The notes beneath the pieces are model-generated. The model did no database searches. It was not told the origin of the DNA and saw nothing but the letters and a program-made list of their open reading frames with translations. From the NCBI RefSeq assembly GCF_000003815.2, contig NC_049987.1, positions 6,336,083-6,400,082 of the forward strand: a DNA stretch of 64,000 bases, given 5' to 3'. How positions within the stretch are numbered: the first letter of the stretch is position 1; every line of letters starts with the position of its first letter. The DNA is from Branchiostoma floridae (taxonomy: Eukaryota > Chordata > Leptocardii > Amphioxiformes > Branchiostomatidae). This document shows positions 1 to 64,000 of this stretch, in pieces. Both the position numbers and the translations under genes were made by a program.

Positions 1-126
1 CTCCACATGAAATGATCAGTTTCCTAAATAACAACATCTCTCATTTCGTTACTAACGACTCAAACGTGAAAACAATACTGCCAGAGACAGTCGGAGCGAC
101 GAGGAACAGGCTGGACACACGGGGGA

Positions 127-212
127 ATGATGCAGAAGAGACGGAATGCCGATATAGGCAAGCTACGACGGCCGCTGAAGAGGAATAAAATCACCGAGAG
201 CATCTATGGCAG
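127..212 (+). CDS. MACO1: Macoilin exon 1 (N-terminal basic segment)
   Basis: Encodes a Lys/Arg-rich cytosolic N terminus of 28 residues followed by a split Ser codon (AG|C). The donor GTAGGG follows at 213. Upstream bases 1-126 are probably 5'UTR and promoter-proximal DNA; I see no clear TATA box there. The gene is therefore almost complete at its 5' end in this window, and the next coding exon is 13.1 kb downstream. Confidence 0.88.
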
Positions 213-3200
213 GTAGGGCATGATGGAGGAGGTTGGTTGTCTCCTCAGATTTTCTCCCCACAACAAAACACACCAGCATTTAGCGGAGATCCCTCACAAA
301 GAGCTACCTTGGACCATTAACCAGGCGTCAGCTCACTAATTTGTCTGGATGTGTCGCAATAGTACGGTCCCACATTGATTGTAAGGCGCCCACCGTTGCG
401 CAGTGTTTGGAATGATGGCTCCGTTCTGCGGAGAACGGCGCTCAGTTCACCCCTCAGCGCCTCACCTGTTGTCCTGATCTCCATATCCTCACCATACAGC
501 CCGTACAGCCTAATACGGCTCACATATACCCAAATCTAGCCATACAAAAACGTATCTACCGATATGGTGGCCGACGAAAATGCACTATCTGGTGGGGAAT
601 GATTTGTAAGACGACATGTCTGGTTTGTTTTCTTGGCAGCCATTTCATCGAATCAAAATATCAAAAGGGATTTTCACAGGCTGATTTGTCTCAGATCCAC
701 CCAGAGTCAAACAAACACAGGGATAACCAGTTTAGTAGTCCTTTTTGGTAAATACAAATAGGTGACCAAGTATAGGCTAATTATGTGTTTTGGATGTCGG
801 CCAAACATGAACTTGTACGTACATGTATGGTATCCTTTCCAGTGTCTTCCATTTCATGGTGTTATTATTATGCGTTAGGGCCATTTTTTTATATTATCAG
901 TAAGGTACATGCATGATGAATATTCAGTAGCAGTAGGATTTTCATTAGTCTGCTACCAGCCGCAATATACATGTTGGAAATTGTCTCTGGTTAGATTGTA
1001 AACAAAAAGAAATCTTCACATTGGCTTCAGTGTATTTACATTGTGAACAACAGGTAGGACAAAGAAAATTGGTAACTAAGGTCCCTTACAACTGGCTGGT
1101 TTGTCTGATCTGTTTGAAGAATAACAAAGAAAATGCATTTTTTTTTTCACAAAAATTGGTTGTAAGATGTCTCATCTTAGTGTGTTTTAAAGTAAGATAA
1201 ACAATAGTCTTGAAATAGAGCGTTTAAACGTCAGGATCCTACGTTACTTGGTAGTCCCTCATAGAAAGGACAACAGTTGGTGTAGGTTACAAGCAAAAGA
1301 AGTATGTTTTCCTTCATTGTGTGTTAAGAAACCCTAAGACTAAGTCCATCCCGACACCTAGTGATCATAATTTGCTTATTTTGGTGTATGTATGATTTTA
1401 GAGAAAAGAGTTCATGTCATACAACATACCAATATCTATGTTCATGCATCTGATGACGACAGTTAACAAAGTGGTGATTTGGAACATAAACTGAAGATTA
1501 AGCACCATAGTTAGACTGACAGATGCATATACGATGATATGTATAGTCTAGATCCATATCTTGGATTTCTATAATATATTTTGCCTATTTCTACTTCATT
1601 ACTGATTGTTGTAAGACCCCCCAGTCAGATACTAATTATGAATGCAAGAAAACAGGTGCATCAGTGTTACTTCCTGTCAGGGTCACAGGTTAAGTACATG
1701 TCTGGGTAAATGCTCTGTTGAGTAAAGGTTTAAACAAGTTGTTCAGAGAATTCGGGGAAATCTAGACTTATGGATTGGTTGCTCTTCAATTGTACCATTA
1801 TATTATGATGTCTTCTTGGTTGTATGTAAGTGTATACACAAACTAAAGGTTTTGGGATGCCATTTCCTTCAAGTGTTTTCGTGCACTTGTGGTCAAAAAT
1901 GCTGTATGTAAACAAAGCTATGTATGTGAGCTGTCATCATGACAGGGTTAACAAACAGCTGACAGCATTTTAGCAAAAAAAATGACAACAACAGACAAAA
2001 CAGCACAGATTTCCATCTGGTTAATAATTAATTAGTAAAGCCAGAGTGCCCATTGACTTCCTGTTGTGGTGGTGGTTATAAATTTCAGCAGTAGCAACAA
2101 GTTGTCTTGTTTTACTCTTGCCTCAATCATGATGTCTGCAGTATGTGTCACTGGGTATGAACACGGCCTGGGCAAGTCTTTGTCTCCTAGAGTTCTAAGG
2201 TCTTTAATGCTATGTTCAACTTCAAACTGAACATTTGTGTATAATCATCACTTTTCACAATTTACATGTATATAACAATCACAGGTTACCTGTAACTTTG
2301 CTTTTGACTCTCAGAGTGAGTACTACCATATTACTTTTGAAAATAATCTTTTTAGTTAAGTTATCTTTTTTTGGTCACATTTTGAATGTAAGCTGATGTG
2401 TTCTGAGAAAGGGTGGTCATACAGTATACCATGTATTTAGATACAGACGTGTTAGAAACTGAAGCATAGCCTTCAGTTTTCAGTGGTGATACCACTAAAA
2501 TAAACAGGTTGGAACTTGTCTTCCCTGAGGGGGGATAGCTCAGGTGAGAACAATTCTTCTATAGACAAAAGAAGTTCACACCTGATTGGGTCACCCCAGC
2601 CTAACAGGTTCCTGACACAGTGGCAGATAGCACAAATGTTGTCTTTGTTGTTATGACCTTCTTACATTAATAATAGGTCGATGTCATTCGCCTCAAAATC
2701 TGAAACACAAGACCTTCAACACAACATAAAATCTAACTGAAACATTTTTTTCTAATGTTTACTTACTATTTTTCAGAATGCCAGAAAAAGTGGAGTAATA
2801 CATGCTACTCAAAGGACCATATTTCTTAGAATTCATTTGTAAACTATGTTGTCTGCTATGTTGCCTACAGGGTCCATAATGTTTATGTTTCTATTTTTGT
2901 TGTATGCTTTAAATGCATGAATTACTTCAGGCATAACATTTTTTGTTGAATTTTCTTGAATCTGCAAATCACTGTCTCCAATCTTACAAAATGTATCTTG
3001 AAGCCATAAAATGAGTGGAAAGTTATTGTGAAGATTAAAATTTAAAGTAAAGGTGTCAGAGAGCGAAAACAAAATGAAGGATGACACAAAGTTGTCAGCA
3101 AGAACTTGTGTTCACTAAAACCTGGTTACCACATGGCTTCACCATGCTAAGATGTTCTAAAAAAATCCTGGTGAGAACCCTACAGTACTTCACCCAGTGT

Positions 3201-6200
3201 GAGTGTTGAGTGTTGTTTTGGGCTTGCCTGCCAGTGTGTGATTCCCTATGTTTTGTAATGCAGTGCTATACCATACACCCTCAGTGCTACATATACTATT
3301 CCTATAATTGGACTTGAGGGGTTAGAAAACAGTAGCCTGCTATCCCAGATATTGTCCCAATTGGAGTTCCAGACAAATTGCATGTGTCAATGTTTTCGAT
3401 CCACAGTTGCATAGAAAATTAATAATCACAATGGAACCTAAATGGCAGAAGATGAAGATGAAAACTTGAAATTTTCTTGCTTTTCAAAGTAACCTGCCAT
3501 CACAAAAGAAAATTTTGTTGTTTGCAAATGAAAATATTAACTTGCAATTTCATTCGGCAAAATTTGGTTGTGTGACTAAATGACGACAAATGTGGCTTTG
3601 GTATTTGCAGAAAGCTGTCAGAATCTGTCAAATCTCTCACACGTTGCATTTGATTTATTACAAGCATTTCAGGTTCTGGTGTTAGTGAGTCTTGGAGTTG
3701 TACAAGCATCAAGTTTCATTCTCGTTTGTTTGTGTTTGTGGACCAAACGTGCTGCAAGTTGTAAAACACGAAGTGGCAGTTATGCACGTGTCCAAGTATG
3801 TGACAGGTGCTCGCATGTAGGGACATGTGGAGGGAAAAATAGATATAGCAACACGTGGGGAGAGAATAGATGTGCACGTGCCCATCAATACGACAGGTGC
3901 TTTATGTAGCATCACGTGGGAGGAAAATAATTCCAGACATGAGTTAATGTGGTTGTGACTACAGATACTGATAATAAGTCAGTAATTGGCTTTGTTATTT
4001 GGCTGTATAACTTGTTATACGGGTGGTATTTCTTCAAGTATGCACTACATACTTGTTTTTGAGTTCATGAAGTATAATAGACTGAGTACAAGAAATGGCA
4101 TGGTAAATTGAATGCCATAAACATGAGTAGCCAGACGTGTGTACTGCACGCCCACGTGCACATGTATATGACAAGTGCTGCCACGAAGGTAGTCACATCA
4201 ACACATGTACAGTAGTTCTCTTGTCACAAAACAAACGTTTTTTTAAACGTGAGCAGCAATTAGATTGGTAAATGTCTGGTAACGCAGGTGGCATGTCTTG
4301 AAGCGTGTCGTGGAAAGGTTATTCATTAGATTTTGATAAACAATTAAATTCGCGAGACATTTTCTGTAAGAAACAGACTGTCTCGACAGGATTACTTTTG
4401 TTCAACATCCCTTTGTCTTTCAAACAAAAAGATGTGCCTTCTGGAGCCTTTGTATCAATGAAAATGAGGTGTGTCTGTGTGATGAAATACATTTTTTTTT
4501 CTCCATATTATGTCATTTGGACGACAAAACGAAAGGCAGATAGTTTTCCTGTTAAACATTCCTGTTAAAATCTATTTTACAAATACTATTCAGTGACAGA
4601 GTTTGAAATACCAATCTGTAATCTGCACTTTGCAGAGAACCTTTTGACAATTGCAAAAGAAAATAAAGGCAACTTGTAATTCATGGAACCATGTTTTACA
4701 GAAAACAAAATTTCTTCTTTTCAGAGCCCTGTTAGTGTTAGTGCAGGATAGTTGTCAGAGCTTTGTTTTGGTTAGCTGTTTTTAATGTTGTTTGCTCAAC
4801 CTTCTTGGCTTAAAGAAAGAACCAAGCTACCTGATCTAATGCTTAAAGGTATGTCTTCTTGCCCATATATGGTGATGCTTTGAGTCAAGACATGCTCCCT
4901 CTTTTGCATAACCTTAAGTAGTCTAGTATTAATATTAGATTCGAATACACAAGGTTGTTTTCATGGTAGCCACTTTAGGTAGAGTTGGAGCGCAGGCTGA
5001 AAAACCAAGTCAGGGATAAACAAGTCCACTAGCCCTATAGTCCAGGGCAAGTGGAAATGCCAATCGGGCAAGTGCATGTCCTTCCCCACTTGCCCGATCG
5101 GACAAGTTAGCTTTTCTCCATTGAGTGAGATTTTTATGTACTTGCTACTTTTCAAAGTCATGACATCAAGCATTGATTAACACAGAAAATAACAAAAATT
5201 CCATTGAAGGCCATGAATATACATAGAAAAATGTCATTTAGATTTCGGGCAAGTGAAAAGTTGGTTCGGGCAAGTAATTTTTTTAAGTACTTGCCAGATA
5301 GGACAAGTCAATTTTAGAAAACTTGTCCAACCCTGCAAGTCAGTAGCACAATTGACATTGGATGAGATAAAAAGGCCATACATGTAGTATCTCACATAGT
5401 TTTTAGTCTATTCTTCATGCAGAGGTTTGGCTCCATTTGGCTCCGTTTTAAAGAAAACGGTACAAAATAAAAAGCCCGACAAAATGTAGAACACTTCAAA
5501 AACAGCTGTAACCAAACCTGCTTGAAGAGTATTCATATATTATATATTAAACCTGCAGTTGAACCCTTTTCTGAAAGTTTTATGGAATGTATCCTGTACA
5601 TAAGCAATATTTCATACTTAACATATCTGCCTAATGGCTATAACATGCTTTGATTGATTCAATTGATTGGTTGATAGTGATAAAATTACTGATAATATGA
5701 TAAGATATATATGATAAGAAACAAGTAAACGAAAACAAGGGTGGTGTTTAAAAACACCCCGGCGACGTGAGGTAGATGATAATGTTGAAAATAAGTAAGG
5801 AGAAAATGTAATACATCTATTGGATTTCATAACAGTACTTTCAAACAAACGGCGCTCTGCGGGTGTAAGTGAGAAAAAGGGAAGCATCTATTGATGACAA
5901 TTATGCAAATTGAAGACCCAATTTGCATTACTAATAAGAAAATGTGAAAATTCCATGGTGGTGTATTATAGAAATGCCGTCTCCGCTACGGCTCACGAAA
6001 ATTTGGCAGGCCAGACTCAAATTCACTTACTGGAAATAATCAGTTCCTCCCTATGATTTACATCAAATGAAATAGATTCCCTGCGAATGATGGGGAATTA
6101 GAATAGCCTGACCAGGCCTTACGGGAAGGAGCATACAGACCCTAGGTAATTGTCAGCTGTCTATGTTTTGACAACTATGCCCCTACAGTTCCAGAATTAA

Positions 6201-9200
6201 ATGTTAGAGGGCTCAAACCTACCCCAACTTATGCTCACATCAGAAGCTATCTGCCACTTAATGACAAGACCATATCATGTTCAGGACAAGATTGTTATCA
6301 ACGCCGTTCAATGATTGACGTTCCCTAGAAACATTAGCAGTTTGTTTGGATTGTAACGTAACGCAAAGACACGATGGATCCGAATGTATGAGATATATAA
6401 AGTGAAACATTTAGAAAAAAAACTAGACTTGAGCAGGGTCTTGTGTTGTCAGAGAAGGAATGGAGAGTAAGGGGGAACATAGTTATGAGGTAAAAGTGGG
6501 GTCCCCGATATGTCGAAACAAATGTAAATCCGAACAGAGGACAAAGGGACAAGGAATTGAGTACTATCGCAAGATGCTTTGCGAGAGGAAGGGTCTAATA
6601 CAGAGCACGCCATATGCTCTCACTCGGGTTTAGCTAAGCGGTGAGGAGGGCGAGCTCGGAGCCCTGAACTACAGGATATAGGAGACGGGTAGTGATTTAC
6701 AAAAGGAGAGAGTGAGATAGAGAAGGCGTACGCGTACGTCCGCACAGTAATACACTTGGTCAACTTGCCACTGATCAGACCTTTGGAATTGGCCCGGATA
6801 TATCGTATCCTCATTAATTCTGGAAATGACCTCCTATTTTGAATAATTTGTACTTCATTTTGTACATCATGGTCTAAGCTACATACATACCAAAATCATG
6901 GAAATCCGTTACCTTATTCCTTTCTCGAGAAGTCGTCTTCCGAAAGTCTTGACAAAAATTACCTTGCAATTTCAATACTAATCGCTGTGGGCGCAAACGT
7001 ATGTCTTAGCACAAGAGCTATCTACCAACCATCAATCGTAACCACGGCTTATTCAGAACACGAGATATAAAAAGATTAAGCTCCGCTGCAGTTCCAAGTG
7101 AAGCCGCTAGGGGCCGAAGATGTAATTATTTCCGTTTTTGTCACACCCCACCAACACACCAAAATTATTCACCATTCAGCAACAGTTCTTGAGTCATCTT
7201 GTTGGCACAAACAATCACAGACATACATACACAGGTGAAAATATAACACCCATGAATATTTCAAAGGGTAATACAGCTGCTTGTCACCATGTAAACAACA
7301 CGTATCGTAGCTTGAACATGAACATACTACTACCCAGTATTTGTGTCTTATTTATAACCTGTAATATCAAATGATAGTTTCTGTATTTCAGTTGAGGCCA
7401 CAGCAAGTAAATTTTATGGATGACATCAGCGCGCTCATTAATTTTAGCCTGATTTCAGAAAAAAAAACAAGAATTTTTTTCTTCTGCAACAATGGTCAAC
7501 ATGACGATAAAGTACCAAAATGAGCGAATATATTGTGTTGTTGCCTAATAATTGTACTTATAGAAGTGGCACTTGCGAGGTACCCAGGACTGTAGTTGTA
7601 GAAATGAAACTTCTTGGATAGTTGTAAAAGTGACACCAACATGGAAGCCACGAGTGTGGTTACCAACTTTGTTGGTGATGCCAGTCTACCACACTAGTGT
7701 CACTTTTACCACACCGGTACACGTATTAAATGCAGGAATGAATGCCTCGTTACCTCTGATACCATGTTTTGTCCCTTTAATTCTTTTTACAACAGTCATC
7801 ACAACTTTATGGTGCCTATTTTTGAAAATGTAGCCGTCTTGTTTTTTTTTCACCCATCTTGTTTTTTTCGCCCTATCGCACTATTTTTGCGCTCTGCAGA
7901 GGATGTCATCCATAAAATTTACTTGCTGTGGCCTGAATAAAAAATTGCTTTGATGGCTAACTCTTGCGGTTCTTTTACACGATCTATGAGAATGCTTTTC
8001 TCTCCGTTTGAGCCCCGCGAGCACGCACTGACATGTACCTGTAAGTAGTGCGTGCTCGGAGTCATGTTTGAACCCCGTTTGAGCGTGCGTGCTCCGAGTC
8101 ATGTGATCTTCGTTTTGCTAACTATGGATAAGCGTCCCGGGGCACTCTGCCCCAGTTCTCCGGCCTGATACACAATGCCGCTAGTCGAAGAGAGTTTTTT
8201 CCCCGAGGATACGTTGGTGCACGTAGTCGGGCCAGTAGTTTCGCCTCAAGGTATCTGGAACACGAGGAACCACCCCAGGTTAGTGCAAATCGGTACCTGA
8301 AAGTTGGTCTAAACAATGCTTATGTTAACGTTTTTGTATAGAATAAGGCGGAACTCGGAAGCGATTTGTAGTACCATTTTACTGTTACTGTTATATACTC
8401 CGCAATTGACACATTTTCGTCTACACTTGTACCCCAATATGCCTCATAATTCAAGGACTCCTGCAGACTTCGTGTACAAGAGTTTTTGTTCTCGGCGATA
8501 GTTCGTGTGTTGATCATCTCTCTGGTGCTTTTCGTTACTTGTGATCTATCCCGACTCAGTCATTCAACAGTATTGTTGGGTGTGTAACAAAACCCATCAT
8601 TTGCCCCATTTCAACTTTTGGGATGTCCATAGACCAAGAATGCATGATCTGATTTGTGTAGAACTGGCCCGGATCTAATAACATCCTCAGATCAGAGGAA
8701 CACAAGTCCCGTCGAAAGTAGTACAAACACGCGAAGCTTTTAGGTGTTCGTATTTGACTATCAACATGGTTTCTAGATTGTGATATACATATGTATTTGG
8801 CCAGTATCAGGATTATGATCATTGTTTTCTGTGATTTATTGGTTGGTATACAGCTGACCCAGTTCAGCAGCGGAGGGATGTATATGAAAAGACAACGAAC
8901 CGCCGAACTTATCAGTTGAGACGAAACGCGGCTCGGAGAGATCATAGCTTCGTAAGTACAGTCTAATTTTTTTATCATAGCCGTCCTGTAAATAAAAGTT
9001 TTTCAGGATTTTCAACACATATAACTTGTATTTCTATCTTTCGCGTTGTCTTTTCTTTTTATTAATTACTACTACTTCTGCTTGGGAATGTCTCGCAAAG
9101 CATGATGGTATAGCATCAGTTGTCTCACAAACAAATGGCGGCCATGTTTGTTCCAAATGCCGACCGATCAACAGCATATCACATATCAACGTTATTTGCG

Positions 9201-12200
9201 ACTGAAAACACAACCAAAGGTGATAGTAAGCGTATTTGACGCAAGAAGTCGCCGTAATCTTCAACTTGACTCTTCATCCGACGGTGCGATACGGCGGGGG
9301 AAATCGCTAGCGTCCCCGCCGCCGCCCGGCAAATCTGTCGGCTTGAAAGTCTGCAAAATTCGTCAAAATTGAAAGAAGATTACTACAGAACATGCATATT
9401 ACACTAAGTAGCACATATAAATATACTATAGTTACACAATTTATCTCAGAACCAACACAAATTGGGGCGACACAAACACTGACGGCGAGCCGCCTCACAA
9501 GACGGCGAAACATCCACACAGACGGCGAAAATGTAAGGCGGCGAAAAGACGTGGCGGCGAAATGACCTGATTCCCTATGATTGTGATATACCCACGTTTT
9601 AACTTTTCCATATACATGAAATAGAGTGTGATGGAAATATCCCTATCTATTCAAAACGACCATGCATCATCACAACAAGGGGGCTTCAGTTAGAAACCTC
9701 CATTTTAAAGATTTTAGTGTTTTATTCGTTTTTCTTTTCGAATTTCCCTTTAGCAAGACATTTATGAGATGTGTTTTTGGAAGAGTTTGTATGTTTTATT
9801 CAATATTCGCACAAGCAACACGCCTAACTGGGGATAAATATCATTACATTGATGAATAGATGATGATAAAAATATTTTTTCTCCTTTGGAGTAACAACTA
9901 TGTGCAATGTTATTTCTTGATCTGTTTACGATTGTGGGTTGTCGTGATATCCCGGACCATCCACATGTTTGGTACTAATTAAGCTGGGAATGGCTGCGGA
10001 GAGACTTCAAGTTTTCCGACGGCTGAGCAGACAAGTCACGTGTCCCCCTACCTGATGCTTATCCCTCTGACCCCATTTACTCCCTGACGTTTCCCCCATC
10101 TCCCATGTAGGTCATTCGTGGCTTCTCCTTCACTGAGTACGGTCATATTTCCCACCCAACCCTACCCTCACTTATCTGACTTCAAGACGCTCATTTAATT
10201 ATACTGTATGGTCTGTTTCTGCTATAGTGAGTGACAACAACGAGGTGTTCCTGACACCCGTACATATGTCCATCAGGACGACGCAGTTCCACCACAACGT
10301 GCACAGTCACAGAGACTCCTACCACAGCAGGGAAAGTTGGTCGAGACCTTCCACTGCAAGTCGGTGAGACGAGCTGCATCGCTGGATGAGCCGGAATAGA
10401 CGTCCGTGTGCCTTATAAAGTCGGGAAGAAGGGAACCCAGAACAGCGCCGTCGACAGGAGGAAGGCAACGAGAGGAGAGTGCCAGACGAGCAGCAGATCT
10501 AGAGCAGCCAATCGATTGCGCTGCTACAACCATAGTAAACCTAAAACTATTTAGAGAATTCACAGACTGGTTTTGAGTTGATTTATACCATGACTATGTA
10601 TTTTAATGTACCAGGTATACATTGTAAAGTAGTAGTTGATTGTACATGTATATCAAAGAAGCGTAGAACAGCGACGATGGACCGAATCAAACCTGAGGTG
10701 GATATAGTAATGGAGAAAGCCCCCATTGGAATATCCATTACAATTATTCTGTATCCAACCTGTGACCGAAGTTAGCGGGGTCAGCATTATGTAGTAACGT
10801 CAAACACAGTCTCCCGTGCCCAGTGTACGGAAAACCATGTCTCTGCGTTCTTCCTTTATTCTAGCTGTGCTAGTCCTTGTCTTCAAAGTAGAATCTAAAC
10901 CACTTGAAATCCATTGCTTTCATGACTTGTTTGAAATATGTGACTTATTAACCTTTCAAAATCAAACTTTACTTAATATGTATCTATATAGCAGGTATAA
11001 CTGCCCTTCGGCGTAACACACCAGCTTCAATTCCAAACGACAACCACCTGAAAGCACATCACTTCTATTTTATAGATATCGACATAAAACTGTGACATAT
11101 TCGTCTTCATTATTTTTTTTTTACCTCGTGGAAGCATCTCATCCCACATTGCGAAAGTGAAGCGCAAAAGATATAAGCAAAAGCTATGCTATATTTGTCT
11201 TTATTGGTCTTCTTTAAAAGATCTTATTTTTCTACCTTTAAAATCATCTTATTTTTCTATCTTCAAAATCATCCTTTCTATAGCTCCAAACGACAACCAC
11301 TTGAAAGTATTCCATTCCAAATTGTAAAAAGCACAAGCTTATATAGGAAATAAAAGCTGGGACATATTGGTCTTTATTATAACAGTCATAAGCAGGTGAA
11401 ACATCGTAACAATCTGTAAGAGTGTACTGCCTATGATATGCAGTCATTCCCAGCTATTTGAAAAGACCGTTCCCTTAAATCATTAATCCTGACACAAAGA
11501 ATGCATCAACAAAGAAAAATGAACAGCTAGAATTATAGTCCTCAAATACCACTGTATAGACGACACCCCCGAGGTTTAGCCAAAAATCAATTCCCAAGGG
11601 AGTGCATTCGTGGAATTTTCTAAATTCTTTCAAAGCGATCGTAATACTGTAGAAAATGCCTCCGCCCCTGAGGCGTCGCCAAAAAAGCTGTGTATATGCA
11701 GAATAAAACATCAATGTTTCACTGATGTCATGGTCTGCTAGAGTGAGATGAAGTCCCCATCATTAGCAGCTCATAATCAGCTTCTGTAAGGATGAGAATC
11801 ATGCTAATTAAGACATGAGGGGCAGATGCACACAAAAGATCAGAGTCTGAATACAGATGTGTCAATTACCAGATACTGTAAATGCCGAAACTTTCGCGGT
11901 GGTTTAATGTTCGCGGTTTTAGCAGTGGCGGCTTTACCGCAAACTTAGAACCACCGCGAATATTTTTCCATGGCAGTAAGAGACTACAGTGCATGGTGCT
12001 ACCGCGTACTTTAAACCACAGTGAAAAGTCCTTTTTCCCGCTACCGGGAAATTAAATCCCTGTGAACACAAATGCATTTACAGTACTAGTATGGTGCTGA
12101 TCACGATCAAGTGTGACGGAGTGGTTGGTGAGATTGACGCATGATGATGTAAAGCTAAAATGGTCGCTTTTGTCTCAGTGTGGCTTTTTATGTGTATCGT

Positions 12201-12976
12201 AAGTTGAAAAGATATTTTTGCGTTTACATCACTGTGATAATGTCCAACGCACACTTGTGCCACGGTGGAAGTGCTATTCTGCATGATCGGAATAAAGATG
12301 AGATGACGATCTGATTCATCATGTTTGTTCTCAACATTATTAAGGACTTATTCGTGTCTGATTCTGGGAGGCATGAAAGATATGGAGAAAATTATGGTCA
12401 AGGCATCTAGTTGTTGGTGTATTATGTTTATACATGTATCATAGTGATGTTTATACAATGTATCATAGTCATGGACATTGTTATTTATTGATTAATAATT
12501 AAAAGATAAAGCTATAGCTTCCCACTGCAGTATAGACTGCTACTAAACCTACTAGTAATTGATGACTTGACTTTTAATAAGTTTTATGAGACCCATGAAT
12601 GAAATGCAAAACCATATTGGTTTGAATGTTATGTAACCAGAGTCAGGTTGTTGTTGTTGTAGCACCATACATGTAGATGGAAAGATAGAATAATAGATTG
12701 ATATAAACTAACTAATGTTTTGTTTTTGTTTGATTATAATACAACATTCTTATACCAGTGAATTGCATACATGTTTTCTATCTGTATGTGTCTGTAAATT
12801 CTGCCATTTCTAAGTGCTGTTTATTTGTTTGTTTGCAGCACAGCATTCCTGTACCTGAAGTGTCTGTGTGTGTGTGTGTGTGTGTTTATCTGTATATCAT
12901 GTGTCTGTAAAGTCTACCATCTCTGATTACTGTTTGTTTATTTGTTTGTGTGAAGCACAACATTCCTGTACCTGAA

Positions 12977-13022
<46 letters not shown>

Positions 13023-16000
13023 ATCTGTATGTGTCTGTAAAGTCTTCCATCTCTGATTACTGTTTGTTTATTTGTTTGTGTGAAGCACAACATTCCTGTA
13101 CCTGAAGTGTCTGTGTATGTGTGTGTGTGCATCTGTATGTCACTATGTGTATGTAAAGTCTTCCATCTCTGATTACTGACTGTGTGTTTATTTGTTTATG
13201 TGTAGCACAACATTCCTGTACCTGAAGTGTCTGTGTGTGTGTATGTGTGTGTGTGCATCTGTATGTGTATGTAAAGTCTACCATCTCTGATTGCTGTTTG
13301 TTTATTTGTTTGTTTATTTGTAGCACAACATTCCTGTACCTGAAGTTCCTGTTGGTGTGGGGTCTGGTGATGCTGGCAGACTTCATCCTGGAGTTCCGCT
13401 TCGAGTACCTCTGGCCGTTCTGGCTGCTCCTACGCAGCGTCTACGACTCCTTCAAGTACCAAGGACTGGTGAGGCACTGCTTCAGTATTGTCTGGAAATC
13501 AGGGCCGTTGTTGATTTTCATTGTTGTTAAAATACATTTTTAACAGTTTCAATTTCATGTCATGAAGTTAAGATTTTTTGGGACGGATAGGGTACAATTT
13601 TTTCCGGTCCCAACAAGCAAATTTCCATCTCAAGACGGAGGGATGGGTTCTGGAGACAGCCCTGCTGTAAATGTACATCATACCAGTTTCTGAATCAGTA
13701 TAGCCAGTATAATGGCTGTTTGGAGTAGTAACATTATACCAGCTTCACTTCAAAAGTAAGCTTTGTGATTAGTATCCTTTTTCCTTTACATGGTATTGAT
13801 CTTGATCATTGTAAATAATTGTGTATTTGTGCTTTTTTTCCAGGCATTTTCAGTATTCTTTGTTTGTGTTGCCTTCACATCGGACATGATCTGCCTGCTG
13901 TTCATCCCTGTACACTGGCTGTTCTTCGCTGCCAGCACGTACGTCTGGGTACAGTACGTCTGGCATACAGGTGAGAGCGACCTCTGACCCTTAACCTACT
14001 GCCCTCTGACCCCAACCTGTCACCCTTTCTCGTTTCCCATAAAGACATGAAACAAGGACATATTCAACATACAACTACAAAATAGTTTGACTTCGATTTT
14101 AATTTTGAATCAGGTGCTAAGAGAAATTTGTCATTTCCAAAAGTAGTGATGGCTTTTTGTTCACTTCTTGCAAATATATTTCATATTGTGAAGACAGATG
14201 ATAAACAGTCACTCAGTGTCTCTTTGATGATAAAATTGTTGATCAGCTTTTTTTACTGTTATCTTAAGAATAAACTTTTTATGAAAAGCCAGCTTTCTTT
14301 GCAATTGCTTTCATGTAGAGAAATTTCCATGCTTCTTTTCCCCCAACACAACAAGGGATCTATCTACCGATGGTGTAGCTATTATAACTCTTTAACATTT
14401 TGATCAGTTCTTGAACTATAATCCTAGCTTTCTTTTTAATTGCTCTGGAAATAGATAAATTTTCATGCTTCCTTTCCCCCAACACAACAAGGGATCTATC
14501 TACCGATGGTGTAGCTATTATAACTCTTTAACATTTTGATCAGTTCTTTAACTATAATCCTAGCTTTCTTTTCAATTACTCTGGAAATAGGTACATTTTC
14601 ATGCTTCCCTTCCCTCCCACAGAACGAGGGATCTGTCTGCCGACAGTCTCGCTATGGCTCTTGTTTGTCTACATCGAGGCGTCGGTGAGATTGAAGGACC
14701 TCGGAAAAGGATTCCACGTAGATCTGTGTCGACCATTTGCAGCACATTGGTAACTTATTTTCTTTTCTCTACATTTGTCCAAACTGTTGTTTTACACTAC
14801 TTTGAATGAGCATGTCAGGAATGCTATATAACATCAATCCTTTAAAACTACCCAGGAACCAAATTGGTTTCAGAAAATTTGGTGAAAGATGTAAGTTTTT
14901 TTGTTGTTGTTTTTTTTGGTCAGCCAAGGACCCATAGGTTACTTGCATGCACTGCTGTATATTATTCAAATTAGATATCCAATTGTTGTGCTGTAAATTT
15001 TTGGGATAAATTCCATCCCCTTTATGCAACTTACTCATCCCTGTTATGCAGCTTCAGCTTTTTAATGTAAGATGAAGCAGCTTTGAATCTTTTGATGAAA
15101 AATGCCTCAGTCCTCAAAAATTTGTGAATGCATAATAATAATGTTTTCATTTCCTGTCTGGCATTCTGACGTCCTTGTACCCTTCCAAGCTTCAGACAAT
15201 TGTAAATTGATGTTTCAAGGTGTGTCCACCGAAAAGGCCTTTGGTACCTAACAATGATACAGTCCAACCTGTTGAAGTGACCATCTTTACATAAGGACCA
15301 CCTGGCCAATATAATCCCTTCCTATATAATTGACACCAGCACCAAGAAATAATTGGTCTATTGTGACCTGTCCATATAGGCCAGATTGTGACCCCCAGTC
15401 TCGTCTCAGATAGTTTTGACTGTATATGTGTGTATATACAAGTAAGCCATCAAACTATGTTGTTGTCATGCAGTGCTGGAAAGACTTTGCAATTTGTGAT
15501 TCAAAATACCTAGTCTATAGATGCCGTTACTGATGCCAGATTGCAAGTTTATTTTTGCAGTCTCAAACAATATGTCTGCACATTTTGGGTTCCAGGCGTG
15601 TCTTTCCAGCACTGCATAATTTTTACATGAAATGTGTAAATTCATGAATGGTTAGCTCACCAGAACAAAGGGACAAAGTGTGGCCATACAAGTTCTTCAC
15701 AGCATTTTCACCGATTTTCTCTGCCTTCACAGTATTGGCTATCCAATGGTCACACTTGGCTTTGGGGTCAAAAGCTACATATCATATCGGATGAGACTCC
15801 GAAAGCAGAAAGATGTAGCGAAAGAAAACGAGTTTTACATGCAGCTGTTGCAGCAAGCGCTACCGCCTGAGATGCAACAGAAAAATATTTATTCTGGTAA
15901 CGACACAAAAGGTAAGGTTTTATTCTTTCGTAACTTTCAATGAAAGCCATGGAGTTTGAAAATCATACTAAAAATGCTCCATTTGGAAGAGAAATGTGCA

Positions 16001-19000
16001 TTTTACTATTTTTAGGAATTTTATTCAATGGATGTTTGTAGTTCCATGGATTTTTTTTGTCCAATGGTTGTATGGCTAAAATAACTGAAATGCTATTTTT
16101 CACTCTTGTTTCGGAATAAAGCTACAATAAAATGTGTTCCTTGAAGGAAGCGAGTCTTCTATGAAAGAGTAATGATTTTTACTGGATTAGTATAGAAATC
16201 ATTAAGATGGGATAAGTGAATTCTGTCGCATAAATCATACATGGGTCCTAGATAAGCTTTGCTATACATACAGACCCTTTTTTAAATAAACCTATTTCAA
16301 ACAGAAGTATGCAAAAATGTATGGCCTATCTATGATTCATTGATGTGATAATTGTATTTTCCCATGTTTTCCATAGCGTTGCCGGCAGCCAAATCAGGCG
16401 ATGAAGTTGTTGCAAACGGCGGTCCAAAGAAACTTGCCGACAAGAAGCTGCCAAACGGCGACATAGATGAAGATGAGTTAGAATACATGGAGAACAGCCT
16501 AAAGCGCAGCAACCACAGGTAAACCCTTGAACCTGTAGGCTTTGGCCTTAGCTTGGTAATAGTTACTCCAGCAACTGGATAAAATTTGAAAACAGATGTT
16601 TCAGACAGCATCTGATTTCAAAGTTGCATGTTCACTGTTATCTTGCATAGAGTTTGTCTGCCAGTTGACAAGGGCCGCTTTAATCATCAATGTCTTGTAC
16701 ATCTGTATATCTTATTACCTGCATGTTATTGACAAACCTTCATTGATATAACTTGTTGTATTGACCCACAAACATTATTCTTTCATTGTTTTCTGTTCTG
16801 TGCTGCTACTTCTCTCTCCCTCATTGTTAGGAATCCCAGTTTCTCTCCACCCTTGGCAGTGTCGTTGTGTCTAATAGTATATGATTGTTAATCACATATT
16901 TGGTATTCTTTGAGCTAACTTACAGGTAAGATGTTAAGCTCTTTGATGGCAACATTTTTTGCGGGTTGCATGGGGGGGTGTTTTGAGATCAATCAGTGAC
17001 TGTAGTACTCTGAACTGCTAAAATAAACCATGAATTACGTCATTTCCAAACCAGCGACTATGGTGGCAGCAGAGAGAACTTATCAGACGGGAAAAATAAA
17101 CCGGGCAGCGGGAGCTCCACGCCGCAGAATAAAGTGAAAAACGGGAGCGTCGTCAAGGACGCGACGTCCCAAGCACAGAAGGCCAAAAAGAACGTAGGAA
17201 AGAGCGATCAGAAGGGAGCAGACGTCACAGCAAGCTCCCTTCATGCATCGGTGGATAAAACAGCCAAGTAAGCTCTCTTTTTGCTTAAATATTTTGTGGT
17301 GTTGAATTGATTAGCATCATTGTTACATTTAGTTTGAAATTTAAGCTAAGAACCCATAGGCACCTACATGTATACCTGTATACAGACTTCAGAGATCAAA
17401 ATGTATTATCTAGCAAATACCTGCTTAGAATCCAGAAAAAAAGTGACACTTAATATATGTTTTGTTTTTGCAAACGATTTATAAAGAATCTGGTCAACCA
17501 AGGCCCCATAGATAGCCTACTATATTTGTCTTTTTTCTGAATACATACTAGAGAGTGATATCAAGTGGCTGGAAATACACTAATGTAATAAGGAAGAAGC
17601 AGATCAGAACTAAAATTTTATTTACTTATCCATACTGTAGAGTTGTATAAAGAGGCAGGAGACACACACATGTAATGCAGAAAAATCATAAATAAAATCC
17701 TTTTTATTTTCCCAGACTGGAGAGTGATATGAAGAGGCTGGAGGCTTCTGAAGGATAGAGAATGTGTAATGCAGGAAAAGTAAATCTATAACTTTATTTT
17801 TCTTTCTTTAGACTGGAGAGTGATATGAAGAGGCTGGAGGCATCTGAAGGATAGAGAATGTGCAAAGTGTAATGAAGAAAAGGCAGAACTAAAATCTTTT
17901 TATTTCTTTAGACTGGAGAGTGATATGAAGAGGCTGAAGGCGGACCTGCAGGCGAGCCGACAGATGGAGCTGGACCTCCGCTCACACATCAACTCCCTCA
18001 TGCAGGAGGACCGCATCACCAAGTCTGAGCTCAGCCAGCTGCGCATGGATAACGAGAGCCTGCAGTCAAAGTACGCCAGCTTGTTTGCTTTGTTTCGTAT
18101 AGCCTGTAGCAGCGTTGTAGCCAGTGCCCTTCCTTCCATTCTTTGATGGAATTTTGCTGCTGAGCTGGAGACGGAAAAATGTTTTTGCCCATTCCATGTG
18201 TGATGGACTGAAATCAATGTGTGAAGACATGTCTCCCTTGTGTAATTTTTCACCAAAACAGATTGCCATTGAATAGCTTAGTCTCCCAGCAAAATTTTTA
18301 CCTCAAAATGCAGGAAATGCCCTTTTCAGAGGGTCTAGACCTCAACATTTTCCGGGGGAGCCGTTGCGTCTTATGATTCAAAATCGAGGGGACGGAAAAT
18401 GATTACAGGCTGGCTACAACCCTGGCCTGTAGACTACCTTTAGACATGACACACCAGTTTTGTACAGTAGGTACAGTCAAAGTACGCAAACTAATTTGGT
18501 TTGTTTTGTATAGCCTGTAAAGTACCTTTAGACGTGACACACCAGTTTTTACATTAAGTACTGTCAAAGTAAGGCAACTTGTTTGGTTTGTTTTGTATAG
18601 TCTGTAGACTACCTTTAGATATGACACACCAGTTTTGTACTGAGAATAAAGTGTAAAATTTGGGCCTGTAAGTGATTCAAAACTAGATTGTTTAAAATCT
18701 AATTCAGCAAATTCAACCTCGAGAGCACTTTGCCGCCTTTTGGCAGTTTATCATTTACAATATCTCAAGCAGCCAATAAATCAGTGTCAATGGTCACCTG
18801 AAACTGATTTTACTGAGATTGCCATTACATTTACAGGTTGCACTTTTGTGTACTGTTTGCAACAGTAATGTCAACAAACACAAAAAGTGATGTCAACCGT
18901 CATTAATTGTACATCAAATATTAGATACACACTGTAAGATGCATTTTGTAGTGCCCAAGTTGTGCACTGTCCCTGTACCCTGCTTGAGATTATTTCAAAG

Positions 19001-22000
19001 CCCAAGGGTGTCCAAACCTCTGTGACATGTTAACCTGGCTTCTATCCCCCTGATGCTAGGGAATAATCACGACACACACGTAGTAGAACCATGTGTATTG
19101 ACAGTGAGTCCTTTGACCAGACAAAAAAACCCCTCCTCAGGTCCCAGTAGGCGTGCCTGGACTGTTCCATTTGTGAGGGGGGAAACTAAACTATAAGTAA
19201 TCTAACAACATGATCCGTTTTGGCGCAGGTTGCACAACTTGGTGACAGCGCGGCAGAAGGACAAGGAGAACCTCATCGCCACGGAGAAAAAGCTGCGAGC
19301 CGAGCAGGAGAACAAGGCTGCTCTGGAGAAGCAGCTCCGCGACGAGAGGAAGAAAAAACAGGCCGAGGAGATGGCAGCAGCCAGAGCCCTCGCTGCAGCG
19401 GCTGCTAACGCCTCCAGGCAAGTACTGTAGACTTAGGGAGCTGCCCTACAACTTTGCATCTTACTGTGATTAACATACTGGTTACCCAAACCTTTTCAAC
19501 TCCTTACTTTGTGATGAAGGGATGGAAACTTGTTAATAATAATGAACAGATTTTGAAACTTTGCATGTCATAGCAACATCCCACACCTTGATATACTGCT
19601 GCTAGAAAGGGATGTTGTCTTTAGGATGCAACATTAAACTGTGGTCCACTGTTCATTGTACCCGTTGAGAAGAAATATCCGCCATAGATTCTATACTTCT
19701 GTCTTCTCTGCTACAACCAATGGGAGATTAGCTCAACTGTTCATGGAATAACTGTTCATTTGAGCTCAACTAGTTCACTTGACATAACCCTGAAGTTCAC
19801 ATTTTTTTTTTCTACTTTTCCCAACAGAGGGGAGTGTACTGAGGCCTGTAAGCAGCGGCATCGCGAGCTCGAGACAGAGGTGAAAAAGCTGCGGCACAAC
19901 TTGAAGCAGCGCGACGACCAGCTGGCCACAGCTGAGCTCGAGAAGAAGTCCATGCGGAACAAGGAGTCCCAGCAGGACACCGAGGTTCTTATTTAGCAGA
20001 ACATCTAGTTTTTATATCTTCGGATCTGTGGTGCACTTCTATACTCTTCCAAAAGGTGGTGCTGTGATCACGTCGCTGTGATCACGTTGATCCTACGTCT
20101 TCAGCAGGGCCCTGGGGTTAGCGGCTCCATGGCCGGTTAACATCATTTTCCGTTACAGAGAAACAATTGCAGTGGGCTAGCTTTTTCTTGGCCCAGGTTC
20201 ATCATATGCCATACTGGTATCTAGTTTTTATATTCTAGATGGTAGAAAGCTCTAGTGTTTATGAAAAACGGAGGGACCCTCTAGCAGATTGTTTAAAATC
20301 AGTTGTAAAGGGGGAGTAAAATGATTTCAATTTTTGGAACTGGTGATGTCTGCTTTGTTGTCAGGCTTAGGAAGTAGCTAAAAGGAGATGTTTGTATTTG
20401 AGAAACCTTGTCTGAAGGGAGCTGTAGGTTTTCATGTTAGGCTTTGTTGGAGAAATGGTTGAGGCACCTGGCCTGAAGTTGAATATGTTCTCTCCCCCGT
20501 AGGTTCGGATGTCAGCAATGTTGTCAAGCTTTGAAAGTAGCTAAGCTAAAACATTTATGTTGGATGACCCTGGCCTGAAGTTGAGTGTGTTTCTGTCCCC
20601 CGTAGGTTCTAATGTCAGCAATGTTGTCAGGCTTAGGAAGTAGCTAAATCTAAAACATCTATGTTTGAGGCACCTGTCCTGAAATTGAGTGTGTTTCTGG
20701 CCCCTGTAGGTTCTAATGTCAGCACTGTATTCAGGCTTTTGCAGGTAGCTAAGCTAAACATCTATGTTTGAGGCACCTGTCCTGAAGTTGAGTGTGTTTC
20801 TGTCCCCCATAGGTTCTAATGTTAACACTGTTCTCAGGCTTTGTAGGTAGCTAAGCTAAAACATCTATGTTCGAGGCACCTATCCTGAAGTTGACTGTGT
20901 TTCTGTCCCCCATAGGTTCTAATGTTAACACTGTTCTCAGGCTTCGTAGGTAGCTAAGCTAAAACATCTATGTTCGAGGCACCTGTCCTGAAGTTGACTG
21001 TGTTTCTGTCCCCCATAGGTTCTAATGTTAACACTGTTCTCAGGCTTTGTAGGTAGCTAAGCTAAAACATCTATGTTTGAGGCACCTGTCCTGAAGTTGA
21101 CTGTGTTTCTGTCCCCCATAGGTTCTAATGTTAACACTGTTCTCAGGCTTTGTAGGTAGCTAAGCTAAAACATCTATGTTTGAGGCACCTGTCCTGAAGT
21201 TGACTGTGTTTCTGTCCCCCATAGGTTCTAATGTTAACACTGTTCTCAGGCTTTGTAGGTAGCTAAGCTAAAACATCTATGTTTGAGGCACCTGGCCTGA
21301 AGTTGAGTGTGTTTCTGTCCCCCATAGGTTCTAATGTTAACACTGTTCTCAGGCTTCGTAGGTAGCTAAGCTAAAACATCTATGTTTGAGGCACCTGGCC
21401 TGAAGTTGAGTGTGTTTCTGTCCCCCATAGGTTCTAATGTTAACACTGTTCTCAGGCTTCGTAGGTAGCTAAGCTAAAACATCTATGTTTGAGGCACCTG
21501 GCCTGAAGTTGAGTGTGTTTCTGTCCCCCATAGGTTCTAATGTCAGCACTGTATTCAGGCTTTTGCAGGTAGCTAAGCTAAACATCTATGTTTGAGGCAC
21601 CTGGCCTGAAGTTGAGTGCGTTTCTGTCCCCCATAGGTTCTAATGTTAACACTGTTCTCAGGCTTCGTAGGTAGCTAAGCTAAAACATCTATGTTTGAGG
21701 CACCTGGCCTGAAGCTGAGCATTTTTCTTTCCCCCGTAGGTTCTGATGTCAGCGCTGAACGCCATGCAGGACAAAAACACCCACCTTGAGTCCAGCCTGA
21801 GCGCCGAGACGCGCCTCAAACTCGACCTGTTCTCCGCGCTCGGTGATGTCAAGAGGCAGCAGGAGATCGCACAAGGTGAGGCACGCTTTCCAGACAAGCT
21901 CTGAACAACCATCCTGGAGTGGAACTTGTTGCCACAGTAGGGTACACTTAAGCTAAGGGCACAACCCGCCGTACGTGCCATTTGTCTGTATGTTTTATTT

Positions 22001-23092
22001 TGGAGACCAAGTCCGCCACGTATTTCTGAAAAAATTCAGGCTGTACAGGGCAGGCGCGTCACCCCGTACTGGCTGCGTGCTCTAAAATCAGTTGGATTCC
22101 CTACAAGTTTGTACGGAGACGGTACTTACCACTTACGGATCCCAAAAGATTGCCCACGTTTTGGCACATAGACAAACGTACAGCGGGTTGTGCCCTTAGC
22201 TTAAGTGGTGTTGTATAGCACTTGTATTTGGATGAGCAAAACATGAGGTGAGACAGGTATTTCAGTATGATGGAACTTAGCGGCTGCTGTGCCACGTGCC
22301 TGCAAAGTGGTGTGTTACACCAAAGAGCGGTTAAACCTGCCATAAAGAGATACAGACAGTACCTGTGTTGAATTGTAGGGCCTAGGGGGAGGGGTTCAAA
22401 CCCTGGCTGATCTTACCAAAGAATAAGTCTAATTTGAGTGTCCTGTATGTTCCTGCAGCCCAACTGTTGCAGAAGCTTTTGATACTTATATTGATACTGG
22501 TAGGATGTGCTTGGAGATTGATAATTTGAGTGTCCTGTATGATAATTTGAGTGTCCTGTATGATAATTTGAGTGTCCTGTATGATAATTTGAGTGTCCTG
22601 TATGATAATTTGAGTGTCCTGTATGATAATTTGAGTGTCCTGTATGATAATTTGAGTGTCCTGTATGATAATTTGAGTGTCCTGTATGATAATTTGAATG
22701 TCCCTGTATGTCCCTGCAGCCCAGTTGCTTGAAATATTTCATAAATGTTGTCTTGATGACATATTTTGAGTGTCCTGTATGTTCCTGCAGCCCAACTGAT
22801 GCAGAAGGAACAGGAGGTGAAGGAGCTGAAGATGAAGATTGCCGAGCTGATGGCCCTCACGCCGGCCAGCGCCGACAGCACCATCACCGGCCTCGCCCCC
22901 TCCAGCTTCTCTCCCAAGTTCCGCCTGGGGCAGAGCAGCGACGACCCGCCCAGCCCGCAGCAGCTCTCGCCGGGCGGCGTGCTCGGGCTCAGCCAGAACT
23001 CCCTGGGGAACTCCCTGGCCCACCTGCACAGCCAGATGAGCTCCAGCCTCGACCCCAACGCTGCCATCTACACCCCAAAGAGCCAGCATTAA
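127..23092 (+). CDS. MACO1: Macoilin, complete, 12 coding exons
   Basis: Macoilin is a neuronal endoplasmic-reticulum membrane protein; its C. elegans orthologue tunes neuronal excitability (family knowledge). Coding exons: 127-212, 13324-13468, 13844-13970, 14623-14749, 15733-15911, 16377-16518, 17055-17267, 17912-18070, 19229-19417, 19828-19984, 21740-21875, 22791-23092 (stop TAA 23090-23092). The joined frame is 1962 nt, 653 residues; the human protein is about 664. I recalled the human sequence and matched it along the whole length: KRRNAD and RRPLKRN in exon 1, LEFRFEYLWPFWL in exon 2, MRLRKQK in exon 5, KADLQASRQ in exon 8, LDPNA near the C terminus. Phases agree at every junction. Two ATGs lie in tandem (127 and 130); either could start. 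Oddities are an apparent GC donor after exon 9, a weak GTTCTT donor after exon 10, and tandem decoy splice sites at six exon edges. Confidence 0.95.
3785..4158. promoter_or_regulatory. Cluster of five CACGTG E-boxes in intron 1
   Basis: Perfect CACGTG palindromes lie at 3785-3790, 3852-3857, 3875-3880, 3913-3918 and 4153-4158. Several are next to a repeated GACAGGTGCT block (around 3803 and 3891; a diverged GACAAGTGCT near 4169). The units look like two or three diverged copies of a ~90 bp repeat. CACGTG is bound by bHLH and bHLH-Zip factors. Function as an enhancer is inference only; the cluster could simply reflect the repeat. Confidence 0.35.
4990..5345. repeat. Interspersed repeat rich in GGGCAAGT / ACTTGCCC
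   Basis: The motif GGGCAAGT and its reverse complement, plus GGACAAGT, recur about eight times in ~330 bp, including a near-palindrome at 5089-5108. The arrangement resembles a short inverted-repeat or SINE-like element. I do not recognise the family and see no coding capacity. Confidence 0.45.
7395..7934. mobile_element. Inverted-repeat element (MITE-like), 540 bp
   Basis: A perfect 33-bp terminal inverted repeat pairs 7395-7427 with 7902-7934 (ends AGGCCACAGCAAG / CTTGCTGTGGCCT). There is also an internal inverted repeat around GTAAAAGTGACAC (about 7624-7712). No transposase is encoded. I could not identify a clean target-site duplication. It is probably a non-autonomous DNA transposon in macoilin intron 1. 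Confidence 0.65.
8005..8102. repeat. Local direct and inverted repeat of GTGCGTGCTC
   Basis: The block GCGTGCTCSGAGTCATGT occurs twice (around 8050 and 8087), and its complement GAGCACGCAC occurs near 8019, so the segment can fold on itself. No gene is associated. It may be the end of an old mobile element. Confidence 0.3.
10837..11016 (+). CDS. Possible small secreted peptide (unrecognised), inside macoilin intron 1
   Basis: The ORF from ATG 10837 (context AAAACC before the ATG; an upstream in-frame ATG lies at 10816) has a signal-peptide-like start: a basic n-region (MSLRSS), a hydrophobic core (FILAVLVLVF), then VESKP, where cleavage would be plausible. The remaining ~37 residues contain three Cys (in HCF, ICD and NCPSA) and one NQT glycosylation sequon. 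A splice donor-like AG|GTATAA lies at 10993-10998, so the ORF could instead be a first coding exon. I recognise no family, and short hydrophobic ORFs arise by chance, so this is a candidate only. Confidence 0.22.
   Translation: MSLRSSFILAVLVLVFKVESKPLEIHCFHDLFEICDLLTFQNQTLLNMYLYSRYNCPSA
11874..12085. mobile_element. MITE copy 1 (TACTGTAAATGC termini)
   Basis: The element begins TACTGTAAATGC and ends GCATTTACAGTA. The interior is strongly palindromic, with recurring TTCGCGGT / ACCGCGAA blocks. A second copy of the family lies at 33085-33279. It has no coding capacity. TA at both ends fits insertion at a TA target. It is non-autonomous and probably mobilised by a DNA transposase encoded elsewhere. 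Confidence 0.75.
12781..13351 (+). repeat. Tandem array of exon-2 acceptor copies with GT microsatellites
   Basis: The block CATTCCTGTACCTGAAGT occurs at 12844, 12961, 13091, 13211 and 13329; the last is real macoilin exon 2. Each copy is preceded by the same T-rich intron segment (TTTATTTGTTTG) and an AG acceptor. The first four leave exon similarity after about 25 nt and run into (GT)n tracts (longest about 12983-13021). Spacing is 117-130 bp, varying with microsatellite length. The array therefore carries four decoy 3' splice sites. Confidence 0.85.
13324..15911 (+). CDS. MACO1: Macoilin exons 2-5: multipass membrane domain
   Basis: Four exons (13324-13468, 13844-13970, 14623-14749, 15733-15911) encode about residues 29-221. 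Hydrophobic stretches are visible near residues 31-50, 78-98, 99-116, 123-140 and 157-175, consistent with the ER multipass region of macoilin. The segment ends in the basic motif MRLRKQK and a helix containing NEFYMQLLQQALPPE, the best conserved block of the family. Donors are GTGAGG, GTGAGA, GTAACT and GTAAGG. The acceptors of exons 2 and 4 are each the last copy of a tandem array of similar acceptors. Confidence 0.93.
14283..14665 (+). repeat. Tandem array of exon-4 acceptor copies, 136-137 bp period
   Basis: GGGATCTRTCT occurs at 14355, 14491 and 14628; the last is inside true macoilin exon 4. The two upstream copies carry a degenerate version of the first ~40 nt of the exon (CTACCGATGGTGTAGCTAT instead of the coding sequence) and are nearly identical to each other. 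Their acceptor AGs appear lost (AACAAC in place of CAGAAC), so these decoys are probably dead. Confidence 0.8.
16377..17267 (+). CDS. MACO1: Macoilin exons 6-7: low-complexity linker
   Basis: Two exons (16377-16518 and 17055-17267) encode about residues 222-340. The segment is polar and rich in Lys, Gly, Ser and Asn, and contains ELEYMENSLK, corresponding to the EIEYMENH motif of vertebrate macoilin, and SRENLSDGK. This is the variable cytosolic linker between the membrane domain and the coiled coil. The frame is open through both exons and the phases match exons 5 and 8. Sequence conservation is weak here, as expected for this part of the family. Confidence 0.88.
17541..17945 (+). repeat. 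Tandem array of exon-8 acceptor copies, 82-100 bp period
   Basis: Copies of ACTGGAGAGTGATATGAAGA start at 17547, 17634 (both decayed), 17716, 17812 and 17912, the last being true exon 8. The copies at 17716 and 17812 keep a good CAG or TAG acceptor and about 30 nt of exon, then reach an in-frame TAG (17756-17758 in the first). A donor-like GTAAAT at 17780 could turn the 17716 copy into a 64-nt poison exon. Confidence 0.85.
17912..23092 (+). CDS. MACO1: Macoilin exons 8-12: coiled-coil C-terminal half
   Basis: Five exons (17912-18070, 19229-19417, 19828-19984, 21740-21875, 22791-23092) encode about residues 340-653. Heptad-rich helices run through exons 8-11 (for example KRLKADLQASRQMELDLRS and LSAETRLKLDLFSALGD). 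The last exon gives a short helix (EVKELKMKIAELMAL) and then a Ser/Pro/Gly/Leu-rich tail ending SLDPNAAIYTPKSQH. Exon 9 ends AG and is followed by GCAAGT, giving the family sequence SRGECTE when joined to exon 10. Exon 10 ends at GAG followed by GTTCTT, a poor donor. Confidence 0.9.
18429..18640 (+). repeat. Tandem copies of the exon-8 donor region, ~86 bp period
   Basis: The end of exon 8 reads GTCAAA|GTACGC with the donor at 18071. Copies of this junction recur at GT 18482 (GTCAAA|GTACGC) and 18569 (GTCAAA|GTAAGG), each followed by the same TTTGGTTTGTTTTGTATAG intron segment and a TACCTTTAGA-ATGACACACCAG block (18429, 18515, 18601). This is the only junction in the gene where a donor, not an acceptor, is multiplied. 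Confidence 0.75.
20023..20225. repeat. Interspersed repeat, copy in macoilin intron 10
   Basis: This segment (beginning GGATCTGTGGTGCACTTCT and ending GCCATACTGGTATCT) is clearly homologous to 26236-26430 and to the shorter copy at 26653-26765. The shared core includes GCTGTGATCACGTCG and GTCTTCAGCAGGGCCCT. It has no coding capacity and I do not recognise the family. Confidence 0.65.
20480..21765 (+). repeat. 13-unit tandem array of 3' splice sites ending at macoilin exon 11
   Basis: The junction CCCCCRTAG|GTTCTRATGT recurs with the first exon-like base at 20503, 20606, 20710, 20813, 20916, 21019, 21122, 21225, 21328, 21431, 21534, 21637 and 21740. The spacing is 103-104 bp throughout. The last unit is genuine exon 11. 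A further degenerate unit may begin near 20341. Each unit has a pyrimidine tract and AG acceptor in the same phase as exon 11. The decoys would encode VLM plus about ten residues and then stop (GGTAGCTAA). Confidence 0.93.
21945..22207. mobile_element. MITE-like inverted-repeat element in macoilin intron 11
   Basis: Ends CACTTAAGCTAAGGGCACAA and TTGTGCCCTTAGCTTAAGTG are inverted repeats of about 25-30 bp. The interior is 200 bp without coding capacity. Flanks GTAGGGTA and GTGTTGTA may be a decayed 8-bp duplication. It is probably a non-autonomous DNA transposon. Confidence 0.7.
22431..22806 (+). repeat. 21-bp minisatellite and exon-12 acceptor copies
   Basis: The unit GATAATTTGAGTGTCCTGTA (21 bp) repeats nine times from 22520 to about 22708. 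Three copies of the exon-12 junction flank or end it: CTGCAG|CCCAACTGTTGCAG at 22459, CTGCAG|CCCAGTTGCTTG at 22720, and the true exon at 22791 (CTGCAG|CCCAACTGATGCAG). The minisatellite unit itself is the intron sequence just upstream of the acceptor. Splicing to either decoy would soon meet a stop. Confidence 0.85.
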
Positions 23093-25015
23093 GACGCGTG
23101 GCGGCCACGCCATACGGTCGCACCAGGTGCCGGTGACGTGCTAACCTCGCAAAACTATGCCGCCTCTTTTCTTTAATCTTTACCTGCTGCCTTAAGAGCC
23201 CCAAAAACTTTCTTTTCACTCTCATTTCTCCTGTCGGCTTGCTAATTGTGAGCACAGCCTCACCCAGAAATGGCAAGATTTCACGGCAGCAAATTTGGAA
23301 AAAAAGCAATAAAGCAAAGGATGACTTAAAAGGGTTGAAGTTAACAGAACGTGTTGAACACAAAGTTACCCAGGATGGTACACAGATGAACTGTCTCTTC
23401 TCTGCTGGTCGGCAGCTACTTACCTTGAAGTCTTAAGTCTCCTTAAGGGTGCCCAGCATTTCTGAGAAACTGTGGAGGCTATTTTCTTGGCATAATGTTT
23501 TCGTGAAGCTCAGTGAAAATTGTAGCGATGCTCAGAGGAGCGCTACATTGCCTTTGTGTACCAGTGGCGTATAATTTATGGAAATCCTTTTGCAAATGTT
23601 TTAATATTGTGTTTTGCAAGTCGTGCATTGTGAGAAAGATGGTAATCGAAATCTGTAAGTAAAACTGCTTAGCAATAATGATAGTGGCGTCATATAAGTG
23701 AAGTACTTTGTATATGGTGAAAGTCGAAAGAAGAAATTGAAGTTAAACGTATCCAAATTTATATCTTCAGAAGTACTAAAGAGTAGAGAGTATCATTTAA
23801 AGTGTATGTGTGTATTGTCTTGAATTTTGTACTCAAGTATCAAAGTATCGTGTTTGTAGATGGTGGACTGATCGCACATTTATTAATTTTGTAGATGCAC
23901 CCAGTATGGTTTTAAGAGTGTCCACGTGCCTATGATATATAACTGAGGAAAACAAGTACTACAAACACTGGTACCTCAGGTCAGCTTTTCAGTTCTGTTT
24001 CCAGATTGTTAACCTGAAAGACTTTGCTGCAAAAAGAGCAAGAAAGAAACTGCTGAGAACATTTTTTTCAATGTATCTTATCTTCTGTAACTGACTTGAA
24101 AATTCATTCACGAAAAAGCAAAAAGAAATCTTGCAAACAGTTTTGTAAATTCCTATGTTATTTTACAAAGTGAATGTGTAAGCCATTCAAATATTAAGAA
24201 CTACATTGTTGTGGCAACTGTAAATTGCTTTGCAGGAGAAACTATAATTAATTAAGATTGAGCCATCAACACTAATTGAAACATTAGTCTATACATTTTT
24301 GAATGACTAACAACTAAAGAATCACATGCATAAAGAGTTTGCTACATTACACGATTGCCTTCTTGGTGCAGATAGAAACATATATTTGAAAAGTCCTGCA
24401 TTATGAGATCTCCATATATCGGAGTTTTGAAAATGGCAACAATAGCATTGTATGGTCCACAATGGCAACAATAGCATTTCATTTTCCAAACGTTGCAAAA
24501 ATCCTAGTTTAGAAAAACAAAAAGACTGGATTAACAGCATTCTCAAATCTTATTTATCTTTGCTTCAGTGGCTAACAGACCCAGCCATGCCGTTCTTTTC
24601 AGGGTGCCGTTTTGTTTTGCTAGTTTTCCTCATGCCTCTCAACAGTGCTTCTCAATGCTGGGCTCCCCCTTCCCTGTACTTAAAGCCATAACGCGCGTCA
24701 CCGGCGCCTGGTGCGACCACACTCTTTACAAGAGAACGTTGAAGGAACGGACTACTGGAACTGATATCTTTAACGACTAAGAGCAGCGGAGAAAGACAGG
24801 CTATCAGCTGGGGTTGGCTAACACGGACCCCGCTGTGCCGTAGCTGTGTGCGTATGAGTTGCGTATGGGTTATCAGCCCTGTGGGCGATACCTGCCCCTG
24901 TGACGTGGGGCATACTGTGTACTTGTGTGATACGTACTATACTGTGGAGGGAGGGGGTAAAACGGAATCTCCTTTCTGTGATAACTGTTACAATAAAACT
25001 GCTTATCCTGCAGCA
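23093..25015 (+). other. Macoilin 3'UTR and downstream region
   Basis: After the stop codon there are about 1.9 kb of AT-rich DNA without recognisable coding sequence. Candidate polyadenylation signals are AATAAA at 23308-23313 (proximal) and at 24992-24997 (distal, in a run ending before more repeat-like sequence). The choice between them cannot be settled from sequence. Confidence 0.5.
24992..24997 (+). terminator. Candidate polyadenylation signal of macoilin (AATAAA)
   Basis: AATAAA lies about 1.9 kb after the macoilin stop, and no other gene intervenes. An alternative AATAAA lies at 23308-23313. Confidence 0.4.
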
Positions 25016-25114
25016 TAAAACAATACAGTCTACTGTTTTAACTTTTCTGTGTCGTGTGATTGTACATGTAGGGCCATAGTAGTATTGTCCAGCATTTGGT
25101 TATACTCTGCTGGG

Positions 25115-25640
25115 ATCCATATCTATGCTAATGGGTAGGCAGCAGTTGGCTACATCACCTTGTGCCGTTAAGAAAACATTAGATACATGTATCATGATAC
25201 TGGACAAGAGTGCCAATGTTGCAAAAACACCAGGAATAAGTCAGAACCTTATGTCTCCTTTGAGAAAGCAGTGGAAGATGAACTACATTTTATTTGTCGA
25301 TGTTCATTTTACACTTCCGAAAGAAGAAAATTCTTCCTTAAAATCACTGAAACTTTCCCAAGCTTCTCACATCTTACAGACCAACAAAAAACAATATTCT
25401 TGCTTAAGTCGTCCAACCCCTTTATCTATGAATATGTTCATCTCCCACTGCACACAGAAAAGAAGTCAAACCCATTAGACAGCTTATTGTAGAAGTCGAT
25501 TTAGAATAGATCTTTGACGTTCATCAATAAAAATCATTTTTTTCCTTGTTGAGTATACATTTATGTTATGTATACCACGCTGTTTGCAATTAGCCTTCCG
25601 GCATGAGTTTGCAATAAAGATTACTTACTTATTGTTAATA
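25115..25640 (+). mobile_element. Decayed non-LTR retroelement 3' end (CR1/L2-like)
   Basis: The ORF 25187-25492 has the zinc-knuckle-like tail typical of CR1/L2-type ORF2 products: CQCC, then EDELHFICRCSFYTSERR, then a helix FPSFSHLTDQQKTIFLL. It is followed by a short 3'UTR and GCAATAAAGATTACTTACTT (about 25611-25630), like the A/T-rich 3' tails of these elements. The reverse transcriptase and endonuclease parts are missing, so it is a 5'-truncated relic. Confidence 0.65.
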
Positions 25641-26235
25641 TATATCCCAGCTATTGGGAACAACAAGAAGACTTTTTGCGTATATTTCTTAAATCTCTTT
25701 CATGTTTCTATCCCGATTTAGCCAAAATTTGTCAATTTATTAGCTAATGTCCTCAATTAACTAAATTTCAATTTCCATGCTCAATAATTTTTTTCCTGCC
25801 CAGACGAGTTATTATGTGACCTGTCAGCATCTAAAGGGCCCAAACAGTATCCAATTGCATATCAATTCAATAGGATATAAAAACTCCAACAAGATTTCTC
25901 ATGTGTCACTGACGAGAAACAGCAGATATTGTTTGAAACATCTGACTGTTTCCAAAATCATGTCCAGTTGCTTGAGTAACTGCTTTTTTGGTGTATCTTA
26001 TTACCTGGATGTCTAATCTTCATCAAAGTATCCAATTGGCCCCTGGATCCTGTTTTAGCCCTTTTGATACTGTCAGCCATCGGTTAATCTGCTTGTTGGA
26101 GACCCTGTTGGGCCTTACTGTCGACCAGGTGGGCCTTGAGAACAGGTTGAGCCTTGCAGACTGGATGGGCCGTTTGGACCATCTCTTCCATCCCTACCGA
26201 GTGCTCTTGACAGACCGAGGAACCCTAGGCCTCTT

Positions 26236-26897
26236 GGATCTGTGGTGCACTTCTGCACTATCCCAAAAGGTGGCGCTGTGATCACGTCGCCAGTCTTCAG
26301 TTGATCCCACGCGTACGTCTTCAGCAGGGCCCTCGGGTTAGCGGATCCATGACAGGCTATCATTTTCTGTTACAGTGAATAACTAGCTACAGTGCAGTTA
26401 GGTTCATCATAGGCCATACTGTTATCTGATACAACTTAAATGATCTATAATGACTCAAAATCCAGTGAAAAGCGCATCGCCTACACCTGTGGTCTGCTCA
26501 CGCAAGTTGTACTTTGCTCATTCTGCTACCTTCGCTGATGTATTCTTTCTGGGTTGGCTGTTTATGAGTGTGGTGTGTGTGTGTGTATTGCGATGCATCA
26601 GTGTGTGTGAGTGTGTGTATTGCGATGCATCAGTGTGTGTGAGTGTGTGTATTCTCGGGTTAGCGGCTCCTTGGTCGGTTAACTAGGCAATCGTTTTCCG
26701 TTACACTAACTTACAGTGAACAGCTACAGTGGAGTCAGGTTCATCATAGGCCATACTGTTATCTGATACAACTTCAATGATCTATAATGACTCAAAATCC
26801 AGTGAAAACTTAAGCGCATCGCCTACACCTGCTCACGCAAGTTGTACTTTGCTCATTCTGTTACCTTCGCTGATGTATTCTTTCTGGGTTGGCTGTT
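26236..26897. repeat. Two further copies of the intron-10 repeat, tandemly arranged
   Basis: 26236-26430 matches 20023-20225. The second half of the unit plus following DNA (about 26335-26565) is then repeated at about 26653-26895 (shared blocks TAGGCCATACTGTTATCTGA, GACTCAAAATCCAGTGAAAA, CACGCAAGTTGTACTTTGCT). A GT-rich minisatellite separates the two. Confidence 0.7.
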
Positions 26898-27018
26898 TAT
26901 GCATATGAGTGTGGTGTGTATGCATTTGTGTCTATTGTGACTCGTTTACCTTCGCTGATGTATTCTTTTCTCGGTTGGCTCTTCATGATTGTCGTGTATG
27001 TGTGTATGTGTGTGTGTG

Positions 27019-27049
<31 letters not shown>

Positions 27050-27530
27050 TGTGACACGTTACCTTCGCTAATGAGATATTCTTTCTAGGTCGGCTGTTTG
27101 TGAGTGTGCGTATTGCATCAGTGCGTGTGTGAGTGTGTATTGCGATGCATCAGTGTCGGAGTGTCTGTACGTATTGCGATATGCATCAGTGCGTGTGTGA
27201 GTGTGTATTGCGATGCATCAGTGTCGGAGTGTCTGTACGTATTGCGATATGCATCAGTGCGTGTGTGAGTGTGTATTGCGATGCATCAGTGTCGGAGTGT
27301 CTGTACGTATTGCGATATGCATCAGTGTGTGTGTGAGTGTGTATTGCGATGCATCAGTGTCGGAGTGTGTGTACGTATTGCGATATGCATCAGTGTGCGT
27401 GTGCGTGTGTATTGCGATGCATCAGTGTCGGAGTGTGTGTACGTATTGCGATATGCATCAGTGCGTGTGTGCATGTGTATTGCTATGTATCAGTGTGTGT
27501 GTAGGGGGGGGGAGTATGTGTATTGCGATG
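26570..27530. repeat. GT-rich microsatellite and 68-bp minisatellite
   Basis: A (GT)n tract lies near 26996-27050. From about 27115 to 27490 a 68-bp unit containing ATTGCGATGCATCAGTGTC and ACGTATTGCGATATGCATCA repeats five to six times. Overlapping Cys-rich ORFs at 27133, 27201 and 27269 differ in start by exactly 68 bp and are products of the repeat, not genes. Confidence 0.8.
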
Positions 27531-28572
27531 GATATTTATGACGATGGCCTCAAATTACTACATGACTTCACCTGCACAAATGTCTGAGAGCGTGCGTGCG
27601 CATTAATTTGGCATCACGGTCACATTGACGTGCGCGAGCACTTGCGCACGAATATGCACAGGATATCGGAAATCGCAGTGTTCCTGAATTAAAACAACGA
27701 TTAGAAATGCTTGTGATACTTGACAGCCGTCAAATTGACAGATTTCGGGAATGGAGAAATCAGGAATGACTCCAACTGGGAGTCCCAGGGGGATTTTAAA
27801 AACTATTTATTTGAATTTGGTATTTGAAATTAATCATAACAATACAAAAAAAACATTAGGTCATTGATAACATGTTTCTTTCACATTTTACTTATAGAAA
27901 TGTTCGTATGTATATATTACTTGTGGTTACGTGTAGATCGTCGCTTTCTGAAAGGTTCTCATATCCAAATATCACTTCGTTATGCAAAAAAGAAACTGTA
28001 CCATTCGAATTCCGAAATGATTTTTTGACAAATTCCTTTGTTACCTACCGTAGATTCCACTCGATATAGTCCACTTGTATTGTAGTAACTGAAATTCTTG
28101 TAATATAACGTACATGTGTAGTATTAGACTGTAACTTTTGTTGTCTATACATTGCCATATACATTGTCACTTATTAAATTGTTGCACAATAAACCATCTA
28201 TCTAAGAGTATATATCTAAAGTTGTGAAAGAAAAACCAGCTTGAGCCAATTTAGTGGTGTTTTTGCCCAACAATAGATACAACTTTCCTTTCAGGTTGTA
28301 TTGTTGTGTTGGATTGTATAATCTTAAATCCCACAGATAATGTTGTACTTTTATTCGATTTATGAGTGAATCGACCTTTATCTTGCTGCCAAGGTGAATA
28401 CTAAAAAAAAATTAGTATGACGACATCAGGGGGTTACGTCACACGACAGTGGCGACATCTGGCGGTTAAAGTGTGTTATGCATCAGTTCGATGAGGAGTT
28501 TGTCATTGCAAGTGTTGTGGCAATATATAGTGTTTCTTTGACTAAAATAATCTGAGCGCGAAAGGCATGTGA

Positions 28573-28761
28573 GATTTTCGCAAGGTACAATTAAGTCCCC
28601 AAGACAAGAGGGTTTGTCCATTCTGTTCAAATGAGATTGAAGATGTACGTCACGTTCAAAGCTGTTCACATTTCTTTCCACAGTATATAATAAAATTCCA
28701 CTTGCTCAAAAAAGATAGAACCTCTTTGGTGCGATCGATAAAATCTGACTACATTCTGTGA
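28573..28761 (+). mobile_element. Non-LTR retroelement relic, ORF2 C-terminal fragment
   Basis: The forward frame from 28573 to the stop at 28759-28761 reads RVCPFCSNEIEDVRHVQSC and onward, with the C-x2-C, E-D-x-x-H and C pattern of the C-terminal zinc knuckle of CR1/L2-like reverse transcriptases. No ATG or upstream domain is present. It is a short relic unrelated to neighbouring genes. Confidence 0.5.
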
Positions 28762-29523
28762 GGAGATAACCCTTACTGTGTACAATTATATAAATGCGCT
28801 AAAGAATTTTAGACCTAAGAATCAATATTGTAAATGATACGGTAGAGTCGGGTAGATTCAACATTTCGATTTATTCATATACATAAAAGAAGAACATTGT
28901 ACATGATACAATGTATGGCAACAACTACTACACAAAGTACAAAATAGAGAAATATGATAAAGCTTAACAACCTCTAGTTGACGTAACAATAAGGAGTAAC
29001 ATAATCATTTGATACAGTATTGCAATGGAGCAGGCTAATCATTAGTTTCGGTATTCTTTCTAATAGCGGAGCAGTCCTTGATATACTTAGTATTTGCCTA
29101 TTTTTGCATGATGGGAGTTCTGACATCTAAATATACATATACGTAGGTAATTCATTTGTATACACTTGTTTGCATTTACATGCATAAATGTGTAGTTGTG
29201 ACCAGTCACTCATACATGTAAACTTGAACTACGTGGTGCCAGTACAATCACTACTTATGCATGGTACGGATTCCTTTAGGCAGAAATAGAGTTATAGTGC
29301 TAAGTTTTCCCCCTTGAGCCAAATGTTCGACGCCTACGATTTAGGTATGTGCAATCATTTTTGGTGGCATGTGCATGTACCTTCGTGAACAGTATAAATC
29401 TAGAAGATGTAGGTGGGTCCGTATGATTTTCGTAGGGGCCAGGAAAGCAAAGGACAAAGTGTGAACCTCCCAGTGGCTTCTACATCATCGGATACTACAG
29501 AAGAACTAGTCGACTGAGTAACA

Positions 29524-30940
29524 GCGTGCTTGCCGCGCGGAGAGCCCGCTCTAGCGGTCTTGTACCCGTGGAGACTGTGACGGGACGAGCCGTCCACACA
29601 CCCGGGAAACCACAACTCCTGCCACGGGGAGGAGAGTGGGGCAAGAACCGCCTAATTCTGTACAGACTACCCTGTGATACAATGCCAAAGCTTTTTCTCA
29701 CCGCGCAGTGCACCAAACACCGGGGATATCTAATTCCCATGGCAGCACGAGAGAAACCTGACTTAATACATGTTACGTAGGATTGTAGATGTATCCTGGT
29801 CTTGGCGCTGATTTGGCCACTCACTACTCTCCGAACAGAGATTCGGCTCGGTCTGTTTTAGGCGTTTTTATCGCATTTTCTTTGTGTCTCGCGGCCCCAA
29901 ACCTCTGCTTGGAGAGTATCCACTCATGTCCTGTACGTGGAAGGGAGTCCGAGGTTTCCCCTGCAGTGTGTGCCACACGGACAGCCTGTTCTATAGCGGA
30001 GGCTGTGACGGGACGAACCGTCCACACACCCGGGGAAATCACAACCCTGTCACGGAGAGGGGAGTGGGGCAAGAACCGCCTAATTCTGTACAGACTACCC
30101 AGTGATACAATGCCAAAGCTTTTTCTCACCGCGCAGTGTACCAAACACCGGGGATACCTAATTAAGTAATTCCCATGGCAGCACGAGAGAAACCTGACTT
30201 AATACATGTTACGTAGGATTGTAGATGTATCCTGGTCTTGGCGCTGATTTGGCCACTCACTACTCTCCGAACAGAGATTCGGCTCGGTCTGTTTTAGGCG
30301 TTTTTATCGCATTTTCTTTGTGTCTCGCAGCCCCAAACCTCTGCTTGGAGAGTATCCACTCGTGCCCTGTACGTGGAGTCCGAGGTTTCCTCTGCAGTGT
30401 GTGCCACACGGACAGCCTGTTCTATAGCGGAGACTGTGACTGGACGAACCGTCCACACACCCGGGAAATCACAACTCCTGCCACGGGGAGGAGAGTGGGG
30501 CAAGAACCCCCTAATTCTGTACAGACTACCCTGTGATACAATGTAATACAGTGTGATACAGAGCCAAAGCTTTTCTCGACGCGCAGTGTGTACCAGACAC
30601 CAAGTATCCTAATCAACAGCACGAGAGAAACCTGACATAATACATGTTACGTGAGGTTGTAGATGTAACCTGGTCTGGGCGCTGATTTGGCTACTCATTA
30701 CTCTCCGAGCAGAGGTTTGGCTCGGGATGGGTTTTTAGGCGTATTTATCGGGCTTTCTATTTCGTTTTCTTTATGTCTCGTGGCCCCTAACGTCTGCTTG
30801 GAGAGTAGCCACTCGTGCCCTGTACGTGGAGTCCGAGGTTTCCTCTGCAGTGTGTGCCACACGGACAGCCTGTTCTAGAGCGGAGGCTGTGACGGGACGA
30901 ACCGTCCACACACCTGGGGATACCTCAACTCCTGTTTTAG
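29524..30940. repeat. ~430-bp tandem repeat, about 3.3 units
   Basis: The block GACGGGACGARCCGTCCACA (one variant with GACTGG) occurs at 29579, 30007, 30438 and 30891, giving periods of 428, 431 and 453 bp. Copies are highly similar, including TGCCAAAGCTTTTTCTCACC and CTTGGCGCTGATTTGGC. ORFs of 100-126 codons arise on both strands but shift between copies and match no family, so I treat it as satellite-like DNA. Confidence 0.85.
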
Positions 30941-32639
30941 CGAGGACCGGCAGAGAATCTATGCGGCAGCCAAGGCAGGTCTTCCCGAGGACCTTAGATA
31001 AGCACTCCGGGGAGGTGTAATGCAGGGAGTTATGTGGCGTATTTGCTAGGACAGCTACCGGTGGTTTCACTGCTACATGACTTGCCTGATTGATTTATTC
31101 ATTCATTGGTTGATTGATTGATTGATTGATACTGGCCTAGCAACATCATGCCGTATGTTTGGGTGAGCCATTAAATGTCTACTGCAGACGGACCTTTGAA
31201 AAAGACGGACGTTTAAAATGTTTTGAGACAAAATACACATACCTATGCCGATCTGTCTTAAGTTCTTGACAAAAAAGCACAGCTTTGTCAACCATATAGA
31301 CACACGCCTCCTATCAGGTTCCATGTTGTGAGTACAAACTGGAAATTCCACGGCATGTCCTTGATGGGTGCATCTGTAGTCCCTGTGCATACCTACCGAC
31401 TGTGACCTACTGAAGTAGTGCCTGGCAATTTTCCAGTGCCCGTCTTAGGAGTGACGTAGCCGCCTGAATGTTGTCCGTCTCCTGACGGCAAGAGTAGGAT
31501 CCGGATATGAAACACATGATATGAGTGATATAAAACATAGGGCCTAAGATGAAATCAGTCAAATGTCATTTAAGTTGTAATCTTACACAGTCACGCATAT
31601 CACTCAACGCGGTATGTGGGATCGTTGACGTGTATATCTTTTTTGTTGCCATGGTACCCATGGATAGATATGTATCTGGCATGTTGTTTGTACGTAAAAC
31701 TGATTCTTTGTCTCCCCTACTCCACGTCTGGTCTTGTTGAACAGCACTGTATTTCTACTCTCGATCTGTCCTCAGCACGAATCATAGAGCTCCACTTGCA
31801 TCTGCAATACAAATAAACAAACAAACACATGTGTATAATTTCCAGGGGCGTGAAGAAATGATATCTTCCACGGGCGCAAATACTTACATATCCTTAGGGA
31901 GTCTGTCTAATGTATTATCTATACAATTTTTCCTTGAACTTTTCCATCTTTCATGACACAACATGAACAGACCCTCCTCTATCTATTTAAAGCATGTGTC
32001 GGCACGGTCCTAATTTCTAGACACAGCACTTGAACTTACGGACCACCCCAGACGATATGTACACATACCAGCGGCTTTTTCAACCATTTTCTAAGTTGTT
32101 AGCGCAGTGGTGCTAATAAACGTCAACTTGAGCACACCAAATTTGAAGCATAAGCCTGAACGGCCATTTTTAGTACCATTTTATTTAAAGCGGGCTTGTA
32201 ATGTTGTGATAGCACGTCCGCGATCATAAATTGCAAAGGCAAGTCCAATTTATTGAAGCATAGATATTTCGGTGAATGTCCACCGTTTGCTGACGACATT
32301 TCTCTGCAGATCCCTGGTGTGCCAGGCGCGCCCGGAGTGTCACGTTACGCTGTGTGCTCAGCAAGCCGGCTGCGCGAGCCAACCGTCATATATGGCTTTG
32401 TAGGTCGGTTATGCAGCTTTATATTTGGAACAGAATGCCGATAGTCTTACATATAAATGATAGCGGATGGCGAAGCGGAGGGGATCGTACGCTAAGAACA
32501 AGCTACCGTAGGTAACACCAAAAAAATGAAAACATTTTTTCCATAGAATCGGGTTAGACAAGCAGGCAGTATATAACCATGGACTAGGAAAGGCCTCATT
32601 AATAGCTTCAAACATGGTAGAAGATTAAGTTTACTTCAC

Positions 32640-32910
32640 TGTTTATTGTGATACCATGTAGATTCCCTCATTTTAGACACATGAGTAGCACTGATAAGTT
32701 TATATTTCTCATGCGTTTTGACAAACCAACCATAGCTAAACCCATACAGTCCTACATTTCGCCATTACCAAGAAGCGAGAAGAAGCCGAACTTCTGTGTT
32801 AGACGAGATTTTGGATACTTTTATATGTATATGTGTTTTGACTTGTTGTGACCTGTACATAGCTCGGTTGGGCAAACAAGTACAATAAAGGTCTTCATTC
32901 ATTCATTAAT
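32640..32910 (+). mobile_element. Retroelement 3' relic with (ATTC)n tail
   Basis: The ORF 32648-32851 ends with SSTDKFIFLMRFDKPTIA, resembling the last helix of CR1-like ORF2 proteins and the relic at 25187-25492 (LTDQQKTIFLLKSSNPFI). AATAAA at 32884-32889 is followed by a (ATTC)n tail, a typical 3' end of such elements. Confidence 0.5.
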
Positions 32911-33084
32911 CAAATTTTCCCGCCAAGACTCAAAAGGACCTGACGCGCGCAACATTTCCGAGAAGAGACCGCATTCCCCGTGACGGCGTTGGGCTTATAC
33001 GGAAGTGGCCTATATTTAGCGGAAGGACAACCGATCTGTACATCATCCAGCGGTTTAATCCAGCTGAGACTATCGGCGATGGGG

Positions 33085-33279
33085 TACTGTAAATGCAGAA
33101 ATGTTCGCGGTGGATTAATGTTCACGGTTTTCGCGGTGACCACTTCACCGCGAACATTTTTCTATTATGGTATTAGACTGCAGTCTATGGTGTTACCGCG
33201 AACTTAAATCCACCGCGAAATGTCCCCTTTCCCGCTACCGCGAAATTAAGTCCCCGCGAATTTAAATGCATTTACAGTA
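33085..33279. mobile_element. MITE copy 2 (TACTGTAAATGC termini)
   Basis: Same family as 11874-12085: it starts TACTGTAAATGC, ends GCATTTACAGTA, and has a palindromic interior with repeated TTCGCGGT / ACCGCGAA. It is better preserved than copy 1, which suggests a younger insertion. Confidence 0.8.
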
Positions 33280-33881
33280 TCTATTTCCGAAACTTCGAGT
33301 CGGGAGCTCTGCAGATTTAAGCTATGATTGTTCGTCCAAAACAACGTAAACAACTTTCATACGCGAGCAAATACAGCTCTTTTTGCGGTAACGACCCAGT
33401 TTGAAATCTGAAGAGTTATATTTAACAGTGTGCATTTTAATTTCAAAAAGCAACATGGATTATCACACTAATATATATATATATATATCCAGTTATAAGA
33501 AAAGACACAGCTTAACATACCGTCACAATTAGAACAATTAGAGGACATTTCACTCCTTTTGTTAAACAATATTCCCTCTTAGCTTAATGACGGTAGAAAT
33601 AAACTACCTCTGATACCATCCACAAGTAAGCATTCACTCACATAATAACGCCACCATACAGGTACGTGCTAGCTGTAACAACATGAACGAGCTCAGTCTA
33701 AGCCTATCCCTCCGTAATACAATATCAGAGAAAATAGAATATAAAAATGGTCTTTCAAGGTGTTCCGTTTTGTGATCAACTTGAAGATTTTCGCATTTTG
33801 AATAGTTTCCGCCCTAAGATCGCTATCGCACCTGTATTTCCGAAGCTATCCCACAATGCATCTGGTCTTGCATTCCCTCGA

Positions 33882-33970
33882 CCAATCAGAGGGCGCGCTA
33901 TAGAAATCGACCAAGGGATGCCCAGAGTCAAGTGCATGTGATTATCCTTAAGAAACGGCACTTATAAAGG
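33882..33970 (+). promoter_or_regulatory. Core promoter of myosin heavy chain gene 1
   Basis: CCAATCAGAG (33882-33891) lies 81 bp upstream of TATAAA (33963-33968). Two abutting E-boxes, CAAGTG and CATGTG (33929-33940), lie between them; CANNTG sites are bound by myogenic bHLH factors. The same CCAAT and TATA arrangement, 83 bp apart, precedes gene 2, with shared AGTGCAT and TTATAAAGGC blocks. Confidence 0.7.
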
Positions 33971-33989
33971 CCGCCGTCTCTTGCCCGAC

Positions 33990-34014
33990 TATTCCGACAG
34001 CTTTTGACCGAAAG
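33990..34014 (+). other. Non-coding exon 1 of myosin gene 1 (5'UTR), approximate start
   Basis: The segment after the TATA box shares CTATTCCGACAGCTTT-GACC with the matching place in gene 2 and ends AAAG|GTAGAC at 34014. The intron runs to the acceptor TTCTTCCAG at 34371-34373. The start is guessed from the usual distance to the TATA box. Confidence 0.55.
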
Positions 34015-34373
34015 GTAGACCAAACGTCTTCGTTATTTCTTCTGATGTGGGATTAGCAGAGTAAAGTAGAGCTAGCTTGTTGTAATTGCATGAAGTAGAG
34101 TTTAAACATGCATGTAGCTAGAGACTATGTGTTTGTAAAGCTGGCGCTGAACTTGGAGTGTTTGCTATGCATACTGATCCGTTTAGGTGTGGGGAAGATG
34201 TATGTAAGTAGGGTCGGGCAGTTTTGACTGCCCAGTAATTGTACGGATTAGAGAAGTATTTTCTTACTAACCGCTCTGGGTAGGGTAGGAGAGGGTCAGT
34301 AACCTCTTTAAGACAAGGCAAGGGGAAGTGGTCTGTCCCTCGGTTCTTAGCCTCTCTGCCCGATTTCTTCCAG

Positions 34374-34481
34374 GGCCAGAGCTGTAGCTCGTCGGACTCA
34401 TCTTCTGTCTCTCCCGTTCAGCCGCAGTCGGCGTGCCACTCCTTCCTTCTGCGTGTGTAGCCAAGAGGAACCTGAGCCAAG
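34374..34481 (+). other. 5'UTR part of myosin gene 1 exon 2
   Basis: It begins GGCCAGAGCTGTAGCTCG after the acceptor and runs to the ATG at 34482 (context GCCAAG before the ATG). About 75 nt are almost identical to the same region of gene 2 (52971-53075), although the upstream intron is not alignable. Confidence 0.7.
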
Positions 34482-37400
34482 ATGCCGCCCAAGCAGGACA
34501 AGATTTCCGACGACCCTAAGGTCTACATCTACGGCGACTTGAAGCTGATGAATGAGCTTCGCGCCTCGCCGTACGACCCCAAGAAGAACGTCTGGGCTCC
34601 CGATGAAAAGGACGTGTACATCGCCGTGGAGATCAAGGAGGAGAAGGGCGACAAGGTCACGGTCCAGCTGCCTAAGGGCTCGGTAAGTCAAGACGTTCAC
34701 GAAGATGTGTCTACTGCAGATTAAAGACGAATCTTGGTGAACACTTTTTTTTCTCACAAAAATTGTATTTCTTTTCCGGCAGAAGAAAATCGGGTATATG
34801 GGTCTTCAGTTATGTGGGTCTTCAGTTTCTCAACTTTCTGTACGTTTTGTACGTTTGACTCAAGACAAGACAAGACAGCTATAGACAACAGTTAACAAGT
34901 TTGTGAACCATACGTGTAGTCTTGAAAAAGAATAGTAAAATAGATACATAATCCGTGTGTTACATTAGGTTTAGTTACTGTGCTTACACTTTGAATTTCA
35001 AAAGAAAACAACTCTGAAGTGCACATTCATATTTCGTCCTAATGAAAATTACTTAACCTTTCCATACTCTCTACAAAATTAAGAAAATTCATGTGCCTAC
35101 TGTCTTCAACTTACGGATGAAAATACGCATTTTATACATAATGCAATATTGTAGGTTGACAAATAAAATCAGAATTGCAGTGGTATGTTGCCAATGAATT
35201 TGTTTTTAAATAGTGAAAAAACTCAAATGGATCGAGGCGAATAATTCAGCCTGCAGGGATGTAATTGTTAGCCTGAGTACCATCCGTATTCTACCGGGGC
35301 TCCTTACACTCGCTACCCCTAAGTGAGTGTAAGGAGCCCCGGTAGAAATAGGATGGTACCCAGGCTATGTAATTGTTGCAACCGTTGCAAATGTTGGAAT
35401 GACAAGGAGGTCAAAATAGCCGAGGCTGACCCAAGAGGGCGGAACTATTTGCTGAGGAGATTACGAACGAAGGCCTTCTAAAGACAGCGGGGACTTGCAG
35501 TAGACCAGGGGACCTTTCATTTATTGTGCGAAGGGGGTTGAGCTGAAGTTTAGAGTACAGAAATCAAATTTTGATGTAGAGAATATGATGTGTACTGTTA
35601 ACTAGTAAAGGGATGTTTTGTAGAGATTATGACATTCAATGCGAGGTGCGATTCAAAAGGTGTAATTCAAAGTTGTTACCTATTGGAATGCAAATTTTAG
35701 GCACAGTTGCCAAACCTAGTGTAACACACAAATTATGTATATATTTTACATACATCTATATTATCATTATTTTTTCTGTCGTCTAGGGTTTGCTAGATAA
35801 AGTTGCATTTAAGCCTACTTCACACGAGAGCACGAATGAGTCGGAATGCCGTCAGAATGAATTTTTTCTATTCCTGGCGATTCGTACTGTATTGTAAACA
35901 TTCTTACTGCATTCCAGATATTCGTCCCCGTTCTTTTGGCTGGCTCGAAAGTTTTTGACATGTCACATGTCAAAAACTGTCGAGGTGCATTTAAAGTGGA
36001 GAAATATCGATAGCATTCCAAGTGGATTCTAACTATTCTAACTGCAGTCCGACCGCATTCTGTGGCATTCCAACATTATTCGAAACATTCTTATCTCATT
36101 AGATGGAGAACCGAAACGGCAAGCCACTTCGAATCCTGCCCGAATGTGGCCAAAAGAGTATCTGGAATACAGTATATTCGGGCTCATTCCTTCTCGAGTG
36201 AAGGGGATATAAGGACCATTTTGAATTAACACTCGGAATGGCCCCGAATGTGGCACGAATTTTGCAAGTACTTCATTCCGGCTGGTTCTGCTTGATTCCT
36301 GCTGATTCGGTTTCAGTGTGAAGGCCCTATTAAGCAAGCACCTTAACTAACATTCACGTTTTTTGTGCCTTTTTTGTCCCGGTATTCGACAGACCAAGGA
36401 GGTTGCCAAGGACAAGCTTGTCATGATGAATCCTCCTAAGTTCATCTGCTGCGAGGACATGGCCAACATGACCTACCTGAACGACGCCTCTGTGCTGGCG
36501 ACCCTCAGGGACCGTTATGCCAATGGCATGATCTATGTAAGTGGTAACACAGAACACCCTCCCATCCTTACTTCATTTGGTACAGGCCAAACTACAGCAC
36601 ACAACAGTCTGAACAGAGGCACATCTCTGACCAACCAACCAATGATCACCAATGATTCCTTCATTCCGAGTGAGGGATTGATAGGAATTTAGATACTATG
36701 GCCGAGAAGTCATGGCGACCTCACATATTTGAGTGTACGGCGTTGATAACATTCTTCTTTGACATTGACAGATACATGGCATGTCAAATGCCGAGGACAA
36801 TACCTGGGGGACGCATTTTAGTTGTTGCAAGATGCCAAGTGTATAAAGCTACCAAAGAATGTAATAGAGGGGGGGGGGGGCATCCGAGCATATCCCCTGA
36901 AAGAAAATGCCCTTATGATAGTCTTCACACCAGAGGAAGTACAGGTACCATCCCGAGTGTGTACCATACCCTGTCCTACAATGGTGGACACCATTCCATC
37001 CCAATGATGCCATCCCATATGAAATCTCCAAGCAGATCCTACGGTAGCATAAGCTAGTATCAAAAGCTGTCAGAGGAGTGAAGCCGGCCTAGTTTTTGGC
37101 TACCAGGCAGATCCTACAGTAGCCAAATACACTCCTAGGCCAGCTTCATTGCCCTGCCGGCTTTTGATACTAAATTATGCTACCGTAGGATCTGCTTGGA
37201 GATTATGCCATATGTTTGTTACCGGGGTTCAGTGTTATCAATATGACAGGCAGATTTGAGTTGCCGGCACGACGCCCCTCCCGGGAGGCAGCACACAGTT
37301 GCGATATTTGGTCATAAGGAGACAGGGGCGGGCGGAAGACGTCTGAAAACATTATAAGAATGTGAAGGGGAATGTTAGCCTTCGGGGCTGTGCTATATTT

Positions 37401-40400
37401 CGGTTGCAGGCCAAGGGTGTACTCCAGTGGCTGCTGAAGGATATGCATGGGGGTCATAAAGAATTTGAAAGCAAATAACAAAAGTGAATTGAGATATAAG
37501 TATTGTTCACGTGGATACATTACCTTGCAAATCACAACAAAGGTCAAAGCGTCAAACTCGTATAAAATCACTTTTACAAACCTTTATCTGGGCGTATATG
37601 GGCGGAAATAAAAAAGGGGTTCTTCGTAATTTTCTTCTCACCTCTTTACCTTGTTGACACCCCGCCCCTTTTTTTTTCATACAGACCTACTCCGGATTGT
37701 TCTGCGTCGTGATCAACCCCTTCAGGCGCCTTCCTCTCTACACAGAGGAGGTTGTGGCCATGTACCGTGGCAAGAGGCGTCAGGAGATGCCGCCTCACTT
37801 GTTCTCTGTGGCTGACAACGCCTACCAGAACATGCTGATCGGTATGTGTACCTGTGACAGGGAGAAATGTAACGAAAGAAGCATTGTGAGCTCAAAGGTC
37901 TAAGGACATTCAACAAATCAAACCAAATCCCGTCCCCGTTTCTGGCGACTGACTGTGGACGTGGACGCAAAGGGGTTCAGTAGCTTAATTTCCAGTCTAA
38001 GTTTAACTGTTTAAATTTCGTTGATCCAACTTAACAACGAGTTTCAAAAACAATCAAAACCTTTTTCCTGTCAGGTACAGTATTTTAATGTAAATCTGAA
38101 GTTCAGTTTCAAATCTATTTTGATGCATCCGATGCGATACAAGATGCTGGAATCACCAGTATTCTCTTCTCCCTAAGTCGGACACATGATGATTAAAACC
38201 ATCTCTGTTCACTATGAGTGGTGACTAAATGAACCAAATGAACATTCTTCGACACCATAACATTTCGAAAATCATCTTTCAGACAGTATAGCGTTTGTTT
38301 TCCGTTCAACTTGTTTGATGTGTTGCATATTGACAAGGACTACATACAAACTAACGTAGATTAGAAGCTCAATCATTTAACGCGTAATGTCATTAAAGTA
38401 AGTATGATGAGATCGCTCCATCCAGCAATGGCATTTTGAAGGAACTACATGTACTAAAAGTAAATGCCTGTCGGTGTATCAACGAGTATTTCGTTAACCG
38501 AATGCTGAATGTCCAAGCTTACCCTGATTGCATCTAAAAGCTTCATGTTTGCATGGGCTCACATTAACCTGATGAAGAATAAGCGATGTTGACGACATGA
38601 ACTGACGACATGTTCTCTTCTCTCTTGCCGTCTCTACCGAGCAGACCACCATAACCAGTCCATGTTGATCACGTAAGTAGTGACTCTTATACTTCGTAAC
38701 GTCGTTAATGGCATTAAGGACTTCTTGACGACTTCTTATTCTTGTTTCCCACACAGGCATGAGAGCAGGCGTTGGTAACCAATCTATCCTGATCACGTAA
38801 GTAAACAGCGCAAGCCGTCTCACCGTGAGACATCCTTCCGGACCAGACGACAATTTGCTTTATCTAAACGTTGCGTTACTGTTTCAGCAGTAAATGGTGC
38901 CCTTAGTCTAGCGACGCCCTTCGAATCGAACCTACGATTGCCGATAAAGAACGATGACAACCGATGAGCAAACTTCGACTACCGATACAAACCAGCAACT
39001 GCCGTCAAAGAAAAACTTTTTATATGCTTTAATGTACAATTAACTTGGTACCATTAATCAATTCCAGAAAATGACAACGTACAACGAACGCCGCCGGGAC
39101 TGACATACAACAAAATCCACAAACAAAGGGAAACATGTAAACACAATTGACATGTAGTGTACGCGTACGAATAACTTATGGTAAGTTTTAATGCATTACA
39201 GGAAATGACAACGAAGTATGAACTATATTGGAACGGACAAACAACGACATCGAAATCGACGTTGCAGACCCAACGGCAGCTTTATTTACCAACTGTTGAT
39301 CATTTTGTCATTTTTACTCTTTGTGTTTGAACGTATGCGTAGTGTAAAAGGGAATACAGAGTTATTGACTTCTATGCCATTTCACTTTGCCTAGTGGCGA
39401 GTCTGGTGCTGGTAAGACTGAGAACACGAAGAAGGTTATCGCCTACTTCGCCCTGGTCGCTGCCCTGGGCGGTCCCAAGAAGGAGGCGGCCGAGGGTGAG
39501 AAGAGGATCACCCTTGAGGACCAGATCGTGCAGACTAACCCCGTTCTGGAGTCCTTCGGCAACGCCAAGACCGTCAGGAACAACAACTCCTCCCGTTTTG
39601 TAAATACTATTCTATACTTTCTTTGTAAGTTTGAAGCAGTGAAAGCACAAAAGTCATCTAAAGCAACCTATGATGAAGAAAGGCATGTGCAATGATAACA
39701 ACCAGCACTAGCGAACCATACTCTAGCGCTATGATGTACTTGCCTTCAGGTAGAATTTCAACATATGATCTATGCATAACAAACCTATCTGTACAACAGG
39801 GTAAGTTCATCAGGATCCACTTCAACCAGAAGGGCAAGTTGGCTGGTGCCGACATCGAGTCTTGTGAGTACAATATCATCCCAGTAATCAAAATGTGCGA
39901 ACGTTTGGCAACTCAGTTTCCATAGCATACGTCAATTGTTCAATTATACAATTTTGACTGCTTGAAGCCTTTGGCATTCTCCCAGACGGGAGACGTGGCG
40001 CATCACCGTCTTGTACTCGGCTAAACAAGGGTATGTCACTGGGGCGGTATTACCCGACGCAAGGGGCCAGTTCCTAGCCTATGCACGTACATAAATACAT
40101 ACATACAAACATACATACAAGCCTTTGGGTCGTTTCGCAATACGCCACTAATTGGTTGTGTTTACCTTGCATCTTCCAGATCTGTTGGAGAAGGTGCGTG
40201 TGATTGAGCAGCTGCCTGGTATGGAGCGTGGCTACCATATCTTCTACCAGCTGCTGTCCAGCGGCCTTCCTGACATCACAAGTACGTCAGTGATTGTTAC
40301 CGTACTGACACCTTCATGAGGTGTTTGTAATGACCAGTCACGTACAACACGTGTGACGTACGCAATTGGTCATCATGTGAATTATCTGCGTTTCAGAGAT

Positions 40401-43149
40401 GCTGATGGTTACCGACAACGCCCACGACTATCGCTTCTTGGAGAAGGGCGAGAAGACCATTAAGAACGTGGACGACAAGGAGGAGATGCAGTTGACGGAC
40501 GAAGCCTTCGATGTCCTGGGCTTCACCCAAGACGAGAAGGAGAACATCTACAGGTGCACTGGCGGTCTGTGTCACTTCAGCAACATGAAGTTCAAGGCCA
40601 AGCCGAGGGAGGAGCAGGCCGAGTGTGACGGCACCGAGGGTAAGAACACTGCGAAGGATACTACCCCAATTCTTATGTACACAATAATATACAACGCATC
40701 GCTACTTAAAAATATTTTAACACATGCATATGTATAATCGCCTGTTATTGTACCTGATGCCTAACTTCTGGAGACGGAAAACAACATGTTAACTCTGTAC
40801 TTTTTCAGCCGCCGACAAGATGTGCTACCTGTACGGCTGCAACAGCGGTGAGGTGCAGAAAGGCCTGCTCAAGCCCAGGGTAAAGGTCGGCAACGAGTGG
40901 GTGGCAAAGGGCCAGAACTGCAACCAGTGCATCTACGCCGTCGGTGCCTTGGGCAAGGGTGTTTATGACAGGCTTTTCAAGTTCCTGGTCAAGCGTTGTA
41001 ACGACACCCTGGACACCAAGATGAAGAGGGAGAACTTCATTGGTGTACTGGACATCGCTGGATTTGAGATTTTTGAGGTGTGAAATTTCAAGATGACGAC
41101 AAGGATGATGTGATGTTAAATGTCTGCATGATCAGTAGAAGCAATGTGGCAGGGTATTACACTATCGTCTTCCCGAAATTAATGAATTTTTTCCATACAA
41201 TTTCCCGAAAACTTTACCATAATCACTGGAACAGCAATTGTTGACTATGATACGCCCTATTCCTTATAATGTCCTGTGGGATTTCTAGAATCATAATGTC
41301 TTCAAACTCTCTACATAGTTCAACAGCTTTGATCAGCTCTGTATCAACTACACCAACGAGAAGCTGCAGCAGTTCTTCAACCACCACATGTTCGTGGAAG
41401 AGCAGGAGGAGTACAAAAGGGAGGGAATCGAATGGGAGACCATTGACTTCGGCATGGACTTGGCCAAGACTCTCGCCCTGATCGAGAAGGTGAGGAACGT
41501 GGTGTTGCAAATTAGCCAATTGCAGGGGGTATAAAATCATCGCAACTTTGCAAGTTGCACAGAACATCGTCGACAATTGGTTGGAAAATTGAGCGAGTTT
41601 AGTATCGAGTTCTATTTCTCAGCAACATTCACTTCCACAGAATTTTACGTGGCTTTCTCTATCCATCTATCTCTCATCTAGCCCCTGGGTATCCTGGCCA
41701 TTCTGGAGGAGCAGACTATGTTCCCGAAGGCCAATGACAAGACCCTCATCGATAAGCTTCGCGACCAGCACTTGGGCAAGCATCCTAGCTTTCTGAAGCC
41801 GAAAAAGCCCAAGCAGCCCAAGTACGAGGGTCACTTCGATCTGGCTCACTACGCCGGTAACGTTACCTACAACATCTGCGGCTGGCTGGAGAAGAACAAG
41901 GACCCCATGAACGAGACTGTGGTCGCCTGTTTCAAGAGGTCCTCAAATGAACTTCTGAAGGAGCTCTGGGCCGACTTTGCCACGGCAGAGGATGCTGACG
42001 GTTAGTCGCACTCAACCACTATGCCCTCATATTATAATTCATATAGTAAATGTGACTTTTGCTCTGTCCTGTGACATCAAGAAAATATAGACTACAACGT
42101 TACCGGTATGTTTACCATGTTCCTTGCTTTTCACAGCGGGTCAAAAGAAGCAGGCCGGAGGCAAGGGAAAGAAAGGTGGTGCGTTCCAGAGTGCCTCGGC
42201 GACCCACAGGGTAAGCACCGCACATATCACCTTGGGAGTTTTGCATTCCCTGGACGTTGTGAAAATACGGGTAGACAACATATACATGTATACTAACATA
42301 ATGGAATTCTCCCTTTCCGTTCTTCGATGAGTGTAAAATGTGACGCAGGGCAAGGCTGTACAGCTGTAATGTACGGCTGTAATGGCCTTTTACGGAAGAA
42401 AATGTAACCTCCTATTTTTCACCATAAATTATTCATATTTTTTATTTCATAGTTGCTGTCATGTATTGCACAATCCACGTTTTCTAGTGGTGCGGGCTAT
42501 TCTAACAACCACTGGTCTATGTTGACAACAGGATCAGCTGGCAAGGCTCATGGCCACTCTGCACACTACATACCCCCACTTCGTGCGTTGTATCATCCCG
42601 AACGAGCTGAAGACTCCTGGGCTCTTGGACAACCCGTTGGTTATGCACCAGCTGACTTGTAACGGTGTACTCGAGGGTATCCGTATCTGTCAGAAGGGCT
42701 TCCCCAACAAGATGGTCTTCAAGTATGTATTCAATATTTAGTCTACATATATGAGCTCATCTAGAACCACTATTTGACTACCAATACCCTAAGGTCAAAG
42801 TCTTATATTGTCTCGGAAGTTAACTGTAAGATTTTATATGTCTGATATGTGTATACAAATGTTTTGCTCTCATCCCCAGGGAGTTCAAGCAGCGTTACAA
42901 GCCCATGGATCCAGTAATGGCTAGGCAGGTTGAAGATGATCGTGAATGCTCTGTCAAGCTTCTGGACCAATCGGGTCTAGCTAAAGAATGCTACGGCGTG
43001 GGTAAGACGAAGATTTTCTTCAAGGCCGGCCAAGTGGCGAAGCTTGAGGACATCCGTGACGCCAAGCTGGCTGTCATCGTGACGTCAGTCCAGACGCGCG
43101 TGAGGGGAAAGCTGCAGCGTCAGGTTTATGAGAAGCTCAAAGTACAAAG
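34482..43149 (+). CDS. Myosin gene 1 motor domain and first IQ (exons 2-15)
   Basis: Exons: 34482-34682, 36393-36536, 37685-37841, 38645-38672 (5a), 39395-39599, 39800-39863, 40180-40281, 40397-40639, 40809-41077, 41319-41489, 41682-42000, 42137-42210, 42532-42722, 42880-43149. Phases are consistent across all junctions. The P-loop lies near residues 178-185, switch 1 ends at about 245, switch 2 is at about 463-468, loop 2 ([15 protein letters not shown]) is at about 635-650, and the actin-binding [10 protein letters not shown] and reactive thiols are encoded in exon 14. Exon 15 carries the converter and the start of the lever arm. Confidence 0.93.
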
Positions 43150-46100
43150 GTGAGAATGCCAAGATGGTTGTGCAATGATACGTTACATTATATCATGCAA
43201 AACTGTACATGCTTGTAGACCAAGTGAGACCAATATCATTAGTTTGCCTGTATACGGCTCATTGCTGTGGACTAAAACTTAGTTGAAAAAAGGGTTACTA
43301 AGGATTTGCCTAACCTCCTGTTTCGACCCTAGGACTGCCTTGAGGATGCTGCAGCGCAACGTCCGTAACTGGATCAGCCTGCGCACCTGGGAGTGGTGGA
43401 AGCTGTTCTGCACCATCAAGCCTCTGCTGTCTCAGTCCCAGGGAGAAGAAGAGCTCCGTGTGAAGGAGGAGGAGCTGACCGAAGTGAAGGAGGGCGTTGA
43501 GAAGGAGGAGAAAATGATGACCCAGATCGAGACAAAGCTAGCCGCAGTCGAGAAGGAAAAGAACGAACTCGCCGCTAGACTGTCTACTGTAAGCGTTTCT
43601 AATCATTTTTAGAAGGCTTTGTGTAACTGACGGTGTGGGTTATTGTATTGGCAATTCAGTAACAATTATCTACATTCACGTACCGCCCTTCTTGTTGACA
43701 GGAACAATCAGAAACTAGTGACATTGCAGAGAAAGCAGAGGGCCTGATCAAGAACAAGGCTGATCTTGAGCAGAAGATTGTGGACTACAAGGAACTTCTG
43801 CAAGACGAGGAAACTAAGAACTCCGAGCTCAGTGCAGCCAAACGCAAGGTAGATGGAATGTGCTTAGTTTTCAAATATCACGTCTGTCATATTAAGTTGT
43901 ACCTCGAGTGTTAAAACATTTTTGATACGAAACTTGTCATTGCTGACAGGTCGAGGGAGAAGTGGACAATCTGAAGAAGGACCTGGAGGAGCTGGAGAAA
44001 ACTCTGCAGAAGGTGGAGAAGGAGACACGCGGTGTGGAGAGCAAGGTTCGCTCCACCGGAGATGAGCTGAAGAGCCAAGAGGATCAGATCGCTAAGCTGA
44101 CCAAGGAAAAGGCTAAGCTGGAGGGGCTCAATGCTGTAAGAATGAACCCTTACAGGCCCTATCAGAAAGTATTATAGCCAAACCAATTACAATAGCCAAC
44201 ATATTCGCTGTTTAGAAGTTTTCAAGTTTCCCAGTACTTTCGATGTTATTCTAGGCTAATGAAAGCAGTAAAAACAAGAACGCGATGTAGGTGACCAACA
44301 ATACTTTCCATCAATCGCCAACAAACAATAACAACCTTACTCTTGAGTGATGATTACTCTAGAGGCAGAAGTATTTTCTTTTTGTGACAAACAATACTTT
44401 TTTTTTCACCGGATACATTTACATGTATAATATTTCATTCTGAACACAGACCACCTTAGAGGACCTGCAGAAGGAGGAGGACAAGGTCAACAACCTCAGT
44501 AAGCTCAAGGCCAAGCTCGAGCAGCAACTGGATGACGTAAGTGTATCAACCAGATGTTAAAGATGTAAAACGGTTTCTATATCAGAAAATCATGGGCCGG
44601 ATAGTACGCTAAATTTATGAAGGAACTGTCCTAACATTATTCATATAATAGTGACATACACCCATCATAAATTCAATGTTAAGGTACTGTGATGTACTAG
44701 TGTTGAGTATTGACTTGATACTGAGGAGGAGGAAGTAATCTTAATCTAAATCTTATGGGGATGGATTTGTCTGTAAATAATGTAGCAAATTGGTTTACCA
44801 TTTATGTAAACAAATCAAGTATGATTTCCACATTCTTTCACGAGTGTCTTTTGAATCCTTATTATAGCTCGAAGAGAACCTGGAACGCGAGAAGAAGGCG
44901 CGTGCCGAAGCCGAGAGGCTGAAGAGGAAGCTGGAAGGTGACCTGAAGGCCGCAAATGAGACTTTGGGAGGTCTGGAGAATGAGAAGACCGACCTTGAGG
45001 AACGCATCAAGAAGTATGAAATCATTTTTGACTATGCTATATCAGGTTTTAACAAAAACTGGATTCTCCTTTTCCATCACAGTGAAGCAGTCGTTGATTC
45101 ATATATTCTCTTTACAGGAAGGAGTTCGAAATCAGGGGCCTTGAGACCAACCTGGAAGACCAACAAGGTGCCGTAGGTGGTTTGCAGAAAAAAATCAAGG
45201 AAGTGCAGGGCCGCATCGAGGAGCTTGAGCAGGAGCTCGAGGCCGAAAGAAACGCCCGTTCCAAAGTCGACAAGCAGAGGGCTGACCTGGCTCGTGAGCT
45301 CGAGGATCTGGGAGACCGTCTGGAAGAGGCTGGTGGCGCCACCGCCGCGCAGGCAGAAATCAACAAGAAACGTGAAATTGAGCTGCAGAAATATCGCCGC
45401 GAGCTAGAAGAGGCCAACATGCAGCATGAGGCCACCGTCGGAGCTCTCAGAAAGAAACTGGCAGATGCCACCTCTGACCTTACCGAGCAGGTGGAGAACC
45501 TTCAACGTATCAAGGGTAAACTGGAGAAAGAGAAGACTACACTCAAGATGGAGGTCGATGACCTGGCTGGAAACGTCGAGGCGATCACAAAGGGTAAGCT
45601 GAACGTGGAGAAGGCAAACCGCTCACTCGAGGAGCAGATCGGCGATGCTAACATCAAGATCGAGGAGTCCAGCAGAACGATCCAGGAACTCACTTCCCTG
45701 CGGCATCGTCTGGAGACCGAAAACGCTGAAATAGCCCGCCAGCTCGACGAGTCCGACAGCCAGGTCAGCCAGTTGGGACGTACAAAGAGTATTCTTTCCC
45801 AGCAGCTTGAGGAGCTGAAGCGCCAGCTTGATGAGGAGACCAAGAACAAGAACCACCTTACTCACCAGCTACGTTCTGCCCAACATGATTGTGACAGCCT
45901 CAAAGTTCAACTGGAAGAGGAACAGGAAGGCAAGGCCGAGATTCAGCGTGCCCTGTCCAAGGCCAACACAGAGGTCACTGCCTGGCGTGCGAAGTATGAG
46001 ACTGACGCCATCCAGCGCGCCGAGGAGCTGGAAGATGCCAAGAGGAAGCTGGCTGCTCGTCTGCAGGATGCTGAGGAACAGGTTGAGGCCGCCAATGCCA

Positions 46101-48832
46101 AATGCAGCTCTCTAGAGAAGGCCAAGAACAGGCTCGCCGGTGAGGTCGAGGACCTCATGATCGACGTTGAGCGGGCTAACGCCGCGGCAGCCCAGCTGGA
46201 AAAGAGGCAGCGTCTAATTGACAAGCAGATCGCCGAGTGGAAGACCAAGTGCGAAGACATCACTATCGAGCTGGAGACATGTACTAAGGAAGCCCGTTCC
46301 TACGCCAACGAGTTGTACAAGCTGAAGGGACAATACGAAGAGACTCTGGAGACCCTGGAAACACTGAAGAAGGAAAACAAGACTTTGCACGGTAAGTTGT
46401 TGGAGATCATCTATAGTCCTATAGTAAACTTTGAAAATGTCTATTTGATAAGTGTATTCAATGACAGGGGATGAATAGGAATTTGAACTATTGCATTGTG
46501 AGAGTGCTACTTCAGTCTGCTTTGTATCTTATTATAGACGAAATCCGTGATCTGTCCGATCAACTTGGCGAGGGCGGCAAGAACGTCCACGAGCTGGAAA
46601 AGGCCAAGAAGCGCCTGGAGGTAGAGAAGGAGGAACTGCAGACCGCCCTCGAGGAGGCAGAGGGCGCACTGGAAGTTGAGGAGGGCAAGGTTCTGCGTGT
46701 CCAGCTCGAGTTGTCTCAGCTCAAGGCTGACATCGACCGCAGGCTGGCCGAGAAAGATGAGGAGTTCGAGAACACTCGGTAAGTGTATTCTTCTTAAATA
46801 TCTAAATCTAATAGTCAACAAGGTCGTACGGAAATTTCTACAACTTAAGGCTTCCTTTATTTTGAAAGGTTTGTTAAAAGCCCCATTCTTTTCTTTGTAG
46901 TAAGAACCACCAGAGGGCCTTGGATGCATTGCAGACTACCCTGGATGTAGAAGTCAAGGGACGAAATGAGGCCGTTAGGAATAAGAAGAAGCTGGAGGCC
47001 GATGTGAATGAGGTTGAGGCTGCTCTGGAAAACGCCACCAAGGCCAACAACGAGGCCAGGAAGACCATCAACAAGCTCCAGAACCAGATCCAAGAAGTCC
47101 AAACTCAAATTGACGACGAACAGAGGGGACGTGAAGAGGCCCGTGAGCATCTTGCCATGGCTGAGCGTCGTTCCAGTATGCTCCAGGCTGAGCTCGAAGA
47201 GCTCCGCAATGCCCTGGACCAGGCCGAAAGGGCCCGCAAAATGGCAGAGTCAGAGCTTATGGAGTCTTCCGACCGCGTTGGTGAGCTGTCTGCACAGAAC
47301 TCCTCCCTGGCCGGCCAGAAGAGAAAGCTGGAGAGTGAGATCCAGACCCTGCAGGCTGAGCTGGACGAGGTTATGTCTGAGCACAGGCAGACCGAGGAGA
47401 AGGCAAAGAAGGCCATTGCTGATGTAAGTAAATCTTACAAACGTCATGCCCATTCTGTGATTTATTTACTCTCATTTGTACTTTCTGCTACATTTAAGGC
47501 GACTTGAGCTTGTCTTTTTCTTCTACAGGCCTCCCGCATCGCTGAAGACCTGCGTCAGGAGCAGGAACACACCGCTCACATCGANNNNNNNNNNNNNNNN
47601 NNNNNNNNNNNNNNNNNNNNNNNNNNNNNNNNNNNNNNNNNNNNNNNNNNNNNNNNNNNNNNNNNNNNNNNNNNNNNNNNNNNNCAGCACTATAATAATC
47701 CAGAGTTGTTGTTTGTCTTCTAATGTAGGTGCGTGACCTCGAGGCCGAGTTGGACTCTGAGACGAGGCGCCACCAGGAGACACTGAAGGGCCTGCGCAAG
47801 AACGAGCGTCGTCTCAAGGAGCTGGGCTTCCAGGCCGACGAGGACCGCAAGAAGGAGGAGCGCATGCAGGAGATGGTCGAGAAGCTGCAACTGAAGATCA
47901 AGACTTACAAGAGACAAGTGGAGGAGGCTGTACGTATATTTTCAATTTCTCTTATCTATTGTTAATCATTGATGCTGGGGTTAAACGACATCAAGTATGT
48001 ACCATAGTATAGGGTTTAGTCACTGTAACATTTGTCAATTCATGTACGTTTTTTCCGGCTATTGCAGGAGGAAACAGCCAACGTTAACCTGGCGAAGTGG
48101 CGCAAGACCCAGCACGATCTGGAGGATGCCCAGGAGAGAGCCGAGATGGCCGAGTCCGCCCTGGGCAAGATGCGCGCCCAGCACCGTTCTGCCGGGCCGA
48201 ATTTGGTAAGATAAGATAGCGAGTGGAATTTATTCCTGTGTATTTGTGCATTGTATATTTTTTAAAATATATTTTGCACTACTAGCTCCCTCCCTATATA
48301 TATATCGATTGGTTCTAATGCAATGTTTGTTTGTTTACATTACAGTAAACCCTTTGCAACGTTCCTTGCGAGGTGGCGTCATGAAGAGTAGGTTGATACC
48401 CTCTGATCCATAATCATAATAAGTGATAGTTGCATTTAATAGACACTGTCTCGCCACGATAGCCTCATACTTACCACATTGGGTTCAGCATTTAGACATG
48501 ACCAACGTAGGTAGGTAGGTGAAATAGCGCTCAACTTAGCATCATCATTACCATCACCTGTGTAACGCTGAACTAGAGTTTTAGCACTCATATTGAAGTG
48601 CTCATACAAATAGCTTAGTCGTTAAAAAAATCTTCAAAGAATCTGTTGCCATCACGGGAGATGATGGTGCCCTCCTTATAGTCTAGAGTTTCAAATAGCG
48701 ACCTATATTGACAAACTTTTTAATCCTTATTTTATATAAGTATTGCCTATGCTCGATACACAGTTACCTTTAATATCTCCTACATCATTCTAACAACTAA
48801 AATTATGATCTATTTCACAGGGCAGAGAGTAA
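34482..48832 (+). CDS. Striated-muscle myosin II heavy chain, gene 1 of tandem pair
   Basis: This is the thick-filament motor: an actin-activated ATPase head, a light-chain-binding neck and a long coiled-coil rod. Coding exons are numbered 2-27 (exon 1 is non-coding). All motor landmarks are present: GESGAGKT (P-loop), NNNSSRF (switch 1), DIAGFE (switch 2), and the SH1/SH2 helix in [14 protein letters not shown]. Exons through 23 give 1766 codons. Exon 24 enters a 100-N gap, then exons 25-27 complete a protein of about 1,940 residues, normal for the family, ending PNLGRE. The start ATG has a good context and is shared with gene 2. A second copy of exon 5 may provide isoforms. Which muscle expresses it cannot be told from sequence. 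Confidence 0.96.
35260..35377. mobile_element. Foldback MITE with 10-bp target-site duplication
   Basis: A ~98-bp hairpin element (35270-35367) has inverted repeats of over 40 bp each arm (AGCCTGAGTACCATCC / GGATGGTACCCAGGCT; TACCGGGGCTCCTTACACTC and complement). The 10-mer TGTAATTGTT flanks both sides (35260-35269 and 35368-35377). A duplication of this length is typical of Mutator-like elements. It lies in intron 2 of myosin gene 1. Confidence 0.75.
37025..37202. mobile_element. Inverted-repeat element in myosin gene 1 intron 3
   Basis: A perfect 28-bp inverted repeat pairs 37025-37052 with 37175-37202 (TCTCCAAGCAGATCCTACGG and complement). The interior contains further paired blocks (AGTATCAAAAGC / GCTTTTGATACT, and an inner GGCAGATCCTACAGTAGCC). 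Outer CATATG on both sides suggests the element may extend to about 37017-37213. It is non-coding. Confidence 0.7.
38645..38672 (+). CDS. Myosin gene 1 exon 5a (before P-loop)
   Basis: A 28-nt exon between CGAGCAG and GTAAGT. Read with the flanking split codons it gives [10 protein letters not shown], the conserved lead-in to GESGAGKT. Gene 2 has the matching exon at 55137-55164 ([10 protein letters not shown]). Confidence 0.85.
38769..38796 (+). CDS. Myosin gene 1 exon 5b, candidate mutually exclusive exon
   Basis: A second 28-nt segment in the same phase, bounded by GAGCAG and GTAAGT, encodes [10 protein letters not shown] with the same flanking codons. It lies 96 nt after exon 5a and matches it over ACCARTCYATSYTGATCACGTAAG. 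An upstream AG (38755-38756) would add four residues in frame. Inclusion of both exons would add 28 nt and shift the frame, so the two should be alternatives. No second copy is visible in gene 2. Confidence 0.65.
43333..48832 (+). CDS. Myosin gene 1 neck and coiled-coil rod (exons 16-27)
   Basis: Exons: 43333-43588, 43702-43848, 43950-44135, 44450-44536, 44868-45013, 45118-46391 (1274 nt), 46538-46778, 46901-47423, 47529 to gap, 47729-47929, 48068-48205, 48821-48832. Exon 16 holds the second IQ region and the [14 protein letters not shown] head-rod junction. The rest is an uninterrupted heptad pattern with alternating charge, as in filament-forming myosin rods. The last exon adds only GRE before TAA (48830-48832). 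If intron 26 is retained, the protein ends PNLVR instead. Confidence 0.93.
47585..47684. other. Assembly gap (100 N) inside myosin gene 1
   Basis: Exactly 100 N follow the codons for EHTAHI in exon 24. Compared with gene 2 and family length, the end of exon 24 (about 35-40 codons) and the start of the next intron are missing. The round gap size is probably a placeholder, not a measured length. Confidence 0.95.
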
Positions 48833-51800
48833 CAAGCTGACTGACCTCTTCAGACGTCGGATCGACAAAGTGATTTTTTCTTCTCCCCTTTAGTGACCCC
48901 AGTGATTATCATTCTTTGCGACTTGTTTACTTCCTCCAGCAGCATTTCCCCTCAGTGGCCACACGCACGCACACTGACACAGCGACTGACCGGGAGATGT
49001 TGCTGGATGGCGTTTCGAACGAGTACTAAAAATTTGTAACATTAGATTAAATGTCGTCACTGCCGTCGATTTTAAAAATGTGATATTATGTTACCGCCGT
49101 CAATTGGCTGTATATTGCATTGGGTTTATCCTTAAGCCACTATTCGATCAACTGCACGTCAAACTTACAACAATGCTCTGACTTAAGTCTTGACAGAGCT
49201 ACTAACTAGTCCGTATTTAGATTATTCTTTACTAACTTAGTAAACAGACAATTATTTTCTGTTGTGAACGGCCCAGGACTAAGAAAGAAAAGCTGTCGGA
49301 ATTAAGAATTACATGGAATTCTGGGCTGACGTAACGTAAAAGTCATATTCCTGTCGAGAGAAAATAAGACTTGTTGTAAGTGCATCTCTTCCGGGACCAC
49401 TATTAGCACTTATGTAGTCTTATAAGGTATGTTTGTGTGACCTGCGACGTGAATGGGTGCTTCGTTGCATTTGATGCTGATTAAACTTCTATAAAAAGAC
49501 CACATATGACTCATTTGTCATGTTGTGTTGGTACGACAATATTGGTATTGGACAATATATCTTATACAACGTAGTATTGGCAGAGTAGTTCGACCCGCTA
49601 AACAAGTGGGCAGTCTCGGCAATAAACAGGTCTCGTGTAAATGGCGAGAGGGAACACAAACCAAAATGGATCTACCTACCTACCTAATCCCTTGAAAATG
49701 GATCTGTCGTCGTAAAAAACAAGAGCAACTATAATGTCAAGCTCATTGTGGATCCAAATAATGTCAACGCTGCACGGAAGCGTGCCGTAAAGATATATGA
49801 TAAGTCAGATATAACCATCCATTCTAGAGTTCAGATTGAGAAAGACAGATGAAGGTCGACCCTGTGCATTCTCAGACAACCGCAGTGGCTCCGATAAGCA
49901 GAGATAATGCCAACGACAGCAAGCCTGCCAGTAATAATTTCTATTTCTACACACATAAATCAGAATAACAGACGGTCGCCGGGCAATTGATACAGGACGA
50001 AATAGTTTTGATATAGAAAGTCGCTGTGAATTGAAGTAACCTGATAATCTTGACTTTGACATGATATGTCCGGTATGTATCAAACAATATTGAACCTCAG
50101 ATAAGAAAAAAAAATCAGCTAATACTAATTAAGGTGGTCTGGAGTCTGGAGTGGTGGTCGATGAGTTTTGTGGGTGTTTTTGGTGTTCATAAAATACCAT
50201 TTAATCAATATATGGACCATGATTTTTTTTCATGTAACGTTAGCATCTTCTTGCTTGTCTTACGACTGTGTAGCTTTGCAGACACTGTTGTGTGTCTTTT
50301 GTAGTCGCAATCAGGCCATTGTATGAGACACGAATATTAATGCAATGACGCCATGTATATCTAGCCAGGTTTGAGAAAAATCTAAAGGATATATCACTGA
50401 AGTTGCGTTACATTGGCGGCGTTGCCGTGGCCGAGTTATTTGGCAAAGCACTCAACGAATTTCCTTGATAAAAAAATTAATCTTTTATCGTTTCGTGTGT
50501 TTTCTTGTATATTAAAGGCGACGGCAATTAGCTTCGATAAGTTGGCTTTTAGGATCCTCCTTTGTTTTTGGTCGTGATTTAGTGGCAGTCACTTTGGTTG
50601 GGAGTTGGTTGTCAGAGAGTTGTCCACGGCCTTGGGTCAGGCATATGTCGGAACCTTGTTGGGAGTTAGCCTGATTAAATCTCGCTTATAGCAGCCCGCC
50701 CAACATCCGCCGGCCCACTAGAAGCTAACTCCGCGGGGAGGGGCCAGTTACAGCCCTGGACAGCGGAGTTTGTGTTACACAGACTAGTTGGGAGTAAATC
50801 AGGAGTGGTCGTGGCATTGTTAGGATTCAAATGTCGGACTGCTGACTTACTCCCTAACTTGCAGTGCAGTGTAAGTGCATGTTTCTAAAATTTCCAACCA
50901 TTCGGCTAGGGCAGCCAAAGACCACCTGACTGAGGCCTACGTCACATTTCCAATCCCGGGGCCGGTCGGGCTGTTTGCGGAAACGAAAATGAAGGTTTAT
51001 GCCAATACATATGCACAAGGCATGCTGTTAAATTGTTTTTGGTACATTTTGTGTCTTTGCTGTCTTTTATATAGTACTTTTTGTTCTCAAAAACTGCCCG
51101 GCCGGGCTCTTTTGTGGAGATGTAATGTTAGCCTTAGCCGAACGCCAGCCGAACACAGCCGACGTAGCTCCCTAACCATCCCGACCATTGTCGGGGAAAG
51201 GTCAGCAGGCCATGATCGTCTATGCAACAGCTGGGCTTTAGTCACTTTTAGTACGTTTTGCATGGTGATATTCCCATTATGAACAAAAGGATATCACAGG
51301 TTCAATTTAGAACGCAGCGACGCCGCCAACGCACCACAGTCAGTTTTGTAGGCTTATAGTTCATTGAGTTCCGTTAGCTAATTGTAGGCATGTATCATAA
51401 CATTGTTTTGACGGAAACGAGGTCGTTAAATCTATTCGTAACGTAAACCCAGGTGCAATAAATAACATCACTCAGGATCAACACATCATTAGTAAGAGCA
51501 ATCATCACAATAACACAACAATTGCTAGTAAAAAAAGGGACTTAGTACTCACTCTGTCTTCCGTCAGGTGAAAGAGGCAGCAGCATCATTTTCGTCCTTG
51601 ACCTTGTACATTACGCTTGCTGGAGAGTGCCCACGATGTTGCAGTGTGGGAACGGACGCTTCATCTTCAACGTGATACAGCTACAGATGCAGCCCCTGAG
51701 GTTGTTGGAAATTTTGTAAATGCTGCTGAACTGGATAGTTTTCAAAATGATGAGTCTGTTGACCTACAGCCACGTCTCCCGGGGGAGCGTTACGGTCGTG

Positions 51801-52497
51801 CGTAACTCAGGGATACAGGAATTCGATGCATGTTTTCTTTTGCCGGAGGTCTCCATAAAAGTAGACACATTTTTGGAGTATAGGGTTTTGGTTAATATGC
51901 ATGACGGCGAGAGTGGCAGGGAGTTTCGATACACCATGTACATGTTTCTCATTCCAAACTAGGGAGTGAATGACATTTCAAGAGAAGTTTGTATGTATGG
52001 TAAACTGTGAAGAAATGACTATAATTTTGATATACCTTGTAGGTACTTCTTTTCCTTGGAAGACTGTGTGGTTAATTATATTTGAGAGAATTGTATTAAG
52101 CTTTCTAGACTCTGCAACGTATTTTTATTTGTTTTCTGTTATAGAGATATAAACCGGAAGGCACAAGTTCAAATGCCAAGTTCACTCACAGCGGCACGTA
52201 CCATACACCACCATCTACAAACCACACGCATCTACACTTCGAACCCTTACTCCACTCAGTACAGAAAACCAAGATGGTTATCAACATGAAGAAACAAGCA
52301 TTGTGATGCGAGGTTATTGTCAATGCATGTTAGTTACCATCATCATGGCTCGGTAATCTGCTTGGAAATCATATTTTTCATTCTTCGTGACCTCATGTGG
52401 AGAGGTTTACTATCAATGTTAAATACTATATACAGCACCTGTTCCTCAAAATAACCAGTGGAACAGTAGATGTCCAATGTCATGTTACATCTATCGT
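48833..52497. other. 3'UTR of myosin gene 1 and intergenic region
   Basis: After the gene 1 stop comes about 0.7 kb of probable 3'UTR, then about 3 kb without recognisable genes. Short (ACCT)n/(AGGT)n tracts occur near 48508 and 49670. An ORF at 51617-51805 and others nearby match nothing I know. Any regulatory DNA shared by the two myosin genes may lie here, but I see no specific motif cluster. Confidence 0.5.
49480..49485 (+). terminator. Candidate polyadenylation signal of myosin gene 1
   Basis: ATTAAA at 49480-49485 lies about 650 nt after the stop. A canonical AATAAA at 49621-49626 is an alternative. Confidence 0.4.
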
Positions 52498-52590
52498 CCA
52501 ATCAGAGCTTAAACTATACAAATCGTGCAATGGTCTTGCAGAATGAAGTGCATTCTGATTACCATTGCTATTTAATCGGTTATAAAGGCA
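52498..52590 (+). promoter_or_regulatory. Core promoter of myosin heavy chain gene 2
   Basis: CCAATCAGAG (52498-52507) is 83 bp upstream of TATAAA (52581-52586). The element TGGTCTTGCA at 52531-52540 also occurs near gene 1 (33863-33872), but there it is upstream of the CCAAT box. GAAGTGCAT and CGGTTATAAAGGC correspond to similar blocks in gene 1. Confidence 0.7.
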
Positions 52591-52609
52591 ACCGTCCGTG
52601 CCGTGCTAT

Positions 52610-53075
52610 TCCGACAGCTTTCGACCATAAGGTAGGTAAGACCTCTCAACCACACTGTTTCAATGGAGAATTTCCAAATGCTTCAAAGTCTTTTGTTTAA
52701 GCTTTGAATATACGTACTAATTGTAATTGAAATTGTAATTTGCAATATTTCATGTATATACAGATATTGCTTTCTGTAAGTGCATTTTTCCTCGGCCATT
52801 TCACTCAAGTGTGTTCATACCTGCATAGCATATTGTTGAAGTTCATCGAAAACTTGGTTAGCAATAATATGCCCATAGAAAACGGTTTCATTGCCATGTC
52901 AAAAGATAACATGTCTCGAATTCCTCCCTGGCGACTTCTGACCATGTTCTGTACATTTTGCTCCCTCAAGGGCCAGAGCTGTAGCTCGGACTCATCTTCT
53001 GTCTCTCCCGTTCAGCCGCAGTCAGCGTGCCATTCCTTCCTGCAGTATCGTTAGCCAAGAGGAACCAGAGCCAAG
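52610..53075 (+). other. 5'UTR exons of myosin gene 2
   Basis: Non-coding exon 1 ends CATAAG|GTAGGT at 52631 and shares CTATTCCGACAGCTTT with gene 1. The intron ends CTCAAG at 52970. Exon 2 begins GGCCAGAGCTGTAGCTCG at 52971 and reaches the ATG at 53076. The transcription start is approximate. Confidence 0.6.
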
Positions 53076-56000
53076 ATGCCGCCCAAATCCGACAAGATTT
53101 CCGACGACCCTCGGGTCTACATCTACGGTGACACCAAGTTGATGATGGAGCTCCGCTCCGCACCGTACGACCCCAAGAAGAACGTCTGGGCTCCCGATGA
53201 GAAAGATGTCTTCATCGCTGTGGAGATCAAGGAGGAGAAAAAGGGAAAGGTCACGGTTCAGCTGCCTAAAGGACAGGTAAATATGACTGAAAATTAAAAC
53301 ATTTAGATTACTCTGTTAAATTAACCATGTGTTGCACGCACAATAAGTTAACAGATATCTAAAATGCAACTGACTATGACTTTATCATTGTACTAAATTG
53401 AGCGCGCCCCACCTGATATTGGGTGGGATTCAACAATGAGAAGTAGATATGTAACAGTATCTGGCACATACGATGCCTTTCAAGTATCATTTTCCTTTTT
53501 CCGCTCAGACGTAGGGCAAGGTTGGCATGAAAATAGTCGAAAGTGACCCCTAGGGTCAACCGGGGTATCCGATGACAGTTGCCCCTCACAGCCAAAGAGT
53601 AACTTCCAACAACATGACAAGGATAAAACGTAGTCATATTTTCTTTGTCTTGAAACGGAGTCATGCATCCAGAAACCTCTTTAGAGTGCGAATTGGCTAC
53701 AAGACTGTTCCAAAATAACTAGTGCGCTGAAAATACAATTTTGGATTTGTTTCATTAAACAAAACACACAAGTCGCATAATACAACACAATCACTTAAAA
53801 AGAAGAACATATTAAGGCTAACAGAAGCTTAACAATAATAAACATTATATTACCAATAAAACTGTGGATCTTGCCGGCCGCGTACCTCTTTGCAACTCAA
53901 CTCTAAATGATTGCTTTGATGCATTGGTAGAAGGATCTGTTGTAATCAGCCTTTGTCCTTAATGTCCACAGACCAGGGATGTTGTCAAGGAGAAGTTGGT
54001 GATGATGAATCCTCCCAAGTTCTACTGCTGCGAGGACATGGCCAACATGACCTACCTGAACGACGCCTCTGTGCTGGCGACCCTCAGGGACCGCTATGCC
54101 AATGGCATGATCTATGTAAGTGTATTTGCAGCAGATTTGTTCAGTGCTGGTTAGCAAATTTGTCCCTTTTTCGGTTGGGATGGGGTAGATATTGCTACCA
54201 TAAAGACTAAACAAGTGGCAAGACTAGAAGGCGTGGACATCATCTAATTTGTAATAGTAGAATCTGATATTACAAAACTCCACGTAGAAAAAACTTACTT
54301 TGCCATTTGCGACATCAGAAACTCGAGAATCACCGCTGATGCCTGCCATCCGGAAGTAGCAAGTAGCATGTACAGCATGTTGGTCTTAGAAGCTCGAGTG
54401 TTGCAATCCATACTTGGCTCAAATGCTGCCTCTGGCATACCTGGATATAAAAATTGAACACAGAAATACATCAGATGGGACATCACAGCGCGGTCTCTTT
54501 TCTTCCCTATTCTAATTCTACAGACCTACTCCGGATTATTCTGCGTCGTGATCAACCCCTTCAGGCGCCTTCCTCTCTACACAGAGGAGGTTGTGAGCAT
54601 GTACCGTGGCAAGAGGCGTCAGGAGATGCCGCCTCACTTGTTCTCTGTGGCTGACAACGCCTACCAGAACATGTTGATCGGTAAGTTTGTCAACAGCATA
54701 ACACCAGAACAAATCCTAAATTCGTTGTCACTGACATAGCAGGATATAAAGACCACACATGGGCCTGATTATCATCGTCTACTGCGTCCAAACGGCAGAT
54801 TATTCCAAATTGCAAAATGTACCAGCCACCTTGGCTGTGTATCTACATATACACAAAATGTACCAGCCGCCTTTGCTGTGTATGTACATATACACAAAAT
54901 GTATCACGGCTATCTAGAACTGTTATAACATTGATAGACTTTTCCCTGAAGTACAGAAGTATGTAAGCGTGAACATATGGAATTGGCATCTTTTAATCGT
55001 CTTTTCCGGGTCATAAGTCACTGTATTATCCACGATACATTGTATGTACTTGTGTTACACTTTTTCAAAGGCGACGTTGAATTTAACCTTGACGACTATG
55101 TTCCCTTTTCCCCACATTACCTGCCCTAACTTGCAGACAAGGTGAACCAGTCTATGTTGATCACGTGAGTACTCATTTGCCCTTACGCTTTGAGTTGTTC
55201 CGAAATTTTCCCGCAAACGTTCCCTTACAGTTAAGATATCGATCTCAGAAAAAAACAGAAATGAAAAAAGTCGAATGTTTATCTGAATTTAATTGTGGAG
55301 AAATTGACGGGACATGGTCGATATCGACATCCAACAACCATTGACCCATTGCTACTGTCAAACGGTCATATTTGAGCCCCGTGTCCAGAACAACAGGGTC
55401 AGATAACTGAAAAAGACCGGGCTATTCAGTCCCTCGCACTTCAATTTAACCATAAGCTCTCTTTTTGATCACAGCGGCGAGTCTGGTGCCGGTAAGACTG
55501 AGAACACGAAGAAGGTTATCTCCTACTTCGCCCTGGTCGCTGCCATGGGTGGTCCTAAGAAGGCTGAAGATGAGAAGAAGATCACCCTTGAGGACCAGAT
55601 CGTGCAGACTAACCCCGTTCTAGAGTCCTTTGGTAACGCCAAGACCGTCAGGAACAACAACTCCTCCCGTTTCGTAAGCGCTTTTTTACCTTTGCTTTGG
55701 GATAAAACTAATAAGTTGTTGTGTGCCTTGTTAATGGAGGGTTCCTGACAAGGCAATAAGATTCGCAAGCCGTGTTTCCTTCTTCAATTCTTCAATTCAA
55801 CCATTTCTCCCGTCAACGACATTCAACCCATTTTAGCCCTAGGAAGCAAAGACTGACGTCTGCTATCAAGTAAAAATGGTCGTATCTTGTTCCTCTCTCC
55901 ATACAGGGTAAATTCATCAGGATCCATTTCAACCAGAAGGGAAAGTTGGCTGGTGCAGACATTGAATCATGTAAGCAATAGTGCTCCTTTAAAAACTGCA

Positions 56001-59000
56001 TCGTTACAAACTTCAAACAAACTACATCTCTTAAGGACATCATATATGTCTTACTTTTGTCGTGAATCATTTGTCAATTACACATTACGTAGTTGTTATC
56101 ATCCAAATTCATCTTTAAAAACAATGCTGTCATAACCAGGTGGTCGTAATTGTATTGGATTTTGCACCCTTCAGATCTGCTGGAGAAGGTGCGTGTGATT
56201 GAGCAGCTGCCTGGTATGGAGCGTGGCTACCACATCTTCTACCAGCTGCTGTCAAGTGGCTTGAAAGACGTCACAAGTAAGTAGGCATATGGCAATATAC
56301 GTCTCAAATATATTAAATAAATAGCCTAGAGGTTATCCAATGGCTTGGCTCTGAGCAGACGGCACATTTATTCGTCTTATAAACTTTTCCAATGAATATC
56401 ACATACTGGCTGTTGTCAGCCAGCTTGGGTGTTGTCAAGAGTGTCAAACCACATTGACAAGACAACTGACCAGCTCCTTCGCCAAGACAAATAAAATTTA
56501 CAAACATATAACAGAGAAAAAAGTACGTAGTTGAATAACATCCCTCATGAGCCTGGGCCAGTATACCGTAACAATAGTCAGATGGCTTGAATGTCAATTT
56601 CTCATATTTGTTGTCTTTCTAACACAGTCGCTTCTTTCAATGGATGGCGAGTATGCTTACATTTTTCTGAAACCTCGATTCTTGCAGAAATGTGCATGCT
56701 CAGCAACGACGCCCATGACTACAAATTCTTGGAGAAAGGAGAGAAGGTCATCAAGAATGTCGACGACAAGGAGGAGATGCTGTTGACGGACGAGGCCTTT
56801 GACGTGTTGGGCTTCACTGGAGATGAGAAGACGAGTATCTACAAGCTCACGGGAGGTCTGTGCCACTTCGGTAGCATGAAGTTCAAGGCCAAGCCCAGGG
56901 AGGAGCAGGCCGAATGTGACGGCACTGAGTGTGAGTCCAAAGGAATACTTATCATAGCATGGGCCCCTGGCCATAGCTTCACCTACAATCTGCTGCTGAA
57001 CTCCTGTTATTCATACACTGTCGTAATGCGATTTTAGATTGGATTCCCATGAAGGTGTTCGTGCCTTCACATGGTAATGCTATATATCTCAGGCTACCAT
57101 AAACAAGACACTGCATAACGAAACCACACCCATTCCTCTGATGACTTTCACACAGCTGCTGACAAAGCTGCGTATCTGTACGGCCTCAACAGCGGTGAGC
57201 TGCAGAAGGGTCTGCTCAAGCCCAGGGTAAAGGTCGGCAACGAGTGGGTGGCAAAGGGCCAGAACTGCAACCAGTGCACCTATGCCGTGGGTGCTTTGGG
57301 CAAGGGTGTCTATGACAGGCTCTTCAAGTTCCTGGTCAAACGTTGTAACGACACCTTGGACACGAAGGCTCATAGAGAGAACTTCATTGGTGTGCTAGAT
57401 ATTGCTGGTTTTGAGATTTTCGAGGTGTGTATCTTTATCAAATTTCACTGCATTATTGCTCTTTAATGCAAAGCAACAAGAATACTAGCGTTCTCTTAAG
57501 TGGATACCATTCTCAATATTTAAGAAGACATACATTTCCTGTATTTATTACATAAGAACCGACACAAGCTTTAAAGGATGTGTTTGTTTAGTAGAACGAC
57601 CGCCTGATAAACAATTAATTTTGGTCCTGAGTCTTATACCATTTTAAGAGCCATCGTATATGATTGAAGTTCTCTCCATAGTTCAACAGCTTTGATCAGC
57701 TCTGCATCAACTACACCAACGAGAAGCTGCAGCAGTTCTTCAACCACCACATGTTCGTGGAAGAGCAGGATGAGTACAAAAGGGAGGGAATCGAATGGGA
57801 GACCATTGACTTCGGTATGGACTTGGCCAAGACTCTCGCCCTGATCGAGAAGGTAGGTTACAGAATAGAGAAGGCAAAATAAGACTTGTACATAGCGCAG
57901 TAGGATTTAGGATTGTTACTTTACAATGGGGACATATTAGCCTTCCATTTCTACATCACGTTTCCAAACGTCGTTTCTTTGCATCTAGCCCCTGGGTATC
58001 CTGGCCATTCTGGAGGAGCAGACCATGTTCCCCAAGTCCAATGACAAGACCTTCATCGACAAGCTGAAGGACCAGCACTTGGGCAAGCACACTAGCTTCC
58101 TGAAGCCAAAGAAGCCCAAGATCCCCAAGTACGAGGGTCACTTCGATCTAGCTCACTACGCTGGCAACGTTACATACAACATCTGCGGCTGGCTGGAGAA
58201 GAACAAGGATCCCATGAACGAGACTGTGGTCGCCTGTTTCAAGAGGTCTTCAAATGATCTTCTGAGGGAGCTCTGGGCAAACTTTCAAACTGCAGAGGAT
58301 GTTGGTCAGCAATCTTCTTGTAACAAATGACTTGTAATCCATCGGAATATTTCATATATTGTTAAAACATATCTAATTGCATTCGGTGATCCTCGTGGGG
58401 TCCAACTTAAGAGTATCTTTGTTTAACACAATGCAATATTTATATGTATCACAAGCCTCCACTCTACTAATTATAGTCTATGTAGGCTATCAACGTGCGT
58501 AATTTTATCGTAGAACATAGAATTTTAACATAGAAACGACATCCAATGAATGAATAATTTACGATATGGTTCAACTCTTAGAACCCGCCAAGAAGCAAGC
58601 AGGTGGAAAGGGCAAAAAGGGTGGAGCTTTCCAGACGGCCTCTGCAACCCACAGGGTATGATACAAGGATAATCTACGGCTTAGTCGTTTCAACAACAGT
58701 TGTTTACTTCTACAGGACCAGCGGCCTTTAAAGCTTGCTATAAACATTTATAGAAGAAGAACTGCCGTTCAAAACGGGTTCCTAGCTAACGAACCATTTG
58801 AAACAGTAAAATTTGTTGGTGTAACATTGTTATCCATGTCTGAAACATTCTGTGAGCTTTTTTTATAAAGAAATAGTATTTCTAGGTAGTTAAGTTAGTT
58901 CCTTCATCCCTTTGACAACAGGAGCAGCTGGCTAGGCTGATGGCCACTCTGCACATCACCTACCCGCACTTCGTGCGCTGTATCATCCCTAACGAAATCA

Positions 59001-62000
59001 AGACTGCAGGCGTGTTGGACAACCCATTGGTGATGCACCAGCTGACTTGTAACGGTGTACTCGAGGGTATCCGTATTTGCCAGAAGGGCTTCCCCAACAA
59101 GATGATCTTCAAGTAAGGACATTTGTAGTGTCATTTTTTTTCCATGGAACGTCTGATATGGTTCGTATTGTGTCGTTATGGTTAAATCTTAAATCATAAG
59201 GAATAAATGCAATCTTAGCTGTTGGGCATGATATCAGTTGATTTAAAACATGTTCTGATGTGCCTTAACCCAAGGGAGTTCAGGCAGCGCTACAAGCCGC
59301 TTAACCCAGTCATGGCCAAGCAGGTCGAAGACGATAGAGAATGTTGCGTCAAGCTCTTGGAGCAGTCCGGCCTGGCGAAAGAATGCTTCGGTGTCGGCAC
59401 TACGAAGATTTTCTTCAAGGCCGGCCAAGTCGCCAAGCTTGAGGACATCCGTGACTCCAAGCTGGCTGTCATCATCACTATCATACAGCAGCGGGTCAGG
59501 GGAAAACTACAGCGTCTCGCGTATCAAGTACTCCAGGACCAAAGGCAAGTGGTACAATTCCATCCAAACGCCAAGTGAAAAAATGGGGGGGGGGGGGGGT
59601 TCTATGTGATTATCTCAGTACAATAAGTACAAATTGTGCAAGTATCTGAACCAATGCATTTTTCTAAACAATTCTGTCGTCTTTTCTGTGAAAAACTTGT
59701 AGGGCTGCCCTGAAGATGTTACAGCGTAACGTCCGTAACTGGATGAGCCTGCGCAACTGGGACTGGTGGAAGCTGTTCTGCACCATCAAGCCTCTGCTGT
59801 CTCAGTCCCGGGCAGATGAGGAGCTCCGTGACAAGGAGGAGGAACTGGGCGTGCTTAAGGAGGAAGTGGAGAAGGAAGAGACCACCATGGCTGAGATTCA
59901 GCAGAAGCTGACTGTGGTCGAGCAGGAGAAGAATGAACTCGCTGCTCAACTGTCTTCCGTAAGTATTGGTACAGGTTATCGCCATATGCTTTTCGAATCT
60001 ATCTACTATAGCCAGGATATTGTGTTTCACGTTTTGTTTGAAATGTACATTAATTAATTAGGGCTAGTCACATTGCAGTGATGCATGAATGCCACATTTA
60101 GGGTCAAGCATTAACCATTACTTTTGCCAATACTTTTGCCTTTTTGTTTACATTTGAATATTTCCATTTCAAAGGAACAAACCAACACCGGTGACATCGC
60201 CGACAGAGCAGAAAACCTGATAAAGAACAAGGCTGACCTGGAACAAAAGATTGTAGACTACAAAGAGCTTCTGCAGGAAGAGGAGTCTAAGAATACTTCG
60301 CTCAGCGCCGCCAAACGCAAGGTGCGCTTTATATGTATTACATTCTTACGCAGTTAAAATGTCATTCGACCTTCAAAAAACATTTTAGCAATACAAAAAA
60401 AAAGAAGATAACAACAAGAAACAGGTTATTTCTAAACGAGATGACATAGTCTAGTGGCCTTATGAGGTCTCCTTTGAAAACAAAAAACGTACATTTTGCT
60501 TTACAGGTCGAGGGTGAGGTGGATAACCTAAAGAAAGACCTGGAGGAGCTGGAGAAAACTCTACAGAAGGTGGAGAAGGAGACACGCGGTGTGGAGAACA
60601 GGGTTCGCACCACCTCTGAGGAGCTGGCAGCCCAGGAGGACCAGATCGCCAAGCTGTCCAAGGAGAAGGCTAAGCTGGAACAGCTCAATGCTGTACGTAA
60701 AGCTCGCTGCAGATCCTCCATATGTTTTCATTACAAGTCATGATAGGGAATGTGTTACGCCTTACGTCAATAACGAATAATCTATTTGTTGAACACGCAG
60801 ACTTTTTTTCATTATCATCATATCTTTCCTACAGACCACCCTAGAGGATCTGCAGAAGGAGGAGGACAAGGTCAACAACCTTAGTAAGCTCAAGGCCAAG
60901 CTCGAGCAGCAATTGGATGACGTAAGTGTGAAACTTGTGAAGTTTTCTGATGATTGGCGGTACTAAAGAATTATCTATTTTCTATTTGAGACAATACCAA
61001 AACGTGCTTGCAAACCAAATCTTCATGGGGTGACAGATTCAGAAAATGACGTTACAACTGTACTCACGTCCATTAGTGACGAAGAAAAATGCATAAATGT
61101 AACTCGATGTAGAAGTAAGGTGCTTTAGTGATACATTTTACACCGTTTTGAATACAGCTCGAAGAGAACCTGGATCGCGAGAAGAAGGCGCGTGCCGAAG
61201 CCGAGAGGCTGAAGAGGAAGCTTGAGGGTGACCTGAAGGCCGCACAGGAGACTTTGGGAGGTCTGGAGAACGAGAAGGCCGACCTGGAGGAGCGCATCAA
61301 GAAGTAGGTTTAACTATGAATCGACTCGAAAAAGACATTTTTAAATATTCATATTTCGACCACCTTCAGACTTCTAACATAAATTAAGAAAGCATATTAC
61401 AAAGAATCTTTCTATATCAACCGACAGGAAGGAGTTCGAAATCAAGGGGCTCGAGGCTAAGCTGGAGGACGAGCAGAGTCTGGTCACTTCTTTGCAGAAG
61501 AAGATCAAGGAACTGCAGGGCCGCATCGAGGAGCTTGAGCAGGAGCTCGAGGCCGAGAGGAACGCCCGTGCCAAGGTCGATAAGCAGAGGGCTGACCTGG
61601 CTCGTGAGCTCGAGGATCTGGGAGACCGTCTGGAAGAGGCCGGTGGTGCCACAGCCGCCCAGGCTGAGGTCAACAAGAAGCGCGAAGTCGAGCTGCAGAA
61701 ACTCCGCCGCGAGCTGGAGGAGTCCAACATGCAGCATGAGGCCACCATTGCTGCCCTCAGGAAGAAGCTGACCGACGCTAGCTCTGAGCTTAGCGAGCAG
61801 GTAGAGAACCTACAGCGTGTCAAGGGTAAGTTGGAGAAGGAGAAGACCACCCTCAAGATGGAAGTCGATGACCTGGCCACCAACGTCGAGGCCATCACAA
61901 AGGGCAAGTTGAACGTGGAGAAGGCCAACCGCTCCCTAGAGGAGCAAATCGCCGAGGCCAACGTCAAGATCGAGGAGTCTGGGAGGCTGATCCAGGAACT

Positions 62001-64000
62001 TACTTCCCTGAAATCACGCCTGGAGACCGAGAATAATGAGATCAGCCGCCAACTCGAGGAGTCCGAGAGCCAGTGCAGCCAGTTGGCCCGTGCCAAGAGC
62101 ATGCTTAACCAGCAGCTTGAGGAGCTGAAGCGCCAGCTTGAGGAGGAGACCAAGGCCAAGAACCACCTGGCTCACCAGCTGCGTGCTGCCCAGCATGACT
62201 GCGACACCCTGAAGGTTCAGCTGGAAGAGGAGCAGGAAGGCAAGGCCGAGATTCAGCGTGCCCTGTCCAAGGCCAACACAGAGGTCACTGCCTGGCGAGC
62301 CAAGTATGAGTCCGACGCCATCCAGCGCGCAGAGGAGCTGGAGGACGCTAAGAAGAAGCTGGCTGCTCGTCTGCAGGATGCTGAGGAACAAGTAGAGGCC
62401 GCCAATGCCAAGTGCAGCTCTCTGGAGAAGGCCAAGAACAGGCTCAGCGGTGAGGTCGAGGACCTCATGATCGATGTTGAGCGGGCTAACGCCGCGGCAG
62501 CCCAGCTGGAGAAGAGGCAGCGTCTTCTCGACAAGCAAATTGCCGAGTGGAAAACGAAATGCGAGGAAATTAGCGCTGAGCTGGAGACCTCTACCAAGGA
62601 GGCCCGTGCCTACGCCAACGAGCTGTACAAGCTGAAGGGGCAGTATGAGGAAACCATGGAGGCTCTTGAAAACCTGAAGAAGGAGAACAAGTCTTTGCAT
62701 GGTACGGTTAACGCATTACATTTACCTATCCTATATGCTCTAACGTCAACATACAATATTCAAATCTCTGACGAAAGTCAACATTTCAAAATCAATTGTA
62801 CTTTCTGATTACAGACGAAATCCACGATCTAACCGACCAGCTGGGTGAGGGTGGAAAGCTGCTCCACGAACTCGAGAAGGCCAAGAAGCGCCTGGAGGTG
62901 GACAAGGAGGAGCTGCAAACCGGCCTCGAAGAGGCAGAGGGTGCACTGGAAGTAGAGGAGGGCAAGGTTCTGCGTGTCCAGCTCGAGTTGTCTCAGCTCA
63001 AGGCTGACATCGACCGCAGGCTGGCCGAGAAGGACGAAGAGTTCGAAAATACTCGGTAGATGATTACATTGAAATTTCTTTTAAGATTCACTCTTCGTTG
63101 AAGACCATGTTTATTTACCGCATAATGATATTTTTTTACTACAATGCCACATATCACTATTGTATATCATGTATATTGATAATTGCAGCAAGAACCACCA
63201 GAGGGCCTTGGATGCCCTGCAGACTACCCTGGACGTGGAGGCCAAGGGAAGGAATGAGGCTGTCAGGGCCAAGAAGAAGCTGGAGGCCGATGTGAATGAG
63301 GTCGAAGCTGCTCTGGAAAACGCCACAAAGGCTAACAACGAGGCCAGGAAGACCATCAACAAACTTCAGAACCAGATCCAGGAAGTTCAAGCCCAAATTG
63401 ACGACGAGCAGAGGGCACGTGAGGAGGCCCGTGAGCATCTCGCCATGTCTGAGCGCCGCTCCAACATGTTGACTGCTGAGCTGGAAGAGCTTCGCAATGC
63501 CCTGGACCAGGCCGAGAGGGCCCGCAAGATGACCGAGGCCGAGCTTGTGGAGTCTTCCGACCGCGTTGGCGAGCTGTCCGCTCAGAACACCTCCCTTGCC
63601 GGCCACAAGAGAAAGCTGGAGGGTGAGATCCAGACCCTGCAGGCTGAGCTGGACGAGGTTATGGCTGAACACAGGCAGACCGAAGAGAAGGCAAAGAAGG
63701 CCATTGCTGATGTAAGTATGCCTACATTCCTCAAAATGTCAATTGCTTTGTTGATATCGGCAGGATCAGGGCATCTGTTTATACAGTGTCATGTTTTACT
63801 GTGCAATCCGTTGTCAAAATTATGTTTGTCATCACAATCATAATCTCTATTTGTCGCGGAGATGTGGTTTTGGATCCGTTTCCACAGTGTCCATTAATTC
63901 TCATCTTTGCCTCTTTTTCAACAGGCCGCACGCATCTCAGAAGATCTGAAACAGGAGCAGGAACACACAGCTCACATCGAGAAGAGTAAGAAGAACCTGG
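53076..64000 (+). CDS. Striated-muscle myosin II heavy chain, gene 2 of tandem pair (3' end outside window)
   Basis: Exons: 53076-53276, 53972-54115, 54524-54680, 55137-55164, 55475-55673, 55907-55970, 56175-56276, 56688-56930, 57156-57424, 57682-57852, 57989-58304, 58582-58655, 58922-59112, 59275-59544, 59703-59958, 60175-60321, 60507-60692, 60835-60921, 61158-61303, 61428-62701, 62815-63055, 63189-63711, 63925 onward. Every exon has the same length and phase as in gene 1, except the loop 1 exon (199 vs 205 nt) and the loop 2-proximal exon (316 vs 319 nt). P-loop, switch 1, switch 2 and SH helix are intact. Exon 15 ends AG followed by GCAAGT, where gene 1 has GTGAGA. The rod is open to the window end, about 1,788 codons. 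It is a functional-looking paralogue, probably for a different muscle type or stage (inference). Confidence 0.96.

Follow-up and report, generated by a model that had tools for sequence, protein, structure and literature searches.

Six of the 22 exon edges tested in the macoilin gene of the amphioxus Branchiostoma floridae lie in local tandem arrays with copies that span the splice junction. These arrays are a rich example of a known repeat type, the amphioxus 'mirage', and not a new kind. They are probably six separate products of ordinary local tandem duplication that are tolerated at the junctions, splicing making use of whichever copy is attached to the body of the exon. Coordinates below refer to the window, i.e. 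the whole analysed stretch of 64,000 nucleotides.

Mirages are tandem repeats across exon–intron boundaries; the parts of two papers drawn on here describe them for amphioxus Adh3, globin (BflGb6 and BflGb9) and PGBD5 genes (PMC3902484, PMC3087553), and the name is cited to Canestro et al. 2002 (PMC3902484). According to the same parts, the units measure 10–160 bp, both boundaries are affected, and RT-PCR for Adh3 and globin genes suggests regular splicing (PMC3087553). An earlier note on this DNA knew of no description of the pattern; these reports overturn that claim.

Six arrays in the macoilin gene

Exons 2–12, taken as a chain, translate into a macoilin protein that matches PF09726 (E 1.2e-220), with the reading frame intact from exon 2 on. 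The coding part of exon 1 is likely an open reading frame that joins exon 2 in phase and resembles what we take to be the macoilin N-terminus. The features discussed are as follows.

127..212, + strand: likely coding part of macoilin exon 1 (open reading frame; in-phase join with exon 2)
12773..13361, + strand: exon 2 acceptor array, true site 13324 at its end (TRF, edge test)
13324..13468, + strand: macoilin exon 2 (exon chain, PF09726 match)
14312..14643, + strand: exon 4 acceptor array, 136-bp unit, true site 14623 at its end (TRF)
17542..17946, + strand: exon 8 acceptor array, true site 17912 at its end (TRF)
17912..18070, + strand: macoilin exon 8, with a mirage at either edge (exon chain, edge test)
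18061..18652, + strand: exon 8 donor array, beginning at the donor (true site 18071), split by a MITE-like element
18110..18424, no strand assigned: MITE-like element, 315 bp, within the exon 8 donor array
20341..21762, + strand: exon 11 acceptor array, 103-bp unit, true site 21740 at its end (TRF)
21740..21875, + strand: macoilin exon 11 (exon chain)
22425..22813, + strand: exon 12 acceptor array, irregular, including 21 bp x 9, true site 22791 at its end
22791..23092, + strand: macoilin exon 12, coding part up to the stop (exon chain)

The edge test covered the exon 1 donor, both edges of exons 2–11 and the exon 12 acceptor. For the donor of exon 1, the position used was 218; the likely one, 212, falls within the tested interval. 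Set against a null of 400 random comparisons (99th percentile 18.5, maximum 24), the exon 8 donor and five acceptors (exons 2, 4, 8, 11 and 12) each have a local junction-spanning copy, with scores of 34–54. The remaining 16 edges score at most 18.5, the value of the exon 3 acceptor. This bears out the central claim of the earlier note, namely that six macoilin exon edges sit in such arrays; details of its description need adjustment. The unit was said to hold 15–45 nt of exon edge, but the copies of the exon 8 donor hold only about 8 nt. It was also said always to span the junction, which is true of the exon 12 edge through its two decoys (22459 and 22720), but not of the 21-bp run itself. 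TRF gives periods of 118–130, 136, 96, 87, 103 and 21 for the six arrays and a unit match of 80–98%; both consensus and period differ between arrays.

Exon 2 has decoys with AG at 12839, 12956, 13086 and 13206, and a weaker one without AG at 12740, just upstream of the array. Both exon 4 decoys (14350 and 14486) show AC in place of AG. For the exon 8 acceptor, the decoys at 17547 and 17634 have no AG, while those at 17716 and 17812 have AG and outscore the true site; the decoy donors of this exon lie at 18483 and 18570 (18482 and 18569 in the other base convention). The element that splits the donor array has terminal inverted repeats that agree in 14 of 15 bases and an 8-bp target duplication, GCCTGTAG. 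It has 46 matches counting itself, and 21 others span positions 1–315 at 72–78% identity. The exon 11 array contains 12 decoys, all with AG, and in a search of the assembly its unit matches only its own locus (12 of 12 matches). The note had stated that minisatellites elsewhere in the window spare exons; the other large ones, at 26.57–27.50 kb, do look intergenic, with no exon seen by reading. The array at 26.8 kb, whose unit starts like a reverse-strand donor, was considered as an exon edge and rejected on the same observation.

As in published mirages, the macoilin unit lies across the exon–intron boundary, acceptors and donors are both hit (five and one in macoilin, eight and four in the sample described below), and the sizes (87–136 bp, plus the 21-bp run) are within roughly 10–160 bp. 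Many, but not all, copies keep the AG or GT; this applies to 22 of the 27 macoilin decoy junctions (25 acceptors and two donors), five acceptor decoys being without AG. Macoilin differs in that a single gene carries six mirages and a single array holds 12 decoys, whereas the part of the globin paper drawn on reports mirages of at most 6 units, from two globin genes. Length instability, either between haplotypes or somatic, is also among the mirage features given in the literature covered in part here. Ordinary intronic minisatellites resemble the macoilin arrays in period, divergence and local origin, but the macoilin unit takes in coding sequence and a splice junction.

Other genes and the placement of arrays

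Other genes in this assembly show a like anatomy. The sample consists of 23 gene loci (168 kb), chosen without regard to repeats and found by Pfam matches (110 of 115 within the DNA compared); exons outside the searched domains are unannotated. Its 220 edges were positioned with a generic weight matrix rather than with transcripts, and removal of 17 without a convincing splice site left 203. Copies span 17 of these. Five were set aside (three in a duplicated exon, one doubtful edge and one 29-bp micro-array), and the other 12 are clean mirages, distributed over 7 loci in CCT/Cpn60-, cullin- and Sec1-family genes. Their copies lie on the intron side, and the copy compared keeps AG or GT in all 12. 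One case (C8 24518920 donor) has copies within a read-through match taken as exon. The exon share of the unit ranges from 13 to 81 nt, and there is therefore no fixed breakpoint at the junction. Among the sampled genes, macoilin is an outlier (6/22 vs 12/203 edges, Fisher P 0.004; vs all 17/203 spanned edges, P 0.015), both comparisons being post hoc, since this very property led to the choice of the gene. The recurrence within one gene that the note had pointed out is thus real.

The main rival to tolerated ordinary duplication holds that tandem duplications arise preferentially at exon edges, with seeding at junctions up to about twice that elsewhere, for example because the polymerase slips on the polypyrimidine tract or through transcription-linked breaks. 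This is possible but rather unlikely. Counted by array, the sample gives a hint of the junction-seeding mechanism suggested in the note: with doubtful arrays set aside, 12 of 47 arrays are at edges vs 6.8 expected (P 0.02, about 1.8-fold). Indifferent placement does not predict this excess, which counts against the preferred reading. The excess is larger when doubtful arrays are included in the unit-placement test (15/50 vs 7.5, P 0.003), and it is also seen when whole arrays are placed (9/41 vs 3.35, P 0.004). In macoilin, placement would put 1.0–1.2 arrays at an exon edge, yet all six are at one (P 1e-5 and 6e-5, both post hoc). However, the three sample results weaken without one cullin gene, to 7/39 vs 4.1 (P 0.10), 8/40 vs 4.5 (P 0.06) and 5/35 vs 2.42 (P 0.09), respectively, and arrays detectable from non-exon sequence only give 5/37 vs 2.74 (P 0.13). 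Counted by position, edges are covered about as often as non-exon DNA: the ratio is 1.11 (CI 0.48–1.66) in the sample, and for macoilin the figures are 6 of 21 edges vs 33.7% of non-exon positions. The variable exon breakpoints also argue against seeding. The edge excess is modest, and conservation of the exon, which would keep edge arrays recognisable for longer, may inflate the figure.

The first metaprofile, made by blastn, gave about 9.5% coverage near acceptors vs about 4.6% at 200–600 bases into the intron. Blastn drops copies on near diagonals, and a 41-bp array that TRF found in the second myosin gene escaped it; ungapped self-comparison took its place. The first edge count (score at least 25; 16 edges dropped) gave 16/184 edges, 1/100 exon middles and 47/1016 non-exon positions, and the second, by ungapped self-comparison, 17/184, 4/100 and 629/11335. 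Against a tidy picture, 6.7% of sample exon cores are covered vs 5.3% of non-exon DNA; without matches of at least 400 bases taken as exons, some of which read through stops, the exon-core figure is 194 of 6362 positions (3.0%).

Decoys and the choice of splice site

It is quite improbable that the decoys are functional, whether as regulated tandem acceptors or cryptic exons, or as sinks that tune expression via nonsense-mediated decay. AG or GT is kept in 48 of 55 decoys overall (26 of 28 for the 12 clean sample mirages), and from each of the 25 macoilin acceptor decoys an in-frame stop lies ahead of the true exon, as a decay switch would have it. Yet both exon 4 decoys have lost AG, the published Adh3 and globin data, in the part drawn on, suggest regular splicing (PMC3087553), and the exon-derived part of the unit has no excess conservation: its identity between decoys exceeds that of the intron part in five of 10 arrays and falls below it in five. 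The note's suggestion of selection for decoys accordingly finds no support, while its alternative, tolerance, is reasonable, as is the value it saw in the gene as a natural experiment.

The true acceptor of exon 11, with a score of 7.3, ranks above each of its 12 decoys (3.1–4.6), and site strength may therefore aid the choice there. Decoys equal or exceed the true site at the exon 8 acceptor (6.1 and 7.6 vs 3.8), the exon 8 donor (4.8 and 8.3 vs 4.8), the exon 2 acceptor (best decoy 4.6 vs 3.8) and the exon 12 acceptor (2.7 vs 2.7). Local strength is therefore not the whole basis of choice.

It is less probable still that the arrays mark nascent introns. In the Rogers model, as told in the part of PMC3087553 drawn on, introns are gained by tandem genomic duplication of a segment with AG|GT, a route suggested for amphioxus globins; a potato case is given in PMC4974935. 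The arrays share with this model a tandem duplication that contains splice signals, but the macoilin copies sit in existing introns. Intron 10, the one intron examined in this respect, starts GTTCTTAT and exon 11 starts GTTCTGAT, and the array makes up much of this intron. The 40-base comparison of the two scores 6.5; out of 20000 random pairs, 25% do as well, and intron 10 was rejected as a newborn intron since the similarity is not significant. With 8 upstream bases the score is 9.0, for which there is no null. Assembly artefact is barely credible: tandem repeats misassemble readily and copy number may be wrong, but the units are non-identical, consensus and period vary from array to array, a dispersed element splits one of them, and other genes have the same anatomy.

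Origin and meaning

Ordinary tandem duplication would proceed as for a minisatellite, with a unit that happens to take in a splice junction. Duplication of an acceptor would preserve the whole exon on the last copy and that of a donor on the first; for this reason it would be harmless, as long as the spliceosome picks the copy attached to the exon body. The array could later expand and diverge within the intron. Exon definition is the likely basis of discrimination: of all the sites, the true one always lies nearest the exon body.

With 25 acceptor and two donor decoys, some as strong as the true sites by a simple score, macoilin is a natural-sequence testbed for site choice among near-identical junctions. 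The parts of the mirage literature covered here give no genome-wide rate; 12 of 203 exon edges is a first, small-sample rate and suggests that mirages are common in the genome. A real edge excess would suggest that splice junctions are subject to a hitherto unknown source of mutation. If lancelet junctions were indeed preferred for the birth of tandem duplications, by up to about two-fold over chance, which we hold to be a minority prospect, the genome would contain ready-made decoy splice sites by the tens of thousands (extrapolated from the sample rate with a gene number that we assume), with macoilin and one cullin among its hot genes, and would thus have a standing supply of material from which new exons and introns could be made.

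Exon-edge arrays in macoilin

In amphioxus, tandem repeats whose unit spans an exon–intron boundary are known as mirages, and the macoilin arrays are a real, striking instance of this already known lancelet phenomenon. The original mirage paper, as cited in the globin and PGBD5 papers, is that of Canestro et al. (2002). These two papers overturn the earlier note's statement that no description of the pattern was known (PMC3087553, PMC3902484). The globin passages refer to an earlier case in B. floridae and B. lanceolatum, mention further loci and call the mechanism unclear (PMC3087553); those on PGBD5 report 60-bp and 108-bp repeats across splice sites and also name troponin C (PMC3902484). 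Passages from PMC2206037 and PMC2632668 do not treat mirages, and no genome-wide count was found in the literature, covered mostly at the level of listings.

Macoilin exons 2-12 translate without an internal stop, and their product gives a Macoilin match against Pfam (E 1.2e-220). Intron 1 is ~13 kb long.

Features at the macoilin locus (window coordinates)
~127-212: presumably macoilin exon 1, resembling the macoilin N-terminus
13324-23092: macoilin exons 2-12, identified in the window sequence
18110-18424: MITE-like element, 315 bp, interrupting the exon 8 donor array

When 80 bases around each of 22 splice edges (exon acceptors or donors) were aligned to the flanking 3 kb on both sides, junction-spanning copies were recovered at six, scoring between 34 and 54. 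The remaining 16 stay at or below 18.5, and the maximum in 400 random comparisons was 24. These are exactly the six edges to which the earlier note had assigned arrays. Ungapped self-comparison of exons 2-12 (80% identity over 30 bases) recovers the identical six edges and no exon middles. Intron 9 appears to start with GC at 19418 (a GC-AG intron), and exon 10 ends in a weak donor, GAG/GTTCTT. By reading, similar stretches (GGATCTGTGGTGCACTTCT...AAAAGGTGG) lie at ~20020-20240 (intron 10) and ~26230-26400 (intergenic); they are probably a dispersed element adjoining both minisatellites.

Decoy junctions and splice-site choice

In every macoilin array, the copy adjoining the exon body is the true site; the intronic copies of the junction are decoys.

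Decoys in the macoilin arrays
Exon 2 acceptor: 5 decoys, 4 with AG
Exon 4 acceptor: 2 decoys, 0 with AG
Exon 8 acceptor: 4 decoys, 2 with AG
Exon 11 acceptor: 12 decoys, 12 with AG
Exon 12 acceptor: 2 decoys, 2 with AG
Exon 8 donor: 2 decoys, 2 with GT

Scored by a simple weight matrix, the true site exceeds each of the 12 decoys at the exon 11 acceptor (7.3), and decoy and true site score equally at the exon 12 acceptor. Decoys reach 6.1 and 7.6 at the exon 8 acceptor (true site 3.8), 4.8 and 8.3 at the exon 8 donor (true site 4.8), and 4.6 at the exon 2 acceptor (true site 3.8). Since some decoys equal or outscore the true site, local strength alone does not explain the choice; exon definition would be the simplest alternative. 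If any of the 25 acceptor decoys were used, a stop codon would be encountered ahead of the true exon. Ten arrays have at least two decoys. In five of them the decoys resemble one another more closely in their exon-derived part than in their intron part, and in the other five less closely, a split consistent with neutral decay of the decoys.

The element in the exon 8 donor array has hAT-like inverted-repeat ends (14/15 bases alike), and an 8-bp target duplication, GCCTGTAG, lies on either side of it. A genome search returned at least 46 match rows including itself (40 of 1744 first-look candidates scored); among the matches listed, 21 others span its full length at 72-78% identity. It is a member of a dispersed MITE-like family in this genome. 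The downstream donor decoys lack it, so the duplication would predate the insertion.

Frequency of mirages in sampled genes

Exons of three conserved families (Cpn60_TCP1, Cullin and Sec1) were located by Pfam search, disregarding repeats, in the window's own assembly (513 Mb, 431 contigs). With three stretches added later, the sample covers 168 kb in 34 stretches and includes 110 of the 115 matches, from 23 gene loci; 203 splice edges placed by weight matrix were kept and 17 dropped. Local copies span 17 of the 203 (10/100 acceptors, 7/103 donors). On inspection of all 17, five were set aside (three in a candidate duplicated exon, one doubtful edge, one 29-bp micro-array). The 12 that remain are clean mirages; they fall in 7 of the 23 loci, with five of them in one cullin gene on contig C12. 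Exon sequence accounts for 13-81 nt of the unit in these 12, and AG or GT is retained in the compared copy in all of them. At C12:3656234-3656485, in a cullin gene, two adjacent matches have near-identical Pfam positions (535-570, 537-570); the copies, 132 bp apart and with splice sites, are a candidate duplicated exon.

Macoilin, chosen for its mirages, has 6/22 edges spanned against 12/203 in the sample (Fisher P 0.004), or 17/203 if all spanned edges count (P 0.015). The window's two myosin heavy chain genes have 0/69 edges spanned and one array each. They sit at one end of a dense cluster of myosin head matches (C9:6.37-6.61 Mb), a second such cluster being found at C5:18.08-18.18 Mb; the first gene contains unknown bases at ~47530-47690 (X in translation).

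Placement of arrays relative to splice edges

Arrays at edges in placement tests (whole-array tests spare exon cores)
Whole-array: 9/41, 3.35 expected, P 0.004 (9/50 arrays that cover exon cores excluded)
Whole-array without C12 cullin: 5/35, 2.42 expected, P 0.09
Whole-array, only arrays detectable after exon masking: 5/37, 2.74 expected, P 0.13
Whole-array, looser exon-overlap limits: unmasked P 0.001, 0.005; masked P 0.08, 0.23
Single-unit: 15/50, 7.5 expected, P 0.003
Single-unit minus set-aside arrays: 12/47, 6.8 expected, P 0.02
Single-unit minus set-aside arrays, without C12 cullin: 7/39, 4.1 expected, P 0.10
Macoilin alone (post hoc): 6/6, 1.0-1.2 expected

The earlier note had proposed a genome-wide test of array overlap with exon edges; in the sample, the outcome depends on the test. 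Placement gives an excess, weaker after exon masking or without the C12 cullin. By position, the ratio of coverage at clean edges to that at non-exon positions is 1.11 (gene bootstrap CI 0.48-1.66). For all spanned edges this ratio is 1.57 (0.52-2.60); in macoilin, 6/21 edges compare with 33.7% of non-exon positions covered. Repeats cover 6.7% of positions in sample exon cores, or 3.0% omitting long read-through matches. An edge excess of up to two-fold is possible in the sample but not established, because one gene weighs heavily and because a conserved exon keeps edge copies recognisable for longer.

The sample yields a first rough mirage rate for this genome. A possible junction bias is the second point of value beside that of macoilin itself, which offers a natural test of splicing.
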